NCBI GenBank assembly: GCA_025041195.1
Contig: JAKCFM010000001.1
Span: 930,001 to 994,000 of the forward strand
DNA from: Halobacteriales archaeon YIM A00013
GTDB lineage: Archaea > Halobacteriota > Halobacteria > Halobacteriales > Haloarculaceae
Length of the DNA stretch: 64,000 nt
Reading direction: 5' to 3'
The notes under the pieces are model-generated. The model searched no databases. It was not told where the DNA came from and saw only the letters and a list, made by a program, of their open reading frames with translations. Position 1 is the stretch's first letter. Each line of letters opens with the position of its first letter. Positions 1 to 64,000 of the stretch are shown piece after piece. A program made the translations under genes and the position numbers.

Positions 1-2
1 CT

Positions 3-326
3 AGCGTGGGTAAAAACGACCAGGCGCAATCGGCGGACACGGAGAAATCTGTGGAATCTGCCGTTGATTCTGAACCTGAATCTGCCAAAGAATCCGAACC
101 CGAGCCTGTCGCAGAATCGGATGCAGAATCCATCGATATTTCCGCGGTTGTTCTGAGCGAGATGCGATCGATGAACGACGGTGATGGTGTTGATCGCACA
201 GAGCTCATTGACGCTGTAACATCGAGTGCTAATGTCAGTTCAGATGATGTCTCCGATGCGATACAGGAAGCGCTGATGAATGGAAAGTGTTACGAGCCGG
301 CCGAGGACACGCTGAAACCGATCTAA
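3..326 (+). CDS. RPA-associated protein (RPAP), C-terminal part
   Basis: Only the C-terminal end is visible. The frame is open to the left edge, so the GTG at 6 is probably not the real start. About 45 acidic, Ser/Glu-rich residues form a linker. They are followed by about 60 residues resembling the small C-terminal helical domain of COG3390 proteins, ending in YEPAEDTLKPI. In haloarchaea this family is encoded between an RPA41-type single-strand DNA-binding protein and a calcineurin-like phosphoesterase. The next gene here is that phosphoesterase, overlapping by one base (TAATG), which supports the call. The expected role is in replication or repair together with RPA. The identity is inferred from the tail and the neighbour. 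Confidence 0.7.
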   Translation, partial: SVGKNDQAQSADTEKSVESAVDSEPESAKESEPEPVAESDAESIDISAVVLSEMRSMNDGDGVDRTELIDAVTSSANVSSDDVSDAIQEALMNGKCYEPAEDTLKPI

Positions 327-1087
327 TGGCGGTCATCGAGCCGATTCCGGGGGCTCCTGCTGGTGTTGTGACCACAGCAGATGAGCAGCTGCTGGTTCTC
401 GCAGATTATCATGCCGGAATCGAAGCTCGATTCAGACAAAATGGCGTGGAGATTCCCTCACGCGCGGACGAACGACGAGCGTTGGTCGAGACATTGCTCG
501 ATCGATCGAACGCCAGTCGGCTGGTTGTTGTCGGCGATCTCGGCACGGATATCGGTCGTCCGAGCGCCACCGAGCGCGATGAAATCGAACAGTTGTTCGA
601 GACAGTCGCTACCAGGGTCCCACTAACGATCGTCAAAGGAAATCATGACGGCGACATCGAAACACTCGTTGAGGCAGTGGAGTTCGAACACAATATATCG
701 GTGACTGAGAGCGACGGCTGGCGATGTGGAGCCGTCGGATTCGTACATGGACACACCTGGCCAGCCGAAGAAGTGCTTGCGGCGTCGGTTCTGGTGATGG
801 GTCACGAACATCCCATGGTCAATTTGACCGATGCTGTCGGCGGTGGTTCGACCGAACGGGTCTGGCTCCGAGGCACACTCAATCCTACACCGTTCGAACC
901 ACACACGAGCGCGCACGATATTGATCCCGGATCGATCGTTATCTGTCCCGCGTTCAATGATCTCACCGGTGGAACCTGGATCAATACCACCCAGACGTTT
1001 CTCGCCCCATTCCTCCCGGAGGGAATCGACGACGGACAGGCCTATCTCCTCGATGGCACTCGACTTGGCCCGTATGATGATGTTTAA
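326..1087 (+). CDS. Metallophosphoesterase (COG1407, RPA-operon type)
   Basis: A calcineurin-like phosphoesterase of 253 aa. Metal-site motifs appear in order: D27/H29 (LADYHAG), D71 (VVGDLG), GNHDGD at 105-110, HGHTW at 141-145 and GHEHP at 159-163. This matches the archaeal COG1407 group found downstream of RPA and RPAP genes. I chose the ATG at 326 because it overlaps the upstream stop as TAATG and begins right at the conserved region; an upstream ATG at 287 would lie inside the previous gene. Translational coupling with the RPAP gene is likely. The substrate is unknown, and a role beside single-strand DNA-binding proteins is inferred from the conserved operon. Confidence 0.88.
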   Translation: MAVIEPIPGAPAGVVTTADEQLLVLADYHAGIEARFRQNGVEIPSRADERRALVETLLDRSNASRLVVVGDLGTDIGRPSATERDEIEQLFETVATRVPLTIVKGNHDGDIETLVEAVEFEHNISVTESDGWRCGAVGFVHGHTWPAEEVLAASVLVMGHEHPMVNLTDAVGGGSTERVWLRGTLNPTPFEPHTSAHDIDPGSIVICPAFNDLTGGTWINTTQTFLAPFLPEGIDDGQAYLLDGTRLGPYDDV

Positions 1088-1141
1088 ATTTTGATAATTA
1101 TCGCGACCGCCGCTCCGTCCGCAACGAAGATGGGTGGATCG

Positions 1142-1300
1142 TCAGTTGCCGCGAGAAGAGCGCGCCTTGCGGATCGATGCACCGTCGCGGAGTTTATCTT
1201 GACAGTTCGGACAAACGCGGACGGACTCCATCCCGTTCGGTGCGAACACTCGTACGTACGCTTCGGTTACGAACGACCCACAGTTACTGCAGTCTGGCAT
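1142..1300 (-). CDS. Small zinc-finger protein (DUF7563-like, 52 aa)
   Basis: A short protein found by reading the minus strand. It starts MPDCSNCGSFVT, contains a second CPNC knuckle at residues 30-33, and ends KARSSRGN. Two CxxC pairs (C4/C7 and C30/C33) suggest one zinc ribbon. The spacing and the phrase YVRVFAPNG resemble a family of about 50-residue haloarchaeal zinc proteins known to me as DUF7563. The function is unknown; single-zinc microproteins of this kind are common regulators or adaptors in haloarchaea. It lies alone between the convergent phosphoesterase gene and the glutaredoxin gene. An overlapping plus-strand frame (1091-1324) has no recognisable features and was rejected. 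Confidence 0.78.
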   Translation of the reverse strand: MPDCSNCGSFVTEAYVRVFAPNGMESVRVCPNCQDKLRDGASIRKARSSRGN

Positions 1301-1405
1301 CCTCTGAACGAATTTCACTCGTAAACATACATCTTACGTATCTGAATGGGTAGAAATAATGTTATTATTAGAATGGAATTCTGATATGAATGTTTGTATT
1401 ATTAA

Positions 1406-1654
1406 CTAATTACTGGTCGCATAGGTTTTCTCAACAAATTCGAGAATGCGATCAGATTCACTCATGGTGACGCCGTACGCATCGTCCACGAGCACGGGAA
1501 CACCACGTTGTCCCGAGATTGCTTTGACTTCGTTTCTCTCCGAGTGATCGGCTGCGACCCAGACGTTCTCAACGTCGATATCGAGTTCAGTAAGTCGGTC
1601 TCCGACGCGTTCACAGAACGGACAGCCCTCAAGGCGGTATAGAGTGGGCGACAT
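1406..1654 (-). CDS. Glutaredoxin-like / GST N-terminal-like thioredoxin-fold protein
   Basis: An 82-residue thioredoxin-fold protein. It has a dithiol active site CPFC at residues 11-14 right after the first strand (LYRLEG), a cis-Pro loop (GVPVLVDD) and a C-terminal helix (SESDRILEFVEKTY). This fits glutaredoxins or stand-alone GST N-terminal domains, which exchange thiols with small-molecule or protein disulfides in the cytoplasm. I chose the ATG at 1654 because MSPTLYRL is the usual family start; an in-frame start at 1678 would add eight unlikely residues. It stands downstream of ipk with a 47-bp gap and may be co-transcribed with it. Confidence 0.82.
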   Translation of the reverse strand: MSPTLYRLEGCPFCERVGDRLTELDIDVENVWVAADHSERNEVKAISGQRGVPVLVDDAYGVTMSESDRILEFVEKTYATSN

Positions 1655-1701
1655 GACTATTCGTTCGTTCTCAATCACTACAGTTCTAGGGGACTATCGA
1701 A

Positions 1702-2448
1702 TTACAGATTCGGATCGTGTGTTATTTTTGTCCCGGCACTATCTCCAGAAAGAAATCTGCCCACTCCATCGACGCCGAACACGAACGCGTCAGTTTCGAG
1801 TTCGAGCAACGAGGCAACTTTTCCGGCCATACCACCCGTGACGTCCGTTGAATCACTCCCACCGAGTACGTGGGCAACATCGTCCAGGGACTCGATCAGT
1901 GGAATCAGTTCATTCCCATCGAGCACTCCAGGCACCGCAGAACACAGTCCAACACGGAACGCATCAAGAGTGGACGCATACGAACAGACGATCTCATCGC
2001 CGCTGAGAATCGTTGCCCCCACGCCAGCGTGTGCGATAACATCACCGTGACAGACCGGGACAAATCCAGCAGCAAGCATGTCTTCGAGTGGTTCAGTGCA
2101 CGCAGAGAGGTCGCCCGATTCTGTCCGTCGCGCTCCGGAAAACGGATGGACGGGAACCCCAGGGACGCCATGATCAACGAGCACATCGACGACCGCAGTA
2201 TTGAGCCGCTTCATGGCGTCCGTAATGTCACGAACCGCAGCCGGGTCGGTCGTTCCCACAGTCTGGCTTACGCCGTGAGCCGCCGCGTGGTGATGGCCGA
2301 AGCTGCCGCCGCCGTGAACGATGAGAAGATCCGACACATCGTGTTCGGCGATTGTCGCTCCAAGCATCTCCAGTGTCTCGTGATCGACGGTTTCCGGCCG
2401 GTCTTTGTCGGTGATCACGCTGCCACCGAGCTTCAGAATGGTGGTCAC
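1702..2448 (-). CDS. ipk: Isopentenyl phosphate kinase
   Basis: A 248-residue amino-acid-kinase-fold enzyme that phosphorylates isopentenyl phosphate to isopentenyl diphosphate, the last ATP-dependent step of the archaeal mevalonate pathway. Visible motifs are the N-terminal phosphate loop ILKLGGSVITDK (residues 4-15) and HGGGSFGHHHAAAHG (45-59), which holds the family's catalytic histidine. Later come a GDVIAH loop and a GVDGV segment. Its start overlaps the stop of mvk by four bases (ATGA), so the two pathway enzymes are translationally coupled. The length is normal for the family. Confidence 0.95.
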   Translation of the reverse strand: MTTILKLGGSVITDKDRPETVDHETLEMLGATIAEHDVSDLLIVHGGGSFGHHHAAAHGVSQTVGTTDPAAVRDITDAMKRLNTAVVDVLVDHGVPGVPVHPFSGARRTESGDLSACTEPLEDMLAAGFVPVCHGDVIAHAGVGATILSGDEIVCSYASTLDAFRVGLCSAVPGVLDGNELIPLIESLDDVAHVLGGSDSTDVTGGMAGKVASLLELETDAFVFGVDGVGRFLSGDSAGTKITHDPNL

Positions 2449-3437
2449 GGCTGTTCCACCCGGACGCCCTCGTGTGCGAGTTCCGCTCGGAACGTGCTCT
2501 CACATCCTGGGGTGTACTGCAGAGCCGTTCCGGAGGCTGGTGAGGGATCCAGCGCAACGATGCAGCCACCACCACCGGCTCCAGTGAGCTTTGCGCCCAT
2601 CGCACCGGCTTCGCGTGTGGCCCACACCATCGAATCGAGCGATCGAGAGGAGACCCCAAGCGCGGACAACAGCCCGTGATTGAAGTTCATCAGTCGCCCT
2701 AGCTCCTGCAGGTCGCCATCAAGCAGTGCGGATTCGCCCGTTCTAACCAGGTCACCGATCGATGACACTGTTTCGTCGGCAAATTCGTAGGTCTCACGCA
2801 CCGATCGAACGCCGGCAACCAGTTCGCCCGTATCACCAGCGCCGCCGTCGTAGCCAATAACGAACGGGAGCCGTGGCGTGTCACCGATCACCTGGCAATC
2901 ATCACCCTCCACTCGGACGGCACCACCCATCGCTGAACAGAACGTATCAGCGCGGGACGCCTGGCCGTCCTGGACGTCGTACTCCACCTGATACGCTCGA
3001 TCGGCAATCTCCTCGGGCGAAAGTTCGATGCCAACTTCGCGGGTTGCGGCGTCGATCGCCGCAACGACCACCGCGGCGGAGGATCCCAGACCTGCCCCCA
3101 GCGGAATATCGGATTCTATCGTCACCGTGAAGCCAACCGACGCATCAAGCACGTCTCTGACCTGCTCAATCGCTCCATCGACGTAGCCAACCGCTGCCTC
3201 AACCAATGGATGCGGGACGTCAAACTCAGCACTTTCTTCGGTCGCCCCCTCAGAGTACTCGACAGAGAAGCCGTTGATCGAGAGGTCGTTGGCCTGAACC
3301 CGAATCCGCTCATCGTCACGTTTCGTTGCCCTGACAGTGGCCCGCCGCTCGATCGCACAGGGAACGGCCGGCTCGCCGTACACAACGGCGTGTTCGCCGA
3401 ACAGATACACCTTCCCTGGGGCGCTTGCAACAGTCAT
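2445..3437 (-). CDS. mvk: Mevalonate kinase
   Basis: A 330-residue GHMP kinase that converts mevalonate to 5-phosphomevalonate for lipid isoprenoid synthesis. The three GHMP motifs are clear: GEHAVVYG at residues 14-21, the ATP loop PLGAGLGSSAAVV at 112-124, and KLTGAGGGGCIVAL at 283-296. It lies upstream of ipk in the same operon, downstream of rps2 with a gap of about 126 bp. The same synteny (rps2, mvk, ipk) is known from other haloarchaea. The start ATG at 3437 gives the standard family N-terminus (MTVASAPGKVYLFGEH). Confidence 0.96.
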   Translation of the reverse strand: MTVASAPGKVYLFGEHAVVYGEPAVPCAIERRATVRATKRDDERIRVQANDLSINGFSVEYSEGATEESAEFDVPHPLVEAAVGYVDGAIEQVRDVLDASVGFTVTIESDIPLGAGLGSSAAVVVAAIDAATREVGIELSPEEIADRAYQVEYDVQDGQASRADTFCSAMGGAVRVEGDDCQVIGDTPRLPFVIGYDGGAGDTGELVAGVRSVRETYEFADETVSSIGDLVRTGESALLDGDLQELGRLMNFNHGLLSALGVSSRSLDSMVWATREAGAMGAKLTGAGGGGCIVALDPSPASGTALQYTPGCESTFRAELAHEGVRVEQP

Positions 3438-3563
3438 ATAGCCCTCTTTTTCACCAACAAGGTAAAGCTACCCGAACGACGACGCTGTCAATTTTCGGTA
3501 TGGATGGCTCTCCGCGGGTCGAGAACAGCCGAAAACTACTATACACAGTCCCCGAAAAACGGC

Positions 3564-4295
3564 TCACATCCCTTCTTCGAAGTCTTCGAGCGCGTACGTC
3601 GGTTCGCCGCCACGGTTGTCGATCACTTCGTTGGCAAGCAGCCAGTAGACGACCGACAGGGCGCGACGACCCTTGTTGTTCGTCGGAACCACGAGATCGA
3701 CGTTGCCCGTGGTGTTGTTTGAGTCACACATTGCAACGACGGGGATTCCGACGGTGATGGCCTCTTTGACGGCCTGTGCGTCGCCGATCGGGTCGGTGAC
3801 GACCACGACATCCGGCTCGATGTAGCCGTCGTATTTCGGGTTCGTCAGCGTCCCTGGAATGAACCGGCCAGTGCGAGCGCGTGCACCGACGGCCGTTGCG
3901 AACTTTTCGGCCGGGAAGCGACCGTACTGGCGCGAAGAGGCGACCAGGATCTGCTCTGGCTGGTAGTTCGCGATGAATCTCGCAGCCGTCCGAATCCGAG
4001 AATCAGTCTGGCTCACATCGAGCACGTAGAGACCGTCGGTCCGAACACGGTGGATGAACCGCTCCATCGACTTCGTTTTCTGCTGCGTTCCGATATGGAC
4101 ACCCGCGGCGAGATACTCCTCAACCGGGATGAGGAGGTCTGCCTCATCGTCGGGCATGACGTCCTCATCGAGAACAGGCTCTTGCTCGTCGGCCTGTTCT
4201 GCGACGGCGTCTGCGTTCTCTGGCTGTGCGTCCGTTTCTGTCGCCTGCGCGGACTGTGCGTCAGGCTCCTCAAGTTCTTCTTCGTTTTCGTTCAT
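3564..4295 (-). CDS. rps2: 30S ribosomal protein S2
   Basis: A 243-residue uS2 protein of the small ribosomal subunit. The conserved core begins near residue 58 ([18 protein letters not shown]), and typical segments such as VVVTDPIGD and [13 protein letters not shown]-like are present. The first 55 or so residues form an almost purely acidic, Glu/Asp/Gln/Ala-rich tail typical of haloarchaeal adaptation and probably disordered. The start overlaps the enolase stop by four bases. It belongs to the end of the S9-type operon described for Haloarcula (tRNA-Leu, L18e, L13, S9, RpoN, RpoK, enolase, S2). Confidence 0.96.
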
Positions 4296-5488
4296 GCCGT
4301 ATCCTCTATTCGAATGAGTTCGTTCAGCTTCGCCGTTCGCTCACCGCCAACCGCACCGGTTTTAATAAACGGTGCGGCGGTACCGACGGCAAGGTGTGCG
4401 ATCGTTGCGTCTTCGGTTTCACCACTTCGGTGTGAGATGACCGGTTCGTAGCCGTTCTCGACGGCCAGTTCGATGGCATCGAACGCCGACGAGAGCGTCC
4501 CAATCTGGTTTGGCTTGATGAGAATGCTGTTTGCAGCCCCACTGCCGATGCCGTCTGCGAGACGGGCTGTGTTCGTAACGAACAGATCGTCTCCACAGAT
4601 CAGCGTCTGTTCGCCGACCCGATCGGTCAGTCGTGCGAACGCCTCGTAATCGTTCTCTTCGAGCGGATCCTCGACGTACGCCAGCTTGTGATTTCCAACT
4701 AGCTCGGCGATGTAATCGATCTGCTCGTCAGTCGTCCGTGTGCTGTCACCGTACTGGTAGGCACCGTCGGCAAACAGTTCCGAGGCCGCCACGTCCAGGC
4801 CAATCTCGATCCTGAATCCAAGTTCGTCGCTGACCTCTGCAATCGCCGATTCGAGCACATCGAATGCCTCTTCGTCAGTGATTGCAGGGGCCCAGGCACC
4901 CTCGTCGCCCTTGTTGGCCGTCACGCCGCGGTCGGAAAGCAACTCGCCAACGGTCTGGTGGACGGCAGCGTTCGCGAAGACGGCGTCCGAAACGCTCGGT
5001 GCACCGACAGGAGCTGAAAGATACTCCTGGATGTGCGTGCCACCGACCGCGTGCTCGCCGCCGCCGATCACGTTGCCAAGCGGCGTTGGAACGTCGCTCC
5101 CGCGGAACGTTCCCCCAAGATGTTGGTATAATGGTGCGCCGAGCACGTCGGCTGCTGCCTTCGCCGCTGCCATACTGATCGCCACTGCGCTGTTTGCACC
5201 GATCCGGCTGAAGTCGTCGGTGCCATCTGCAGCGGTGAGCGTCCGGTCGACCATCCGCTGGTCGCCGGCGTACACCTGTCCAACGAGTCGTGAGACGGCG
5301 TGTTCGCGCGCCTGCGCGATCGCCTCATCGGCTGGCAGCTCTATTGCCTCGTATTCGCCAGTGCTTGCGCCGCTTGGGGCACTCGCGCGACCGAACCCGT
5401 CGCGTTCGGTGTGGACAACTGCCTCAACGGTTGCATTACCACGAGAATCCAGCACCTTGCGGAGCTGTACGTCAGAGATGAGCGTCAT
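4292..5488 (-). CDS. eno: Enolase (phosphopyruvate hydratase)
   Basis: A 398-residue enolase that interconverts 2-phosphoglycerate and phosphoenolpyruvate in glycolysis and gluconeogenesis. The N-terminal capping loop reads [12 protein letters not shown]. The TIM-barrel part holds metal ligands in EDPLEEND and the signature [11 protein letters not shown], followed by SHRSGETED, which contains the substrate-binding histidine and arginine. The length is normal. The gene overlaps rpoK upstream and rps2 downstream by four bases each, so translation is coupled within the ribosomal operon. No tRNA gene separates rpoK from eno here. Confidence 0.97.
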
Positions 5489-5673
5489 TGTGCACCCGTA
5501 CTGCGTTTGACCGTGAACGGCAACACGCCAGCATCGTACTCTTCGGCCGCGATGAGAATGGGCTCTTCGCGGTTCGTTTCGATTAGCACCGGTGCGCCGT
5601 ACGTTACCTGCAGCGCTCGTGCGCCGATGATACGTGCCTTCTCATACCGATTATGTCGCTGTTGCATCACCAT
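5485..5673 (-). CDS. rpoK: DNA-directed RNA polymerase subunit K
   Basis: The archaeal counterpart of Rpb6/omega, 62 aa. The diagnostic stretch [14 protein letters not shown] is followed by APVLIET, and a C-terminal part ([14 protein letters not shown]) completes the fold that clamps the polymerase core. I chose the ATG at 5673 because it overlaps the rpoN stop as TGATG; the ATG two codons further in (5667) is an equally possible start. It ends inside the enolase start codon region (4-bp overlap). Confidence 0.93.
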
Positions 5674-5867
5674 CACTGGTACGGGGAGACGATATCCACG
5701 AGGTCTTTGTGCGAAACAAGCATACGACGACAGCACGGCCGTTCGATGCCGAGATCGTCAAGCACTGCTTCGGGTGATTCGTCTCCCTCCTTCGCGCGTT
5801 CTTTGAACTCCTCCCAATGTTCGCCGACGACCTTGCCACACGTGAAACACCGAACGGGTACCATCAT
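5673..5867 (-). CDS. rpoN: DNA-directed RNA polymerase subunit N
   Basis: A 64-residue Rpb10 homologue. Its zinc bundle ligands are visible as C7 and C10 (RCFTCG) and the adjacent pair C45-C46 (RPCCRRM), the unusual CX2C...CC arrangement that defines the family. [14 protein letters not shown] is the canonical N-terminus, so the first of two consecutive Met codons is kept. It lies between rps9 (12-bp gap) and rpoK (overlap) in the S9 operon. Confidence 0.97.
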
Positions 5868-5879
5868 GCCGTAATCACC

Positions 5880-6278
5880 TCAGCGGTAAGATTTCTGGTA
5901 GCGTGCCCGAGCGCCTGGACCGCCCCATTTTTTGGCTTCCGACTGTCGGACGTCGTTCACGAGCAACGAGCGATCGAAGCTCATGAACGCATCGCGCAGC
6001 TCGGCATCGTTCGTGTGATCGACGAGACCGCGAGCGATCGCCGTTCGAACGGCGTCCGCCTGGCCACTAGAGCCACCGCCTGCAACCTGGACGTTGATGT
6101 CCACGTCCTCTCGCATCTCTGAGCCGGCAATACGGAACGGCTCTAGCATTTTCAGTCTGGACTGTTCTGGTTCGATGAGCTCAATCGGCTGTGCGTTGAT
6201 CCGAACCCGCCCGTTACCCTCCGAAACGGTCGCTCGGGCGATGGCCGTCTTTTTCTTTCCACTCGTGTTGGTTACCAT
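5880..6278 (-). CDS. rps9: 30S ribosomal protein S9
   Basis: A 132-residue uS9 protein. It has the expected N-terminal strand ([12 protein letters not shown]), the central [19 protein letters not shown] segment and the conserved C-terminal tail ending ARYQKSYR. That tail reaches the decoding centre and touches the P-site tRNA. The start codon lies inside the 3' end of rpl13 (7-bp overlap), which indicates coupled translation in the ribosomal operon. Confidence 0.97.
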
Positions 6279-6709
6279 GTGACGTTCGCTCCCAGTCGCT
6301 CACTGATCTCGCTCAGTGAAATGAATTTGATGTTCGAAAGTCGATCCAGCGACGTGTCGTCGATGATCTCGGCGTCATCGTCGTACGGATTGCCCACGTA
6401 GCAGCGGATCCCTTCGAATGCACTCCGGCCGCGTGGCTTTTTGTACGGAATCATGCCACGAATTGAGCGCTTGAAGATTCGATCTGGCCGCTTTGGATAG
6501 TACGGTCCACGGTCGGAGCCGACATCCACGCGCTTTTCGTAGACGCTCATGATGTCCTCCTCGTTGCCCGTGATGACGGCCTGTTCGGTGTTGACCACGG
6601 CGATCGTCTCGCCTTCGAGTGCTCGATCGGCGACGTGGCTTGCAACACGACCGAGAATGCAATCGCGTGCATCGATAACGACATCGGCGTCAAATTCGGC
6701 GATGCTCAT
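6272..6709 (-). CDS. rpl13: 50S ribosomal protein L13
   Basis: A 145-residue uL13 protein of the large subunit. Typical features are the N-terminal [18 protein letters not shown], the central [16 protein letters not shown] and the following [14 protein letters not shown]. It overlaps rpl18e by four bases upstream and rps9 by seven downstream. The gene order is the standard archaeal one. Confidence 0.97.
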
Positions 6710-7053
6710 CGAATCACCCGTACGTTCGAGCCCTCTGGATTCTGTTCAATTGCCTGTTCGAGTTCGATTGCCTCACCAACCTGGCTGATCTTCGTCTGGG
6801 CCGTCCCAGAGAAATCAACAGCGGCGACGGTTACCTCCTTGCGAAGGGCACCGCTACCGAGCACCTTGCCCGGTACGATGACTGTCTCGTCTTCTTTGGC
6901 GTATCGCTCGATACGCCCGAGATTGACCTCGGCGTGCGTACGGCGGGGTTTTTCGAGCCGTTCGGCAATATCACCCCACACCGCTGCACCACCGCGGGCC
7001 GCCCGTTTGCAGTCGGCGATGAGACTCGTGAGTCTCGGGTTTGTCTTGTTCAT
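6706..7053 (-). CDS. rpl18e: 50S ribosomal protein L18e
   Basis: A 115-residue eL18 protein. [16 protein letters not shown] is the typical start, followed by [18 protein letters not shown] and [19 protein letters not shown]. The reading frame stays open upstream, but that part would run through the tRNA-Leu gene, so I placed the start at the ATG at 7053. The gene lies 13 bp after the 3' end of tRNA-Leu, which probably begins the same transcript. Confidence 0.95.
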
Positions 7054-7066
7054 GATTCTGAGAAAT

Positions 7067-7150
7067 GCAGGGAGCAGGATTTGAACCTGCGGACCTCTAC
7101 AGGACAGCGCCCTGAACGCTGCGCCGTTGGCCAAACTTGGCTATCCCTGC
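7067..7150 (-). tRNA. tRNA-Leu (anticodon CAG)
   Basis: Read on the minus strand, an 84-nt class II tRNA folds from a 7-bp acceptor stem (GCAGGGA with TCCCTGC). It has a D-arm starting TAGCCAAG, an anticodon loop TTCAGGG giving CAG, a long variable arm, and a T-arm GCAGGTTCAAATCCTGC. No CCA is encoded and no intron is needed. A tRNA-Leu gene immediately upstream of rpl18e matches the known halobacterial S9 operon, so the transcript is probably cut around the tRNA. Confidence 0.95.
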
Positions 7151-7278
7151 GCGTATTGTGTGTAATTACCGGCCCCCACATACCACTTTCGATCCCGACG
7201 CCGTCTGCCAGACTGGCGACGGGCGTCGCTTCTCGATCCGTGGTTGGATAGACAGGTGTGGTTGTGGGGAACATGTTC

Positions 7279-8091
7279 TTAGAGTTGTACCGCTTGTTCG
7301 AGTTCCGACGCTCGCTCGGCGAGCGAATCGGCTGCGTTGGTCACCAGCTCGTCGACGCTCATCGAGCCATCACTCTCAACGTGGAAGACGAACGCGTCGT
7401 CCACATCGCGAACGGAGACCTCCTTGTCGGGATATCGCTTCGAGAGATCATTGTCGAACGCCTCGGTGGCGACGAGCGCACCGTTTTCGGGCTCGTCGGT
7501 GTCCTCAGTTGCGACCGCGTGATCGGCTGCACCCTCCTCGATGACGCCGCGAAGGATTTCTGGCCCCGAGTCGCTGTACTCGTCTGCGTCGTCTTCGACG
7601 ACAACAGTCTGGAGATGTCGATAGCCGACGGCGACGCCGCCCTGGTTTTTGGCGTGGTCGCGACCCCGACCCATCACGGCGTCGGCTTCGAGTTCGAGGC
7701 GCTGTGGCGAGTCAGCTGTCTCCGGATATTTGAGCTCGATGATTGGGATGTTCGTGTCGGCCGGCTCGACGAGCTCGTGATCAGAGCGTAGATCTCCGGA
7801 GTAGGCCGTCTCTGGCCCTTCCACGTCAAGCGCAAGCGTAACGATGTCTCCCTCTTCGAACTCGTTCGGCGGCGTGGTTAACGGCACCAGCCCGAGTCGG
7901 AGTGAGATCTGTTCGTCGAACATCACCGAGGAGTTCTCGATGATTCGAACCGAATCGATCGAAAGCGTCGGCACATCGGCGATGATCGACCGCCGCAGTC
8001 CATTTGCGAACGCCGGCGAGACGCCCCGAACGAGGAATCGCGCAGTGCGTTCGTCACGATCGATGAACTGCACCTCGAAGTTCTCCGTCAT
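7279..8091 (-). CDS. rpoD: DNA-directed RNA polymerase subunit D
   Basis: A 270-residue Rpb3/alpha-like subunit that dimerises with RpoL to nucleate polymerase assembly. The N-terminal dimerisation part reads [18 protein letters not shown], and [10 protein letters not shown] is the conserved link into the insertion domain. The whole protein contains no cysteine, so the 4Fe-4S-type domain found in RpoD of many archaea is absent or degenerate here. The frame is open upstream, but that extension runs into rps11, so the start is the ATG at 8091, one base after the rps11 stop. Confidence 0.95.
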
Positions 8092-8092
8092 T

Positions 8093-8482
8093 TCAGAACC
8101 CGCTGTTTTTCGGGGGCCGTGTCCCGTCGTGCGGGATCGGCGTGACATCTTCGATGCGGCCGATCTCGAGTCCGGCGCGTGCAAGCGCTCTGATCGCTGC
8201 CTGTGCACCTGGTCCAGCGTTCTTCTGGAGGTTGCCACCGGGACCGCGAACCCGGACGTGGACACCCTCGATTCCCTGGGCAAGGATATTCTCGGCGACG
8301 ACCTCAGCCATCTGCATTGCCGCGTACGGCGAGGCCTCATCCCGATTCTGTTTGACGACCGATCCACCACTGGATTTGGCGAGCGTTTCGGCACCCGTCT
8401 CGTCAGTGATGGTGATGATCGTGTTGTTGAACGACGCGTGAATGTGGGCGATGGCCCATCGTTCGTTGGATTCAGCGCTCAT
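8093..8482 (-). CDS. rps11: 30S ribosomal protein S11
   Basis: A 129-residue uS11 protein of the 30S platform. The segments [28 protein letters not shown] and VRVRGPGGN are all present, and the C-terminus reads [15 protein letters not shown] as expected. The start shares one base with the stop of rps4, and rpoD follows after one base, so the cluster is tightly packed. Confidence 0.97.
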
Positions 8483-9009
8483 TATTCCTGACCCTCAGAT
8501 CGTGCTGGATGGAGTTCATCTGCCAGCGGGCTGGTTTCATCGTATTCGATGCTCCCTTCTTCACTTACCGGCACGGTGTAGGACGGAATCGTCACGTTGT
8601 GGCCGTCGACCTCCACGTGCCCGTGCGTGATGAACTGTCGTGCCTGCTTTGGCGTGTTACCGAGGCCCTGGCGGTAGACGATCGTCTGTAGCCGCCGTTC
8701 GAGCAGATCGGTCACTTCCAGGCTCAACACGTCGTCAGCACCGGCCTCATTTCCGAGAATGCCGATCCGACGGAGTCGGTCGAGAAATTCCTGGGCTTCC
8801 TCGTCAGCAGACTCACCACCTGCTCCTTCACGGCCGAGCAGTGCGCGTGCCTCACGACGGAATGAGCGCAGCTGTGACTGGGTTCGCCACAGTTCTTCTT
8901 TGTTTTTCAACCCGTAGCGTCCGAGCAGACCACTTTCTTCGGCGATCCGATCGTCCTGATACGGATGGTTCGGTGTCTCGTAGAACTTCGTGTTCTGTCC
9001 AAGTGTCAT
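8482..9009 (-). CDS. rps4: 30S ribosomal protein S4
   Basis: A 175-residue archaeal uS4 protein, one of the primary 16S rRNA binders. It begins [18 protein letters not shown], continues with the archaeal core [21 protein letters not shown] and includes an S4 RNA-binding domain ([14 protein letters not shown]) before an acidic tail. It overlaps rps13 by one base upstream and rps11 by one base downstream. Confidence 0.97.
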
Positions 9010-9500
9010 TACTCAGGCTCACCTTCTTCTTTGATCGCTTCGACGTTGACACCGATCGTGCCTTCGGTACGGCCCGTGGATTTCGTCCGCTGGCCGCGAA
9101 CCTTCTGGCCACGCTTGTGTCGGATGCCTTTGTACGAATCGACCATTTTCTGGCGGTTGATGTCCTGTCGAATGGTCATCTCCAGGTCATTGCCAGTTTC
9201 GTGGGTGGTTTCGCCGCTGAAGTAGCTCCGCTGGTGGTTCGACAACCACTGCGGAACGTTGTCGGCGTACTGTGCTACCTGTTCGACGACGGCGTCGATC
9301 TGGTCGTCATCGAGTCGGCCGAACGTCATCGACCGGTCGATATCGACGCTGTCACAGATAATCCGCGCGGTCCGGCGGCCGATACCGTTCAGCTCGCACA
9401 GAGCACGCTCGGCAGACTTCGTGCCGTCGAGGTCAGTTTGTCCGATGCGAACGAAGTAGCGAATGTCCTCTTCGTCCGCTTGTGTGTCTTCGGAACTCAT
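9009..9500 (-). CDS. rps13: 30S ribosomal protein S13
   Basis: A 163-residue uS13 protein. After a short acidic N-terminus comes [15 protein letters not shown] and the helix-two-turn-helix part [14 protein letters not shown] basic region ([20 protein letters not shown]) reaches toward tRNA in the 30S head. It is the first protein gene of the operon, starting 15 bp after the 3' end of tRNA-Ser. Confidence 0.97.
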
Positions 9501-9515
9501 GGATGATGGTCAAAC

Positions 9516-9599
9516 GTCGTGGCGGGGATTCGAACCCCGGAGGCTTAACGCCACTGAGTTAGCAACCCAGCGCCTTGGGCCATGCTTGGCTACCACGAC
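9516..9599 (-). tRNA. tRNA-Ser (anticodon GCT)
   Basis: An 84-nt class II tRNA on the minus strand. The acceptor stem pairs GTCGTGG with CCACGAC, the D-arm starts TAGCCAAGC, the anticodon loop TTGCTAA gives GCT, and a long variable arm precedes the T-arm CCGGGGTTCGAATCCCCG. No CCA is encoded. It leads the rps13-rps4-rps11-rpoD cluster, a common haloarchaeal arrangement. Confidence 0.95.
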
Positions 9600-9676
9600 T
9601 CGCATTCTCGCCCGTCAGGACTCGGGGAGGGCCTCCCCTGCATTATTCGATTGCATTCGTAGCAACCCCTCCTTCG

Positions 9677-9684
9677 TACTTAAA
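9677..9684 (-). promoter_or_regulatory. Putative TATA box of the tRNA-Ser/ribosomal operon
   Basis: On the minus strand this spot reads TTTAAGTA inside a GC-richer spacer, the strongest TATA-like element upstream of the operon. It lies about 80 bp before the tRNA-Ser 5' end, so a processed leader would precede the tRNA. The rest of the 9600-9849 spacer shows nothing else I can name. Confidence 0.45.
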
Positions 9685-9849
9685 CACTCCGATGATCGCA
9701 GCCCCTGAGAGCGGTTCACGACGTTATTATCCAATCCTGGCACTCGCCACGTGTATCGGTTCTTCCCAGGTGTGTACGGTGTCCGTATTACCTGGTGCTG
9801 CGGGCGAACGCCCCCGGGATTTATGGTATCAATGAACCTATGAATATGT

Positions 9850-10335
9850 ATGGACACCTCCTCCACGCGAGCGCTTACGTTGTTCGCCGTCGCAGTGGGT
9901 TCGTTGCTTCTGTTTGGCCCGCTGACCGCTGTCGTGCTCGCACTCGTTGGTCTCGACATTGCCAGCCTGATTGGGATCACGCCGCCGTACGGCTGGGCGC
10001 TCGTTGTCGCTGTGCTCGCCGTTACCCTCTGGGCGTTTGCGGTGGCCGGCGAGATCGCAATGATTCGTGTACACGGCGTTCGAATCCTCCACCGTGGTGA
10101 CAGCAGACTCCGGATGGCTGGTCGTCATCTGTTGCTGATCGTTCCGCTGGTCGCGGCGGTCGTGAAGCTCATCCCCGTGCTCTGGTTGCTCGTTCGTGAT
10201 GGACTCACTCAGAGCAATCCTGTGTATGTCGGAATCACCCTCGCGCTTGCAGTGGCAATCGCCTGGACAGTGATCCGGACGCTCAGCGCGTTTCGTCGCG
10301 GTTTGAACGATCAGTACGTCCCGAAACACCAATAG
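9850..10335 (+). CDS. Small integral membrane protein, unknown function
   Basis: A 161-residue protein with about four hydrophobic segments (near residues 9-31, 46-68, 95-115 and 124-145) separated by short basic or polar loops. I recognise no catalytic motif or family. A TATA-like ATTTATGG lies about 25 nt before the ATG, consistent with a leaderless transcript. The last 20 or so codons contain the left copy of a 35-bp direct repeat (10272-10306). The other copy, still followed by an in-frame stop, lies at 11574-11608 past the HTH/PIN gene pair. The present C-terminus (NDQYVPKHQ) may therefore differ from the ancestral one. Confidence 0.7.
   Translation: MDTSSTRALTLFAVAVGSLLLFGPLTAVVLALVGLDIASLIGITPPYGWALVVAVLAVTLWAFAVAGEIAMIRVHGVRILHRGDSRLRMAGRHLLLIVPLVAAVVKLIPVLWLLVRDGLTQSNPVYVGITLALAVAIAWTVIRTLSAFRRGLNDQYVPKHQ
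10272..10306 (+). repeat. Left copy of 35-bp direct repeat
   Basis: Thirty-five bases, beginning GATCCGGACGCTCAGC and ending GCGGTTTGA, are identical to 11574-11608. This copy lies in the 3' end of the membrane-protein gene and encodes RTLSAFRRGL. With its partner it brackets the HTH/PIN gene pair (repeat-to-repeat distance 1302 bp). Confidence 0.9.
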
Positions 10336-10339
10336 CTCC

Positions 10340-10882
10340 CTACAGGGATTCCATCCGTTCGATGGCGTCCCAGATATTAATTATTCGAATTCTTCCTTCA
10401 TAGTACGTATTCTGAATTACACCTGCAATCGCCCGTTCAGCATTTCGATCGTCCAGTATCACGCCTACGAACTGGTGTGGTGTCGATCCCAGTAGCATAA
10501 CGGCGACAGCTGGCAACTCTGCGTCCGTTTTCCGCAGTATATCAGGGTCAGTTTGCTCGAATCGAGCCAATCGGTCGTGGACGCAATCCATGAGCTCGCC
10601 AGCTCGTGGACCATCATGGACACGAACTCCTGGCTGGAGGGATTCAACGACGGTAATCCATTCAGTTGTGTTTGCTCGATCCACCCAGTCGATGCTCATA
10701 TAGCCACTCTGTTCGGTAAGCTCCTCGACGACGCGCCCGCTCAGATACAACTCACACTCATTTGTCTGGATGAATTGCATAAAAGTTTGATACGATTTAC
10801 TTTCCGTTCCGCCGATCGTTCGTAGAAAGCTCGTATCACAGATGAGTGCCGTTGGAAACGGTGATGGATGGGCGTCACTCAT
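10340..10882 (-). CDS. PIN-like domain protein (putative RNase)
   Basis: A 180-residue protein with the layout of a PIN nuclease: an N-terminal strand ending in Asp (ALICDTSFL, D16), an acidic pair E53/E54 in VVEELTE, D120 in a helix start (TDAELPAVAVM) and a late VILDDRN (D144/D145). PIN proteins are Mg-dependent RNases, often toxins. The start at 10882 overlaps the stop of the upstream HTH gene by eight bases (ATGAGTGA), which favours a coupled pair. An ATG seven codons upstream (10903) is also possible. Its stop is 4 bp from the convergent membrane gene stop. Assignment to PIN is by motif reading only. Confidence 0.65.
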   Translation of the reverse strand: MSDAHPSPFPTALICDTSFLRTIGGTESKSYQTFMQFIQTNECELYLSGRVVEELTEQSGYMSIDWVDRANTTEWITVVESLQPGVRVHDGPRAGELMDCVHDRLARFEQTDPDILRKTDAELPAVAVMLLGSTPHQFVGVILDDRNAERAIAGVIQNTYYEGRIRIINIWDAIERMESL

Positions 10883-11504
10883 GGGCTCGCTGGTATGGCC
10901 CATTTTCGATGGCCCGCGCGTGGACGTCCACCTCGAATGTGCGCTCAGAAAGCGCTGGATCGAACTCTTTCACGACAACGATGATACGCTCGATGGCCTG
11001 TGAAACAGCGATAGCCTCTACTTCGGGTACTGCAAGCGTATCGGCAATTCCACGTCGCGTCGTTTCTCCAGCGAGATACGCAATCGTTGCCGAGATGGCT
11101 GGGGCGAGTGCTGCCTTTCCGTGGCGTTCGACAAACAGGGCAAGATCGTCGTCCACACTCGTCGCGCCGAAGACCGCAATAATAACTGGCCCCAGTTCGA
11201 CGGCTGTTTCATTCCTCCAGACGCCATTCACAGGAGCAGCCCGCCAGAGCGATGACCCATCTTCATACGCATCCAGCTCTTCGGCGATCCCCAGCTCTTC
11301 CAACGCATTGGCGTACTTATACGCGGTGCTCTTAGAAACGTTCTGACGGTCACGGACGGCGGGAATTGTCGTTGGTTCGTTAATCAACAGCTCCGTGTAA
11401 ATCCGCGCGAGTTCTGGTGAGTTCAGCAGCTCCTGGACGACGAAAAACTGCTGCGCTGCGGTGTCCGCATCTGGGGGCGGAGCAGGAATCCGTGCATTCG
11501 ACAT
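10875..11504 (-). CDS. HTH regulator paired with PIN-like protein (DUF7437-like)
   Basis: A 209-residue protein. Residues 45-80 read like a winged helix (VRDRQNVSKSTAYKYANALEELGIAEEL). A short beta part (SSLWRAAPVNGV) follows, then a C-terminal alpha-helical half that I cannot assign with certainty; a haloarchaeal DUF7437-type regulator is my best memory match. It is the first gene of a two-gene unit with the PIN-like gene and could act as the DNA-binding, possibly antitoxin-like, partner. A TATA-like CTTTAGA lies about 25 bp upstream. The pair sits between two copies of a 35-bp direct repeat. Confidence 0.65.
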   Translation of the reverse strand: MSNARIPAPPPDADTAAQQFFVVQELLNSPELARIYTELLINEPTTIPAVRDRQNVSKSTAYKYANALEELGIAEELDAYEDGSSLWRAAPVNGVWRNETAVELGPVIIAVFGATSVDDDLALFVERHGKAALAPAISATIAYLAGETTRRGIADTLAVPEVEAIAVSQAIERIIVVVKEFDPALSERTFEVDVHARAIENGPYQRAHE

Positions 11505-11573
11505 AGTCCATAGTACGCGAACTGAGGTCTAAAGCGTTTCGTGCACTCTGTCGCCTGCTCCGTGCTGAACGGC

Positions 11574-11608
11574 GATCCGGACGCTCAGCGCGTTTCGTCG
11601 CGGTTTGA
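11574..11608 (+). repeat. Right copy of 35-bp direct repeat
   Basis: Identical over 35 bases to 10272-10306. In the same frame as the membrane gene it would encode IRTLSAFRRGLTVES and stop at 11620-11622, so it looks like a detached gene 3' end. It lies 70 bp upstream of the HTH gene start, outside the two-gene module. Confidence 0.9.
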
Positions 11609-11635
11609 CGGTCGAATCGTGAGTCCGTTTGTGGC

Positions 11636-12340
11636 TCACCGTGGGGTCGCTAACCACCGGTGATCGATCGACTCCATCCAGAGAGCATGATCGACCGTGT
11701 ACGCCTCGTCCGGAAATTGGTCGAGAAAGGACGATTTGACACGCTCAATCGATAGGGGAGACATCTCCCACTCCTCAGTAACGAGTTCGACGGGTTCCAA
11801 CTCACCGTTTTCCCTGGTGGGTGAGTATCCGATGGTGTCTGATTCGACGAATGATGATGCTGCCCCAACCGTATCAAACACGGAGTCCGCCGGGAGTTCG
11901 TCCGACAAGGTTGCCTCGACATGGACCGACGCGTGTTCTCCATCCATCGCCACGGTCCATCGTTGCCCCTCATTCGTCACATCGAACGTTGCATCGTAAT
12001 GGTTGCCGGGAAACAGTCTCCCACCGAACGCTCTGTTCACCCACGAATCCGAATGCCGATGTGGAATGTACACCCCCGTCTTTCGGACACCGTCTTCTTT
12101 CCATTCGACCGGAAATTGATGCGCCTGATTCTCCGATTTCAGTCCGAAACGAGGCGGGATCCATGGTGGTCGTAATGCGTCGAGCGCAATACAGCACAGT
12201 CCGCCAATCGCGTAGCCATCAACCGTTTGGGGGCGAAACCGTGTGGGAAGCATCTGTTCTATGACCGCTGGATCGATCCGAAAGTTCACGAGAATCCGAC
12301 GATCAATTACACCACGAAGTGCCGGAAGGAGGGAATTCAT
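11636..12340 (-). CDS. DUF2071 family protein (YqjF-like)
   Basis: A 234-residue protein of the DUF2071/COG3361 family. The N-terminus NFRIDPAVIEQMLPTRFRP, the GGLCCIALD segment, and a later FGGRLFPG...H motif match that family, which adopts an acetoacetate-decarboxylase-like fold of unknown substrate. The ATG at 12340 gives a standard-length product. The 230-bp spacer upstream is AT-rich, with several possible TATA boxes but no gene. Confidence 0.8.
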   Translation of the reverse strand: MNSLLPALRGVIDRRILVNFRIDPAVIEQMLPTRFRPQTVDGYAIGGLCCIALDALRPPWIPPRFGLKSENQAHQFPVEWKEDGVRKTGVYIPHRHSDSWVNRAFGGRLFPGNHYDATFDVTNEGQRWTVAMDGEHASVHVEATLSDELPADSVFDTVGAASSFVESDTIGYSPTRENGELEPVELVTEEWEMSPLSIERVKSSFLDQFPDEAYTVDHALWMESIDHRWLATPR

Positions 12341-12573
12341 AAAGCAGATGAGTGTTCTTCGTGAAAAGAGTCAAGTGCATCGATTAATTTTTCAATTTAA
12401 TTCCTCTAATTTGACATGAGGGAGCCCATTCTATACTTGTTCATACTCTATCTGATGAGATTATAGTGCTAATAACTGCGATTGAGGGCGATCACGATTT
12501 TTCGTGCCTTGCAGTCGGTCAAAAACACGATTTCCGGGTGCTCGCAAGCCATAGTCTGGCAACAGGAAATGAG

Positions 12574-13530
12574 TCAGGATTGAATATACTCCTCATTCAC
12601 AACCCACTCGCCGTCCTGTTCGATCATATACTCGCCGTAGTAGGGGACTCGCTCGGCAACGGTGGCTTCGAACGCCGCCCTGATCTCGGGTTTGCTCATC
12701 TCGCCCATCGATTTGCAGTTGTCGTGGCGGTTCAGACAGCCTTTGAGCTGTCCATCATGCGTGACACGCACGCGATGGCAGTTTGCACAGAAGGTCTCAT
12801 TTCCAACTGGATCGACGACTTCGACGAGGCCGCCGTCGATCCAGTAGCGTCGCCGGTCGTGCATCTCCCTGGTGACGATCTCGTCAGCTTGTTCGGTGAG
12901 CCAGTCGTGAACCCGCTCGATTTCGATTGCCCACTCAGGATGGCCGGCAATTTCTGGCATATACTCGATGAGCTGCAGCTGGAGGCCGTCGTTTTCGGCG
13001 ACGTGCTCGACCATCTCGGGAACGTAGCCGGCCGTGGCCTCGAACACGACCATGTTGAGTTTCACTGGCGTCAGCCCAGCGTCGACGGCTGCGAGCACCC
13101 CTTCGATCACGGCGTCGTACGCGCCCGTCTGGGTGACTTCTCGAAACGCCGCAGGATCCAACGCGTCCTGTGAGACGTTGACCCGTTCGAGGCCGGCCTC
13201 GTATAACGCGGTCGCGCGCCCGGGGAGAAACGTTCCGTTGGTGGTGAGCGAGGCGGTCATTGAGTCGGGCGCTCGGCGGATGATCGTCTCCAGATCATCG
13301 CGCAACATCGGCTCGCCGCCGGTGAACTTCACCGCCGTGACGCCGTACTCGGCTGCAACGTCAAGAAGCCGAACGACCTCGTCGGTGTTCATCTCTGCAG
13401 CCTGTGGTTCCATCGGTCCACGCGTGTCACCAAGCCCCTCGTTGTGACAGTAAACGCAATCGAAATTGCAGCGATCGGTGAGCGAGACTCGTACGCCAGT
13501 GATCTCGCGCCCGAACTCGTCTGCGAGCAT
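12574..13530 (-). CDS. moaA: GTP 3',8-cyclase MoaA
   Basis: A 318-residue radical-SAM enzyme for the first step of molybdopterin synthesis. The first Fe-S cluster ligands are C21, C25 and C28 (CNFDCVYC), followed by the SAM-binding FTGGEPMLR. The second cluster's cysteines are in [19 protein letters not shown]. The C-terminus ends VVNEEYIQS without a terminal Gly-Gly. The frame runs upstream of 13530, but [21 protein letters not shown] is the usual start. It is divergent from mrp with a 103-bp spacer. Confidence 0.94.
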
Positions 13531-13633
13531 ACCCGAACACTGTCGGTGCAACAAGAAAAGTATCGGGGCGGCGGCGACGCTGGCCACCAGTTCGTTCACA
13601 ATCCTTATTCAGCGGCCAGCGGTACTCCGCCGT

Positions 13634-14689
13634 ATGGACAGACAGGACGTACTCGATCGGCTTTCGGCGGTTACAGACCCCGATCTCGACGATGATATCG
13701 TCTCGCTTGGGCTCATAAATGAGGTGGCGCTCACGGAGGAACGCGTCGAGATCTCGCTTGCACTGGGTGCACCGTATTCGCCACACGAAACCCAGATTGC
13801 GGGTGACGTTCGCTCGGCACTCGCAGACACTGGACTGGAGGTGTCGCTTTCGGCCTCGGTTGACACGGGTGTTGATCCGGACGCACAGGCGCTCCCGAGC
13901 GTGACGAACGTGATTGCGGTGGCCTCCGGAAAGGGTGGCGTCGGTAAATCAACCGTTGCGGTGAATCTTGCCGCCGGGCTCTCTGATATGGGCGCACGCG
14001 TTGGGCTGTTCGACGCCGACATCTACGGACCGAACGTTCCGCGGATGATCGATGCCGACGAGCGTCCGCAGGCGACGGCCGACGAAACGATCATCCCACC
14101 GGAACGGTTCGGCATCCAGCTGATGAGCATGGACTTTCTCGTCGGCGAGGACGATCCGGTCATCTGGCGCGGACCGATGGTGCACAAGATCCTCACCCAG
14201 CTCTGGGACGACGTCGAATGGGGCTCGCTGGATTACATGGTAATCGATCTTCCACCCGGAACGGGTGACACCCAGCTGACGCTGTTACAGTCGGTTGGAC
14301 TGGCCGGCGCGGTGATCGTCACGACACCGCAGGAGGTGGCTGTTGACGACGCCCGCAAGGGGCTCCGAATGTTTGGCGAGCACGAAACCCCGGTGTTGGG
14401 AATCGTCGAGAATATGAGCACCTTCACGTGTCCGGACTGTGGCTCGTCGCACCCGATCTTCGGGAGTGGTGGCGGACAATCGTTCGCTGATGATGTTGAA
14501 ATGCCGTTTCTTGGCTCACTACCGCTCGATCCGCGCGTGCGTTCGGGTGGTGATGATGGCTCGCCAATTGTTCTTGCGGAAGACTCCACCACAGCAAGTG
14601 CGTTCCGGTCGGTAACTGAGCGCGTGGCCAACAACGTTGGAATCGTTCGGCGCAACGAACACCGCGATCACACGGCCACCGATCAATGA
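13634..14689 (+). CDS. mrp: Mrp/ApbC family Fe-S cluster carrier ATPase
   Basis: A 351-residue P-loop protein. An N-terminal MIP18/DUF59-like domain (residues 1-85) precedes the deviant Walker A SGKGGVGKST at 98-107. Walker B-like VIDLPPGTGD and a C-terminal CPDC follow, the last probably holding a bridging 4Fe-4S cluster. Such proteins load or carry Fe-S clusters to apoproteins. I chose the ATG at 13634, which lies about 27 nt after a CCTTATT box and begins the DUF59 part; the open frame upstream crosses moaA. The next small gene overlaps its stop by four bases. Confidence 0.94.
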   Translation: MDRQDVLDRLSAVTDPDLDDDIVSLGLINEVALTEERVEISLALGAPYSPHETQIAGDVRSALADTGLEVSLSASVDTGVDPDAQALPSVTNVIAVASGKGGVGKSTVAVNLAAGLSDMGARVGLFDADIYGPNVPRMIDADERPQATADETIIPPERFGIQLMSMDFLVGEDDPVIWRGPMVHKILTQLWDDVEWGSLDYMVIDLPPGTGDTQLTLLQSVGLAGAVIVTTPQEVAVDDARKGLRMFGEHETPVLGIVENMSTFTCPDCGSSHPIFGSGGGQSFADDVEMPFLGSLPLDPRVRSGGDDGSPIVLAEDSTTASAFRSVTERVANNVGIVRRNEHRDHTATDQ

Positions 14690-14916
14690 GCGACGACGAC
14701 CGGAAAACGATGGCGACCATTCGGGCGATCGCTGCTGACGTTCGCGACAGAGATGACGACAGAAGCGAACAGATCGCCGCCATGCTCTATCGGGTGTCAG
14801 ATCTGTACGACCCCGATGAATCGACGACAACACAGGACATCTACACGAATATGCGAACGATTCTGAACGTCAAAGAACAGGGCGGCATTCGGCGATCGAA
14901 CGACGATAGTTCGTAG
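14686..14916 (+). CDS. Small helical protein coupled to mrp, unknown function
   Basis: A 76-residue, highly charged, mostly helical protein without cysteines, starting MSDDDRKTMATIRAIAADVRD. The start codon overlaps the mrp stop (ATGA), so expression is probably coupled. I do not recognise the family. It is convergent with tatCt, whose stop begins at the very next base, so this space is fully packed. Confidence 0.7.
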   Translation: MSDDDRKTMATIRAIAADVRDRDDDRSEQIAAMLYRVSDLYDPDESTTTQDIYTNMRTILNVKEQGGIRRSNDDSS

Positions 14917-17142
14917 TTACACTCGTCGTGTTTTATGGAACGGACTGACCCGACGACCACCCAGCGTGTAGAGCCACAGCAGTAGCAGGCCGATCAGATA
15001 GGAGAGCACGACCGGGAGCGAGAAGAGCAACATCCCGAACACACCTTCGGGCGCTGCGACCGCTATCACGCAGATAATCGCCACGACGGCTTCTCGCCAG
15101 TAGCTGCGGATCACCCGAAACGGCATGAGGCCGCTGCGATGGAGATACACCATCGTCGTCGGAATGACGGCTAACAGCCCAACACCAATGGTGGTGAAAA
15201 AGACCAGCCAGCCGAATGAACTGATTCGATAGCGGATGAGCATGTTCGACTGAATAACGTCCCAGGCGAGCCAGGAGATGATATTCGGCGCCACAACCAT
15301 ATAGCCAATTGCCGAGCCAACGAGCAGTGCGCCGAGCGAGGAGACCACCCACATTGAGAGCAAGCCCCAGTTTGCGCGGCCGCTGACGAACCCACGATCG
15401 TTCAACGCCGGCGTCATGTAGTAGAGCAACAACGGCGTTACGGCGACAATCCCGGCGATTACCGAGAGCTTCACGTCGAAAATGAGCATCTCGACGGGAT
15501 GGAGCGGCACGATCTGTACGTCGCTGTTCGTAACGCTTGGTGGCAGGCGGCTGAGGAAGTCATTTTTTAGCACTTTGAGCCCGCCCTGATACATCACCGT
15601 AAACACCGACCCCATCACGACGACGAACAGCCCGATAATCCGGAACGATTTCGAGGTGAGACTGCTGAGAATGAACTGAAGGTCGTAGAAATACCCGCCG
15701 ATGTCGTCTTCCGTACGTTCTTCCTCGGTGAACGAGTTAACGACGCCGGCGGTCGTTCCGGTGACGACCGAGCCCACATCTCCATCGTCGTCTTGTGACT
15801 GGGCTGGCGTTCCACTGGCGTCCTGTGGCGCTGGCTCACCCGCTTCGGCCGGTGGTTGCTGGGACTGTTGTTGTCGTTGTTCTTCAACGGCGTCGAATCG
15901 GTCCAGAATTGCCTGTGCCTTTGCCGAGTCGTCATTATCCATCGCGCGACTCGCGTGCGCGAGCGCTTCATCCTCGTCCATCGCGAGAAACGCCTCTTTT
16001 GGGGCGACAGAAATCGCGCTGGCGTCGAGCGATCCGATGTCGATCTCCGATGGATCACCGCTGGAGGCCGGCGACGGCCGAATGAGCCGCTCGGAGATAT
16101 CAACCGTTGCGAACAGTCGGTAGATGAACGTCGAAAAGCCTGCGAGCAGCGCAACGCCGACCGCGATGGCGATGATCGCCGGCTCTCGGTCGATGGGAAC
16201 GACCGATTCGATCGGCGGTATCGTTACGATTTCGTAGCTGGCGAGATAGCTGTTGACGATCGATTCGATTCCAGCTTCGAACGCATAGTAGACTGCAAAG
16301 CCCGTTAGCACGGCACTCCCGAGGATGAAGTTCCACTGTTTTGCGGCGATCCTCCACAGTCCGAACTCATCACTCGAGTATTTGATCGTGAGAACGAATC
16401 GCGAGAGGAAGAGACTAAACAGATACAACAGAAACACCGGCGTTCCCCAGAGGACCTGCGTGAACGGATCCGGTGGCGTAAACATCGCACCGAACGCGTA
16501 GATGACCACCACTGCGTGGCGCCACTTATCTCGGAACGTCTCGTACGGAACGATCCCCGAATAGGAGAGCAACACCATAAACAGCGGAAGCTCTGCGGCC
16601 ACGCCCATCCCGATCGTGATCAGCATGAAAAACCGGAACCATTTCACGAACTGATATTTCGGTGCCAGCCCGGACTGAATCGCGTTTTCGGCCAGAAACT
16701 GGAACAACAACGGTGCGAAAAAGAACTGTGCGTAGGCAACGCCCAGCCCGAACAGCCCAATCACACCAATGATCAACAACCCGAGCTCAAGCCGGGAGAG
16801 CGGCGCCTTCGGAAGCCAGCCCCGCTCTCTGAGCACGTCACGCGACACCCAGATGATCATCGGCGTCGCGATGATCAACCCGAGGATCATCGATACTTTC
16901 GTCTGCAACAACACGATGTTGAACGGTGAGGTGGCCACGGCGTCCGCCCTCTCGACGAGTCCCTGCCCTTTCAGATACGGAAAGAAGTAGTTGATCAGCG
17001 CATAAAACGAGAGCGCAAAGCCGAGCGCGAACACCAAAAAGATCTTCCGGAGCTCGCTCTGTGCGCTCGATAGAACATCCCCGAACGCTTCACGGCCATC
17101 GTCGATCGTTTGGAGAGTGCTCTGATCAATCGCACTTGCCAT
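14917..17142 (-). CDS. Double-domain Sec-independent translocase TatCt
   Basis: A 741-residue membrane protein made of two TatC domains in tandem, the haloarchaeal TatCt type. The first half carries several membrane segments (for example FALGFALSFYALINYFFPYLK). A long Gln/Glu/Asp-rich linker lies near residues 375-510, and a second TatC unit follows (FRIIGLFVVVMGSVFTVMYQGG). TatC binds twin-arginine signal peptides and, in haloarchaea, exports much of the folded secretome. The ATG at 17142 was chosen because the upstream frame is not TatC-like. The single-domain TatCo partner is not in the window next to it; a 621-residue permease lies upstream instead. Confidence 0.9.
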   Translation of the reverse strand: MASAIDQSTLQTIDDGREAFGDVLSSAQSELRKIFLVFALGFALSFYALINYFFPYLKGQGLVERADAVATSPFNIVLLQTKVSMILGLIIATPMIIWVSRDVLRERGWLPKAPLSRLELGLLIIGVIGLFGLGVAYAQFFFAPLLFQFLAENAIQSGLAPKYQFVKWFRFFMLITIGMGVAAELPLFMVLLSYSGIVPYETFRDKWRHAVVVIYAFGAMFTPPDPFTQVLWGTPVFLLYLFSLFLSRFVLTIKYSSDEFGLWRIAAKQWNFILGSAVLTGFAVYYAFEAGIESIVNSYLASYEIVTIPPIESVVPIDREPAIIAIAVGVALLAGFSTFIYRLFATVDISERLIRPSPASSGDPSEIDIGSLDASAISVAPKEAFLAMDEDEALAHASRAMDNDDSAKAQAILDRFDAVEEQRQQQSQQPPAEAGEPAPQDASGTPAQSQDDDGDVGSVVTGTTAGVVNSFTEEERTEDDIGGYFYDLQFILSSLTSKSFRIIGLFVVVMGSVFTVMYQGGLKVLKNDFLSRLPPSVTNSDVQIVPLHPVEMLIFDVKLSVIAGIVAVTPLLLYYMTPALNDRGFVSGRANWGLLSMWVVSSLGALLVGSAIGYMVVAPNIISWLAWDVIQSNMLIRYRISSFGWLVFFTTIGVGLLAVIPTTMVYLHRSGLMPFRVIRSYWREAVVAIICVIAVAAPEGVFGMLLFSLPVVLSYLIGLLLLWLYTLGGRRVSPFHKTRRV

Positions 17143-17191
17143 GCGGCCGTTTTGTGGGTCTACCGTTGTCAATCTTCTCTCTTTGATCAGC

Positions 17192-19057
17192 TCAGACACC
17201 CCAGAACGTGACGATCCCACCCACGGTTACGATCGAGAGCAACAGCTGTAACGGACCACCGACGCGGATGTAATCCGAGAACCGATAGCCTCCGGGGCCG
17301 TAGACGAACAGATTCGTCTGATAGCCGACTGGCGTCATAAACGCCGTCGAGGCGGCAAACGTGACTGCGAGCACGAAGGCAAACGCGCTGGCGCCGATCG
17401 ATTCGGCGGCATTGACAGCAACGGGAAGCAACAACACGACGCTCGCGTTGTTGGAGATGACGCTCGTCAACAGTCCTGTCACGAGATAGAACAGCCAGAG
17501 GACGACCACCGTTGGTAACAGGGGCGCAATCGCGCCAACGGCGTTCCCGAGCAGCGCGGCGCCGCCGGTCTGTTGGAGGGCCATCCCCAGTGGAATCACG
17601 CCGGCTAACAGAATAACCACGTTCCATTCGACGGCGTCATACAGCTCATCGGCGTGGAGCACCCCGGTCAGCACCATTGCTACGACGCCGGCCAGCGAAG
17701 AGACGAGTATTGGTGCGATGTTCAGGGCCGGCACGATGACGACGCCGGCGATGATTGCTGCTGCGGTCGGAATCTTTTCCGTTCGGTATGAGGGCTCTTC
17801 GAGCTCGTGCGCGACGATGATCTCCGGGGTTTGTGCCAAGCGTTCGAGGCTCTGCGAATCTGCCTGTACGAGCAAGGTGTCGCCGACACGGAGTGTGATT
17901 GACGCAAACCGCTCCTGGATCAGTTCACCACGGGATCGAAACCCCAGCACCGTGGCATCGTAACGGTCACGAAAGCCCGAATCAGAGAGCGTCGTCCCAA
18001 CCAGAAACGACCCGGACGGCACCACGAGCTCGACGAGCTGGGGTTCCTCGGCGGCCGTCTCGCGGACCTGTGCCGAATCTGGCCGCCCAATGAATCTGAG
18101 TCCGATTGAATCGATGAGTGATTTGAGCGTCGTCCGGTCAGTGTGGAGTCTGAGAACATCGTCGGGTTGGAGCTCTTTGTTCTCCAGGGGCCCATCAAAC
18201 ACGCGATTACCCCTGAGCAGCTGGAGTACGTCGACCGATCCATTGCGATCTGCAAACACTGACTGGATGGTACATCCCACGTGCGGGGTGTCCGATTCCA
18301 CCACAACGTCTGCCAGATACTGCTGTACTGCATACTCCTCGATCAGATCTTCTCTCGGTGGCACGCGCTCGGGGAGCAGCCGTGGCGCAATAACCAACAG
18401 ATACGCTGCCCCCACAAGAAACACCACCACACCGAGGTGTGTGAACTCGAACATCGAAAACGCGTGCAGATCACGCTCTGGATGGCGTTCACCGAGCGTA
18501 GCGGCCACGTCGCTCGCGAGAATGTTCGTCGACGTGCCAATCAACGTGAGGGTCCCACCGAGCATCGACGCGAACGAGAGCGGTATCAACAGCTTCGATG
18601 GAGACGTTCGTCCGTTGTGCGCGAGATCGGCGATTACTGGCACGAGCACGGCCACGACTGGTGTGTTGTTGACAAATCCAGAGATCGGTCCCGCCACCCC
18701 AATGGTGGCGAGCAGCTGGCGCCGGTTGTCAGCCCCCGCAAACGCCGATAGCTTCTGGCCGAGAACCTGAACGATTCCAGTGCGACGAATGCCTCCACTC
18801 AGCAGCAACATCGCCAGCACGGTGATCGTGGCCGGACTGGAAAATCCCGAAATTCCCTCCCGTGGGGTGATCTGTGTCCATGGTTCGAGCGCTATCACGG
18901 CAACCATGATCCCGATCGCCGTCACATCAATCGGGAGCCACTCCGTGGCGAACAACACCAGTGAACAGAGGACGATGACGCCAACCACCACCATTCCAGT
19001 GGTAACCTCCGAGCCAACCCAGCCCACGGCGAGCGACATATCTACGGGAATGGACAT
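17192..19057 (-). CDS. SLC13/DASS-type permease with two RCK-C (TrkA-C) domains
   Basis: A 621-residue membrane transporter. Helices at the N- and C-terminal ends flank a soluble middle with two TrkA-C-like modules (near residues 225-300 and 320-405; segments such as FVVPSGSFLVGTTLSD-like). The motifs SGFVNNTPVVAVLVPV and GTLTLIGTSTNIL in the first half, and VISNNASVVLLLPVAV in the second, are the paired SNN/NTP signatures of sodium:anion symporters. The likely substrates are sulfate or dicarboxylates, but the sequence does not say which. It is upstream of tatCt, 49 bp apart. Confidence 0.87.
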   Translation of the reverse strand: MSIPVDMSLAVGWVGSEVTTGMVVVGVIVLCSLVLFATEWLPIDVTAIGIMVAVIALEPWTQITPREGISGFSSPATITVLAMLLLSGGIRRTGIVQVLGQKLSAFAGADNRRQLLATIGVAGPISGFVNNTPVVAVLVPVIADLAHNGRTSPSKLLIPLSFASMLGGTLTLIGTSTNILASDVAATLGERHPERDLHAFSMFEFTHLGVVVFLVGAAYLLVIAPRLLPERVPPREDLIEEYAVQQYLADVVVESDTPHVGCTIQSVFADRNGSVDVLQLLRGNRVFDGPLENKELQPDDVLRLHTDRTTLKSLIDSIGLRFIGRPDSAQVRETAAEEPQLVELVVPSGSFLVGTTLSDSGFRDRYDATVLGFRSRGELIQERFASITLRVGDTLLVQADSQSLERLAQTPEIIVAHELEEPSYRTEKIPTAAAIIAGVVIVPALNIAPILVSSLAGVVAMVLTGVLHADELYDAVEWNVVILLAGVIPLGMALQQTGGAALLGNAVGAIAPLLPTVVVLWLFYLVTGLLTSVISNNASVVLLLPVAVNAAESIGASAFAFVLAVTFAASTAFMTPVGYQTNLFVYGPGGYRFSDYIRVGGPLQLLLSIVTVGGIVTFWGV

Positions 19058-19095
19058 GGCAGATATATGAATGCGGAGCGGAAAAACGCTGTCAA

Positions 19096-19860
19096 CTACC
19101 TGGTCGCGATGTCGTGGACAAGTCTGCCAATCCCGTCGATCTCTAGTGCGAGGGTGTCACCCCCCGAGACCGAATCGACCGCCTCGCCCGTGCCCGTGGC
19201 GACGATATCACCGGGCTGGAGCGACAGATGACGGGTGATCTCCTCGATGAGCACGCCGAACGAGAACGTCAGTTGGTCGACTGTAGTGGTACACGCAACT
19301 GAGTCGTTGACCGAAAGCGAGATTTGCGCGCCGGATCGAACGTTTTCGGGTCTGGACACCACTGGGCCGATCGGTGCTGCACCGTCGAATGCTTTGGCGC
19401 GAACCAACTCCCGTTCGCGTCCCCGTTCGGTGTGGTTCGTGAGATCGGTGAGGCAGGTGTAGCCTGCAATCACGTCCTCGACGGTCGCTGCATGAACGGA
19501 AGTGCAGTGCTCAGAGATGACGGCACCAACTGCTGGCTCACAGGTGATCCGCTCCGTACCGTGCGGGAGTTCGATCGTCTCACGGTGTGACGCCACTGCA
19601 GATGGGGGCTTGAGAAATAACTCCGGTCGAGAGGCGGCCGATCGATCTTCCGTCTCGGCTGCTGCGTTCGGCAGTGCACAGACGATTTTGCTCGGATCAC
19701 AGGGCGCAAGGACAGTCACATCGTCGGGATGAAGGGTTTCAGTGCCGATGGCAACCCGTCCACCGTAATGCGATCTGACCGCAATTTCGTCGTCGGGCTG
19801 CCCACTCCACTCTCCCCGACGAACGTTGCCAGCAGGATCACGAAATCGAACGGTACGCAT
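19096..19860 (-). CDS. Fumarylacetoacetate-hydrolase-family protein, metal site altered
   Basis: A 254-residue FAH-fold protein. The order of segments fits the family: PSKIVCALPN, FLKPPSAVASH, a metal-site strand ITCEPAVGAV, GYTCLTDLTN, RAKAFDGAAPIGPVV, and the C-terminal PGDIVATGTGEAV. FAH enzymes normally bind Mg/Mn through Glu-x-Glu plus Asp. Here E108 and D139 are kept, but the second Glu position is A110. Activity is therefore uncertain; it could be a degenerate paralogue or use another ligand. The ATG at 19860 was preferred to one 27 codons upstream because MRTVRFRDPAG is the typical start. Confidence 0.82.
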   Translation of the reverse strand: MRTVRFRDPAGNVRRGEWSGQPDDEIAVRSHYGGRVAIGTETLHPDDVTVLAPCDPSKIVCALPNAAAETEDRSAASRPELFLKPPSAVASHRETIELPHGTERITCEPAVGAVISEHCTSVHAATVEDVIAGYTCLTDLTNHTERGRERELVRAKAFDGAAPIGPVVSRPENVRSGAQISLSVNDSVACTTTVDQLTFSFGVLIEEITRHLSLQPGDIVATGTGEAVDSVSGGDTLALEIDGIGRLVHDIATR

Positions 19861-19961
19861 ACGCAGTGGTTGTTCCGAATCAGAATAAAGCTGCCCGATG
19901 GCAGTTGCTATCTTTCCAGAATCGGACGGTTTAATGTGCATGAGCCACGTTTCCTTCCGAT

Positions 19962-20669
19962 ATGGAACTCACCTGGCACGGCCACTCCACATGGCAGGTT
20001 ACAGTTGGCGAAACCACACTGCTCATCGATCCGTTTTTTGATAACCCCCACACGTCGCTACAACCGGCCGACGTACCGACGCCTGAGTATCTCGTCTGTA
20101 CGCACGGCCACGCTGACCATATCGCGGACGTGGACTCATTCGCTGACGCAACGGTTGTCGCAACGCCCGAACTGTGTGCCTATCTAGAGGCTGAGCACGG
20201 CATCTCCAAATCAATCGGTATGAATCTCGGCGGAACCGTCGAGTGTGGGGATGCAACCGTGACGATGGTTCGTGCGGATCACACAAACGGCGCAATGACG
20301 ACCTACGAGTACGATCTTGGACTCCCCGTTGGGGTGCTCATCAGTGACGGTGCGCCGGCTGCAGATGCCGATTCGACGACGTTCTACCACGCTGGCGACA
20401 CATCACTGCACACTGAGATGGACGCCGTTATCGGTGACCATCTCGCGCCGGACGCTGCTGCGCTCCCGGTCGGTGATCACTTCACGATGGGCCCCCGACA
20501 GGCGGCAATCGCAACGGAGTGGCTCGACGTTGCAACCGTCATCCCAATGCATTACGACACGTTTCCACCGATCGAGATCGACGTTTCAGAGTTCGAATCG
20601 GCAGTTGCCGACCGAACGTCACAAACTGAGGTGGCCGTTCTCGACGGGGACGAGTCACTCACAATTTGA
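19962..20669 (+). CDS. UPF0173-type metal-dependent hydrolase (MBL fold)
   Basis: A 235-residue metallo-beta-lactamase-fold protein of the UPF0173 type. It begins [13 protein letters not shown], has the zinc motif HGHADH (H48, H50, D52, H53), a later FYHAGDTS loop, and [12 protein letters not shown] near the end. These proteins are related to L-ascorbate-6-phosphate lactonase and RNase Z folds, but their substrate is unknown. It is divergent from the FAH-family gene. Confidence 0.9.
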
Positions 20670-20730
20670 TCATCCGCGCACGAAATCGCAGTAGCTACCT
20701 TTTTCTATCCAGGCAAAAATCCTCAGACGT

Positions 20731-21129
20731 ATGAGTACGATCGAAGCGACCACGACTTCAGAGTCCGGCTACACATCGGTAAGCCGTGTTGGCGAGTACG
20801 AACTGACGATCGACGCGACCAATTCCGACGGACCGAATCCGAACGAAGTTCTCGTCGTCGATTACGCCTCCTGTTTCGTGCCGGCGCTTCGTGTCGGTGC
20901 ACAGAAGGCTGGCCACGATGACCTGGGTCGCGTCGAAGTGGATATCTCCGCCGAACTCGACGACGATGATGATCTGACGTCGATTACGTTCGATATCGCC
21001 ATTGCGGCAGCCCTCTCCGAAGCGGAAGTCGCGACCGTCGTCGAGAGCGCAGAAGACATCTGTCACGTCCACGACGCGCTGCGTGATGAACTGCACGCGG
21101 AGATCGATGTGACACCGGACGCGTTCTGA
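20731..21129 (+). CDS. OsmC/Ohr family protein
   Basis: A 132-residue OsmC-fold protein. The two redox cysteines typical of peroxide-reducing OsmC proteins are at C48 (DYASCFVPALR) and C111 (EDICHVHDAL). The family reduces organic hydroperoxides with thiol cofactors. It is the first gene of a plus-strand run with small spacers (42 and 41 bp) that leads to TrmJ, and a T-rich TATA-like region (CCTTTTTCTATCC) precedes it. Confidence 0.9.
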   Translation: MSTIEATTTSESGYTSVSRVGEYELTIDATNSDGPNPNEVLVVDYASCFVPALRVGAQKAGHDDLGRVEVDISAELDDDDDLTSITFDIAIAAALSEAEVATVVESAEDICHVHDALRDELHAEIDVTPDAF

Positions 21130-21171
21130 GTCGACAGAACGCTGAAACCCATGCCATTGTAATAGTGGCGT

Positions 21172-21606
21172 ATGACGCAGGACTGGACCGATCGAATTGT
21201 GGGTGCCAGAATGACGGTTGATACCGAATTCGAAGCACGAATTGAGGAGTCAGATTTTTCCCGCCAGCAGTGGGGGCTGGTGATGAGCGCAACCGAATTC
21301 GAGATCGAAGGGCCAACAGATCCCGATTCGGCAACGCTTATCGCCAACACGGAGAAGCACCCAGCCATTCTGGGCGAACTGGATGGAATCGATTCTCACG
21401 GCCCGATGGGTGGTGGGTCAGCATCGAACGGTGGCATACTCGAACGGATCACCAGCGCACTACGGGGCGGTGACAGCACCGAGACTGCGCATCGCGACGC
21501 CGCTGAACGGCTGACTGACGCGTACGCCACAGCGCTGCAGCGCCACCTCGTTGAAAACGGTCGCTGGGCGGAGATCTGTGCGCTCGCAGGGGCGTCTGGC
21601 GACTGA
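21172..21606 (+). CDS. Haloarchaeal protein of unknown function (DUF5799-like)
   Basis: A 144-residue soluble acidic protein. An N-terminal alpha/beta part (DRIVGARMTVDTEF, QQWGLVMSATEFEI) is followed by a Gly/Ser linker (GPMGGGSASNGG) and a helical C-terminal end with HLVENGRWAEICALAG. From memory it matches DUF5799, known only in haloarchaea. No function is known. The tight plus-strand neighbourhood suggests co-expression with the OsmC and TrmJ genes. Confidence 0.8.
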   Translation: MTQDWTDRIVGARMTVDTEFEARIEESDFSRQQWGLVMSATEFEIEGPTDPDSATLIANTEKHPAILGELDGIDSHGPMGGGSASNGGILERITSALRGGDSTETAHRDAAERLTDAYATALQRHLVENGRWAEICALAGASGD

Positions 21607-21647
21607 CAAAACGCGTCGTTTTTCAGCACTCACGGAGTAGTCCATTT

Positions 21648-22172
21648 ATGACAAAGGTGAGTATCGGACTCCGCGGGTGGCGATTCGACGAGTCCGAGCT
21701 GTTCGATGCGAACGGCGAGTTCAGGCCACTCACGGAGATGTCGCCGGACACTCGCGATCGGATCGCCCGGCTGATGGTCGTGGTCAACGACCCCTGTGAT
21801 TGTTGCTGGCTGCAACACGGCGAATCGGACAAACAACGCTGTCGATCCGCGCAGGTGGTGTACGGCGAACCGTTGCACGAGGTGGTGTTGTGTAATCAAC
21901 ACGAGTCCGATTTTCTCTACTGGTTCCGCGAAGAAGACGGCAATCTACTGACGGGTGAGCGAACGTTCGACAGCGCGTTCCACCAGTGGTTCGCGGATGG
22001 TGGCAGGGCTCCAGACGGATACGGTGGCCTCGAACACGTTGATACGGACCCGGAGACAGTTCCAACGCCGACGCCGGCCGAGGAGCTCCCCTCGATGGAC
22101 GAGAAGCTCGCCGAGTTGGATGAAGAGACGCTCACAGAGCTTGATGTGAATCTCGACGATCTCGACATATGA
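21648..22172 (+). CDS. Cysteine-cluster protein upstream of trmJ, unknown function
   Basis: A 174-residue protein. A compact cysteine cluster (C50, C52, C53, then C65, C82 and H85) in DPCDCCW...RC...LCNQH suggests one or two metal sites. The C-terminal third is a low-complexity acidic tail (TPTPAEELPSMDEKLAEL and so on). I do not recognise a named family. Its stop overlaps the trmJ start by four bases (ATGA), so it may help in tRNA modification, but that is only context. Confidence 0.78.
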   Translation: MTKVSIGLRGWRFDESELFDANGEFRPLTEMSPDTRDRIARLMVVVNDPCDCCWLQHGESDKQRCRSAQVVYGEPLHEVVLCNQHESDFLYWFREEDGNLLTGERTFDSAFHQWFADGGRAPDGYGGLEHVDTDPETVPTPTPAEELPSMDEKLAELDEETLTELDVNLDDLDI

Positions 22173-22900
22173 GCGACCCCGGAATCTCCATTGCCGTTGT
22201 TGATGCGAAGACGCCTGGCAATGTTGGGACGATTGCCCGCGCGATGAAAAATTTCGGACTCTCTGATCTCTATCTTGTTGATCCCCCCGAGCTCGATCCC
22301 GATGGCGATGCCTACGGGTTTGCGGGACAGGCCAGAACTGACCTGCTTCCAAACGCAAAAACGGTGTCGTTCGACTATCTCGTTGAGAACTTCCATACCG
22401 TCGGAACGACGGCGACCACGAACAGCGACCATCGTCGCCACGTCAGATATCCTTATAAAACGCCAGACGAACTCCGTGACTCGCTTGCGTCGGTTGCGAC
22501 AGAAACAGTCGTTATCTTCGGTCGCGAGCGGGTTGGCCTGCATAACGAGGAGTTAGCGCGACTCGATGAGATCTGTTCAATTCCGGCAAGTGATTCCTAT
22601 CCCGTTTTGAATCTCGGACAGGCAGCGACGGTCATCTGTTATGCGCTGAGCCCGCTCAGCATCGAATCGACACAACAGCCCGACCAGATCGTTCGGGCAC
22701 CAGAGGCGGACATCGAAGGGCTGTATGCAGAGTTCGACCGATTGCTTGGCCAGCTGGGGGAAACCGACGATCGTGACAGGCTCATGCGGCTCTGGCGTCG
22801 ACTGCTTGGCCGTGCACATCCGACAAAGAGGGAGGTGAGCTCACTCCGTGGCGTCGTCAGACGCAGTGCTGATCGGGTGGAACCACCGTCGCGCGAGTAG
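22169..22900 (+). CDS. trmJ: TrmJ-type tRNA (Nm32) 2'-O-methyltransferase
   Basis: A 243-residue SPOUT methyltransferase. The N-terminal part reads VVDAKTPGNVGTIARAMKNFG. Knot motifs are FGRERVGLHNEEL and LNLGQAATVICYAL, which bind S-adenosylmethionine in the trefoil knot. The C-terminal 80 residues are an extra helical extension. TrmJ methylates the ribose of nucleotide 32 in tRNA; the archaeal enzyme usually acts on C32. It is translationally coupled to the cysteine-cluster gene upstream. Confidence 0.88.
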   Translation: MSDPGISIAVVDAKTPGNVGTIARAMKNFGLSDLYLVDPPELDPDGDAYGFAGQARTDLLPNAKTVSFDYLVENFHTVGTTATTNSDHRRHVRYPYKTPDELRDSLASVATETVVIFGRERVGLHNEELARLDEICSIPASDSYPVLNLGQAATVICYALSPLSIESTQQPDQIVRAPEADIEGLYAEFDRLLGQLGETDDRDRLMRLWRRLLGRAHPTKREVSSLRGVVRRSADRVEPPSRE

Positions 22901-23282
22901 AATGAGCCGAAGACGAGCCGTCCTCGGACTCTGGCACGCAGTATGAGTACGTCATCCACTGAGTTCGACCGGTAAGACAGTGAAATCCTCCTGGCTGGCA
23001 CCACATGATATGTCGGCCATGGATCCTCGCGTTACCACGCCGACACTGTCGGACTCCTGGGGATGACGATTACACCAGCGGAGCGGATTCCACTGTCGAG
23101 TTGCGCTTGCAATCTACGCACACCCAATAGATACACATTTGCGAATTATACATAAATCTATCGTGAAACTGGGGCGGTGGACGCGCACCTCGTCCGTTCC
23201 TGGTGTCTGGACCGCTCACTTGTTGTGCACAGCAGTGCTGTCGTACAAAACTGTTAACTCGATGGATCCGGTAGCACCTCCC
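22901..23282. other. Gene-free spacer before iscA-like gene
   Basis: About 380 bp without a convincing gene. Short frames on both strands lack family features. An AT-rich patch (TTATACATAAAT near 23140-23155) looks like a promoter, and a second weak box (CAAAACTGTTAAC) lies 25-40 bp before the iscA ATG. I see no tRNA-like fold, no clear hairpin terminator and no repeat. A small structured RNA cannot be excluded by eye. Confidence 0.5.
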
Positions 23283-23636
23283 ATGAGTTCGACGGCCGAT
23301 ACGACGACGATCGACGTGACCGAGCGAGCCGCACAGCAGGCACTCGATCTGTTGAACGGAGAAGGCCTCGACACAACCGTCGCTGGGCTTCGCCTGTTCG
23401 TACAGCAAGGTGGCTGTGCGGGGTTGTCGTACGGTATGCGATTCGACAACGAACCCGAATCGGACGACACCGTCTTCACCCACCACGATCTCCGCGTGTT
23501 CGTCGATCCCGCGAGCATGGAGTATATCGAAGGGAGCGTCCTCGATTTCGAGGACGGACTCCAGGGCGCGGGCTTTCACGTGGAGAATCCAAACGTTGTC
23601 AGCGAGTGTGGCTGTGGCGAATCGTTCCGAACCTAG
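23283..23636 (+). CDS. IscA/HesB/ErpA family Fe-S carrier
   Basis: A 117-residue A-type carrier. The three conserved cysteines are visible in GGCAGLSYGM and the C-terminal CGCGESF. Segments TERAAQQALDLLN and SVLDFEDGLQGAGFHVENPN also fit the family, which binds or transfers Fe-S clusters. I chose the ATG at 23283; an ATG seven codons earlier (23262) is possible, but the whole upstream frame is poor. Its stop overlaps that of the convergent dodecin gene by four bases. Confidence 0.92.
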   Translation: MSSTADTTTIDVTERAAQQALDLLNGEGLDTTVAGLRLFVQQGGCAGLSYGMRFDNEPESDDTVFTHHDLRVFVDPASMEYIEGSVLDFEDGLQGAGFHVENPNVVSECGCGESFRT

Positions 23637-23833
23637 CCCTCCAGTTCGAACGCAACGGTTAGCTCGGCCTGATACTCGCGCGGGTTGGCGGTGGCAACCT
23701 CAACACCCAGCTCTTCTACTTCTACCCAGAGGACGTTGTCAAGCGTGTGCTCGGCTCGATTGATCGCATCTGCCACTGCGTCGTCGAATCCGTCCGTGCT
23801 CGTCCCGATGAGCGTGATTTTTTTGTATACCAT
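23633..23833 (-). CDS. Dodecin (flavin-binding)
   Basis: A 66-residue dodecin. MVYKKITLIGTSTDGFDDAV is the usual N-terminus, and the single helix plus strands (VLWVEVEELGVEV, YQAELTVAFELEG) build the hollow dodecameric sphere. The tryptophan in VLWVEV is the residue that stacks on the flavin. Haloarchaeal dodecins store riboflavin and related flavins. The ATG at 23833 was chosen over one four codons upstream. Confidence 0.93.
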   Translation of the reverse strand: MVYKKITLIGTSTDGFDDAVADAINRAEHTLDNVLWVEVEELGVEVATANPREYQAELTVAFELEG

Positions 23834-23949
23834 GGTTACTGTCACCCAGTTCCATATATTTCCGGAATGATTGGTTCGTCGAGGAACAAAGAGAAGGTTC
23901 TGACCCCTTGGACGCAGATTTGATACAGATCGAGCACACCAACTCCAGT

Positions 23950-24114
23950 ATGGTGACCATCACTCCACCAGAGGACCGCCGGTGTGAACGGTGCGGACGG
24001 AAAGACTGCTGGGACGACGGAAACGATAACTGGACTGTTGTGGGCGACCATGGCAATCCGTTTTGCATCCACGAGTGGAATATCAACGGCACGTACAGCC
24101 CGTTTGAAGCGTAA
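23950..24114 (+). CDS. HEWD family small zinc protein
   Basis: A 54-residue protein with the HEW(D/N) signature (FCIHEWNINGTYSPF) and a CxxC-type knuckle (RCERCGR). These residues, plus the C in the HEW motif, could bind one zinc. The name HEWD is from memory of small haloarchaeal proteins; the function is unknown. Start MVTITPPEDRRCERC. It is followed after one base (TAACATG) by cutA, so the two genes are likely co-transcribed. Confidence 0.82.
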   Translation: MVTITPPEDRRCERCGRKDCWDDGNDNWTVVGDHGNPFCIHEWNINGTYSPFEA

Positions 24115-24115
24115 C

Positions 24116-24415
24116 ATGCCGACAGCGTACATCACCTGTCCAGAACGAATCGCCGAGGAGCTAGCCTATGAGCTCGTTGACGCGGGACACTGTGCCTGTG
24201 TCAATCTGCTTGACTGCCGGTCGGTCTATCGGTGGGATGACGGCGTCCAGACGGACGATGAGGTGATCCTGCTCGCAAAAACTACTGACGAGAACTATCA
24301 GCCGCTCGTTGAAGCGGTCTGTGAGCGCCATCCGTACGACGTGCCGTGTATCGAGCGGTTTGAGGATGCGCCGATCGAGCCGTTCGCCACCTGGCGCGAG
24401 GATGCAACCAACTGA
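24116..24415 (+). CDS. cutA: CutA1 divalent-cation tolerance protein
   Basis: A 99-residue CutA1 protein. The segments AYITCPERIAEELA, GHCACVNLLDCRSVYRWDDG, VILLAKTTDENY and YDVPCIERFEDAPI match the trimeric PII-like fold. CutA is linked to copper and other divalent-cation tolerance, but its biochemical role is unsettled. The start is only one base past the HEWD stop. Confidence 0.93.
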   Translation: MPTAYITCPERIAEELAYELVDAGHCACVNLLDCRSVYRWDDGVQTDDEVILLAKTTDENYQPLVEAVCERHPYDVPCIERFEDAPIEPFATWREDATN

Positions 24416-24453
24416 CCGGAAACGGTCGGGATTACTATCGGTTGCTGACCACG

Positions 24454-24467
24454 ACAGTTATTACTGT
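24454..24467. promoter_or_regulatory. Small palindrome ACAGT-TATT-ACTGT
   Basis: A perfect 5-bp inverted repeat with a 4-base AT centre, in the 118-bp spacer between cutA and the next plus-strand gene, ending 66 bp before that gene's ATG. It could be an operator half-site pair or chance. Confidence 0.3.
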
Positions 24468-24533
24468 GCCCGCCGGACTCTATTCCATGTCGAAACGGCT
24501 CTGTGACAATACTCGACCGGGAGGGGTGTTTGT

Positions 24534-24908
24534 ATGGACGATCCGTGTCGGGAGTTAATCGGGCAGTTCGTCGGCAGTGATGTCGATCCGTGCGCTGCGA
24601 CCTGTAGTTTTCATGATCGGCCGTGTACGCTCTCGTCGGGCGATACCCTCCAGCTTGAAGTTGAGCGCGTCGATGCCGAGTGGATCCCGTTGTTTCATCG
24701 ATGTGCGGCCCACGCGGTGGCAGCGTTTCCCGATGAGCACACTGTTTACGGAGTCAATCAAGCACTCATTGAAACGACGCTCCAGCCAACGGGTGCGTTT
24801 TTACCACAGTCACGCGAATACGCCCCCGAAGCACTGACAATAGCCGACATCACTATTGTCGACGTTTCGACGGAAACGGAAGGCCGAAAACCGACGGATC
24901 ACCCCTGA
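24534..24908 (+). CDS. Cysteine-containing haloarchaeal protein, unknown function
   Basis: A 124-residue protein. Cysteines C5, C20, C24, C31, C57 and H60 (DPCAATCSFHDRPC and HRCAAH) could build a zinc site in the first half; the second half is beta-rich and acidic (TIADITIVDVSTET). I do not recognise the family with certainty. It is convergent with the nuclease gene and overlaps its 3' end by 10 bases. Confidence 0.75.
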   Translation: MDDPCRELIGQFVGSDVDPCAATCSFHDRPCTLSSGDTLQLEVERVDAEWIPLFHRCAAHAVAAFPDEHTVYGVNQALIETTLQPTGAFLPQSREYAPEALTIADITIVDVSTETEGRKPTDHP

Positions 24909-25666
24909 CAGACGCTGGCGAACACGTTCTGGTGAAGTTCGGTTGCGACGTGGTCCATTACCCGCTTGAGATTCACCGTATCGTCGCGGTTGTACGAAAC
25001 GAGCGTCGTGAGTGCGTCCTCGTCACCCCGCTCGTACTCGCGCCACAGTCGAACCGCGTCCTGTCCCGTAATATCTTTCTCTCCGCGATCGATGCCGAGT
25101 TCGCGCTCGATCGGTTTCAAACCCCCTGAGAGGCCAAGCTGTTTGCATGGATACATGAGATCGACGTGGGGTCGGTCGATTTCGATATCGAGTGCGGTTT
25201 CGAGAAACGGCACATCGAAGCGTTTGCCGTTGAACGTCACGAGCAACGGCGCGTTGTTGATCGTCTCCTCGATCGCTTCCCGGGTGAGCATCTCGCCCAC
25301 GACGGGATCATCGTCGTTGACGAACGTGCGCGTCGATTCACCCTGGTGAATCGAGACGGTGGTAACCGCATCAGAGTGATGGCTCAGTCCAGTGGTCTCA
25401 ATGTCGAAAAAGCAGGCGTCAGTATCGAAGTTCTCGTACAGTCGCCACTGGTGTTGGCCGGGAACGGTGTTGGCAAAAAAGCTGGCGTCGCCATTTGACA
25501 GCGCTGCCGAGGCATCGTCGATGAACGATTGGATTCGCTCACTCGTGGTTTCACCCACCACGCCGTGCTCGAACTCCTCCCAGTGGGTGATCCCCCGTCG
25601 CCACAGTTTCCGCTCGGTCGCCTCGCCGACGCCCCGAACGGGGATGAAGCTGTTTTCAATGCGCAT
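24899..25666 (-). CDS. RNase H-like (YprB-type) exonuclease domain protein
   Basis: A 255-residue nuclease-fold protein. A short helix-hairpin part comes first (FIPVRGVGEATERKLWRRG). A DEDD-type exonuclease domain follows, with D and E in CFFDIETTGL, VTFNGKRFDVPFLE in the middle, and NRDDTVNLKRV at the end. This matches the YprB/RNase H-like group, thought to act in DNA or RNA 3'-5' trimming. The substrate is unknown. Confidence 0.85.
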   Translation of the reverse strand: MRIENSFIPVRGVGEATERKLWRRGITHWEEFEHGVVGETTSERIQSFIDDASAALSNGDASFFANTVPGQHQWRLYENFDTDACFFDIETTGLSHHSDAVTTVSIHQGESTRTFVNDDDPVVGEMLTREAIEETINNAPLLVTFNGKRFDVPFLETALDIEIDRPHVDLMYPCKQLGLSGGLKPIERELGIDRGEKDITGQDAVRLWREYERGDEDALTTLVSYNRDDTVNLKRVMDHVATELHQNVFASVCQG

Positions 25667-25719
25667 GTATCGTCTCCACGCTCGATTGCCCTAAACGCTC
25701 CGCAGCGACTCCAGAATGG

Positions 25720-26253
25720 TTAGCCATCTAGTATGTCTGCCGTCCACTCGCTTGCCAACAGACCATACCCATACACGTCGTGGAACTCGCCGTCCCAGAA
25801 GTGCGCTTCCCGCTTCGTTCCTTCGTGGGTGAATCCGAGTCGTTCAAGGAGCTGTTGGGAGGGGTCGTTCGTTTCGAACACGTCGGCGTGCAGCCGGTGG
25901 AGTCGTCGTGTCGAAACGCAGTAGTCGACGAGCAGGGCGACGGCTTCGGTGGCCAGGCCGTCACCGCGGGCGGCTTCGTCGAGCCAGTAGGCAAGCGTCC
26001 CTTCCGTGTTCGTCATACTGAAACAGACGACCTCCCCGATTGGTGTTTCATCATGGACGACGACGAGATTGACGCTGTCGTCGCTCTCCGTTGATTGCTC
26101 GTAGAACTCCTCGATTCGATCGTCGTTCCACGGTCGCCTGTAACCAAACGAACGGCGAAATGCAGGATCGTTACGGGGTTGTTTGAGCAGTTCAAGGTGG
26201 TCGGATTCCAGCGGTTGCAACTCAACGCGCGGGCCGCGAAGGAACGTCGACAT
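25720..26253 (-). CDS. GNAT N-acetyltransferase (RimJ/RimL-like)
   Basis: A 177-residue acetyltransferase. Typical elements are LRGPRVELQPLESDHLELL, the strand-loop VVHDETPIGEVV, AYWLDEAARGDGLATEAVALLVDY for the acetyl-CoA pyrophosphate loop, and FETNDPSQQLLERLGFTHEG near the end. Members acetylate N-termini or small amines; the target here is not evident. It stands alone between the nuclease and the DtxR-type regulator on the same strand. Confidence 0.88.
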   Translation of the reverse strand: MSTFLRGPRVELQPLESDHLELLKQPRNDPAFRRSFGYRRPWNDDRIEEFYEQSTESDDSVNLVVVHDETPIGEVVCFSMTNTEGTLAYWLDEAARGDGLATEAVALLVDYCVSTRRLHRLHADVFETNDPSQQLLERLGFTHEGTKREAHFWDGEFHDVYGYGLLASEWTADILDG

Positions 26254-26287
26254 GCCCGCAGTACGTGTGTTACTGATTAAATATCTT

Positions 26288-26965
26288 TCACTGTGCGAGC
26301 TCTGCGATCGGCGCGACGCGAATCAGGCGAGCAATTTCTTCGGGGAGTGATTGAGTTCCACGCGGTCCATCGACCGTGATCATCCCAAAGGGCGCGATCT
26401 CCACGATGGTCACCTCCTCTCCCGGCGTGACGCCGGCCTCAGCGAGATACTGCAGCTCCTCGCCGGTGCGGTGTCGAACGCGGGTAATTTTCACCTGGTC
26501 GTCGATCGAGCAGTCGGACAGCTGCACCCCCTCGTTTTCGTCCGGGGGCGTGAGATCTGCGCCGGGAATCGGATCGCCGTGTGGATCGACTCGGGGATCG
26601 CCGAGCACGTCAGCGATCCGCTGTTCGAACCGCTCGCTGATGTAATGCTCTAGCCGATCGGCCTCTTCGTGAACGTCCGTCCAGTCGTAATCGAGCTCGC
26701 TCGCCAGAAACGCCTCAATCAATCGGTGGTGACGCAACACCTCGATGGCGAGCGTTTCACCCTCTGGAGTGAGCGTGACGCCGTTGTATTTCTCACGATC
26801 GAGGAGGCCACGGCCTTCGAGTTTTTCGAGCATGCTCGTAACCGTCGGTGACGTGACATCCATCCGGTCTGCAATAGCCGACGTTCCAACGCGATCACCA
26901 GTCTCTTGCTGAAGCACGTAGATGGTTTTCAGATAATCCTCCATCACGTCACTGAGCATAGTCAT
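26288..26965 (-). CDS. DtxR/MntR-family metal-dependent repressor
   Basis: A 225-residue regulator. A winged helix (residues 1-62: YLKTIYVLQQETG, TSAIADRMDVTSPTVTSMLEKL) comes first. A dimerisation/metal domain with HRLIEAFLASEL and HEEADRLEHYISE follows, whose Glu/His residues bind metal. The C-terminal FeoA/SH3-like domain starts near residue 150. Such proteins repress iron or manganese uptake genes when the metal is bound. The ATG at 26965 is followed by a second Met two codons later, which could also start the protein. Confidence 0.92.
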   Translation of the reverse strand: MTMLSDVMEDYLKTIYVLQQETGDRVGTSAIADRMDVTSPTVTSMLEKLEGRGLLDREKYNGVTLTPEGETLAIEVLRHHRLIEAFLASELDYDWTDVHEEADRLEHYISERFEQRIADVLGDPRVDPHGDPIPGADLTPPDENEGVQLSDCSIDDQVKITRVRHRTGEELQYLAEAGVTPGEEVTIVEIAPFGMITVDGPRGTQSLPEEIARLIRVAPIAELAQ

Positions 26966-27010
26966 ACCAGGAGACGCCTGAATAAAAGCAGTTCTATCCG
27001 CCGGATCCGT

Positions 27011-28009
27011 TCAGTGGTTGATCGACCGCTCGGTCTCTGGTGGGGGCTGTGTGGATTCGGTGGTGCCGAACTCAATGTCGTCGGTGTATCGGTCGAGCGC
27101 CAACACCAGGCCGGCACCGACGAAGCCGGCGATGATGGTCAGCGCCACCATCGCAGGAGAAAGGCCATCTGCGTTCGCTGCGATGTCCTGGACTGGCGCC
27201 CTGAGCGAGCCGACCATCAGGCTAACCAGGAACGTGAGCGTTCCGACGTGGTAGTTCTTGAGGAGATACGTCAGCAGATGGGCGATCGTCAACACGCCCA
27301 CGACGCCACCGCCGACGAAGACAATGACGGGAGTGCCGGTTGCGATGACCGCACCAGTGTCGCCGGTGGACGGAAACGCAACGAGCGCGGCGATGAAATC
27401 ATCGAGTAATCCGGTCATCGGTTCGTACTGGTTGAACAAATAGAGAACGAACGCACCGGAGACACCCGGAAGCACCATCGCACTCAGCGCAAGCGAACCA
27501 ATTCCGAACAGCGTGGGCAACGAAGCCAGCTCCGCGCCGTTTTTTGTTGCACCAGCCACGAACACGCCAAGGAAAACGCCGAGCACTGCCGCGCCAAGCC
27601 GGCCCGGGGTATCGATCGAAATGTACTGATAGAGGACGATCGCAGCGGCAAAGATCAGTCCGAAGAAAAATGCGGCGGTTGCGGCCGGATAGTTCTCGAT
27701 AGCGGCATTCATCAGGGTGGCCATACTGGCGACTGCCGTCACCATTCCTAGCCCGAGGGCAATCAGAAACGGCACGTCCATCTCGATGAGCGCGTCTCTG
27801 AGCGCAGCGCGTCCAGAACGCGTGTGGATTCGCGTCAGATGAGACAGCACACGCGGGTCAAGACTCGAAATTGCACCAATCAGCCGGTCGTAGATGCCGG
27901 TGATGAGTGCGATCGTCCCGCCGGAGACGCCAGGAACCGAATCGGCCATTCCCATACACAGCCCCTTACAGTAGACGATAAACAGCGATCGAAGGTCACC
28001 GCTTGCCAT
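27011..28009 (-). CDS. DUF368 family membrane protein (undecaprenyl/polyprenyl-phosphate transporter type)
   Basis: A 332-residue membrane protein with 8-9 hydrophobic segments. The first, GMADSVPGVSGGTIALITG, and the later VLPGVSGAFVLYLFN form the paired PGVSG motifs of the DUF368 family, whose bacterial member PopT recycles polyprenyl-phosphate carriers. In an archaeon the lipid would be dolichyl phosphate, which fits its place next to aglB, but that is inference. The start at 28009 was chosen over a TTG further upstream. Confidence 0.85.
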   Translation of the reverse strand: MASGDLRSLFIVYCKGLCMGMADSVPGVSGGTIALITGIYDRLIGAISSLDPRVLSHLTRIHTRSGRAALRDALIEMDVPFLIALGLGMVTAVASMATLMNAAIENYPAATAAFFFGLIFAAAIVLYQYISIDTPGRLGAAVLGVFLGVFVAGATKNGAELASLPTLFGIGSLALSAMVLPGVSGAFVLYLFNQYEPMTGLLDDFIAALVAFPSTGDTGAVIATGTPVIVFVGGGVVGVLTIAHLLTYLLKNYHVGTLTFLVSLMVGSLRAPVQDIAANADGLSPAMVALTIIAGFVGAGLVLALDRYTDDIEFGTTESTQPPPETERSINH

Positions 28010-28115
28010 CGGTTCCTCCACAAAATGTAACACGCAATCGGTCGACCGAGTCTGCAACGCTCATAGTAGTATTATTCACTGCCGATCGATAGTTGGACCT
28101 TTCGTTTGTCGTCGA

Positions 28116-30863
28116 TCAGAGCTCGACCTGCACGGTGGAATCGTCTTCCCCGATCACTTGCGCTTCTGTCACCGTCGCAGTGGTCGAGGCGTTCGATCCG
28201 TCCGTCGTGCTGATGGTGTATGGTCCGGTCGCTTTGACCGACGTGTTGGTGTAACCCTGCTCTGTCCCCCAGTTGTCGTAGCCAGTGGTGGAGTAGGGCA
28301 GTCGCATCTCAAACGTCCCGTCATCGCTGGTGTTCGCATACTGCGTGTACGTGAACGTCTCACCCGACGACCCCATTTCGAGCGTGACGTTCGCTTCCAC
28401 CTCGATGTTGGGCGTTGCAGTGCCCGAGATTGTCGCACCAGGCACTCGCTCAAACGTTTTGAGCCACGGCTGATTGCCGCCGGAACTGACTGCTTTGCTC
28501 GCGTGGACCATTCGATAGCCCTCGATCGCGTCGAGGCGCTCGCTCGGCCGCTGGACGCCGAGCCGTGAGGTTTCATCGTTCTCGACGTATTCCCGCGCCG
28601 CCGCAAGCGTATCGAACTGCCGGATCGCACTCCCGTTCTGGGGAAGGACGCGAATCATCTGCGTTTCACCAGTGCGAAGTCTGGCCTGCTGGGTCTCCCA
28701 GTCGAGAACGATCGGCCGTGGCTCGACTGCACTCCCGTTGTAGCGGTAGAGTCGCGTCCGCATGCTCTCCATATGTCGCTCCGTCGGAATGTTGGCCACG
28801 TGACGAAAGCCACTGTTTCCGACGGTCTGATACAGATTGAACTTCAGATCGGTCGGGGTGACCGTCCCGCTCGATTCGAACTGTGCCGGGGCGTGATATT
28901 TGGAGTTGACGCTGACTATCTGCCAATCCACCATCACGTATCGGGTGGGCTCCTCGCCAGTGAGCAGCTCAGTTGCGTCGGATTCGTTGGTCGCGAGGAG
29001 GAAGTCAGCTGCCTCCTGTGCCCCCTGCTGGAACGGGTTTGCCACCGGAATCCTGTGCCCGAGCGTTGTTATCCAGTGGCCATAATCCCACCATGCCATC
29101 ACGCCGTAGGCACCCTCAGGATACTCGAAATCATCGGTGGGCGCGTACTCTTTTTGATACTGCATCGGCTCGCCATCAGGTGTTGCGTACTGGCCCTCCT
29201 GTGGGGTGTTCGATTGCATCCAGGAGAGCGATCCGTTCCAGGCAATCACATCGGAGCCGGGCTGGTTGTACTCGGCGTTCGAAACGGCGAGCGGTGCGAA
29301 ACTGCCGCCCCCGGCCGCCCCCTGCGAGGTAAACGAGTGAGCAACGATCGGATACGGAACCAGCACGAGAAACAGCACCGTCAGTAGTGTGACGACCTGG
29401 TGCGTTTCGAGCTCGGTGGGCGATGAGATCGCTCCGACATCGAGTAGCGAGGTGGCCCAGCCCACGAGATAGCCCGTGAGAATCGCCACCGGAAGCGCGA
29501 GATAGTAGGTAAATCGAATTTGTGTAAACACTGCAAGCGTCAGGAAAATCCCCCAGATTGCGATCAAAAGTCGTCCGGGGCGGCTCTCGTCGTCGAGGAT
29601 CGTCTGAATACAGATCAGAACGACAGTTGCCACCGCGACGTAGAAGGCATAGCCGTAGTTCTTCTCAAGAACCGTCTTCCAGTAGTTGTCCGACGTCGGG
29701 TCGTTGAGAACGAGTGGCTGGGCCTCGGTCACTGTCCGCTGGGCAGCGTTCGTCGCCAGTCCGATGAATCGCATCGACTGCGAAACCATATAGGAGTAAA
29801 GCTCAGGTGCGAGCACTGAGAACCCACCCACGGTCGCAACAATCAACGCACCGACGAGGATCGGGTAGGCTGCGGTCGGAATCGACGATCGCTCGAACCA
29901 GCGAGCAAGCAGGAGCATCACCACGATACCTCCCGCGACCGCCCCAAGCAACAGCGGCTGTAACAATGAGAGTGTGGTCGCCGACATCGTGTACGTTGCG
30001 GCAGCGACGAGCGTCAGGATGGTTGCGACCAGCAGCGAGCCGACGCCAATGAGACCAATGTGCTCGGGACTGCGGCCGCGAACGAATTCGATCGAGAGCT
30101 GGATGACGAAAAACGCGCCCAGGATGGCCGCGAGGACGATCCCCGGCGGCCAGACGAGAATATACAGCGTGATTGCAACCCCTGTGAGGAGACTCGCAAT
30201 CGCCGGTCGTTTGAGTGCGCTCCACTCACGACCCGTAATCAGCTCAAAGACGGGCTTTTCTTCGATTGCAACGTCGAGTGCGACCACGAGTGCGAGAATG
30301 GCGAGCACCTGAAAGAACGCCTCAGGGGCGTGGTGGTCTGCAAACCCAACGAGCGTCCGGTTGAGGAAGCCCCCAGCCGTCAGTGCGAGAACGATCACCG
30401 CCGTGAGTCCACCCAGCCGTCCGCTGAGCCGGCGTGCGATGTAATACACCGGAATCGCCGCGAGAACACCAAACACGGCCGGCGCAAACAACAATGTCAG
30501 CATGATCGTTTCCTGGTCTGGCGATCCGAGTCCAACGATTAGTGCAACGGTCGCGACCAACTGGTCAAACAACGTACCAAACTGGCCCGACGCGGTGCCG
30601 ACCGGAAAGTGTGTCCACGGATCGAACGGCATCGTCGATGGCCAGTGTGCCACGGTGTATTCCACCTGCCGAAGATGGTACCAGGCGTCGTTGCCGTTCA
30701 GATAAATGCCAGAATCAGTGATGAACCGGGAGTATGTTCGCGTTCGGTTCCAGAACATGAACGCGAGCAATCCGAAAAGAACGGGGATGTGTCCCCAGGA
30801 GAAGAGCCACTCAACCAGGCCCTCCCGGTCCATCGTCAATCGTGTTTCAGTCCGCTGGCTCAT
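28116..30863 (-). CDS. aglB: Dolichyl-phosphooligosaccharide-protein glycosyltransferase AglB (STT3)
   Basis: A 915-residue oligosaccharyltransferase that moves the lipid-linked glycan onto Asn of N-x-S/T sequons at the outer membrane face. The first acidic motif is GNDAWYH (57-63), the second ADHHAPE. The catalytic WWDYGHWI begins at residue 591, in the extracellular part after about 13 membrane helices. A beta-rich C-terminal domain ends the protein. The ATG at 30863 was chosen because the upstream frame covers promoter-like DNA, where an AAAGTTTTATCC box lies about 25-35 nt away. It is divergent from an AglG-like transferase, 96 bp apart. Confidence 0.94.
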   Translation of the reverse strand: MSQRTETRLTMDREGLVEWLFSWGHIPVLFGLLAFMFWNRTRTYSRFITDSGIYLNGNDAWYHLRQVEYTVAHWPSTMPFDPWTHFPVGTASGQFGTLFDQLVATVALIVGLGSPDQETIMLTLLFAPAVFGVLAAIPVYYIARRLSGRLGGLTAVIVLALTAGGFLNRTLVGFADHHAPEAFFQVLAILALVVALDVAIEEKPVFELITGREWSALKRPAIASLLTGVAITLYILVWPPGIVLAAILGAFFVIQLSIEFVRGRSPEHIGLIGVGSLLVATILTLVAAATYTMSATTLSLLQPLLLGAVAGGIVVMLLLARWFERSSIPTAAYPILVGALIVATVGGFSVLAPELYSYMVSQSMRFIGLATNAAQRTVTEAQPLVLNDPTSDNYWKTVLEKNYGYAFYVAVATVVLICIQTILDDESRPGRLLIAIWGIFLTLAVFTQIRFTYYLALPVAILTGYLVGWATSLLDVGAISSPTELETHQVVTLLTVLFLVLVPYPIVAHSFTSQGAAGGGSFAPLAVSNAEYNQPGSDVIAWNGSLSWMQSNTPQEGQYATPDGEPMQYQKEYAPTDDFEYPEGAYGVMAWWDYGHWITTLGHRIPVANPFQQGAQEAADFLLATNESDATELLTGEEPTRYVMVDWQIVSVNSKYHAPAQFESSGTVTPTDLKFNLYQTVGNSGFRHVANIPTERHMESMRTRLYRYNGSAVEPRPIVLDWETQQARLRTGETQMIRVLPQNGSAIRQFDTLAAAREYVENDETSRLGVQRPSERLDAIEGYRMVHASKAVSSGGNQPWLKTFERVPGATISGTATPNIEVEANVTLEMGSSGETFTYTQYANTSDDGTFEMRLPYSTTGYDNWGTEQGYTNTSVKATGPYTISTTDGSNASTTATVTEAQVIGEDDSTVQVEL

Positions 30864-30959
30864 TGCAAGAGTCCAGCGCAATACCGGGGATAAAACTTTG
30901 GAATCTGAGCACGGCAGCAATGGCGAAACAATCCTAACGCTGGCTCTCCGATCGGTAGT

Positions 30960-31940
30960 ATGCACGTCTCGGTCGTTATTTGTTCACACACCAGTGACCG
31001 ATACGAGTCACTCATTTCGGCCATTGAGAGCGTCCTCTCGCAGTCGTACGAGGATCGGTCGGTGGTTGTAATCGTAGATGGCAACCCCACGCTCAAATCC
31101 CAGCTCGATGGGGCCGTCGGATCCAACGATGACGTTCTCGTGCATCTCCAGGAAGAAAATTCGGGGCTGCTGGCAAGTCGCAACAGGGGAGCCTCACTTG
31201 CTGACGGTGATATTGTTGCGTTTCTTGACGACGACGCCGTTGCGCACACGGACTGGCTCGCGGAGCTCATCGACTGCTATACGGGGGCCACAGCAGAGCC
31301 ATCTGCCACTGATGGGATTCCATCGGAGTGGGAGTACCCGCTCGCCGTGGGTGGTCGAATGTGTCCACGCTGGGTTGCTGGCAAACCCGAGTGGCTCCCG
31401 TCGGAGTTCTACTGGCTCATTGGCGTCACACACCGGGGATTTCCGGAGGGGCCGGGAGACGTGCGCAACACGCCGGGATCGAATCTATCATTTCGGAAAC
31501 CGGTGTTCGAAGCGCTCGGGGGATTCGACACAGAGATTGGGGGTCGAACGGGTGACAAACAGCTCCAGGGTGGCGAAACCGAGCTCTGTGTTCGACTCCG
31601 GAATGCGTTTCATACGGGCGTGTACTACACGCCGGACGCGCGCGTTGATCACCGAATCTTTGCCTACCGAACCAGCCCCTGGTGGCTGGTAAAGCGCGCG
31701 TTCTGGCAGGGCTACTCGAAACGAGGGATGGCGGTTCTCGGACCCGACGACCGGTCGGGAACTGCTGAGGAAGGCGCGTTTCTCAAACAGCTCTGCACAC
31801 AGTTCGTTCCGTCTCGCCTTCGCACCCTCGTGCGCTCGCCATCCGTAACTGCGCTCGCACAGCTCTGTTTGCTCTGTCTGTTGACGATTGCTGTCGGCAG
31901 TGGATACGCTTACGGCGTGTTCGCCTGGCGGTCGTCGTGA
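30960..31940 (+). CDS. GT2 glycosyltransferase (AglG/AglI/AglE-like)
   Basis: A 326-residue family-2 glycosyltransferase. The N-terminal nucleotide-sugar fold runs from MHVSVVICSHTSDRYESL to the DxD-type AFLDDDAV (D90-D92). The acceptor part contains GSNLSFRKPVFEALGGFD and GGETELCVRLR, and one membrane anchor lies near residues 295-318. In Haloferax the related AglG/AglI/AglE enzymes add hexuronic acids to dolichol phosphate glycans, so a similar job next to aglB is likely. The sugar cannot be read from sequence. Confidence 0.87.
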   Translation: MHVSVVICSHTSDRYESLISAIESVLSQSYEDRSVVVIVDGNPTLKSQLDGAVGSNDDVLVHLQEENSGLLASRNRGASLADGDIVAFLDDDAVAHTDWLAELIDCYTGATAEPSATDGIPSEWEYPLAVGGRMCPRWVAGKPEWLPSEFYWLIGVTHRGFPEGPGDVRNTPGSNLSFRKPVFEALGGFDTEIGGRTGDKQLQGGETELCVRLRNAFHTGVYYTPDARVDHRIFAYRTSPWWLVKRAFWQGYSKRGMAVLGPDDRSGTAEEGAFLKQLCTQFVPSRLRTLVRSPSVTALAQLCLLCLLTIAVGSGYAYGVFAWRSS

Positions 31941-32752
31941 GCGACGGTCTCCCAGACGAGATCGAAGTAGTGTGCCAGCCCGGAGACGAACGATTCGTTT
32001 TCCGTAATCGCTGCCTGTCTGAGGTGATTTGGGACGTCGTCTTCCTGGACAAGCATGATGGCCGTCCCATCGCCGTCAGAGTCGGCAATCGTTCCGCGCC
32101 ACGGGAGCGGTTCATTGCTGTATCGGATCGACACCGACGGGTAGCGCGCTTCGATGGTGGTGACGACTGATTGCTGGATTTCCCGGCTCTTCTCGGTAAG
32201 TCGAGCTGGCGATAAGAGAACGATTCGAACGTCGACACCACGCGCACAGGCGTCTTCGAACGCCGGCTTGATCCGCTCGAAATATTCGAAGCCTTTACTC
32301 AGCACTCGAACACTGACCGCGGCGTCGTGGTAGATTTTCTGCGTTCCGGATTCGCTGGGATCACCCACATCCACCACACGAAACAGTTCCTCTGCCGGAC
32401 GGTGTCCTTCGGTTGCGCGCTCGTATCTCGACTGAAACTCGGACAGAAACGCCTCTCGTTGCCGATCGATAGCCTGTTCGAACTGCTCGAACGACTGTCT
32501 TCGGTTCTCGGTCGCCCGATCGAGCACGTCACTCGGCGAGCGCGCGACGTACTCTCTCGGACGGCCTGGAATCACCTCGACGTAGCCAGCGTCAGCGAGT
32601 CCGTCTAGCACGTCGTAGATTCTGGCCTTCGGGATATCGGTCGCCTCGGCCAGATTCGGAGCTGTGGTCCGCCCGAGATCGAACAACGTCGTCAGTGCAG
32701 TCATTTCGTACTCGGTCAGTCCGAGCTCCTCGAACACCTCACGAGCAGCCAT
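31910..32752 (-). CDS. TrmB-family transcriptional regulator
   Basis: A 280-residue regulator. The N-terminal winged helix (FEELGLTEYEMTALTTLFDLG, ATDIPKARIYDVLDGLADAGYVEV) and the linking RATENRRQSFEQFEQAID helix are TrmB hallmarks; the C-terminal half (SVRVLSKGFEYFERI onwards) is the effector-sensing, phospholipase-D-like part. TrmB proteins usually control sugar or central carbon genes. The start is the ATG at 32752; the longer open frame upstream is the shadow of the next genes. Its 3' end overlaps the convergent glycosyltransferase by 31 bp. It could regulate the acyl-CoA operon just upstream. Confidence 0.88.
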   Translation of the reverse strand: MAAREVFEELGLTEYEMTALTTLFDLGRTTAPNLAEATDIPKARIYDVLDGLADAGYVEVIPGRPREYVARSPSDVLDRATENRRQSFEQFEQAIDRQREAFLSEFQSRYERATEGHRPAEELFRVVDVGDPSESGTQKIYHDAAVSVRVLSKGFEYFERIKPAFEDACARGVDVRIVLLSPARLTEKSREIQQSVVTTIEARYPSVSIRYSNEPLPWRGTIADSDGDGTAIMLVQEDDVPNHLRQAAITENESFVSGLAHYFDLVWETVAHDDRQANTP

Positions 32753-32793
32753 ACTGGACCGTTTGCCAGAAGAGGGATAAGTGGGCCGGAACG

Positions 32794-33159
32794 CTACTCG
32801 ACCGGTTCGAACCGATAGCCATCCCACGACTGGCTTTCGGGGTCTCTGATACCTGCCTCCGGATCGCGGAGCTGACTCACATACACTGGCTGAACGGTCG
32901 CGCCGATCTCGATCTCGTCGGTAGTGAGTTGACCGATCATCCGCACGGACTCTCCGTCGATCTCGAACTCCACAATTGCGAGGTGATTCGGCGCTCGGAC
33001 GCCCGGTGGTGTCGCAGTTGCAGTGGTCCAGGTGATCACCGTTGCTTCGTACTCGCTCAGATCGATCGTCTCTACGGGCGCTCCGCCGTCGGGTCCTACT
33101 GGGTGGGACGGAATCGCAATCGTGCCGTCGTCGTATCGTGTCGCTTCGAGTCCAGTCAT
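32794..33159 (-). CDS. DUF35 / OB-fold acyl-CoA-associated protein
   Basis: A 121-residue OB-fold protein related to DUF35 partners of archaeal thiolases. It begins LEATRYDDGTIAIPSHPVGPDG and contains TWTTATATPPGVRAPNHLAIVEF, a recurring haloarchaeal sequence next to thiolase genes. The classic four-cysteine rubredoxin-like ribbon of larger DUF35 proteins is absent: no cysteine is present at all. DUF35 subunits bind CoA and hold thiolase in complex. The start overlaps the thiolase stop by four bases. Confidence 0.85.
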   Translation of the reverse strand: MTGLEATRYDDGTIAIPSHPVGPDGGAPVETIDLSEYEATVITWTTATATPPGVRAPNHLAIVEFEIDGESVRMIGQLTTDEIEIGATVQPVYVSQLRDPEAGIRDPESQSWDGYRFEPVE

Positions 33160-34310
33160 TGGTCTGCCTCCAGAATGGTTGTCGTAACACAGTTTCCAAA
33201 GCCGCCCACGTTACACGCCAGCCCAACATCGGCAGCAACCTGCTGGGTGTCTGCCTCGCCGATGAGCTGTGTGTAGATCTCGTAGGCCTGTGCAACGCCC
33301 GACGCACCGAGTGGATGACCCTTCGATTTGAGACCTCCCGACGTGTTGATCGGAAGATCGCCGTCAATCGCCGTCACCCCGTCCTGTGTGGCCGACCAGG
33401 CCGTTCCCGGCTCGAAAAATCCGAGCCCTTCGCTCTGGAGGAACTCAAGGATAGTGAACATATCGTGGAGTTCGGCCACATCAATGTCCGCGGGGGTGTG
33501 CCCACTCATCGCGTACGCCGCCTCGCCGCTCTCGACGACGCCACCCATTGTCGTCGGATCGTCGCGCTGGTGGACGACGTGCGTGTCCGTTGCGCCGGCG
33601 ATCCCCGCAACCGAGACGAACTCATCCGTATATTCGGCCGCCAGCTCCCGTGGACAGAACAGCAACGCCGCACTCCCGTCCGTGATCGGACAGAAGTCGT
33701 ACAGTCTGAGCGGATCGGCAATGATTGGTGAGGAGAGGACGGTCTCTTTGTCAACCTCCTTCTGGAACTGCGCGTGGGGGTTGTACACCCCATTCGCGTG
33801 GTTTTTCACCGCCACGTCCGCGAGACTCTCCCGGGGGGCGTCGTATTTCTCCAAATAACACCGGGCAGTCAGCCCCGCAAAGCTTGGCAGCGTCACGCCG
33901 TGTTTGTACTCCACCGGATGCGTGATCGACGCGATAATGTCGGTGGTCTCTGGTGTCGTTCGGTGCGTCATCTTCTCGCCGCCCACGAGTAGCGTCAGAT
34001 CGCTCGCTCCCGAGGCAATCGACTGCCAGGCGTCGTAGATTCCTGCGCCGCCCGACGCTGATGTCTGATCGACACGCTGGGCGTACGCTGGCATGCAGTT
34101 CAGATCGTGTGCGAGCGCGTTCGGGATGCCCGTCATCCCCTCAAACTCTCCGCTCGACATGTTCGATACGTACAGATGCTCGATCTGCGACGGTGACACG
34201 GCCGCATCCGAAAGACACGCCTGTGCTGCCTGCACAAGCAGCTCTCGAATCCACTCCGATCGCGTTCCGAATTTCGTCATCGAAGCGCCAATGATGGCGA
34301 CGTCGCGCAT
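33156..34310 (-). CDS. Thiolase-like protein, Ser at the nucleophile position
   Basis: A 384-residue thiolase-superfamily protein. Recognisable parts are VAIIGASMTKFG at the start, VAELHDMFTILEFLQSE, GLKSKGHPLGASG (catalytic His loop) and the C-terminal ACNVGGFGNC (second Cys region). The nucleophilic Cys of the usual CxSG motif is replaced: residues 82-88 read QTSASGG with Ser at 84. Whether it performs condensation, acyl transfer or another reaction is open. The start at 34310 follows the pccX-like stop after one base, and its 3' end overlaps the DUF35 gene, so the pair is likely a complex. Confidence 0.85.
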   Translation of the reverse strand: MRDVAIIGASMTKFGTRSEWIRELLVQAAQACLSDAAVSPSQIEHLYVSNMSSGEFEGMTGIPNALAHDLNCMPAYAQRVDQTSASGGAGIYDAWQSIASGASDLTLLVGGEKMTHRTTPETTDIIASITHPVEYKHGVTLPSFAGLTARCYLEKYDAPRESLADVAVKNHANGVYNPHAQFQKEVDKETVLSSPIIADPLRLYDFCPITDGSAALLFCPRELAAEYTDEFVSVAGIAGATDTHVVHQRDDPTTMGGVVESGEAAYAMSGHTPADIDVAELHDMFTILEFLQSEGLGFFEPGTAWSATQDGVTAIDGDLPINTSGGLKSKGHPLGASGVAQAYEIYTQLIGEADTQQVAADVGLACNVGGFGNCVTTTILEADQ

Positions 34311-34311
34311 C

Positions 34312-34674
34312 TCAGCGCCACCTCCCGGTTCGGCCAGCCATCTTCCATTCATCCCCCTTCGAGACCGATCGTGGCAGTTCGGTGTACGTCTGACAATCGT
34401 ATCGGTTTGCTAACGTCCAGCCACTCGCGCTGTCGGTGTCAGCAGACGACGTCTCGTCTGCGAGGCGCTCCCTGTCGGTGAGATACGCAGTGAGACAGGC
34501 AGACAGCGCAGCTGCCTCGTCGTCGGTTGCTGTGGGAGGGAGGTCAATCGCTCGGTCAACACCGTCTGCATCCCCAGGGCGCTCATCGGACATACTGGAA
34601 GCTGACTGGTCCGGCGGACGCTCGTGCTCGTCGTCCCACTCGGGTTCGACGATTGGTACATGCGTTTTCGACAT
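34312..34674 (-). CDS. Small subunit of acyl-CoA carboxylase (PccX-like)
   Basis: A 119-residue acidic protein. The middle ([23 protein letters not shown]) and the tail [11 protein letters not shown] resemble the PccX/accessory subunit that haloarchaea encode beside the carboxyltransferase of propionyl-CoA carboxylase. It may bridge the biotin and carboxyltransferase subunits. The ATG at 34674 was selected; an internal ATG at 34593 (MSDERPGD) would give the length of typical family members and could be the true start. It sits 53 bp after the carboxyltransferase stop. Confidence 0.72.
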
Positions 34675-34727
34675 GAGTTGTATCGGTCTTTGAATGGTGA
34701 CGGTATTGATGTTTGGGTTGCGTGGGC

Positions 34728-36311
34728 TCAAAGCGGGATATTCCCATGATCTTTTGGCAATGATTCGCCCCGTTTGCCCCGCAACAGTTCGAGATCATCG
34801 ATCAGCCGCCGTCGGGTGTCCGCCGGCACGATAACGTCGGAGAGATAGCCACGCTCTGCTGGTTTATACGGGTTGGCGAATTCGGTTTTGTACTCGTCGA
34901 TCAACGACTCCCTGCGCGCGTCGGTGTCGTCGGCCTCGGCGAGTTCATCGCGGTAGAGTATGTTCACCGCCCCACGCGGACCAAGCACTGCAAGCTCTGC
35001 GGACGGCCAGGCATACGCTCGGTCTGCACCGAGATCCTTCGAGCCCATGACGATGTACGCACCGCCGTAGGCTTTCCGCGTCACAACCGTTAACAGCGGA
35101 ACGGTCGCCTCAGCGTACGCGTAGATCAACTTCGCCCCGTGGCGGATGATGCCTTCGTGTTCCTGGTCCGTTCCTGGGAGAAAACCAGGCGTGTCGACGA
35201 GCGTGAGTACTGGCACGTTGTAGGCATCACAAAACCGAACGAATCGGGCAGCCTTCTCGCTGGCGTCGATGTCGATCGTGCCGGCGATCGCGCGCGGTTG
35301 GTTGGCGACAATCCCAACGGACTGTCCGTCCATCCGGGCAAAGCCAACGATCATGTTCCGCGCGTACTGCTCGTGAATTTCGAAGAACGAACCCGTATCG
35401 ACGATCTCATCGATCACCGCGTTCATGTCGTAGGGCTTTTTCGTCTCGTTCGGAACGATCTCCTGGAGATTCTCACAGTCACGGTCGGGACTGTCCCAGG
35501 TTTCGACGGTTGGAGGATCTTCCATCGTGTTCTGGGGCAGATACGAGAGCAGCTGTCGAATGGCATCGAGTGCGTCTCGCTCGTCCTCGAAGGCGCCATG
35601 GGCGACGCCGCTCGTGGAAGTGTGCGCACCCGCGCCGCCGAGTTCGCGCATGGAGATCTGCTCGCCCGTCACCGTTTCGATCACGTCCGGGCCGGTGATC
35701 ATCATGTGACTCGTCTCCGAAACCATGAATGTGAAATCCGTCAGTGCGGGCGAGTAGGTCGCGCCGCCCGCGCACGGGCCCATTATGCAGGAGATCTGTG
35801 GAATGACGCCGCTTGCCTGCGTGTTCCGTCGGAAAATGCGTGCAAACCCACTGAGCGAGTCGACGCCCTCTTGAATCCGTGCCCCACCGGAGTCGTTCAG
35901 CCCGATCACTGGGACGCCGGCATCAATTGCCTGATCCATCGCGCGACAGATCTTGTCTGCCACGACTTCCCCGACAGAGCCACCCAACACCGTGAAATCG
36001 TGCGCAAAAACGAACACCTTCCGGCCGTCGATCGATCCATACCCAGTGACGACTGCATCGCCGGGGTACGACGCCGCATCCATCCCGAAGTTCTGACAGC
36101 GCTGTTCAGAAAACGGAGCGAGCTCACGGAACGTCTCATCGTCGAGCAGATAGTCGATCCGCTCATGAGCGGTGAGCTTTCCTTTCTTGTGCTGTGATTC
36201 GATCCGATCGGGGCCACCACCTGCGCGTGAGTCGGCGCGTCTGGCGGCCAGTTCTTCGACCGCCTCGGTTTCGGTGCCAGAGGCGTCTTGTTCCGGCAGT
36301 TCCTTACTCAT
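34728..36311 (-). CDS. pccB: Acyl-CoA carboxylase carboxyltransferase subunit (PccB/MmdA type)
   Basis: A 527-residue crotonase-fold carboxyltransferase. It contains [27 protein letters not shown], the oxyanion loops [13 protein letters not shown] and [16 protein letters not shown], and in the second half [13 protein letters not shown] and [13 protein letters not shown]. It moves CO2 from carboxybiotin to an acyl-CoA such as propionyl- or acetyl-CoA. No biotin carboxylase or biotin carrier gene is near, so the partner must be encoded elsewhere. It lies three bases after the SDR gene, and the operon continues with the PccX-like, thiolase and DUF35 genes. Confidence 0.93.
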
Positions 36312-36314
36312 GGG

Positions 36315-37061
36315 CTACCACTCCATCCCTCCAGTAATCGGCACAATCTGCCCGGTCATATAGCCTGATCGGCTGCACGCGAGATAGCGGGCGAGACCAG
36401 CGATCTCTTCGGGTGCGGCGAATCGATCGAGGGGGATCTGCTCGATGATGTCCGCCTGGACGTCGTCTGGAACCTGTTCGAGCATATCAGTTTGAACGAA
36501 GCCGGGTGCAATGCAATTAACGGTCGTTCCTGAACTGGCTGCTTCGAGGGCTAACGTCCGTGTGAACCCGACCAACCCGCTTTTTGCGGCCGCGTAGTTT
36601 GCTTGGCCATAGTTTCCGACTAACCCAATCATAGATGAGATATTAATCACCCGTCCCTCGCTTGCGTTGCATAGATCAGTGTAAAATGTCTGCGTACAGT
36701 TAAAAACGCCACCCAAGTTGACATCAATTACCTCATCCCACTGAGAACGGGTCATGTTCTTAAACGTCCGGTCTGCCGTGATCCCGGCGTTGTTCACGAG
36801 AACGTCGACGGGCCCAAACGCGTGGTGGGTACTTTCTCTGAGCGCCTCCATAGCGGTCTCGTCCGTAATGTCTCCCTGTACCGCGATCGCCTCACCACCG
36901 GTCTCCGCGTCGATCGTCTCAACGACCGAATGGGCGGCTCGCTCCGACGACCGGTAGTTAACGACCACGTTTGCACCGGCGTCCCCGAATTCGATCGCGA
37001 TTGCCCGACCAATACCCCGTGACGCCCCCGTTACGACGCACGTCTTGTGGTTTAGATCCAT
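36315..37061 (-). CDS. 3-oxoacyl-(ACP/CoA) reductase, SDR family (FabG/PhaB-like)
   Basis: A 248-residue short-chain dehydrogenase. NADPH-binding motif TGASRGIGRA (residues 12-21), VNNAG, catalytic Ser in INISSMIG, YAAAK with the Tyr-Lys pair, and CIAPGFVQTDM are all present. FabG/PhaB proteins reduce acetoacetyl-CoA or 3-oxoacyl-ACP; haloarchaea use PhaB for polyhydroxyalkanoate. It is the first gene of the carboxylase/thiolase operon. A TATA-like AATTAAAC box lies about 25 nt upstream (37084-37091), compatible with a leaderless mRNA. Confidence 0.9.
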   Translation of the reverse strand: MDLNHKTCVVTGASRGIGRAIAIEFGDAGANVVVNYRSSERAAHSVVETIDAETGGEAIAVQGDITDETAMEALRESTHHAFGPVDVLVNNAGITADRTFKNMTRSQWDEVIDVNLGGVFNCTQTFYTDLCNASEGRVINISSMIGLVGNYGQANYAAAKSGLVGFTRTLALEAASSGTTVNCIAPGFVQTDMLEQVPDDVQADIIEQIPLDRFAAPEEIAGLARYLACSRSGYMTGQIVPITGGMEW

Positions 37062-37083
37062 TGTTCAACTCTCAACTGTAAAA

Positions 37084-37091
37084 GTTTAATT
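37084..37091 (-). promoter_or_regulatory. Putative TATA box of the acyl-CoA operon
   Basis: AATTAAAC on the minus strand, centred about 27 nt before the SDR gene ATG, a typical haloarchaeal leaderless promoter distance. The rest of the 279-bp divergent spacer is AT-rich and also holds a short direct repeat at 37151-37178. Confidence 0.55.
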
Positions 37092-37150
37092 GACATATTT
37101 GTTGTTTGGTGCTATATCCGATGAACTGATCATTCGTTGGTAGTTGCATA

Positions 37151-37178
37151 AACAGGTCCACCGTTGATTAACAGGTCC
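37151..37178. repeat. Two direct repeats AACAGGTCC, 19 bp apart
   Basis: AACAGGTCC occurs at 37151-37159 and again at 37170-37178. The start-to-start spacing of 19 bp puts both on nearly the same DNA face, as in dimeric repressor sites. It lies upstream of the SDR operon and of the divergent GT75-like gene. Confidence 0.45.
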
Positions 37179-37340
37179 TGGTAGAGCATCGTCTATATTA
37201 AAGCATATGCCAGTCGATTTGGAGGATTTTGTTTGACGTATCCCAGCCAGCTTTGATGTAATTAGTATAACAAATAATGTCGGTTGCTCGATCGTAATCA
37301 ACAGCTACTTTTGACCATCTCGGGTAGGCCAACGCACGGA

Positions 37341-38510
37341 ATGACTGAAGACACCTGTGTTATAATCCCGACGATCAGGGAGTACGAATGTGTGAGAGCG
37401 TACGTTTCCAACGCCCGATCCCACGGGTTCGAGCTGGATCGGCTCTTTTTCTTGCTTGTAACAGAAGATTTCTGTAACACTGACAGCATGGCTGAAATGT
37501 TAGAGGAAGAGGGTGTATCCGGTGCGATCTACGATGGAACGCGCCGATCCGAATGGTACGAAACGCACGATATCGAGGAGTACGCCCATCTAATTCCGGC
37601 CGCGAGCCACGCTGAGACGAGTTTTGGCCTGCTGTACATGTGGGCAAATCAGCAGTTCGACTACGGGCTGTTCATCGACGACGACACGCTCCCCCACGAA
37701 TCGTTCGACTTTTTCGGTCGCCATTTCGAGAATCTCGGCTTTACTGGGACGATCGAGACCGTCGAGTCCGACGAGCGATGGGTTAACGTTCTCTATCAGA
37801 ACTTCGACGACCACGGGTTGTATCCACGTGGCTATCCCTACAGCGCGATGGACGAGGCGGTGACGGTGGATGAGACGTCGGTTGATTCGGTCGTTGCTTC
37901 ACAGGGATTGTGGACGAACGTGCCAGATCTCGATGCGGTCAGGATACTCATGGACGGTGACCTTGAGGGCCAGGCTCAGACCCGAACGAGCGCGAACGAT
38001 TACACGGGCGATTTCGTCGCCGGGGTTGGCCAGTATCTCACCGTCTGTTCGATGAATCTCGCGTTCAAACGAGAGGTGATTCCCGCGTTTTATCAGTTGC
38101 CGATGGACGACAACCCGTGGGATGTGGGGCGATTTGATGACATCTGGAGCGGGGTATTCTTAAAACGTGCGTGTGACGTGCTCGGAACGCAGGTGTACAA
38201 CGGCTATCCGCTCTGTGAGCACAACAAGGCTCCTCGATCGACGTTCGACGACCTGAACAACGAGGTTCCGGCGCTTGAGCTGAACGAACACGTCTGGGAG
38301 ATCGTCGACACAGTTGGCGACGGTGCCGAGACGTACGCCGACGTGTTTACCCAGATGGCCACCGCGTTGATCGAACACGAGCAATCATACAACAACGCTG
38401 ACTTTCTCACCTTCGTCGGCGAGCATATGCTTGAGTGGCTCGACTGCCTCGACGCTCTTTCTGCGTCGAGCACGCATCCACCGCGGGCGACGCCAGCATC
38501 GAACGACTGA
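37341..38510 (+). CDS. Reversibly glycosylated polypeptide-like glycosyltransferase (GT75)
   Basis: A 389-residue protein of the RGP/alpha-1,4-glucan-protein-synthase type. It has the N-terminal VIIPTIREYECVRAY and the DDD of FIDDDTLPHES (113-115), plus WDVGRFDDIWSGVFLK, which resembles the second conserved block. In plants these proteins are UDP-arabinopyranose mutases or self-glycosylating proteins. The sugar and role in this archaeon are unknown, but the operon with a GT-C protein suggests glycan assembly. The ATG at 37341 begins at the first conserved strand; an earlier start (37284) adds unrelated residues. Confidence 0.8.
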   Translation: MTEDTCVIIPTIREYECVRAYVSNARSHGFELDRLFFLLVTEDFCNTDSMAEMLEEEGVSGAIYDGTRRSEWYETHDIEEYAHLIPAASHAETSFGLLYMWANQQFDYGLFIDDDTLPHESFDFFGRHFENLGFTGTIETVESDERWVNVLYQNFDDHGLYPRGYPYSAMDEAVTVDETSVDSVVASQGLWTNVPDLDAVRILMDGDLEGQAQTRTSANDYTGDFVAGVGQYLTVCSMNLAFKREVIPAFYQLPMDDNPWDVGRFDDIWSGVFLKRACDVLGTQVYNGYPLCEHNKAPRSTFDDLNNEVPALELNEHVWEIVDTVGDGAETYADVFTQMATALIEHEQSYNNADFLTFVGEHMLEWLDCLDALSASSTHPPRATPASND

Positions 38511-38540
38511 TCTGTCGTGGCGTCTGCTCAGCGACCAGCA

Positions 38541-40715
38541 ATGACCGGCGGACCGATGCGTCCTCGACAGCAGTGGCTGCTGATCGCCATTGCGATCATC
38601 GGTGGCGTGGTGGTCTGGATGACGGCCCACGATCTGTTTCCATATTTGAGTGCCAATCACGATGAGGCGGTCTATCTGCAACAGGCAGCCATGCTGCTTG
38701 AGGGAAAGCTCTGGCTGACATCACCGGTCCCGGGCGCGTTTCGCCCGTGGTTTTTCGTTCTGGATGGGCCACGGCTGTATCCGAAGTACACCCCGATGAC
38801 GGCGTTGCTGTTTGCCCCAGGCGTTGCTATTGGTCATCCACGGCTCGTCCTCGGCGTGATCGGCGCTGGAATCGTCTGGTTGATCGGGTCAATCACGGCT
38901 GAAGCGTTCGACGGTCCAACCGGTGTTCTTGCCGCTGCCATCACGATAGTGACGCCGTTTTTCCTGTTCGTCTCTGCGACGTTTCTCTCGTACGCGCCGA
39001 CGACGCTGTTGACGTTGACGTTCGCACTCGCGTACATTCGGACGTTTCGACGCGGTGCGCAGTACGCGCCGATCGCGGGCGTTGCGATTGGCCTCGCGTT
39101 TTTTTCTCGACCGTTTACCGCCGTGGTCTTCGCAGTGCCGTTCATTTGTCACGCGCTGCTCGTCATCTATCGCTCACTCGGCCGACAGAACTGGCGATCG
39201 TCGATGGGTATTCGACTGGTTGTGGTCGGGATCGGTGGACTGAGTGGCGTTTGTCTAACGCTTGCGTACAACGCGATGGTGACACAGGATCCGCTCACGT
39301 TTCCGTACGCGGCGTTTGCCCCCCACGATGGGCTGGGCTTTGGACGACGGCAACTGCTCGGGTACTCCATCGAGTATACGCCAGCGCTGGCCCTCCGGGT
39401 GACAGTCCAGTCGATGTTGGAGTTGGTCACGCGCTGGAGCGCGGCCGGACCGATCGGCGCCGTGCTGGCTGCCATTGGCGCGTACACGACCGTACTGAAT
39501 GGCGACGAAGTTGACGACCAGCCGCTCTCTGACCGAACGGTCCAGCGGTTGCTGCTGGGTGTTGGTGGATCCGTCGCCGTTCTCGAAGGCTACTTCTGGG
39601 GCGTTCGAAACGCCCTTGGAGCCATTGGAAATCCGCTTGAGGGATTTGCGGCCGTATTCGGGCCGTTCTACCATTTCGATCTCCTGGTCGTTCTGAGCGC
39701 GTTCTGTGCGGCTGCGATCGTGTGGATCACACGAACGGTTCGCCCACGATTACGTCGTAGTTACACGCCAGTGCAGTACCGGGTAATCGGCGTGATCGTG
39801 CTGCTCGTTGCGACGCCAGTTGCCGGGAGCATAAGCCATGGCCAGTACGAGCGTGTCTGGGCGGACCACCAGAACGTTACTGCGGATAGAGCCACGTTGA
39901 ACGAACCGTTCGAGCGCCGTTCGGTAGCGAACGCGATCGTGTTCATGCCACCGGTGCAGGGACCCTGGCTCTCACACCCATTTGAATCCCAGAGAAACGG
40001 TGGATCGCTCACCGACGGGCCGGCCGTGTTCGCACAGCGGCGGGGACCTCGCATGAACTTTGACGTGCTTGATGCCTATCCGAACCGGCATCCGTACCGA
40101 TATACGTTTCAGGGGACCTGGCCGTCAAACGTCACTCCGGTTTTGCTCGAAGAATCGACACACGAGGGGACCGGATTCCGGTTCAGAACGCGTGTCCAGG
40201 CGCAGGGTCACCTTTCGAGCGTATCGGTTCGGCTCAGACAGGGCCATATTTACCGTACGTATTCGGCCGAGAATCAGTCGCTTCGCGAGACCATCTCGTC
40301 GACAATTCGGGTGACGAACGAGTCTATCGAGCTCGTCGAGATTGCTGGGAACACGGTCTCGAACGAGACGCAATCACAGCCCGATCGGCCGATCAGTGGC
40401 GCTGTTGGGCGCGCGGACTTCCGGCCTGGAACGGGCCAAACAGCGTACCCGCTGCCGGACGGAACTCGAATCGTGCTTTCGATCGGTATCGAGCGACCGA
40501 ATGGGACGCACGTCACCTACCACCAGTGGATCGATGTCGATCCCCAGCCAGACGCCGACACCGTGCGATTTCTCTGGCCAGGCACACAACGAATCTGCAT
40601 CAATGAAACGACCTGCAACTGGAACGGGACGTATCTCCCCCAGACTGAGACGGCATTCCCACCAACGGTTGATATGAACACCACCTGGGAACCAATTGCG
40701 GATCCAGGCGGCTGA
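38541..40715 (+). CDS. Polytopic GT-C-like glycosyltransferase with extracellular domain
   Basis: A membrane protein of about 724 residues. The N-terminal half has around 11 hydrophobic helices and an early acidic loop (LSANHDEAVYLQQ) typical of ArnT/PMT-like GT-C enzymes that use lipid-linked sugars. The C-terminal third is soluble and contains several N-x-S/T sites (for example NVTADR, NETQSQ, NGTHVT), as expected outside the cell. It follows the GT75-like gene closely. A GTG at 38517 or ATGs at 38541/38556 could be the start; I give the first ATG. The transferred sugar is unknown. Confidence 0.75.
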   Translation: MTGGPMRPRQQWLLIAIAIIGGVVVWMTAHDLFPYLSANHDEAVYLQQAAMLLEGKLWLTSPVPGAFRPWFFVLDGPRLYPKYTPMTALLFAPGVAIGHPRLVLGVIGAGIVWLIGSITAEAFDGPTGVLAAAITIVTPFFLFVSATFLSYAPTTLLTLTFALAYIRTFRRGAQYAPIAGVAIGLAFFSRPFTAVVFAVPFICHALLVIYRSLGRQNWRSSMGIRLVVVGIGGLSGVCLTLAYNAMVTQDPLTFPYAAFAPHDGLGFGRRQLLGYSIEYTPALALRVTVQSMLELVTRWSAAGPIGAVLAAIGAYTTVLNGDEVDDQPLSDRTVQRLLLGVGGSVAVLEGYFWGVRNALGAIGNPLEGFAAVFGPFYHFDLLVVLSAFCAAAIVWITRTVRPRLRRSYTPVQYRVIGVIVLLVATPVAGSISHGQYERVWADHQNVTADRATLNEPFERRSVANAIVFMPPVQGPWLSHPFESQRNGGSLTDGPAVFAQRRGPRMNFDVLDAYPNRHPYRYTFQGTWPSNVTPVLLEESTHEGTGFRFRTRVQAQGHLSSVSVRLRQGHIYRTYSAENQSLRETISSTIRVTNESIELVEIAGNTVSNETQSQPDRPISGAVGRADFRPGTGQTAYPLPDGTRIVLSIGIERPNGTHVTYHQWIDVDPQPDADTVRFLWPGTQRICINETTCNWNGTYLPQTETAFPPTVDMNTTWEPIADPGG

Positions 40716-40720
40716 TCCGA

Positions 40721-41422
40721 TCACCGAAGGCGCTCTTCGAAACAGACCTTCACGATGGATTTGGCTATTGCGAGGCCACCCTGAATCGGATCGAGTTTCG
40801 TTTCACCGCGACGCTCCCGGTAGTTGATCGGGATCTCACGAACGTCGTAGCCCCGCATCAGCGGACGGATCAGCAGTTCGGCTGAGAGACCGGTGTTCTC
40901 CGTCCATTTGATCTGCTGGAGCAGTTCGCGTCGATACGCTCGCATCCCGGTGGTTGTGTCGTGGACTCGATGGCTCATCAATGCGCTCGCGAGCCCGGCA
41001 AACACCAGATTTCCGAACCGATTGAACGATGGCATCTCGTCTGCACCGTGGTAGAGCCGGTCACCGCTCACCACATCGTATCCGTCGTTGATCAACGAGA
41101 GAAATTCCGGCAGCGCTTCCATCGGATAGGTGTCGTCACAATCCGTCGTGACGACGACCGGCCGATCGGCACTCAACACCGCCTTGCGGACCGCGACGCC
41201 GTATCCCTGCGGAGGCTGTTCGATCACACGCGCCCCATGGTCACGGGCGATGTCCGGCGTCCGATCACTCGATCCATCTACACAGATCACTTCGGCACGA
41301 CCACCTGTCACTCGATTGATATCCTCTAGGACGATACCGATCGATTCCGCTTCGTTGTACGTCCCCATCACGACGCTCAAATCGTCGAACGTGAACTGGC
41401 TTTGCTCGGCTTCCTTTTGCAT
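40721..41422 (-). CDS. aglJ: GT2 dolichyl-phosphate glycosyltransferase AglJ-like
   Basis: A 233-residue family-2 transferase of the DPM1/AglJ group. LSVVMGTYNEAESIGIVL and CVDGSSDRTPDIARDHG build the nucleotide-sugar fold, with D94/D96/D97 in TTDCDDTYP as metal ligands. GMRAYRRELLQQI and INYRERRGETKL are the acceptor-side motifs. AglJ in Haloferax attaches the first hexose to dolichol phosphate. The ATG at 41422 was chosen as the conserved start; eight upstream codons are doubtful. It is convergent with the GT-C gene. Confidence 0.85.
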   Translation of the reverse strand: MQKEAEQSQFTFDDLSVVMGTYNEAESIGIVLEDINRVTGGRAEVICVDGSSDRTPDIARDHGARVIEQPPQGYGVAVRKAVLSADRPVVVTTDCDDTYPMEALPEFLSLINDGYDVVSGDRLYHGADEMPSFNRFGNLVFAGLASALMSHRVHDTTTGMRAYRRELLQQIKWTENTGLSAELLIRPLMRGYDVREIPINYRERRGETKLDPIQGGLAIAKSIVKVCFEERLR

Positions 41423-41690
41423 TGCTTCCCCCTCGGTGTAGCGCACACTTCAGCGTTATCAAATTCTGACAAAAGATATCGCGTATTCGTCCAGTTTCAT
41501 CGACGTGAGATCAGTCCCTCTGCCAATTCCACAGCACGAACGAGCTCGCAGAGAAAAATACGAGAGAGTATTGTAATAACAGAATACTATATTAGCCGTT
41601 CGTGCGTTCATTGCTTGGTGTGTGGATCCGATCGAGAGCGATTCGAACAGAAACGGTTGGCGACAAAAAACGATGCGAGAGAACGCCCTG

Positions 41691-41702
41691 AGGGAGTGAG
41701 AT
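41691..41702 (+). promoter_or_regulatory. Shine-Dalgarno-like site of the DUF7344 gene
   Basis: GAGGGAGTGAG-like purine-rich stretch a few bases before the ATG at 41707. The upstream AT-rich patch (TACTATATTAG near 41585) would place transcription about 90-100 nt before the gene, unusual beside the mostly leaderless genes here. Confidence 0.4.
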
Positions 41703-41706
41703 ACTG

Positions 41707-42087
41707 ATGAATCCACCCGTAGATCTCCAGGCACACGCCAGTGCCCTGTGTGGACTTACAACTGACACCCAGCCGTTCGACATTCTCGGCAATCTCCGCC
41801 GTCGAACGATCGTCCGATATATGGGGCTGCTTGGGGCGACTGACGCCGTCAGTACGACGGAACTTGCCAGGGTGTGTGCCGCCGTCGAGCGACAGCTTCC
41901 CGTGAGTCAAATCGACCACTCTGCGTACCGACACGCGTATCAGTCGCTACGGAGCCGTGATATTCCCCGGCTCGAATCCGCGGCTGTGCTCGATCGAGAG
42001 TCCCGGGATACGATCTACCGTGGCGAATCGTTCGACCGCTTCGAAGGGACCCTGACTGCAATCGAACCCGTCTTTCGTGATGGGTGA
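41707..42087 (+). CDS. DUF7344-type HTH regulator
   Basis: A 126-residue protein. FDILGNLRRRTIVRYMGLLG followed by STTELARVCAA is the typical start of haloarchaeal winged-helix proteins now called DUF7344, and SAYRHAYQSLRSRDIPRLE fits their second half. A transcription role is likely, but no target is evident. It starts after a purine-rich ribosome-binding site and a leader of perhaps 90 nt. Confidence 0.8.
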   Translation: MNPPVDLQAHASALCGLTTDTQPFDILGNLRRRTIVRYMGLLGATDAVSTTELARVCAAVERQLPVSQIDHSAYRHAYQSLRSRDIPRLESAAVLDRESRDTIYRGESFDRFEGTLTAIEPVFRDG

Positions 42088-42134
42088 TCGTCCTGACACC
42101 GTAGCTATACCTGGACAGCATCCCTACAGACAGT

Positions 42135-42977
42135 ATGGAATATCTCTCAGCGAGTGGTGAACGCATGCCGAAGATTGGACTTGGCACCTGGCAGCTCACG
42201 GGTGACCGGTGTCGAACGGTCGTGACGGAGGCCCTCGAAGCGGGCTATCGACATATCGACACCGCACAGATGTATCAGAATGAAGCCGCAATTGGGGATG
42301 CGATCACCGACAGCGACGTCGACCGCGACGACCTGTTTCTGACGACGAAGCTCAAGCCGGGGAATCTGGACGCCGAATCGGTGTATCGCTCGACAGACGA
42401 GAGCTGTTCGCGACTCGACACCGGCTATCTCGACCTGCTGTTAATCCACTGGCCGGAAGATTGGATTCCAACCCGTCCGTCGCTGTCGGAGACGCTTTCT
42501 GCGATGAACGAGCTCTATGAGGCGGGAAAGGTTCGAAACATCGGGGTAAGCAACTTCAGTGTCGACCGATTACACGCCGCCAGATCGTATTCGAACACGC
42601 CAATTCTGACCAATCAGGTGCAGTATCATCCGTACTGGGACCAGACAGCAATGGTCGAATACTGCCAAATTCACGATCTCGCGCTGACGGCGTACAGTCC
42701 GTTCGGAACGGGCCTCGCACTCGATGATCCAGTGCTCGACGCTATCGGTGACCAATACGGCAAATCAGGGCCACAGGTGGTGTTGCGCTGGCTCACGCAG
42801 CAAGAAAACGTCATTACGATCCCGAAAACGACGTCGAAAGCGCATCTTGCGGCGAATCTCGACGTGTTTGACGTTTCGCTTACCGACGCAGAAATGGATC
42901 GCATTCACAGACCGTCGAAGCTCCGAACCGTCAAGGGGAAGATTCGCTCGCTCGTCTCTCGGGAGTCACCACGCTGA
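42135..42977 (+). CDS. Aldo/keto reductase
   Basis: A 280-residue NADPH-dependent reductase of the AKR superfamily. The catalytic Asp/Tyr/Lys/His are in GYRHIDTAQMYQNE, the LTTKLKPGN strand and LLIHWPEDW; the cofactor end reads IPKTTSKAHLAANLDVFD. These enzymes reduce aldehydes or ketones such as 2,5-diketogluconate or glyoxal; the substrate here is unknown. The ORF has the usual length and ends 5 bp before the convergent DUF7126 gene. Confidence 0.92.
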   Translation: MEYLSASGERMPKIGLGTWQLTGDRCRTVVTEALEAGYRHIDTAQMYQNEAAIGDAITDSDVDRDDLFLTTKLKPGNLDAESVYRSTDESCSRLDTGYLDLLLIHWPEDWIPTRPSLSETLSAMNELYEAGKVRNIGVSNFSVDRLHAARSYSNTPILTNQVQYHPYWDQTAMVEYCQIHDLALTAYSPFGTGLALDDPVLDAIGDQYGKSGPQVVLRWLTQQENVITIPKTTSKAHLAANLDVFDVSLTDAEMDRIHRPSKLRTVKGKIRSLVSRESPR

Positions 42978-42982
42978 GGATC

Positions 42983-43315
42983 TCACAGTTCGTCGGTGAG
43001 CGTCTCTGCGACGGTTTCGGGCGCCAGCAGCGCCGGATCGACAATGAGCTCTGCGGTGGCTCTAGCGAACTCGGGGATGGAATCTTCGCTGTAAACGACA
43101 ACCCTGAGATCATCGTTCAGTTCACGGGCGATCGGAATGGACGTTGCGAGTGTGACGTCCGTGACGACGAGGAGATCGGCCGTCGGGGCGTTTGCGTCCT
43201 GAAGCTGTTCTTTCGAGCCAGTGCCGGGAACGCGAGTGACTGAAGTGCCAACCGATTCGAGGGCGTCTCCAAGATCGTCGTCGTCCGGTCCGATGAGGAT
43301 TGCTGTAGCAGTCAT
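42983..43315 (-). CDS. DUF7126-like protein downstream of guaA
   Basis: A 110-residue alpha/beta protein with Rossmann-like strands (ATAILIGPDDDDLGDALESVG, DLLVVTDVTLAT, RVVVYSEDSIPEF). From memory it is the haloarchaeal DUF7126 family, regularly found downstream of guaA and pyrG. No function is known. Its start shares one base with the guaA stop. Confidence 0.8.
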   Translation of the reverse strand: MTATAILIGPDDDDLGDALESVGTSVTRVPGTGSKEQLQDANAPTADLLVVTDVTLATSIPIARELNDDLRVVVYSEDSIPEFARATAELIVDPALLAPETVAETLTDEL

Positions 43316-44232
43316 TATTCGTATTCGATGGTTGCGGGGGGTTTGTGTGTAACGTCGTAGAGAACGCGGGCAACGTTGGGGATCGTTCCGGTGATTCGAC
43401 TCTGGATCCGCTGGAGGACGTCCCAGTCGAGTTCCTGTGCACGCGCGGTCATCCCGTCGCGACTCTCGACCGACCGAATCGCAACGACGTGCCCGTGCAC
43501 CCGGTTATCACCCTTGACACCGGTCGCTTTCCCGAGCACGGCGGCGAACGCCTGCCATGGCTCGTACGGTTCGAGTTCGTCCTCGACGATCGCGGTGGCT
43601 TCACGCGCCGTTTCGAGTTTCGGTTCGGTCACGGCACCGACAATCCGTACTGCCAACCCGGGTCCGGGAAACGGCATTCGCTCGGCGACGACCGATTCGA
43701 GCCCAAGCGCGCGGGCAACGTCGCGGACTTCGTCTTTGTACAGATCACGCACCGGTTCGACAATTCCTTCAAAATCCACCACATCCGGCAGTCCACCAAC
43801 GTTGTGGTGTGATTTGATGTTCCCCTCGCTTTCGATTCGATCCGGATAGATCGTTCCCTGGACCAGAAAGTCAGCGTCGCTCTCGCGAGCCTCGCGTTCG
43901 AACTCCCGAATGAACTGCTCACCGATCACGTGGCGCTTTTCTTCTGGATCGGTGATATCTTCTAACGCGTCAAGAAATCGTTCCTGGGCAGAGACGATCT
44001 GGAGCCGTTCCATAAACGAGAACGTTTCGCGGATCTGTTCGGTTTCGCCCTTTCGCATCAGGCCAGTGTCGACGTACACCGGGACGAGCTGCTCGCCGAT
44101 CGCTTCGTGGGCCAGCGCGGCCGCAACCGAGGAATCCACGCCCCCGGAGAGCGCAATAACCGCGTTTCGGTCGCCGATGGTCGATCGAATCTCCTCGACG
44201 GCTTCCTCGATGAAGGTGTCCGTTTCGACCAT
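43315..44232 (-). CDS. guaA: GMP synthase, PP-ATPase subunit (archaeal GuaAb)
   Basis: A 305-residue ATP-pyrophosphatase subunit that adenylates XMP. It has the PP-loop [15 protein letters not shown] (44-58), the [11 protein letters not shown] and [11 protein letters not shown] loops, and the C-terminal dimer part ending in [16 protein letters not shown]. As in many archaea, the glutaminase subunit is a separate gene, not in this window. It shares one base with pyrG upstream and with the DUF7126-type gene downstream. Confidence 0.95.
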
Positions 44233-45869
44233 CAGTTCGACACCCCCTCCTGGAGAATGGTCTCACGTTGCTCAAGCGTGGCCTCGATCAGCCCCACGAA
44301 CGGCGGGCTCGCCCGCCCGGGTCTGGATCGGAACTCCGGATGGAACTGTGTCCCGAGGAAAAACGGATGCTCTGGAAGCTCAAGAATCTCCATGCGGTTG
44401 CCGACCCGCCCAGAGAATCGCAGGCCGTATTCTTCCATCTGGGCGATGTAGTTCGGATTTACCTCATAGCGATGGCGGTGGCGCTCGATACACGGTCCGT
44501 CATACAGCTCATCAGCGAGCGTTTCCGGCTCGATCTCGGTTTCGTACGATCCGAGCCGCATCGTGCCACCCATCTCGTCGATGTCCGCCTGATCCGGAAG
44601 CAGATCGATGACCGGATTCGGCGTCTGTTCGTCCAGCTCCGCGGAGTGTGCCGTCGAAAGTCCCAGGACGGATCGGGCGTACTCGACGACTGCGAGCTGG
44701 AATCCAAGACAGAGCCCGAGGTAGGGAACGTTGTTCTCACGCGCATGGCGAATCGCCTCAATCTTCCCCTCGGTACCACGCGCGCCAAAGCCACCCGGAA
44801 CGACGACGCCATCGGCTGCTTCGAGACGCTCGCGATGGCCAGCGTCGAGCTCCTCTGCGTTCACCCACTCGACGTTCACGTCGACGCCGTGTTCGAGACC
44901 AGCGTGCTTGAGCGCCTCGTGAACGGAGAGATAGGCGTCTTCGAGCTCGTATTTGCCCACCAGGGCGATGTCGACGACTCCCTCGACGTCGCCGGTGACG
45001 ATCTCGCGCCAGCTGTTGTCACGCTCGGATGGGGCAAGTGCATCCCCTGCAATCCCAAGCTGGTCCATCACGTACTCGTCAAGTCCTTCGTCTTCGACCA
45101 TCAGCGGAACGTGATAGATGTCCTCAACGTCCGGATTCGAAAACACGGCAGCCGTTGGAACGTCACAGAACAGCGCGATCTTCTCTTTTGTCTCCGGATA
45201 GAGTCGATCATCACAGCGCCCTACCAGAATGTCCGGCTGTAGTCCGATCGATCGAAGCTCTTTGACGCTGTGCTGGGTTGGCTTCGTTTTCTGCTCGCCG
45301 TTTTTTGAGTACGGGACGAGCGTCACGTGGGTCAACAGCACGTCGTCCGCTGGCTGTTCGTGGACGAACTGCCTGATCGCCTCAAGAAAGGCCATTCCTT
45401 CAATGTCACCGACAGTGCCACCGATTTCGACGATACAGATGTCGTGGCCGGCAGCCGCCTCACGAATGCGACGCTTGATATCATCGGTGATGTGTGGAAT
45501 GATCTGGACGGTTTTTCCGAGATAATCGCCGTCGCGTTCTTTCTGGATCACATGCTGGAATGTTTTCCCTGTCGTGATGTTGTGATCGGAGGTCATGTCG
45601 ATATCCAGGAATCGCTCGTAATTTCCCAGATCCAGATCGACCTCTCCCCCATCTTTGAGCACGTACACTTCGCCGTGCTGGAACGGATTCATCGTTCCTG
45701 CATCGACATTGAGATATGGATCAATTTTCACGGCGGTAACATCGAATCCGGCGTTGGCGAGCAACCGACCGGTGCTCGCGGCCGTGATCCCCTTGCCGAG
45801 TCCAGACATCACACCACCGGTGACGAAAATGAACTTGTTTCCAAGAGATGGATCGTAGTCCGTCGGCAT
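44232..45869 (-). CDS. pyrG: CTP synthase
   Basis: A 545-residue CTP synthetase that aminates UTP with glutamine-derived ammonia. The synthetase half begins [20 protein letters not shown] and contains [13 protein letters not shown] and GGTVGDIEG. The class-I amidotransferase half has the catalytic [13 protein letters not shown] (nucleophile Cys) and a late [12 protein letters not shown] with His and Glu. The ATG at 45869 was used; the upstream open frame is not conserved. Coupled by one shared base to guaA. Confidence 0.96.
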
Positions 45870-45951
45870 ACTGAGGGTGGGCCACTGGTGGTGAAAACCG
45901 TTTCGGGCTGTCGGGAACAGTGCCACTTCTTACCGTGTTATCATGACACAA

Positions 45952-46557
45952 TCAGGTAGCATCGAGCAACGCCTCCGTAACGGTAGCAGCGACGGTTGCC
46001 GTTTGCCCAACGAAGAAATGGTCGGCCGGGAGTCCAACAGTGTCGATCGAAAGCTCGTCGGCACGGTCGACGATCGGTTCGAAATCCGCCGTCGAGTCTC
46101 GCTCGCCGTAGACGATCGTCACAGGAGACCCAATTCGTTCGAGTGCGCGTACTGCATCGAGGTCACCAATCCCGGCCGTGGGAGCGAGCGCACACACCAC
46201 CGCGGGTGCGGTGGCGGCGCCACAGAGCAGTGCCAGCGTGCCGCCGAAGCTGAATCCGTAGATTCCAACGCGTTCGTATCGATCCTGGGCCCAATCGAGC
46301 GTTTGCTCGGTGTCAGTGAGCTCTCCGTGCCCACGGTCCCACTCGCCGTAATCGAACCGTATCGACGCCACCTCATGGTCTGTGAGCCGGTCGCAGACTG
46401 CTGTAAGCCGTCTGTCAGTACGACTCCCACCGAGTTTCGGATGTGGTGGACAGGCGATTACACACCGATCCGCCCCGGGATCGCTGAGCACGCCACGTAC
46501 GTCTCGTTTTCCTGGGATTCTAACGGGTTTTTCTGCCGGTTCGTCGCTGTTGTCCAT
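45952..46557 (-). CDS. Alpha/beta hydrolase (dienelactone-hydrolase-like)
   Basis: A 201-residue alpha/beta hydrolase. The nucleophile elbow GFSFGG (G-x-S-x-G) is followed by strands ending in an Asp (VYGERDS) and a late His (LPADHFF), a complete triad. The N-terminus CVIACPPHPKLGGSR resembles small esterases linked to lipid or dienelactone cleavage. The substrate is unknown. A TATA-like box 27 nt upstream (46581-46587) is shared with the divergent pspA gene. Confidence 0.85.
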   Translation of the reverse strand: MDNSDEPAEKPVRIPGKRDVRGVLSDPGADRCVIACPPHPKLGGSRTDRRLTAVCDRLTDHEVASIRFDYGEWDRGHGELTDTEQTLDWAQDRYERVGIYGFSFGGTLALLCGAATAPAVVCALAPTAGIGDLDAVRALERIGSPVTIVYGERDSTADFEPIVDRADELSIDTVGLPADHFFVGQTATVAATVTEALLDAT

Positions 46558-46580
46558 GGATCATGTTTATGAAGAGGTGC

Positions 46581-46587
46581 TTTAATA
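46581..46587. promoter_or_regulatory. Bidirectional TATA-like box TTTAATA between hydrolase and pspA
   Basis: Read from the pspA side it is TTTAATA and from the hydrolase side TATTAAA. Its centre is 27 nt from the A of both ATGs (46611 plus, 46557 minus), the spacing expected for two leaderless transcripts. It is the only AT-rich box at that distance in the 53-bp spacer. Confidence 0.6.
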
Positions 46588-46610
46588 GGCTGGGTCGATA
46601 TAGAGTGAAT

Positions 46611-47420
46611 ATGGGTATCCTTTCACGAACCTCGTACCTTATCCGGTCGAAAGTAAACGCCCTCCTCAATCGGGCCGAAGACCCCTCTGAAACGCTTGAT
46701 TACTCCTATGAACAGATGCGCGATGAGCTCCAAGAAGTAAAGCAAGGGATTGCGGATCTGACGACGCAGAAAAAGCGTCTTGAAATGCAAAAACGACGGC
46801 TCGAAGAGAACGTCTCAAAGCATAACGAACAGGCTCGGTCGGCAGTCGAACAGGACCGCGAGGATCTTGCACGAAAGGCACTGGAGAAGAAGAAGCAGAA
46901 AATGACACAAATCGAGGATCTGAACGCCCAGATCTCTGAACTCCAGCAGACCCAGGATAACCTGGTCGATAAGAAAGACAAGCTCCAGAACCGCATCGAG
47001 GAGTTCCGGACGAAAAAGGAATCCATGAAAGCGCGGTACGAGGCCGCAGAAGCCACTGCCCGTGTCAGTGAGGCCATGACCGGGGCAGGCGACGAGATGG
47101 GTGACGTCAATCAGGCGATCGAACGCGCAGAAAGTCGTACCGAAGACATGGAAGCCAGATCGGCAGCGCTCGATGAGCTTGAAGAAACTGGTCAGCTCGA
47201 CAATGCGCTCTCGGATAAGGATTCGCTCGATCGAGAGCTCGAACAGGTAACGACCGACAGCGAGGTGGAAGATGAACTCGATACGCTGCGCTCGGAGATG
47301 GGAAAAGCCCCCGAACCTGACGCATCTACCGAAAACGGTGCGAGCACGGACAGTACGAGCTCGAGCCCCGAGGTCGAAAACGAACTCGAAGAGCTACAGG
47401 ACGACAATGGCTCGAAGTAG
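46611..47420 (+). CDS. PspA/IM30/Vipp1 family membrane-remodelling protein
   Basis: A 269-residue coiled-coil protein of the PspA/IM30 family. The N-terminal amphipathic part reads MGILSRTSYLIRSKVNALLN. Long heptad-rich helices follow (SYEQMRDELQEVKQGIADLTTQKKR-like, LEKKKQKMTQIEDLNAQ) to about residue 190, and the C-terminal 70 residues form an acidic, disordered tail. Members bind stressed membranes as ESCRT-III-like rods. The ATG at 46611 was selected because MGILSRTSYL is the family start; the frame upstream has no RBS. Confidence 0.9.
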   Translation: MGILSRTSYLIRSKVNALLNRAEDPSETLDYSYEQMRDELQEVKQGIADLTTQKKRLEMQKRRLEENVSKHNEQARSAVEQDREDLARKALEKKKQKMTQIEDLNAQISELQQTQDNLVDKKDKLQNRIEEFRTKKESMKARYEAAEATARVSEAMTGAGDEMGDVNQAIERAESRTEDMEARSAALDELEETGQLDNALSDKDSLDRELEQVTTDSEVEDELDTLRSEMGKAPEPDASTENGASTDSTSSSPEVENELEELQDDNGSK

Positions 47421-47440
47421 CACACGCCGCTCCGATTGTG

Positions 47441-47478
47441 GACGCTCAATCTGAAATAATAATATCAGATTGAGCGTC
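47441..47478. repeat. Perfect 14-bp inverted repeat, 10-base AT centre
   Basis: GACGCTCAATCTGA at 47441-47454 is mirrored by TCAGATTGAGCGTC at 47465-47478, with AATAATAATA between. It lies 20 bp after the pspA stop and 65 bp before the ligase-like gene. As RNA it could form a stable hairpin (terminator or processing site), but there is no T-run after it; as DNA it could be an operator. Confidence 0.85.
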
Positions 47479-47543
47479 TGGAAACGATACATTTTCTGAT
47501 GCAAGAACTTTATCCCCGGGTTGTGAACAGCCGGTAGTCGATA

Positions 47544-49226
47544 ATGCTCCGTTCACCTGTGAAACAGCTCTTCCGAACCCATTCGAATCAGTATATCGAT
47601 GCCACCTGGTTTGCTGTACTATTGACAATAACTGTCTGCGTGGTCGTCCCACTTTTTGGATCTATTATACTTCTATCATTAGTTTCAGTTCCTCATCCGG
47701 TTCTGCTGGCGTTGTGTTTGGGCCTCGGTGTGTACGCTGCAGTAGTGTACTACTCTGGCGAGTGGATTCAGGGGTCGATTGCTGGGATTATTGTGCTTTC
47801 GACGGTCTCAGCCGACGTTCCATTGCATCCAGCAGCTGGTCGCTTTCCGGGAGACGTGGTTGGTGATCTCGTGCTCGTGTACGTTCCGATAGCCATTTTG
47901 TGCGCCTGCTGTCTCTACCGCGGGATTTCATTCCGTCCGTCAACACGAGGATCGTGGCTGTTCAGCGGGTTTTTCCTCTGGACGGTGCTGTCTGCACTGG
48001 TTTCGAACGGCCCATCGAGCGGTGTCGCCCTCTGGTTTTCGGCACACATCGGGATTGGACTGCTCGTTTTTCTCCTGCTGGAACTGTCGGTTCGAGAACG
48101 ATGGGTTCGGTTTCGGTCGGTCGTTACCGTGTTTGTAATCGCGGTCAGCGGACAGACGGTCGTTGGGCTCACACAGCTGCTTACACAGGGGACGTTCGGG
48201 CTGTCACAGCTCGGTGAGGGCGGCGATGCAACGGTGGCCGTGATCACGGTCGGAACGATGTCGTTCGAGGTTGGAACGTTCGTGAGTGGTTTCTCCGGGA
48301 TGTCGTTCAACCTGGCGAATCTTCTCGTGTTGACGCTTCCGGTGTGGATCGTCGTGCTCTTTCGTTCGACACGGCGGTTGCGCTCGCTGCTGGTCGGTGG
48401 CTGGATCGTCATCTCGTGTGTCGTGTTACGTGCAACGTCAACGGATGCCGGTCGTGGCGCGTTGTTCATTGCAATCGGGAGTCTGTTACTGCTGTTGCTG
48501 GTGAGTTCGGGCGTCCCAAGAACGGTGGCAACGATCGGATACAACCGAACACAGCGACTGCTGAGTCTGTGTGGCCTGCTTGGTGGCTTGTTGGCGAGCA
48601 TGCTTCCCTCTTCACGGTCGAACTCGACATCAGTCCACGGAGCAACAGTGAACGGCGGTGCGACCAACAGCGGCGCCACAATAGCCTCCCAAACCGGTGG
48701 CGAGCCACTCCTGGTCCAATATATCATTTCTGGCGTCGACCAACTGAGTCGAGCGTCAATACCACTGTTTGATCTTTCGAATCTCGGTATTCGGCTGCAG
48801 CAGTATCTTGCTGGTCTTCGAATTTTTGTATCCCATCCGCTGTTGGGAATTGGTGGAATGAACTACGTCACGGTCGCTGACCGATATGGCGTCGTTCAGC
48901 CCGCGCAGTACGCCACTCTCCAGCCGATCCACAACATTTACATTCTGTTGCTGGCCGAGACAGGCATCATTGGACTCGCTCTTTTCCTTGGCACATTCGG
49001 ATATGTCTGCGTCTATGGGATGAAACTTGCTTGGCAGTTCGATGCGGACAGACTGTATGGGATGGCCACGCTTGCAGGAATACTCGGAACGCTTGCGTTT
49101 GGATTCTGGGACGTCCTCCAGCTCTACTACGCAACCGGATTCTTCCCACTCTGTATCCTCGCTGGGGCACTCGCAGGGAAATACGATCGCGTGCTCACGC
49201 AGTCGACGCAAGCGTGCGCTCGATGA
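47544..49226 (+). CDS. O-antigen ligase/polymerase-like membrane protein
   Basis: A 560-residue polytopic membrane protein with around 12 hydrophobic segments. The diagnostic region is the loop GIGGMNYVTVADRYGV...PIHNIYILLLAETGIIGL (about residues 435-475), matching the Wzy_C/O-antigen-ligase superfamily, which moves lipid-linked glycans onto acceptors or polymerises them. A Ser/Thr/Asn-rich loop near 360-385 faces outside. Its last 32 bases overlap the 3' end of the convergent GT4 gene. A CTTTATCC box lies about 35 nt before the ATG. Exact role in archaea is unknown. Confidence 0.82.
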   Translation: MLRSPVKQLFRTHSNQYIDATWFAVLLTITVCVVVPLFGSIILLSLVSVPHPVLLALCLGLGVYAAVVYYSGEWIQGSIAGIIVLSTVSADVPLHPAAGRFPGDVVGDLVLVYVPIAILCACCLYRGISFRPSTRGSWLFSGFFLWTVLSALVSNGPSSGVALWFSAHIGIGLLVFLLLELSVRERWVRFRSVVTVFVIAVSGQTVVGLTQLLTQGTFGLSQLGEGGDATVAVITVGTMSFEVGTFVSGFSGMSFNLANLLVLTLPVWIVVLFRSTRRLRSLLVGGWIVISCVVLRATSTDAGRGALFIAIGSLLLLLLVSSGVPRTVATIGYNRTQRLLSLCGLLGGLLASMLPSSRSNSTSVHGATVNGGATNSGATIASQTGGEPLLVQYIISGVDQLSRASIPLFDLSNLGIRLQQYLAGLRIFVSHPLLGIGGMNYVTVADRYGVVQPAQYATLQPIHNIYILLLAETGIIGLALFLGTFGYVCVYGMKLAWQFDADRLYGMATLAGILGTLAFGFWDVLQLYYATGFFPLCILAGALAGKYDRVLTQSTQACAR

Positions 49227-50346
49227 CGCCCCTCGTTGTTTCCTGAAATCTGTCAGAGCCATATCGATCTGCGATATCCGGGAGGCCTGCCCTGGCGTCG
49301 TGTAGTTCTGGAGGGCGTTCAAGCAGCCACTCAATCCGCTCAATCGCCTCTGCAACCGAGGTATAGACGAGACGATCGTCTCGGTTGACGATTTCTCGTT
49401 GCCCACCACTGTCGTGAATAAATGGAACCGTTCCACCGGCGACGAGTTCGGCGACTGCCATGCCGAAATGTTCGTATCGCTTGGCGTGGAGGCCGAATTT
49501 GTGCGATTCAATCAGGTCGACCAGCCGTGACCGATCGAGTCGCCCCTCGAAGATGATGGAGCCATCATCTTCACAGTAGCGACGCAGCGATCTGGCGTAC
49601 GCGTGGTCAGCCTCCGGACCAATCACATGCAGATGGACGTCGTGTCCACGGTCGCGAACGCCCTGGATAATGGCGATCATATCCTCAATCCGTTTTGTCC
49701 GATCAATACGGCCAATCGTTACGAACCCGTTTTCACGGCCGTCCCACGCGGGGTCTGCGAACTCATCTGCGGCAATCGGTGGATAGACCGTCTCTGGTTC
49801 GATGCCGTAGAGGCGCTCAGTAATCTGTGCCGTCCAGTCGGAGTTGGCGATAAGCGTCCCATCCGGTCTGTCTGGTTTCCCAGCTGTGATGTCACATAAT
49901 CTATCATATATCTGTCTTGTTTTTCCTGGTTTGAGATCGGCTGGAAAGCGGTGGCGATTGTACATTGGGAGGTGAATGTACTGGACGGACTCGACGCCGA
50001 AATCGTACTCGCCGAACGTGCTGACGAGGAGGTCAAACTGGTCAGTGTACTGGGTTACAAGCCGGGTGAACAGGCCGACGTGGAGCCGTCCACACGCAGT
50101 CCCAGTGAGGCTAGCAAGCGCCTGCTGTGATCCTCGCAAGCTCTTTCTCACAGCGCCGCCGGGCTCCACTTCGATCTCTGGATCGACGGCGGTGTCGTAA
50201 TACTCATTCATCGTTTCGATATCCACGTCTGTCATCGTCAGCAGCGTCAGGTCATAGCTGGATTCGAGCGCTTCAAGGACGTTCATACAGACCGCTTCAC
50301 CGCCGCCGAATCCGAACAGGGGATGGAACACACCGATTTTCTTCAT
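49195..50346 (-). CDS. GT4 glycosyltransferase (ALG11-like)
   Basis: A 383-residue family-4 transferase. The N-terminal GFGGGEAVCMNVLEAL is the G-rich acceptor loop. GRIDRTKRIEDMI is the nucleotide-sugar linker and HAKRYEHFGMAVAELVAGG contains the E-x7-E pair. It resembles ALG11-like mannosyltransferases. Together with the Wzx-like gene immediately upstream (2-bp gap) and the convergent ligase-like gene it forms a glycan locus. The donor sugar is not readable from sequence. Confidence 0.87.
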   Translation of the reverse strand: MKKIGVFHPLFGFGGGEAVCMNVLEALESSYDLTLLTMTDVDIETMNEYYDTAVDPEIEVEPGGAVRKSLRGSQQALASLTGTACGRLHVGLFTRLVTQYTDQFDLLVSTFGEYDFGVESVQYIHLPMYNRHRFPADLKPGKTRQIYDRLCDITAGKPDRPDGTLIANSDWTAQITERLYGIEPETVYPPIAADEFADPAWDGRENGFVTIGRIDRTKRIEDMIAIIQGVRDRGHDVHLHVIGPEADHAYARSLRRYCEDDGSIIFEGRLDRSRLVDLIESHKFGLHAKRYEHFGMAVAELVAGGTVPFIHDSGGQREIVNRDDRLVYTSVAEAIERIEWLLERPPELHDARAGLPDIADRYGSDRFQETTRGVIERTLASTA

Positions 50347-50348
50347 AT

Positions 50349-51821
50349 TCAGTAGATCTGGTACAGTAGCTCTCTCACTGTGGCCATTTCACTGTGGCGG
50401 ATCTCGCCTGTTAGCCCGAGTGTCACGCCGTAGGCGAGTATGCCCACACAGCCCGTCACGAGGAGCGACCATAGACCTGCTTCACCAACAGCCAGGCCGA
50501 TCCATAGAACCGCCCCCTCAACCGTAACGGCAACCGTGACGGTCTGCATCGACCGCCATGGGAGGTCCCAGCCGATATAGCGCTGTGAAACGACGTAGAC
50601 GAACAGCAGATACGAACAAAAGCTACCAAACGTCGTGAGTGCTGCGCCGACGATACCAATTGGCTCCAGCAACACGATATTGCCCACGACGTTAAGCAGA
50701 GACGCACCCATGACACCAGCGAGCATTATGAGCGTGTTGTCAGTGATCTCAAGGCCCTTGTGTCCAATCATCGATCCGTTCCAGACGAACAGCCCAAGCG
50801 CGACGAACGGAATTACAACGTGCCCGCTGTGATAGGCGCTTCCGACCAGCAGCCCACTCAGTGGCGCGCCGAACACGATGACAGCCATCGTTACTGGCGC
50901 TCCGAGCAGGAGATAATACCGCGTCATCTCCCGAATCGTACGTCGAACCGTTGCGTGATTCGATCCGGTCCAGGCGTTCATCACGATTGGATGTGCTGCC
51001 TGGATCACCGGAGCCACAACGAGGGGAAGCGCCTTGTTCGCAACGTCGTAGTTGGCCGAGTAGATGCCAACCGCACGCGATCCGAGCAGCAGTTCGATCA
51101 GCGTCCTATCGATGAACGAGAGCAGCGTGAATCCGAACAGCCAACCTACCATCGGCACGCCAAATCGCAAGAGTCGACCGAGAAGTGTGGGGTGATACGA
51201 GGGTCGCGACAGCTCAAAATCACCGGTAGCAACCGTCACCACGAGACTCGCCGCCGTCCCCACGATTGCACCAACAAACCAGCCCACGATGCCCTCAAGA
51301 ACGAACAGCGCAATCCAGATTCCCAGTCCAAATCGCAAAACGGCACGGAGTACCGTCAACCGGGCCGCCCGCCTCGAATCAAGCCGGGCCTGTAACAGCT
51401 TCCGGACCACCTGATACACTGACTGAACCATGATCAGCCCTACGGCGAGGAGAAAAAATGGCCGATACGCGCCAAGTCGCTCCCCAACAAGCGTCCATCC
51501 GATCGCCCCACCAATCGCAACGATGGAAACGGCCCCGCCAATCGCAAACAGAGCGCTCGAAACGAGCAGCTCGTCCTCAAGTTCTGGCTCGTATCGAAGA
51601 ATAGCCTGCCCGAGCCAGCCTGCTGCCAGCGTCGATCCGATCGCAACGTACGACAGTGTCAGGGAGTATCGACCGTAGCTGGCGGGCGAAAATGTTGCCG
51701 TCAAGATCGTTATCAGGGCAACTCCCAGGACCGCTGGCACGAGGGATGCCAGCGCATACCGACCAAAATCCGTCACGAACCGGCGTTTTATGTCAGAACT
51801 ATCAAGTGTCACAGCAGGCAC
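50349..51821 (-). CDS. Wzx-like polysaccharide flippase (MVF/MATE-fold)
   Basis: A 490-residue membrane protein with about 12-14 helices. It begins FGRYALASLVPAVLGVALITILTATFSPASYGRYSL, typical of polysaccharide-biosynthesis export proteins, and has LFGFTLLSFIDRTLIELLLGSRAVGIYSANY in the central part. Wzx proteins flip lipid-linked glycans; AglR in Haloferax does a similar job. It sits 2 bp before the GT4 gene and 67 bp after thrS on the same strand. Confidence 0.88.
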   Translation of the reverse strand: MPAVTLDSSDIKRRFVTDFGRYALASLVPAVLGVALITILTATFSPASYGRYSLTLSYVAIGSTLAAGWLGQAILRYEPELEDELLVSSALFAIGGAVSIVAIGGAIGWTLVGERLGAYRPFFLLAVGLIMVQSVYQVVRKLLQARLDSRRAARLTVLRAVLRFGLGIWIALFVLEGIVGWFVGAIVGTAASLVVTVATGDFELSRPSYHPTLLGRLLRFGVPMVGWLFGFTLLSFIDRTLIELLLGSRAVGIYSANYDVANKALPLVVAPVIQAAHPIVMNAWTGSNHATVRRTIREMTRYYLLLGAPVTMAVIVFGAPLSGLLVGSAYHSGHVVIPFVALGLFVWNGSMIGHKGLEITDNTLIMLAGVMGASLLNVVGNIVLLEPIGIVGAALTTFGSFCSYLLFVYVVSQRYIGWDLPWRSMQTVTVAVTVEGAVLWIGLAVGEAGLWSLLVTGCVGILAYGVTLGLTGEIRHSEMATVRELLYQIY

Positions 51822-51888
51822 TCTCCAGAATTTCCTGTACGACCCGTAGCAAAGTGTGTTGTGACCGATCGGTGGACGTGTCGATGAC

Positions 51889-53823
51889 CTAGAACGATCC
51901 GGCAGTAACGTCCGGTTCGAGTCGTTGCTGGTCGCGTTCTTCGGTCAGGGAATCGACGAACGCGTCCAGATCCACGTCGTCCTTGGTCTGTTCCTTTCGA
52001 TCCCGAATCGAGACCGTCCCGGCGGCGGCCTCGTCGTCGCCAACGATCAACATGTACGGCACATCGTCGTCGTGTGCGGCCTGGATCTTCTTGCCGACTG
52101 TCCAGGAGCGATCCTCGATCGTGACTCGAAAGTCCGAGAGCCGCTCTTTGACGGTCTCTGCGTAGTCGATCTGATCGTCGGTGATCGGCAGAATACGGAC
52201 CTGTTCGGGGGCAATCCAGAGTGGGAACTGCCCCTTGAAATGTTCGATGAGCACGCCCATGAACCGCTCGAACGACCCAAGCAGTGCCCGGTGGATCATC
52301 ACGGGTCTGTGTTCTTCGTTGTCCTCACCGACGTAGCTGAGCCCGAGTCGTTCCGGGATGTTGAAATCGAGCTGGACCGTTCCGATCGTCCACTCTCGAC
52401 CGATTGCGTCACGGGCGTTGATGCCGATTTTGGGGCCATAAAACGCCGCTTCGCCCTCTTCGATATCGTATTCGAGCCCCTCATCTTCGAGAGACCCGAT
52501 CAGCGTCTCCGTTGCCTCTTCCCAGATGGTCTCGCTGCCGATGGCGTTCTCACCACGGGTCTCGACCTTATACACCACTTCGAGCCCGAGCGTGGTGTAG
52601 ATCTCCTCGATCACGGCGATGGCGTCGACGATCTCACCACGGATCTGATCGGGCCGAACGAAGGCGTGACCATCGTCCTGCGTGAACCCACGCACCCTGA
52701 ACAGTCCCGAGAGCTCGCCTGATTGCTCGTTTCGGTAGCAAGTGCCGAACTCCGAAAATCGAATTGGGAGATCGCGATAGGAATGTGACTCCTGATCGAA
52801 GATGTACGCGTGGTTGGCGCAGTTCATGGGCTTTAAGCCGTACTCGGTGTCGTCTTGCACCCAGTTGAACATCTCACCGTTTTCGGTGAAGTTCTCGTAG
52901 TGGCCGGTCGGTTTCCAGAGCTCAGCCTTGTTCAGTTCGGGGGTCCGTACCTCGTCGTAGCCAAGGCCATCATTTTTCGACCGAACGTAGGATTCGAGCT
53001 CGCGTCGAATCGCCATTCCGTTGGGATGATAATGGACGCAGCCAGGCGAGTGATCGGGGACTGAAAACAGATCCATCTCTCGACCGATCTTCCGGTGGTC
53101 GCGTTCTTTGGCCTCTTCGCGTCGTTCGAGAAATTCCGCAAGCTCTGCTTCGGACTCGAACGCCGTGCCGTGGACCCGCGTGAGCGTTTCGTTCGATTCG
53201 TCGCCGCGCCAGTAGGCAGAAGAGATCGAAAGCAGCGAAAGCGCGCCAATCTCTCCGGTCGATTCGACGTGGGGGCCGGCACAGAGATCCTCGAATTCGG
53301 CCTGTTTATAGAACGTCACGGGATCCTCGCCGGCTGCCTCATCTTCGAGGATTTCCTGTTTGAACGGATTGTCCTCGTACTGCTCGAACGCAGCCGTTCG
53401 AGAGCGTTCCTCGCGTTCGATCGGGATATCCGCCTCGATAATATCTTCTGCCTCGGCTTCGATCTCATCGAGCGCGGAATCATCGAGATCGACACCGGTG
53501 ATATCGTAGTAAAAGCCCTCGTCGGTCCACGGACCGATCGTGAGCTGTGCCTCGGGATAGAGCCGCGTGAGCGCCTGTGCGAACACGTGTGCTGCTGAGT
53601 GGCGCAGTACGTGCAGATAGTCGTCGCTGTCGGCAGTGACGATCTCGATACGAGCACCGTCGTGCACTGGCGTTGCTGCGTCGACAAGGTCGCCGTCGAT
53701 AACCCCGGCAACAGTGTCGCGACCGAGACCAGCGCCGATCTCGTATGCGACATCCTCCACCGTCGCTCCGGGCTCGACAGAGAGCGTCGACCCATCGGGA
53801 AGCGTGACCGTTACAGTCTCCAT
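51889..53823 (-). CDS. thrS: Threonyl-tRNA synthetase
   Basis: A 644-residue class II synthetase of bacterial domain layout. It has an N-terminal TGS domain (residues 1-62), an editing domain with HSAAH (75-79) and [10 protein letters not shown], and a catalytic core with motif 2-like [17 protein letters not shown], zinc ligands including [10 protein letters not shown], and motif 3 [15 protein letters not shown]. The C-terminal anticodon-binding domain ends the protein. It charges tRNA-Thr. [11 protein letters not shown] at 53823 is the standard start; five upstream codons were dropped. Confidence 0.97.
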
Positions 53824-53969
53824 ACACGAGCAAACCAAGGATAGAGGATAAGTGTGTTGAGACCGTGCGACGGTGTCAGATTGCGTGACCGAACTCTAGT
53901 CGCTGTTGCACAACAGCCCGAAAACAGGTCACCCGTCTCGCGTGCCGATAGCCAGCGTATGAATGGGAG

Positions 53970-54470
53970 TTAATCGTCGCTCGGAACCACGGCCCGCTCT
54001 CTCGAATCGGATTCGGTGCGATCTGTGAGCAGCGATCTCAGGCGGTCGGCTGCCGTGACCGGATCTGCGGTCTCAGCCGGTTTTGATGGCACAACCCAAG
54101 ACAGTTCACCCTCGTTTCGACAGGCGAGCGCGACGCTCGGGAGCGTTATGAACTCGTGTGAATCGCCCGTAATTGCAGAATGAATCGTTTCTCGATCGAA
54201 CCCACCGGAAAGTGTTTCCCCCGACTCGGTTGCCCATTGTCGGAATTCGCGTACGCGCTCTCGTATCCGCTTGCCGGCGGCCGTTCTGGCGACGGTTGGC
54301 TCCGTGCTGATTCGCTCTCCCCAAACAGTGACGCTGTAATCGGAAATTTCTCCGTCCGTCTGGGCCCGCTCTAACTGGTCAATCATCGATTCAACCGGGG
54401 TTCCCGTACCCGAAGAGAGTGACCGAACGTACAGTTCTAACGTTTGTGATGGACTGGCGCGATCGGACAT
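53970..54470 (-). CDS. Haloarchaeal HTH-domain protein, unknown role
   Basis: A 166-residue protein, beginning MSDRASPSQTLELYVRSLSSGTG. The middle (EISDYSVTVWGERISTEPTVARTAAGKRIRERVREFRQWA) is a pattern I know from haloarchaeal proteins annotated only as HTH-domain proteins. The C-terminal part is strand-rich with an acidic end. No catalytic motif is visible. The ATG at 54470 replaces a longer frame whose first 22 residues are not conserved-looking. Confidence 0.72.
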   Translation of the reverse strand: MSDRASPSQTLELYVRSLSSGTGTPVESMIDQLERAQTDGEISDYSVTVWGERISTEPTVARTAAGKRIRERVREFRQWATESGETLSGGFDRETIHSAITGDSHEFITLPSVALACRNEGELSWVVPSKPAETADPVTAADRLRSLLTDRTESDSRERAVVPSDD

Positions 54471-54623
54471 CGTGTCTGTACACCACGGCACAAACGAATA
54501 AAAACCTTCTCTAGGTTGTCTATGATGACAAACCACTTCCTAAAGATTTATTTGTTTGAATATATACTGAAATTATTCATTAAATTAGGTAATACACCGT
54601 TCAGGGTGGAGTGGCGATTCGTC

Positions 54624-54968
54624 TCACTGACCAGATGTGAGACCCATCTTCTGGAGCTGTTTTGCTCGGTCGGCTTTCGCGAGCAACACCGCACGGAGTG
54701 CTGGGAGTTCATCCGTTGTCTCGTCTGCGAGTGCGGTCGGCACCGCCAGGGTTCGGCCTGGAATCCCTGCGTCTCCGTGGACCGAGAGGTGTCGGTTGCC
54801 GAGTTTCATTACCAACGGGTTGTCGAGGCGGCTAATGCCAGTTTCGGTGCCGTACAGGCGCTCGTTAACCGCCTCGTGTTGTTCGTCGTGAATTACCGGC
54901 CGGTCGCCATCGTACGGTTCAACGTACAACCGACCGAGGTAATACGCGCGTGAAAACGGTGCGAACAT
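54624..54968 (-). CDS. DUF5802-like haloarchaeal protein
   Basis: A 114-residue protein with the conserved phrases SRAYYLGRLYVEPYDGD, EQHEAVNERLYG, NPLVMKLGNRHLSVHGDAGIP and VLLAKADRAKQL, all matching DUF5802 as I remember it. It is widespread in haloarchaea without known function. It stands divergent from the DUF1405 gene across a 126-bp AT-rich spacer. Confidence 0.85.
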   Translation of the reverse strand: MFAPFSRAYYLGRLYVEPYDGDRPVIHDEQHEAVNERLYGTETGISRLDNPLVMKLGNRHLSVHGDAGIPGRTLAVPTALADETTDELPALRAVLLAKADRAKQLQKMGLTSGQ

Positions 54969-55094
54969 TATTTCCTACCTATGTATGTTAGCAACTCACA
55001 CAGATAAATTTTTGCCAGGTCCATTAAATCCGGTTAACAATCTCAATCGATCGGAGTCGACACGGCTATACGGTATGGGTTGGGGAGTTCGACC

Positions 55095-55751
55095 ATGGAA
55101 CTGAAACGGTGGGCCGAGTATTATCTCGACAATACGCCATCGCTCGTCTGGTTGCTGTTCGCGAACGCGATGGCAGTGTTGGTTGGCGTTCGATACTACG
55201 TCGAGACCCTCCCTGCAGTGTTCACCTTTGCCTGGCCGCTATATGCCGATTCACCGACTGCGGTTGCGCTGGCGCTGTTATCGCTCACGACGCTGTTGGG
55301 GACGGTTGGCCTCGGCCTCGACCGTGCCCCTCAATCGCGAACACTCGCGTATCTTCACACGTTTGCGTTCGTGTGGCTCGTTAAATACGGCCTGTGGACG
55401 GTGGTGGTGCTCAACGTTCAGTTTACGGCGTACTTTCCTGCCCCGTGGGCGTATTTCGGGATCATTCTGACCCATCTGTTGTTCGTCGTTGAGGCGGCCG
55501 CAATTCCACTGTATGGCACGACGACACGGGGGGCACTCCTCAGTGCGCTCATCGCGTTGTTGCTCAATGATTTTCTCGATTACGGATTGGACTGGATCGA
55601 TTGGTGTGGTCTCGGTCACCTTCCGAATAGGTGTTCGTTGTATCCGCCACTACGATCGGAGCCAGGGTTCATTGTGGTGTTCCTAACCGTGGCGCTTTCA
55701 ATAGGGTCTGTACTCCTGGCCCACAGGGCGTTTGAACGGTATGAATCGTAA
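55095..55751 (+). CDS. DUF1405 family membrane protein (YpjA-like)
   Basis: A 218-residue integral membrane protein with around six helices, for example NTPSLVWLLFANAMAVLVGVRYY, FVWLVKYGLWTVVVL and TRGALLSALIALLLNDFLDYG. The phrases match DUF1405/YpjA, a family of unknown function. The ATG at 55095 is used; an ATG five codons upstream is less well placed. Confidence 0.86.
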   Translation: MELKRWAEYYLDNTPSLVWLLFANAMAVLVGVRYYVETLPAVFTFAWPLYADSPTAVALALLSLTTLLGTVGLGLDRAPQSRTLAYLHTFAFVWLVKYGLWTVVVLNVQFTAYFPAPWAYFGIILTHLLFVVEAAAIPLYGTTTRGALLSALIALLLNDFLDYGLDWIDWCGLGHLPNRCSLYPPLRSEPGFIVVFLTVALSIGSVLLAHRAFERYES

Positions 55752-55850
55752 TGCCGAGCCACCAATCGCCATCAATTGCAAACCGTTTACAGTGTGAACA
55801 GTCAGAACGGACAATCGCCCTTTTATGTATGGGGTGAATGGAACACACCA

Positions 55851-56738
55851 ATGGATCGGTATTCGGCCCTCGTCATTGTCGTTGCAGTTTTCGTTCTCAG
55901 TGGTGTTTTTCCGGGGACCGTCTCGAACGGGACGCTTCCCGCCGTCGGCAGTTCACCGGAGGTAGAAACTGTCGCCTCATTCATGCAGACAAGTGCCGTC
56001 AGCACGGAGAGTACGGTGCAACGAGAGATGTGGGAGGCTGAGTTCGAATCAGCCACAAATGAATCTGAGAAGCGACGTCTCATCAAGGAGCGATCTGAGC
56101 AGCTGTCGGCTGAGCTATCTTCTATTAAACGCCAGCAATCGGAACTCGAACAGACATCGTCACCACAGGCCTACACTGATGCGTATACGACGCATGTCGT
56201 CGAACTCCGTCGATCAGTCGGAAACATTTCAATAACGGCCAACGAGTCGAACGTAAACAGCACGCAGTTGGCCACACTCCGAAAGGAAGCGTGTTCAGTG
56301 CCGTTGATGGACCGCTCTGCGTCGCTTTCCGAGACGGAGCTTGCTGGAATCGACTGTCCGGACCGCGAGAATGACTCGACGGACACGGAGAACGATTCGG
56401 TGACTGATCCAGCAGAGAATCAGACGACAGACGGGACGGATTCCGAGACACCGTCGAACACCACCACGGAAACACCAACCGAAAACGAGACGACAACACC
56501 AGATTCGAACGAGACGGCGAACAGTACCCCAACGGAAACGCCATCGAATGAGACGCCGACCACCACACCGGGAGCAAACGGGACAGAGACGCCGTCTGAG
56601 TCAGCCACCGACGACTCGCCAGAGCCATCAGATGACACCGATCCTCCTGATGAAAATGGGACTCCCGAAGAGCAGGAAATCTTTGCTGGAGAGGGACTCC
56701 CGCTCCGACTCATTGAAGACGTGGCCGTCGTCCGGTAA
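55851..56738 (+). CDS. Secreted/anchored sequon-rich mucin-like protein (DUF7096-like)
   Basis: A 295-residue protein. An N-terminal hydrophobic stretch (ALVIVVAVFVLSGVF) looks like a signal peptide or anchor. Residues 40-150 are helical and charged, then a long Thr/Asn/Glu/Pro-rich low-complexity part with about 15 N-x-S/T sequons by my count (ENETTTP, SNETPTT, ANGTE and so on), and a short conserved end with LPLRLIEDVAVV. The helical region resembles haloarchaeal DUF7096 proteins. It probably lies on the cell surface, where AglB could glycosylate it. The next gene is an ArsR-type regulator. Confidence 0.75.
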   Translation: MDRYSALVIVVAVFVLSGVFPGTVSNGTLPAVGSSPEVETVASFMQTSAVSTESTVQREMWEAEFESATNESEKRRLIKERSEQLSAELSSIKRQQSELEQTSSPQAYTDAYTTHVVELRRSVGNISITANESNVNSTQLATLRKEACSVPLMDRSASLSETELAGIDCPDRENDSTDTENDSVTDPAENQTTDGTDSETPSNTTTETPTENETTTPDSNETANSTPTETPSNETPTTTPGANGTETPSESATDDSPEPSDDTDPPDENGTPEEQEIFAGEGLPLRLIEDVAVVR

Positions 56739-56781
56739 TCAGAGCGTCACGGTTTTTACCGCGTATCACTAATATCAGCCA

Positions 56782-57465
56782 ATGGATTCTGCCGCACTCC
56801 TGGATCTTCTGGGAAACGAGAATCGAAGGCGGATCCTCCGATTGCTCGCCCGCAAGCCCTGCTATGTAACGGAGATCAGCGAGTATCTGAGCGTCAGTCC
56901 AAAGGCTGTCATCGACCATCTGCGAAAGCTAGAGGGGGCTGGGTTGGTCGAATCCCGTGTTGACGATCAGCGGCGAAAATACTTCTCAATTGCCAGAAAT
57001 CTTCGTCTGGAAGTGAACGTTTCACCGTACGGCTTTGGTGCGAAAAGCGCATACTCGGCCAGCCGTGGGCTCGATATGACGCGCTGTCGGTATCTTTCGA
57101 TCGACGTTTCGACACCGGAACGGAGCGGCGAGCTCACTGAGCTCACCCGCGAGTTACAGCGCCTTGAAAAGCTATCGAGTGAACTGTCGATGGCACAGCG
57201 CTGGGTACACGGTCGGCTCACGGAGGTGATGGACGGTATCTCTCGACAGCTCACTGATGAGCCAGCACTGGGCGTGCGTGACGGTGATCAGGCCCGTCTC
57301 TACGCCGAGGTGCTTTCAGCAATCGCCACTGGCGCAGAACGGATCGACGAGATTGGCCGACAGATTGACGCCGCGCCGGAGCTGGTTGCGGAGGCATTAG
57401 AAGAGCTCTCGACGCTCGGTGTCGTCACACAGCAGCAGGGTCGGTGGTCGCTTCAATCTGAGTGA
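56782..57465 (+). CDS. ArsR-type winged-helix transcriptional regulator
   Basis: A 227-residue regulator. The first 70 residues (LDLLGNENRRRILRLLARKPCYVTEISEYLSVSPKAVIDHLRKLE) form an ArsR-like winged helix with wing VESRVDDQRRKYFSI. Helical central and C-terminal parts follow with a second short winged-helix-like segment. It ends exactly adjacent to the convergent membrane gene. It may control the preceding mucin-like gene, 43 bp upstream, by position only. Confidence 0.87.
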   Translation: MDSAALLDLLGNENRRRILRLLARKPCYVTEISEYLSVSPKAVIDHLRKLEGAGLVESRVDDQRRKYFSIARNLRLEVNVSPYGFGAKSAYSASRGLDMTRCRYLSIDVSTPERSGELTELTRELQRLEKLSSELSMAQRWVHGRLTEVMDGISRQLTDEPALGVRDGDQARLYAEVLSAIATGAERIDEIGRQIDAAPELVAEALEELSTLGVVTQQQGRWSLQSE

Positions 57466-57894
57466 TCAGGGAATTTCCTGCGAGACACCGGCTTTCAGAT
57501 CTCGACCGAAGTAGTAGCCCACGAGTGCCGCGAACGCACCGCCGGCGATACCGATCGCCAGCGACACTTCCGGAACGATTCCATTTACTAGCAGCTTCGA
57601 ATTTCCGACGACGGCGACCAGCCCAGCCGTCACGAGTCCCATGAAACCGACCGTTGGATACCGGGCCGCAGAATCGAGCAACCCGATCCCGAACGCCGTA
57701 ACGAACAGCCCAATGAGCCCTGCCATCGGTAGTATCGACACGATTGGTAGCGTTTGGAACGCAAACTGCACGAGCGCAAAGACGACGCCGAGGATGAGCA
57801 TCGATTTGAGTGTCGATTGAAGCCCCGAGGAGGACTCCTCGGTCGTCGAGCGATTCGTTTCGGTCGTGACCACGTCTTGACCGCCTGGGGACAT
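57466..57894 (-). CDS. Small membrane protein, unknown function
   Basis: A 142-residue protein. A polar, Thr/Ser-rich N-terminus of about 28 residues is followed by four hydrophobic stretches, among them ILGVVFALVQFAFQTLPIV and LIGLFVTAFGIGLLDSAA. The last part has GGAFAALVGYYFGRDL. I do not recognise a named family. It is divergent from gatD and convergent with the ArsR-type gene, whose stop is directly next to its own. Confidence 0.75.
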   Translation of the reverse strand: MSPGGQDVVTTETNRSTTEESSSGLQSTLKSMLILGVVFALVQFAFQTLPIVSILPMAGLIGLFVTAFGIGLLDSAARYPTVGFMGLVTAGLVAVVGNSKLLVNGIVPEVSLAIGIAGGAFAALVGYYFGRDLKAGVSQEIP

Positions 57895-57988
57895 GGCTGA
57901 ATGTTGGTCCGAAGACGTATTGCGTTTTCCCTCGTACGCGTGCGATTCGCATCGCGGAGTTCAAGTTACTGGTGATGATAGCCCCGAC

Positions 57989-59233
57989 ATGGACTCTGGG
58001 GATCGGATTCGCGTCGAACGCAACGACGTGCGCTATGAGGGCGTTTGTCTCCCGTCGACAGACGGGGAAACTGTCGTGCTCAAGCTCGATGGTGGCTACA
58101 ACGTCGGAATTGACCGCTCTGGTGCAGCAATCGAACGGCTAGAATCGTCCGTGTACGATATTGACGGCGACACCGGTGGGGACGACGGATCGTCGATTGA
58201 GACGGACCCGTCGCTGCCGACGATCTCGCTGCTCTCGACCGGTGGAACGATCGCATCGACGGTTGATTACCGGACTGGTGCCGTTACGGCACAGTTCGAC
58301 GCCGAAGACGTGCTGCGTGCGGTGCCGGATCTGGCCGGCCGAGCCAACTACCGCGGTCGCGTCGTCGCAAATATCCTGAGCGAAAACATGACGCCGTCGG
58401 TCTGGCATGATCTCGCGACGGCAGTGCATGAGGAGATCGAGGCCGGCGCCGACGGCGTCGTAGTGATGCACGGAACGGACACGATGCAGTACACCGCGTC
58501 GGTGCTCGCATTCATGCTCAAGACGCCGGTGCCGATCGTTTTCACCGGCAGCCAGCGCTCGGCGGATCGTCCTTCGAGCGACAACGTGATGAACGCGGTG
58601 TGTGCGGTTGAGGCGGCGAAATCAGATTGTGCGGAGGTGCTCGTCTGCATGCATGAGACGGAAAACGACACCACCTGCGCGCTCCATCGAGGAACGCGCG
58701 TCCGCAAGAATCACACCTCTCGCCGTGACGCGTTCGAGACGGTTGGCTCGAAGCCGTTGGGAACGGTCGACTACGAGCGTGAGTCGATCACGTTCCGCCG
58801 GGAGTACACCCACCGAGAAGCGAACGAACTCGCCATCGCTCCCGAGCTGAACACGGACGTGGAACTGCTCAAAATCACGCCGGGAATGGACCGAGCGTTG
58901 CTTGAGAGCTGTGCAGAAAACGACGGACTCGTCATCGAGGGGACCGGACTCGGTCACGTTCGCACGGAGTTCATTGAGTATCTCGACGAGCTGACCGACG
59001 CCGGAACGACCGTCGTGATGACGAGTGCCTGTCTGGAGGGGCGCGTCTGTGATCGCGTCTACGACACCGGCCGCGACCTGCTGGATGCGGGCGTGATCGA
59101 GGGAGAGGATATGCTCCCGGGCACGGCACTGGTGAAGCTGATGTGGGCGCTCGAAAACAGCGACGACGTTGCATCGACGATGCAGACGTCGATTGCCGGC
59201 GAACGAACGGATCGGTCAGTACCATGGACGTGA
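57989..59233 (+). CDS. gatD: Glu-tRNA(Gln) amidotransferase subunit D
   Basis: A 414-residue asparaginase-like subunit of the archaeal GatDE amidotransferase, which makes Gln-tRNA(Gln) from Glu-tRNA(Gln). The first 70 or so residues are the N-terminal domain (GDRIRVERNDVRYEG, LKLDGGYNVGID). The asparaginase part carries the catalytic STGGTIAST and HGTDTMQYTAS motifs and a Lys/Asp pair later on. GatE is not adjacent. The ATG at 57989 was preferred to one 32 codons upstream. It overlaps the next gene by ten bases. Confidence 0.94.
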   Translation: MDSGDRIRVERNDVRYEGVCLPSTDGETVVLKLDGGYNVGIDRSGAAIERLESSVYDIDGDTGGDDGSSIETDPSLPTISLLSTGGTIASTVDYRTGAVTAQFDAEDVLRAVPDLAGRANYRGRVVANILSENMTPSVWHDLATAVHEEIEAGADGVVVMHGTDTMQYTASVLAFMLKTPVPIVFTGSQRSADRPSSDNVMNAVCAVEAAKSDCAEVLVCMHETENDTTCALHRGTRVRKNHTSRRDAFETVGSKPLGTVDYERESITFRREYTHREANELAIAPELNTDVELLKITPGMDRALLESCAENDGLVIEGTGLGHVRTEFIEYLDELTDAGTTVVMTSACLEGRVCDRVYDTGRDLLDAGVIEGEDMLPGTALVKLMWALENSDDVASTMQTSIAGERTDRSVPWT

Positions 59234-60135
59234 CACAGTGCTCGATTCGACCCGCACGGGCCGATGATTACGACGGCGTTGTCGCGTTCACACAGGACAC
59301 CTGGCCAGACCGCGAAGGGTCGGATTATCTGCCGGATATCTACCATGAGTGGATCGATGGCGATCCCGAACGGACGCAAACGCTCATTGCGGATGTCGGC
59401 GACGCGATTGCCGGCATCTGCCAGCTCGTCATGCTCTCCGACCACGAGGCGTGGGCGCAGGGAATGCGCGTCAATCCCGACTTTCGTGGTGACGGAATCA
59501 GCACGAAACTGAACCACGCGCTGTTCGACTGGGCAACTGAGCAGGGCGCAACCGTCTGTCGGAACATGGTTTTCTCATGGAACGGCGCCGGACTCGGTGG
59601 CTCACGGTCGATCGGATTCGAACCGGTCACGGAGTTCCGCTGGGCACAGCCAGCACCGGAGTCGGTCTCAGTTCCAGAGACCGTCGTGTCGGACCCGACG
59701 CTTGCCTGGCAGTACTGGGAGAACAGCCCGGCGCGGACGCATCTGAGTGGCCTCGCACTCGACACCGAGGAGTCGTGGGCGCTCTCTTCGCTCACTCGTG
59801 AGAATCTTTCTGCCGCGGCCGAGGACGGCGGCGTGTATGCGGTCGTTGACGACAGCGTGCGGGCGATGACCTGTCGGACGGCCGTTCGAACGCGAGAGAA
59901 TGCGGACGGCGAAACCGAAACGACCGTGGAGTACGGCGTCGGCGCGTGGGACGACCTCCAGTCGGCGCAGGCGCTGTTCGATGCGATTCGAGCGGATGCA
60001 GCCGAACTCGGAGCCGATGGCACCCGCGTGCTGATCCCGGAAACTGCGCGTGCGGTCTCTGACGCCGCGTATCTCCGCGCAACCATCAGCGACGAGCCCG
60101 ATTTCGTCCTCGGTGCAGATCTGAGCGACTGGTAA
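59224..60135 (+). CDS. GNAT family acetyltransferase with extended C-terminus
   Basis: A 303-residue GNAT protein. The N-terminal acetyltransferase fold includes CSIRPARADDYDGVVAFTQDTW and AWAQGMRVNPDFRGDGISTKLN, the acetyl-CoA loop. The additional 150 residues have a second GNAT-like half (VLIPETARAVSDAAYLRA near the end). The function and acceptor are unknown. Its start lies inside the 3' end of gatD (10-bp overlap), suggesting coupled translation. Confidence 0.82.
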   Translation: MDVTQCSIRPARADDYDGVVAFTQDTWPDREGSDYLPDIYHEWIDGDPERTQTLIADVGDAIAGICQLVMLSDHEAWAQGMRVNPDFRGDGISTKLNHALFDWATEQGATVCRNMVFSWNGAGLGGSRSIGFEPVTEFRWAQPAPESVSVPETVVSDPTLAWQYWENSPARTHLSGLALDTEESWALSSLTRENLSAAAEDGGVYAVVDDSVRAMTCRTAVRTRENADGETETTVEYGVGAWDDLQSAQALFDAIRADAAELGADGTRVLIPETARAVSDAAYLRATISDEPDFVLGADLSDW

Positions 60136-60177
60136 GTGGCTGCGGAGTTTTATTGGTCCGTTTGACCAACGGATGGT

Positions 60178-60564
60178 ATGGATATCGAATCATTTTTCGA
60201 GACGATGCCGTTCGCCAATCTGCTCGGTATCGAGCTGACGACCGTCGACGCTGGCCACGCCGAAGGACAGATCGAACTGCACGAGGAGCTCTCCTGGAAT
60301 GATGATCACATGCTAGCACACGGCGGCGTTACCTTCACGCTCGCTGACACCGTTGGCGGTGCCGCACTCGTTTCGCTCGTCGAACAGCCGGTCCCGACGA
60401 TCGATATGCGAATCGATTATCTCGACGCCGCCACCGGTGATCTGTACGCCGTCGGTGACGTCCATCGGTGTGGAGACGCCGTTGGGACAGTTGATGTGGA
60501 GGTGCTGAGCGAGGACGACACCGTGCTTGCTACTGCACGCGGTGTATACAAAACCGGTGAGTGA
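60178..60564 (+). CDS. PaaI-type hotdog thioesterase
   Basis: A 128-residue hotdog-fold thioesterase. MPFANLLGIELTTVDAGHAEGQIEL is the typical start. HGGVTFTLADTVGGAAL carries the active-site Asp region, and TIDMRIDYLDAATG fits the central strands. It likely hydrolyses aryl- or acyl-CoA esters. It is convergent with the LLM oxidoreductase gene; the two stops directly touch. Confidence 0.92.
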   Translation: MDIESFFETMPFANLLGIELTTVDAGHAEGQIELHEELSWNDDHMLAHGGVTFTLADTVGGAALVSLVEQPVPTIDMRIDYLDAATGDLYAVGDVHRCGDAVGTVDVEVLSEDDTVLATARGVYKTGE

Positions 60565-61578
60565 TCAGTCCAGCAGTGGTCGCACGTCCCGGCCAAGTCG
60601 GCGAATGCTCGCCCGGAGTGCCTCGGTCTCGATGCCGGGCTGGTACGTTCTGACGATGATGTGAATGTCAGATCCCAGCGCTCGTTCGTAGCGTTCGAGT
60701 TGGTTGGCGACGGTCGTTGGCGTTCCGTAGATCGCTCGTTCTTTGAGCGCCGAGCGGCGCTCCTGTGAGAGCGCAGGAACTTCCTCACCCGAGAAGATCT
60801 CCGCATACCGCCGCTGGGTGTAGAGATAGCCCGTTTTCAGTTGCTCCCAGGCCCGCTCGTCTGGCGCATCCGGGGAGCAGACGAATCCGTGAACGAGAAC
60901 GTAGATCGAAAACGGACCATCGAGCCCCTCGCTGGCTCTCACCTCCCGAATATCTGCAATCCGCGTTTCGATTTCTTCGATCGAGAGCGCAGAGGGACTG
61001 CACCAGCCTTTGGCCTGGCGCGCCGCCCGGCGAACCGCCGGTTTTGCGCTCCCACCGAGCACGATCGGGATCGGCGATTCCGGCGTTGGCGTGACCGTCA
61101 GCTCCGGGCTGATTGGATGAAACTCGGCGTCGTACCCGAGCGCCCCCGGCGTAAACGCACCGTCAAGAACACCAATCGCGTCGGTGAGCCGCTCGGCTCG
61201 CTCGTCCGGATCGACACCGAACGCCTCGAACTCGTCGGGATTCGATCCGATAGCGAGCCCGAGCGTGAGCCGACCAGCAGAGAGCAGGTCCACGCCGATC
61301 GCGTCTTCTGCCAGACGAACGGAATCGTACAGCGGAGCAAGCGCAACACAGGAGCCGATTTCGATCTCGTCAGTAACCGCCGCGAGCGCGCCGAGAACTG
61401 GCATCGGTGCCGAGCAGTATCCATCGGGTTGGAAATGGTGTTCCGACACCCAGGCACTGTCGAGCCCGGCTGATTCGATCGCTTGCCCGAGTTCGAGCAG
61501 CTCGTCGTACTGCGCAGCCATCGAACGGTCGTCGTCGGGGCGGCGCTGCGAAGTGAACAGCCCTGCTCCAATTTTCAT
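60565..61578 (-). CDS. LLM-class flavin/F420-dependent oxidoreductase
   Basis: A 337-residue TIM-barrel oxidoreductase of the luciferase-like monooxygenase family. Clear parts are LGQAIESAGLDSAWVSEHHF, ATVTDEIEIGSCVALAPLYDSVRLAEDAIGVDLLSAGRLTLG-like phrases (shown in pieces) and PIVLGGSAKPAVRRAARQAKGW. Haloarchaea contain coenzyme F420, so an F420 or FMN cofactor is possible; the substrate is unknown. Confidence 0.88.
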   Translation of the reverse strand: MKIGAGLFTSQRRPDDDRSMAAQYDELLELGQAIESAGLDSAWVSEHHFQPDGYCSAPMPVLGALAAVTDEIEIGSCVALAPLYDSVRLAEDAIGVDLLSAGRLTLGLAIGSNPDEFEAFGVDPDERAERLTDAIGVLDGAFTPGALGYDAEFHPISPELTVTPTPESPIPIVLGGSAKPAVRRAARQAKGWCSPSALSIEEIETRIADIREVRASEGLDGPFSIYVLVHGFVCSPDAPDERAWEQLKTGYLYTQRRYAEIFSGEEVPALSQERRSALKERAIYGTPTTVANQLERYERALGSDIHIIVRTYQPGIETEALRASIRRLGRDVRPLLD

Positions 61579-61632
61579 ATTGAAGGTGTGTTCTCGAAGA
61601 AAATATCTCTGGGGGCACGAGGGGGATGTAGC

Positions 61633-62445
61633 CTACTCCTGGAGGTCAATGACCTCATACGAGATGTTTTCTTCTCGCAGTCTGTCAGTGTGTCGAGAGA
61701 GCTGGTCGGGAGTGGCGACCAGCGCGACCGATTGGCCACGGGTTGCGGCCTCCTGGACGGCCGACACCGTTCCGAATTTGATGTCAACGGGTTTCTCGAC
61801 CGCTCGCGTGAGTGCAAGCGCCTCGGTTCCCGCCGTGGCGAGCAACTTGTGCTCCCCAATGAGTGCTTCGAGCGCAGTAGTTTCGATCGAGGCATGCTGG
61901 GCGTTCTCGACCGACGGAATCGTACCGATCGTCACCGCACCACGCTCGTACTCAACCACGCCGTCGAAATTCGTCACCCCGACCGCGTCGCCGGCTGCTG
62001 CCGACGTGACTGCAACTGCAGTTGCACTGCCGGACGTCGCACTGTTCGCGTGCAGAAATCCATCACGCATCGTGAGCGTCACCGTCTCTCCTTCCTCGAT
62101 CGGCACGGTCGCGATCGCTGCCTCGATATCGACCTGCTCGATCACGTTCTCGGAAACATGCGAAACGTACTGTCGAAGGGCGTCCGTGTGCGTTATCAGC
62201 CAGTCAACGCCCTCTTTGGTGATCTCATACCGCCCTCTGCCGTGTTTGTTGACAAACTCTTCTTCTAACAGTCCCTGGAGATAATCGCTCACGGCCTGTG
62301 CTGTGATCCCGATCGAATCGGCGATCTCCTGCTGGCTCACAGCCGGCTGGCGCTCTGCTATCTCAACCAGTATCTGATAGCGGGTGGCGTTCCGTTTGCT
62401 CTGGAGAACGCCCGCGTCGTTGTGCCCCACAACGTCATTCACCAT
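61633..62445 (-). CDS. MarR-like HTH regulator divergent from cobalamin operon
   Basis: A 270-residue regulator. Residues 13-75 form a winged helix (ATRYQILVEIAERQPAVSQQEIADSIGITAQAVSDYLQGLLEEEFV in pieces), and the C-terminal 180 residues are an alpha/beta domain with repeated Ala-rich helices and strands (ATAVAVTSAAAGDAVGV, SVALVATPDQLSRHTDRL). Its place head-to-head with cbiT, with a shared CCAAAATT element, suggests control of cobalamin synthesis. The start at 62445 is used; the longer frame upstream crosses the promoter. Confidence 0.82.
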   Translation of the reverse strand: MVNDVVGHNDAGVLQSKRNATRYQILVEIAERQPAVSQQEIADSIGITAQAVSDYLQGLLEEEFVNKHGRGRYEITKEGVDWLITHTDALRQYVSHVSENVIEQVDIEAAIATVPIEEGETVTLTMRDGFLHANSATSGSATAVAVTSAAAGDAVGVTNFDGVVEYERGAVTIGTIPSVENAQHASIETTALEALIGEHKLLATAGTEALALTRAVEKPVDIKFGTVSAVQEAATRGQSVALVATPDQLSRHTDRLREENISYEVIDLQE

Positions 62446-62474
62446 TGTGAGCCCTCGGTACCGACTGGGCAAGT

Positions 62475-62482
62475 AATTTTGG
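62475..62482 (-). promoter_or_regulatory. CCAAAATT element upstream of the regulator
   Basis: On the minus strand CCAAAATTACTT lies about 30 nt before the regulator's ATG, at TATA position. The same eight bases occur in the same orientation relative to the other gene before cbiT (62550-62557). Confidence 0.5.
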
Positions 62483-62549
62483 CCTGAATCCGGCGACAAA
62501 GCTGGAACACACCCAGCACCAGTGAACAATTCCATTTGTATTAACTCAA

Positions 62550-62565
62550 CCAAAATTGTTTTAAC
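62550..62565 (+). promoter_or_regulatory. CCAAAATT plus TTTTAACT box upstream of cbiT
   Basis: CCAAAATT (62550-62557) runs into TTTTAACT, a TATA-like box about 24 nt before the cbiT ATG. Flanking AACTCA/TGAGTT (near 62543 and 62573) form a weak inverted repeat. Confidence 0.5.
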
Positions 62566-62588
62566 TGCTACCTGAGTTGTATTAGCTG

Positions 62589-63131
62589 ATGTCAGAGCTA
62601 TCGCTTCCCCACGAGGCGCGTGCGGGTCCCACAAAACCGCCAGTCAGGGCTGTCGTCATGGAGACACTGGGGGTTGGTCCCCCGGACCACTTCGTCGATG
62701 TCGGGTCATGTACTGGTGCGATGACGATCGAGGCGACGTTGCGGACTGATCGAGTGACAGCGATCGAGCGTGATCCGGACCGCGTTCGAGTAACCGAACA
62801 GAATCTGCGAGCCAACGACGCGACAGATAGTGTGACGGTTATCAACGAGGAAGCACCCGCGGGACTACCGCCCGACGGCGACGTGTTGTTCATCGGCGGG
62901 AGCCACAGATTCGATGCGGTGCTCGATCGAGCGATCGAGTACGACTACGATCGAATTGGGATGACTGTCTCGCGTCTCGAAGTGGCCGGCAACGCCACGA
63001 CGGCGTTCAAAGAGCGTGAGCTGCTCTCCGAGTTGCTTCAGTTGCAAGTTAGCCGGGGCTACGAACTGGCTGGTGCGATGAGCTTTCACTCGAACAATCC
63101 GGTGTTTTTCCTGCTGGGTGAGCCCGCGTGA
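62589..63131 (+). CDS. cbiT: Cobalt-precorrin-6B/7 decarboxylase, CbiT
   Basis: A 180-residue class-I methyltransferase of the CbiT group, which decarboxylates and methylates C15 of cobalt-precorrin in anaerobic B12 synthesis. Motif I reads VDVGSCTGAMTIEA, followed by VTAIERDPDRVRVTEQN and VLFIGGSH. It is the first visible gene of the cobalamin operon and overlaps cbiL by four bases. Confidence 0.92.
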   Translation: MSELSLPHEARAGPTKPPVRAVVMETLGVGPPDHFVDVGSCTGAMTIEATLRTDRVTAIERDPDRVRVTEQNLRANDATDSVTVINEEAPAGLPPDGDVLFIGGSHRFDAVLDRAIEYDYDRIGMTVSRLEVAGNATTAFKERELLSELLQLQVSRGYELAGAMSFHSNNPVFFLLGEPA

Positions 63132-63835
63132 CGGTGTACGGCATTGGGCTTGGGCCAGGCGATCCATCGTTGCTCACCATCCGTGGAAAAACAGCACTTG
63201 AGTCGGTCTCAACGGTGTACACGCCGGGTCGACTCTCTCGTGCAGTCGTCTCTGCGCACGTCTCCGACGACCGTCTGGGATCGCTGTCGTTTCCGATGAC
63301 GCGCGATCCGGAGACGCTCCGTACGGCCTGGAAGGAGGCGGCCAACCGTATCGCAGCACAAGCGCAACAGGATGACGTGGCGTTCGTCACGCTCGGCGAT
63401 CCCAACGTGTACTCGACGTTCGGTCACCTTCGACGAACGCTTGCGGCCTTTCACCCGGCGATCGACGTCGAAGTCGTTCCCGGGGTGAGCGCGGTGACAG
63501 CGTTCACCAGCGCGCTTGGAGTAGAGCTCACCAGTACGACTGGACTGACGCTCTGTGAGGCTGCAAACGGCCCGATTCCCACCGACGCGCCACAGCTGCT
63601 GTTGTTCAAGCTGCTCGACGTTCCGTCGGTTCACGAGCAGCTCAGTGCTGCGAACTACGACGTGTGGTACGGTCGTCGGCTGTTCATGGAATCAGGGCCC
63701 ACCGTGGTGACTGACGACCCCACGGAGCTTGCCGATCGGGATTACTACACGCTTGCCTTTGCTCGAAAACGATCGTTCGAGGCGACGCCGGCGACGGCAG
63801 CCTTCACCGAAACACACGAGGTGGCAGATGGCTGA
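63128..63835 (+). CDS. cbiL: Cobalt-factor II C20-methyltransferase, CbiL
   Basis: A 235-residue tetrapyrrole methylase. The start [22 protein letters not shown] is the classic YGxGxGPGDPxLxT motif, followed by [18 protein letters not shown] and [18 protein letters not shown], which build the SAM and corrinoid cleft. It methylates C20 of the corrin precursor. It overlaps cbiT upstream by four bases and the next gene by eight. Confidence 0.92.
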
Positions 63836-64000
63836 GCCACCAGCCGTTCCGTTCGTTGGCGCAGGCCCGGGTGATCCGGGCTTGCTCACCGTTCGGGGGA
63901 AGACACTGCTAGAGCGCGCAGAGCTCGTGGTCCATGCCGGTTCGCTCGTGAACAGCGAGCTGCTCGATCGCTACTGTGAGTCAGCCGAACGCCACTCCTC
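63828..64000 (+). CDS. cbiF: Cobalt-precorrin-4 C11-methyltransferase, CbiF (partial)
   Basis: Only the first 57 or so residues are in the window. [34 protein letters not shown] (given in pieces: [24 protein letters not shown]) is the CbiF/CobM signature. It would methylate C11 of the corrin ring, continuing the CbiT-CbiL series. The 3' end lies past the right edge. Confidence 0.88.

Follow-up and report, generated by a model that had tools for sequence, protein, structure and literature searches.

A nearly symmetric TATA box midway between divergent hydrolase and pspA genes of a haloarchaeon is probably shared by both directions

The window analysed here, a stretch of 64,000 nucleotides from Halobacteriales archaeon YIM A00013, contains a divergent gene pair. 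On the minus strand, an open reading frame at 45952-46557 codes for an alpha/beta hydrolase of 201 amino acids, which exceeds the Pfam cut-offs of both Peptidase_S15 and DLH and whose nearest solved chain is the alpha/beta hydrolase 3trd_A (1.5e-11). On the plus strand, pspA (46611-47420) codes for a 269-residue protein of the PspA/IM30 family (Pfam PspA_IM30, 2.4e-32) that is 99% identical to the PspA of Actinarchaeum halophilum YIM 93972. Just 3' of pspA, at 47441-47478, we observed an inverted repeat that looks by eye like a terminator, with 14 bp arms (GACGCTCAATCTGA and TCAGATTGAGCGTC) and a 10-nt AT-rich loop. As judged from the sequence, the start codons of both genes are well supported. 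The hydrolase has a single in-frame ATG, GTG or TTG within the range examined, and 92 of 93 family loci have MGILSR or MGIISR at the N-terminus of PspA. Inclusion of the in-frame ATGs upstream of pspA, at 46563 and 46569, makes the coding score drop; the in-frame GTG at 46605 leaves it practically unchanged (+0.3), and was discarded as a start by homology only.

The spacer between the two genes (46558-46610) is 53 nt long and would contain the whole core promoter of both, each gene being presumably leaderless. In its middle lies the sequence TTTAATA (46581-46587), which is nearly symmetric (TTTAATA/TATTAAA, with a TTAA dyad). The centre of this box, at 46584, is 27 nt from the first base of each start codon, that is the A at 46557 on the minus strand for the hydrolase and the A at 46611 on the plus strand for pspA. 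When the distance is taken from the dyad TT|AA, at 46583.5, it amounts to 26.5 nt for the hydrolase and 27.5 nt for pspA. Both the length of the spacer and the equal distance from the two ATGs had been pointed out in a preliminary description of this DNA, and both proved correct. The same description held that the TATA box of leaderless haloarchaeal genes lies at about -27, and the promoter profile of contig C1 of this genome agrees with it, showing purines or A at -36 to -33, TTTWW at about -29 to -26 and AT at -11/-10. The haloarchaeal promoter elements in the available part of PMC4983044 are in agreement with this profile. Both genes fit the leaderless layout, in which the start codon is preceded by TATA at about -27 and by AT at -10/-11: an AT element at 46600-46601 corresponds to positions -11/-10 of pspA, where AT peaks genome-wide, and another one at 46567-46568 (minus strand) to positions -10/-11 of the hydrolase gene, where relatives with a shared box have a matching peak.

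A 14-position BRE-TATA matrix was trained on 1175 upstream regions of contig C1, based on our own gene calls. From the central box, the matrix predicts starts at 46610/46611 in the plus direction and at 46557 in the minus direction. The scores are 3.26 bits for the plus site (46574-46587) and 2.69 bits for the minus site (46593-46580), which correspond to the 52nd and the 45th percentile and are therefore like those of average genes of the contig. The flanks at the BRE positions are weak on both sides (GAGGTG at 46574-46579 for pspA and CCAGCC at 46588-46593, minus strand, for the hydrolase). The preliminary description had called TTTAATA the only AT-rich box of the spacer; this has to be corrected, because two further AT-rich sites have higher matrix scores. 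The first, GTTTATG, lies on the plus strand at 46565-46571; its motif (46560-46573) scores 4.93 bits and places the start at 46596. It was rejected as a separate box, since it implies a 15-nt leader and is missing in three genomes of the same genus (G038, G051 and G063). The second is the minus-strand site 46619-46606 (5.04 bits; predicted start 46583), which was rejected as a separate box of the hydrolase: its score is higher than that of the central box, but it implies a 26-nt leader.

The conservation of this geometry was analysed in relatives. Among the 116 genomes of the family that were searched, the hydrolase is present in 105 and PspA in 115. The upstream sequence was read in 93 of these genomes, 23 being left out because their coordinates indicated that the pair was not adjacent, that the hydrolase was lacking or that a gene was split, and the hydrolase and pspA genes are adjacent and divergent in 71 of the 93. 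In a second set, the pair is adjacent and divergent in 41 of 80 named loci. Counting identical 100-nt upstream sequences once gave 103 distinct adjacent loci, and in all of them (103/103) the distance between the pspA ATG and the dyad of the box is 26.85 ± 0.60 nt. In the spacing counts, start codons were used as a stand-in for transcription starts. Since the choice of the hydrolase start in relatives is mechanical, the 60 loci with one possible hydrolase start (ATG or GTG) are reported apart. In 37 of them the start is 24.5-29.5 nt from the dyad of the pspA box, in 11, all with genus code g5, it is at 34.5 nt, and in the remaining 12 at 52.5-214.5 nt, with nothing between the three groups. 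When any in-frame hydrolase start was allowed, 51 of the 103 loci and 22 of the 38 genus labels had one at 24-30 nt, where the codes behind the labels are not matchable to genus names and one genus may be counted twice. Conservation in relatives had been proposed as a check, and these counts show that the 27-nt spacing recurs widely. The named taxa with one-box spacing include Actinarchaeum, Halocatena pleomorpha, Haloprofundus, Halalkalirubrum, Halobellus clavatus, Haloquadratum, Natronocalculus, Halorussus halobius, Halorussus marinus, Haladaptatus, Haloarchaeobius, Halococcus, Halomicrococcus, Halostella and Salinibaculum, in a list that is not exhaustive. By eye, the rest of the spacer in one-box loci has hardly any likeness between genera.

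In Halocatena marina, no in-frame hydrolase start was found at the right distance from the box. At this locus (L122:1361-1447), the ATG that lies 54 nt from pspA does not share the hydrolase frame and opens a frame of 11 codons, MNSSIAGRRVR*, the stop of which overlaps an in-frame hydrolase ATG (ATGA). This may be a leaderless upstream frame, with re-initiation coupled to it.

The TATA peak of the shared class arises by construction, because the distance from the start codon defined which loci are 'shared'. The peak at position -10 of the hydrolase is independent of that definition. When the shared-box loci were aligned on the hydrolase start, the fraction of AT at -11 and -10 was 0.65 and 0.80, which matches the pspA side in position (0.69 and 0.92 there), as compared to 0.56 and 0.10 at the mirrored place of loci with no adjacent hydrolase. 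Position -10 of the hydrolase is A or T in most loci of 17 of the 22 labels (P = 0.0006), and the three-position score of the hydrolase side gave P = 0.0015. The minus-direction matrix score of the shared class, compared across labels with promoters that have no adjacent hydrolase, showed no excess (P = 0.14), as measured with a matrix derived from this genome and used on relatives that differ in base composition; selection on the minus-direction BRE was thus not significant.

In 14 of 33 loci with long spacers, a possible hydrolase start has a box near its -27 position at P < 0.05, a count that is somewhat inflated because far loci often offer several candidate starts, and the other 19 of the 33 reached no P < 0.05 for a separate hydrolase box. 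Halorussus salinisoli, H. ruber, H. aquaticus and H. amylolyticus, which belong to the 14, have in their long spacer a TATA box belonging to the hydrolase, and the separate boxes of Halorussus rank among the strongest (6.5-8.5 bits). Most of the Halorussus examined have this wider gap and a hydrolase with its own TATA; H. halobius and H. marinus have one-box spacing. The g5 loci (L087, L065, L064 and others) have start codons 61 nt apart, with the hydrolase start 34.5 nt from the dyad of the pspA box. Their hydrolase -27 position falls on TTTCTTAC, by eye the reverse of the pspA BRE, and therefore two promoters would overlap there by half a box.

On these grounds, we consider it probable that TTTAATA is one TATA box serving both leaderless genes, with one initiation at a time per DNA molecule. 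TBP, which together with TFB is presumably the factor used here, would bind the nearly symmetric box, and TFB would dock on either side of the bound box and in this way set the direction. RNA polymerase would then start about 27 nt away, at the A of one ATG or the other (pspA or hydrolase), and the products would be two leaderless mRNAs with their 5' ends at these bases. The two outputs would share the occupancy of the box, and the strength of the weak flanking elements would decide their proportions. In archaeal initiation, one TATA box cannot hold two TBP/TFB complexes at once. Because both directions would need the same TBP site, only one complex could form per DNA molecule, and initiation in one direction should exclude initiation in the other on the same molecule. 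The preliminary description had proposed a near-palindromic box acting in both directions. Of this proposal, the shared use is supported by the spacing, by the hydrolase -10 element and by the separate boxes of several wider-spaced relatives. The special selection of the palindromy found no support, because TTTAA is also mostly present at pspA promoters that have no adjacent hydrolase.

Whether sharing has a consequence for the two genes is a different question from sharing itself. We see an about even chance that the two-way box is shared but has no regulatory meaning, the complexes turning over fast, neither gene being limiting, and the arrangement being just the tightest packing of leaderless genes. 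The shared state has changed often: in a quick PspA tree of 106 rows it is found in 31 rows from many lineages, with 12 changes, the direction of which (gain or loss) is not resolvable. The type of box is alike with and without an adjacent hydrolase. Moreover, PMC6640164, in the portion available to us, regards most archaeal bidirectional initiation as yielding non-functional RNA. Lack of regulation does not easily explain why 22 of 38 genus labels have retained the spacing despite the changed sequence of the spacer. A stronger interpretation, which we regard as rather unlikely, is that of a widely conserved one-box switch, in which the side of TFB docking picks PspA or the hydrolase on each molecule and selection keeps the exclusion.

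It seems to us unlikely that the box serves pspA only, the hydrolase using another site, such as 46619-46606 (which would give a leader of about 26 nt), and the equal distance being a by-product of a compact spacer. This site scores 5.04 bits, as compared to 2.69 bits for the central box read in the minus direction, and the minus-direction scores of the shared class are not raised. The pspA half of the spacer is also the better conserved one: among four distinct spacers of the genus, the box is invariant at 7 of 7 positions, the pspA half at 17 of 23 and the hydrolase half at 10 of 23. However, a box for pspA only would leave unexplained both the 37 of 60 single-start hydrolases at 24.5-29.5 nt from the pspA box and the peak at -10 of the hydrolase, and the alternative site overlaps the pspA start codon. 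Finally, a symmetry due to coincidence in this genome can practically be dismissed: when the spacer was shuffled 20,000 times, a TTTAA/TTAAA core fell at most 1 nt from the middle in 0.9% of the trials, and contig C1 has many divergent pairs (505 by our calls), but the same distances in many genera already contradict it.

Between the box and pspA, the sequence GGCTGGRTCGWTATAG at 46588-46604 is nearly invariant in the genus. Besides including the -10 element of pspA, it could be an operator.

In the literature searched, which was mostly outside subscription journals, we found no description of the hydrolase-pspA promoter. Warman et al. (2021, Nat Microbiol 6:746) reportedly described a symmetric core element in bacterial and archaeal promoters that gives two opposite starts, and the likeness with our case is that symmetry of a core element yields opposite starts, as proposed for TTTAATA. 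Bacterial symmetric promoters differ from the pspA box in that the element they use is the -10, and the usual distance between their starts is 18 bp (PMC10268837, according to the text accessible to us). The bidirectional promoters of Escherichia coli are also different, since they depend on sigma-70 instead of TBP/TFB and are not locked to start codons (PMC12825309, as far as its available text goes). A precedent is found in Pyrococcus furiosus, where a single TATA element yielded, in vitro, two starts at a distance of 49 bp (PMC6640164, same portion as above). The BRE-TATA-BRE promoters described in that portion have a near-symmetric TATA midway between opposite starts about 50 bp apart, and the model given there, with TBP symmetric and TFB setting the direction, is the scheme that we propose for the pspA box. 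Unlike the P. furiosus work, which in this portion presents an in vitro case and a discussion where antisense RNA is assumed to be non-functional, both directions of the pspA/hydrolase box would give coding leaderless mRNAs, from start codons 54 nt apart and with weak BREs. In Haloferax volcanii, a PspA homolog rises under salt stress (PMC9239133, from the part at hand). Bidirectional initiation from one archaeal TATA box is already known; what is new is the wide retention of the exact layout between coding genes. This would be a natural, conserved case where bidirectional initiation from one TATA box drives two real genes and not antisense noise. Relatives with one box and relatives with two boxes, for example within Halorussus, offer a ready comparison between shared and separate promoters of the same gene pair, and the fixed 54-nt spacing is a simple handle to find other such pairs.

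The spacing of the 505 divergent pairs called on contig C1 was analysed using gene starts assigned mechanically by our own codon-usage script. The pairs include 2 with spacing 20-46 nt, 8 with 47-57 nt, 3 with 58-68 nt and 88 with 80-110 nt, and the main group is found from 80 nt upwards, with the 8 pairs at 47-57 nt forming a small separate cluster. This distribution is compatible with one-box and two-box layouts, and a speculative generalisation is that divergent leaderless genes are allowed two spacings, of about 54 nt with one box or of at least 80 nt with two; a general one-box class on this contig is only suggestive, because the gene starts came from the codon-usage script. Among the seven pairs at 47-57 nt other than the PspA pair, whose matrix P values are 0.087 and 0.058, one alone has good matrix scores both ways, and it is the only one of the 8 with P < 0.05 in both directions. 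This pair (C1:75942-75996, corresponding to L204:15942-15996) consists of divergent genes for a TPR protein and a member of the LigT-like 2'-5' RNA ligase family, 54 nt apart, with a central TTAAGG box that scores 4.82 and 6.74 bits.
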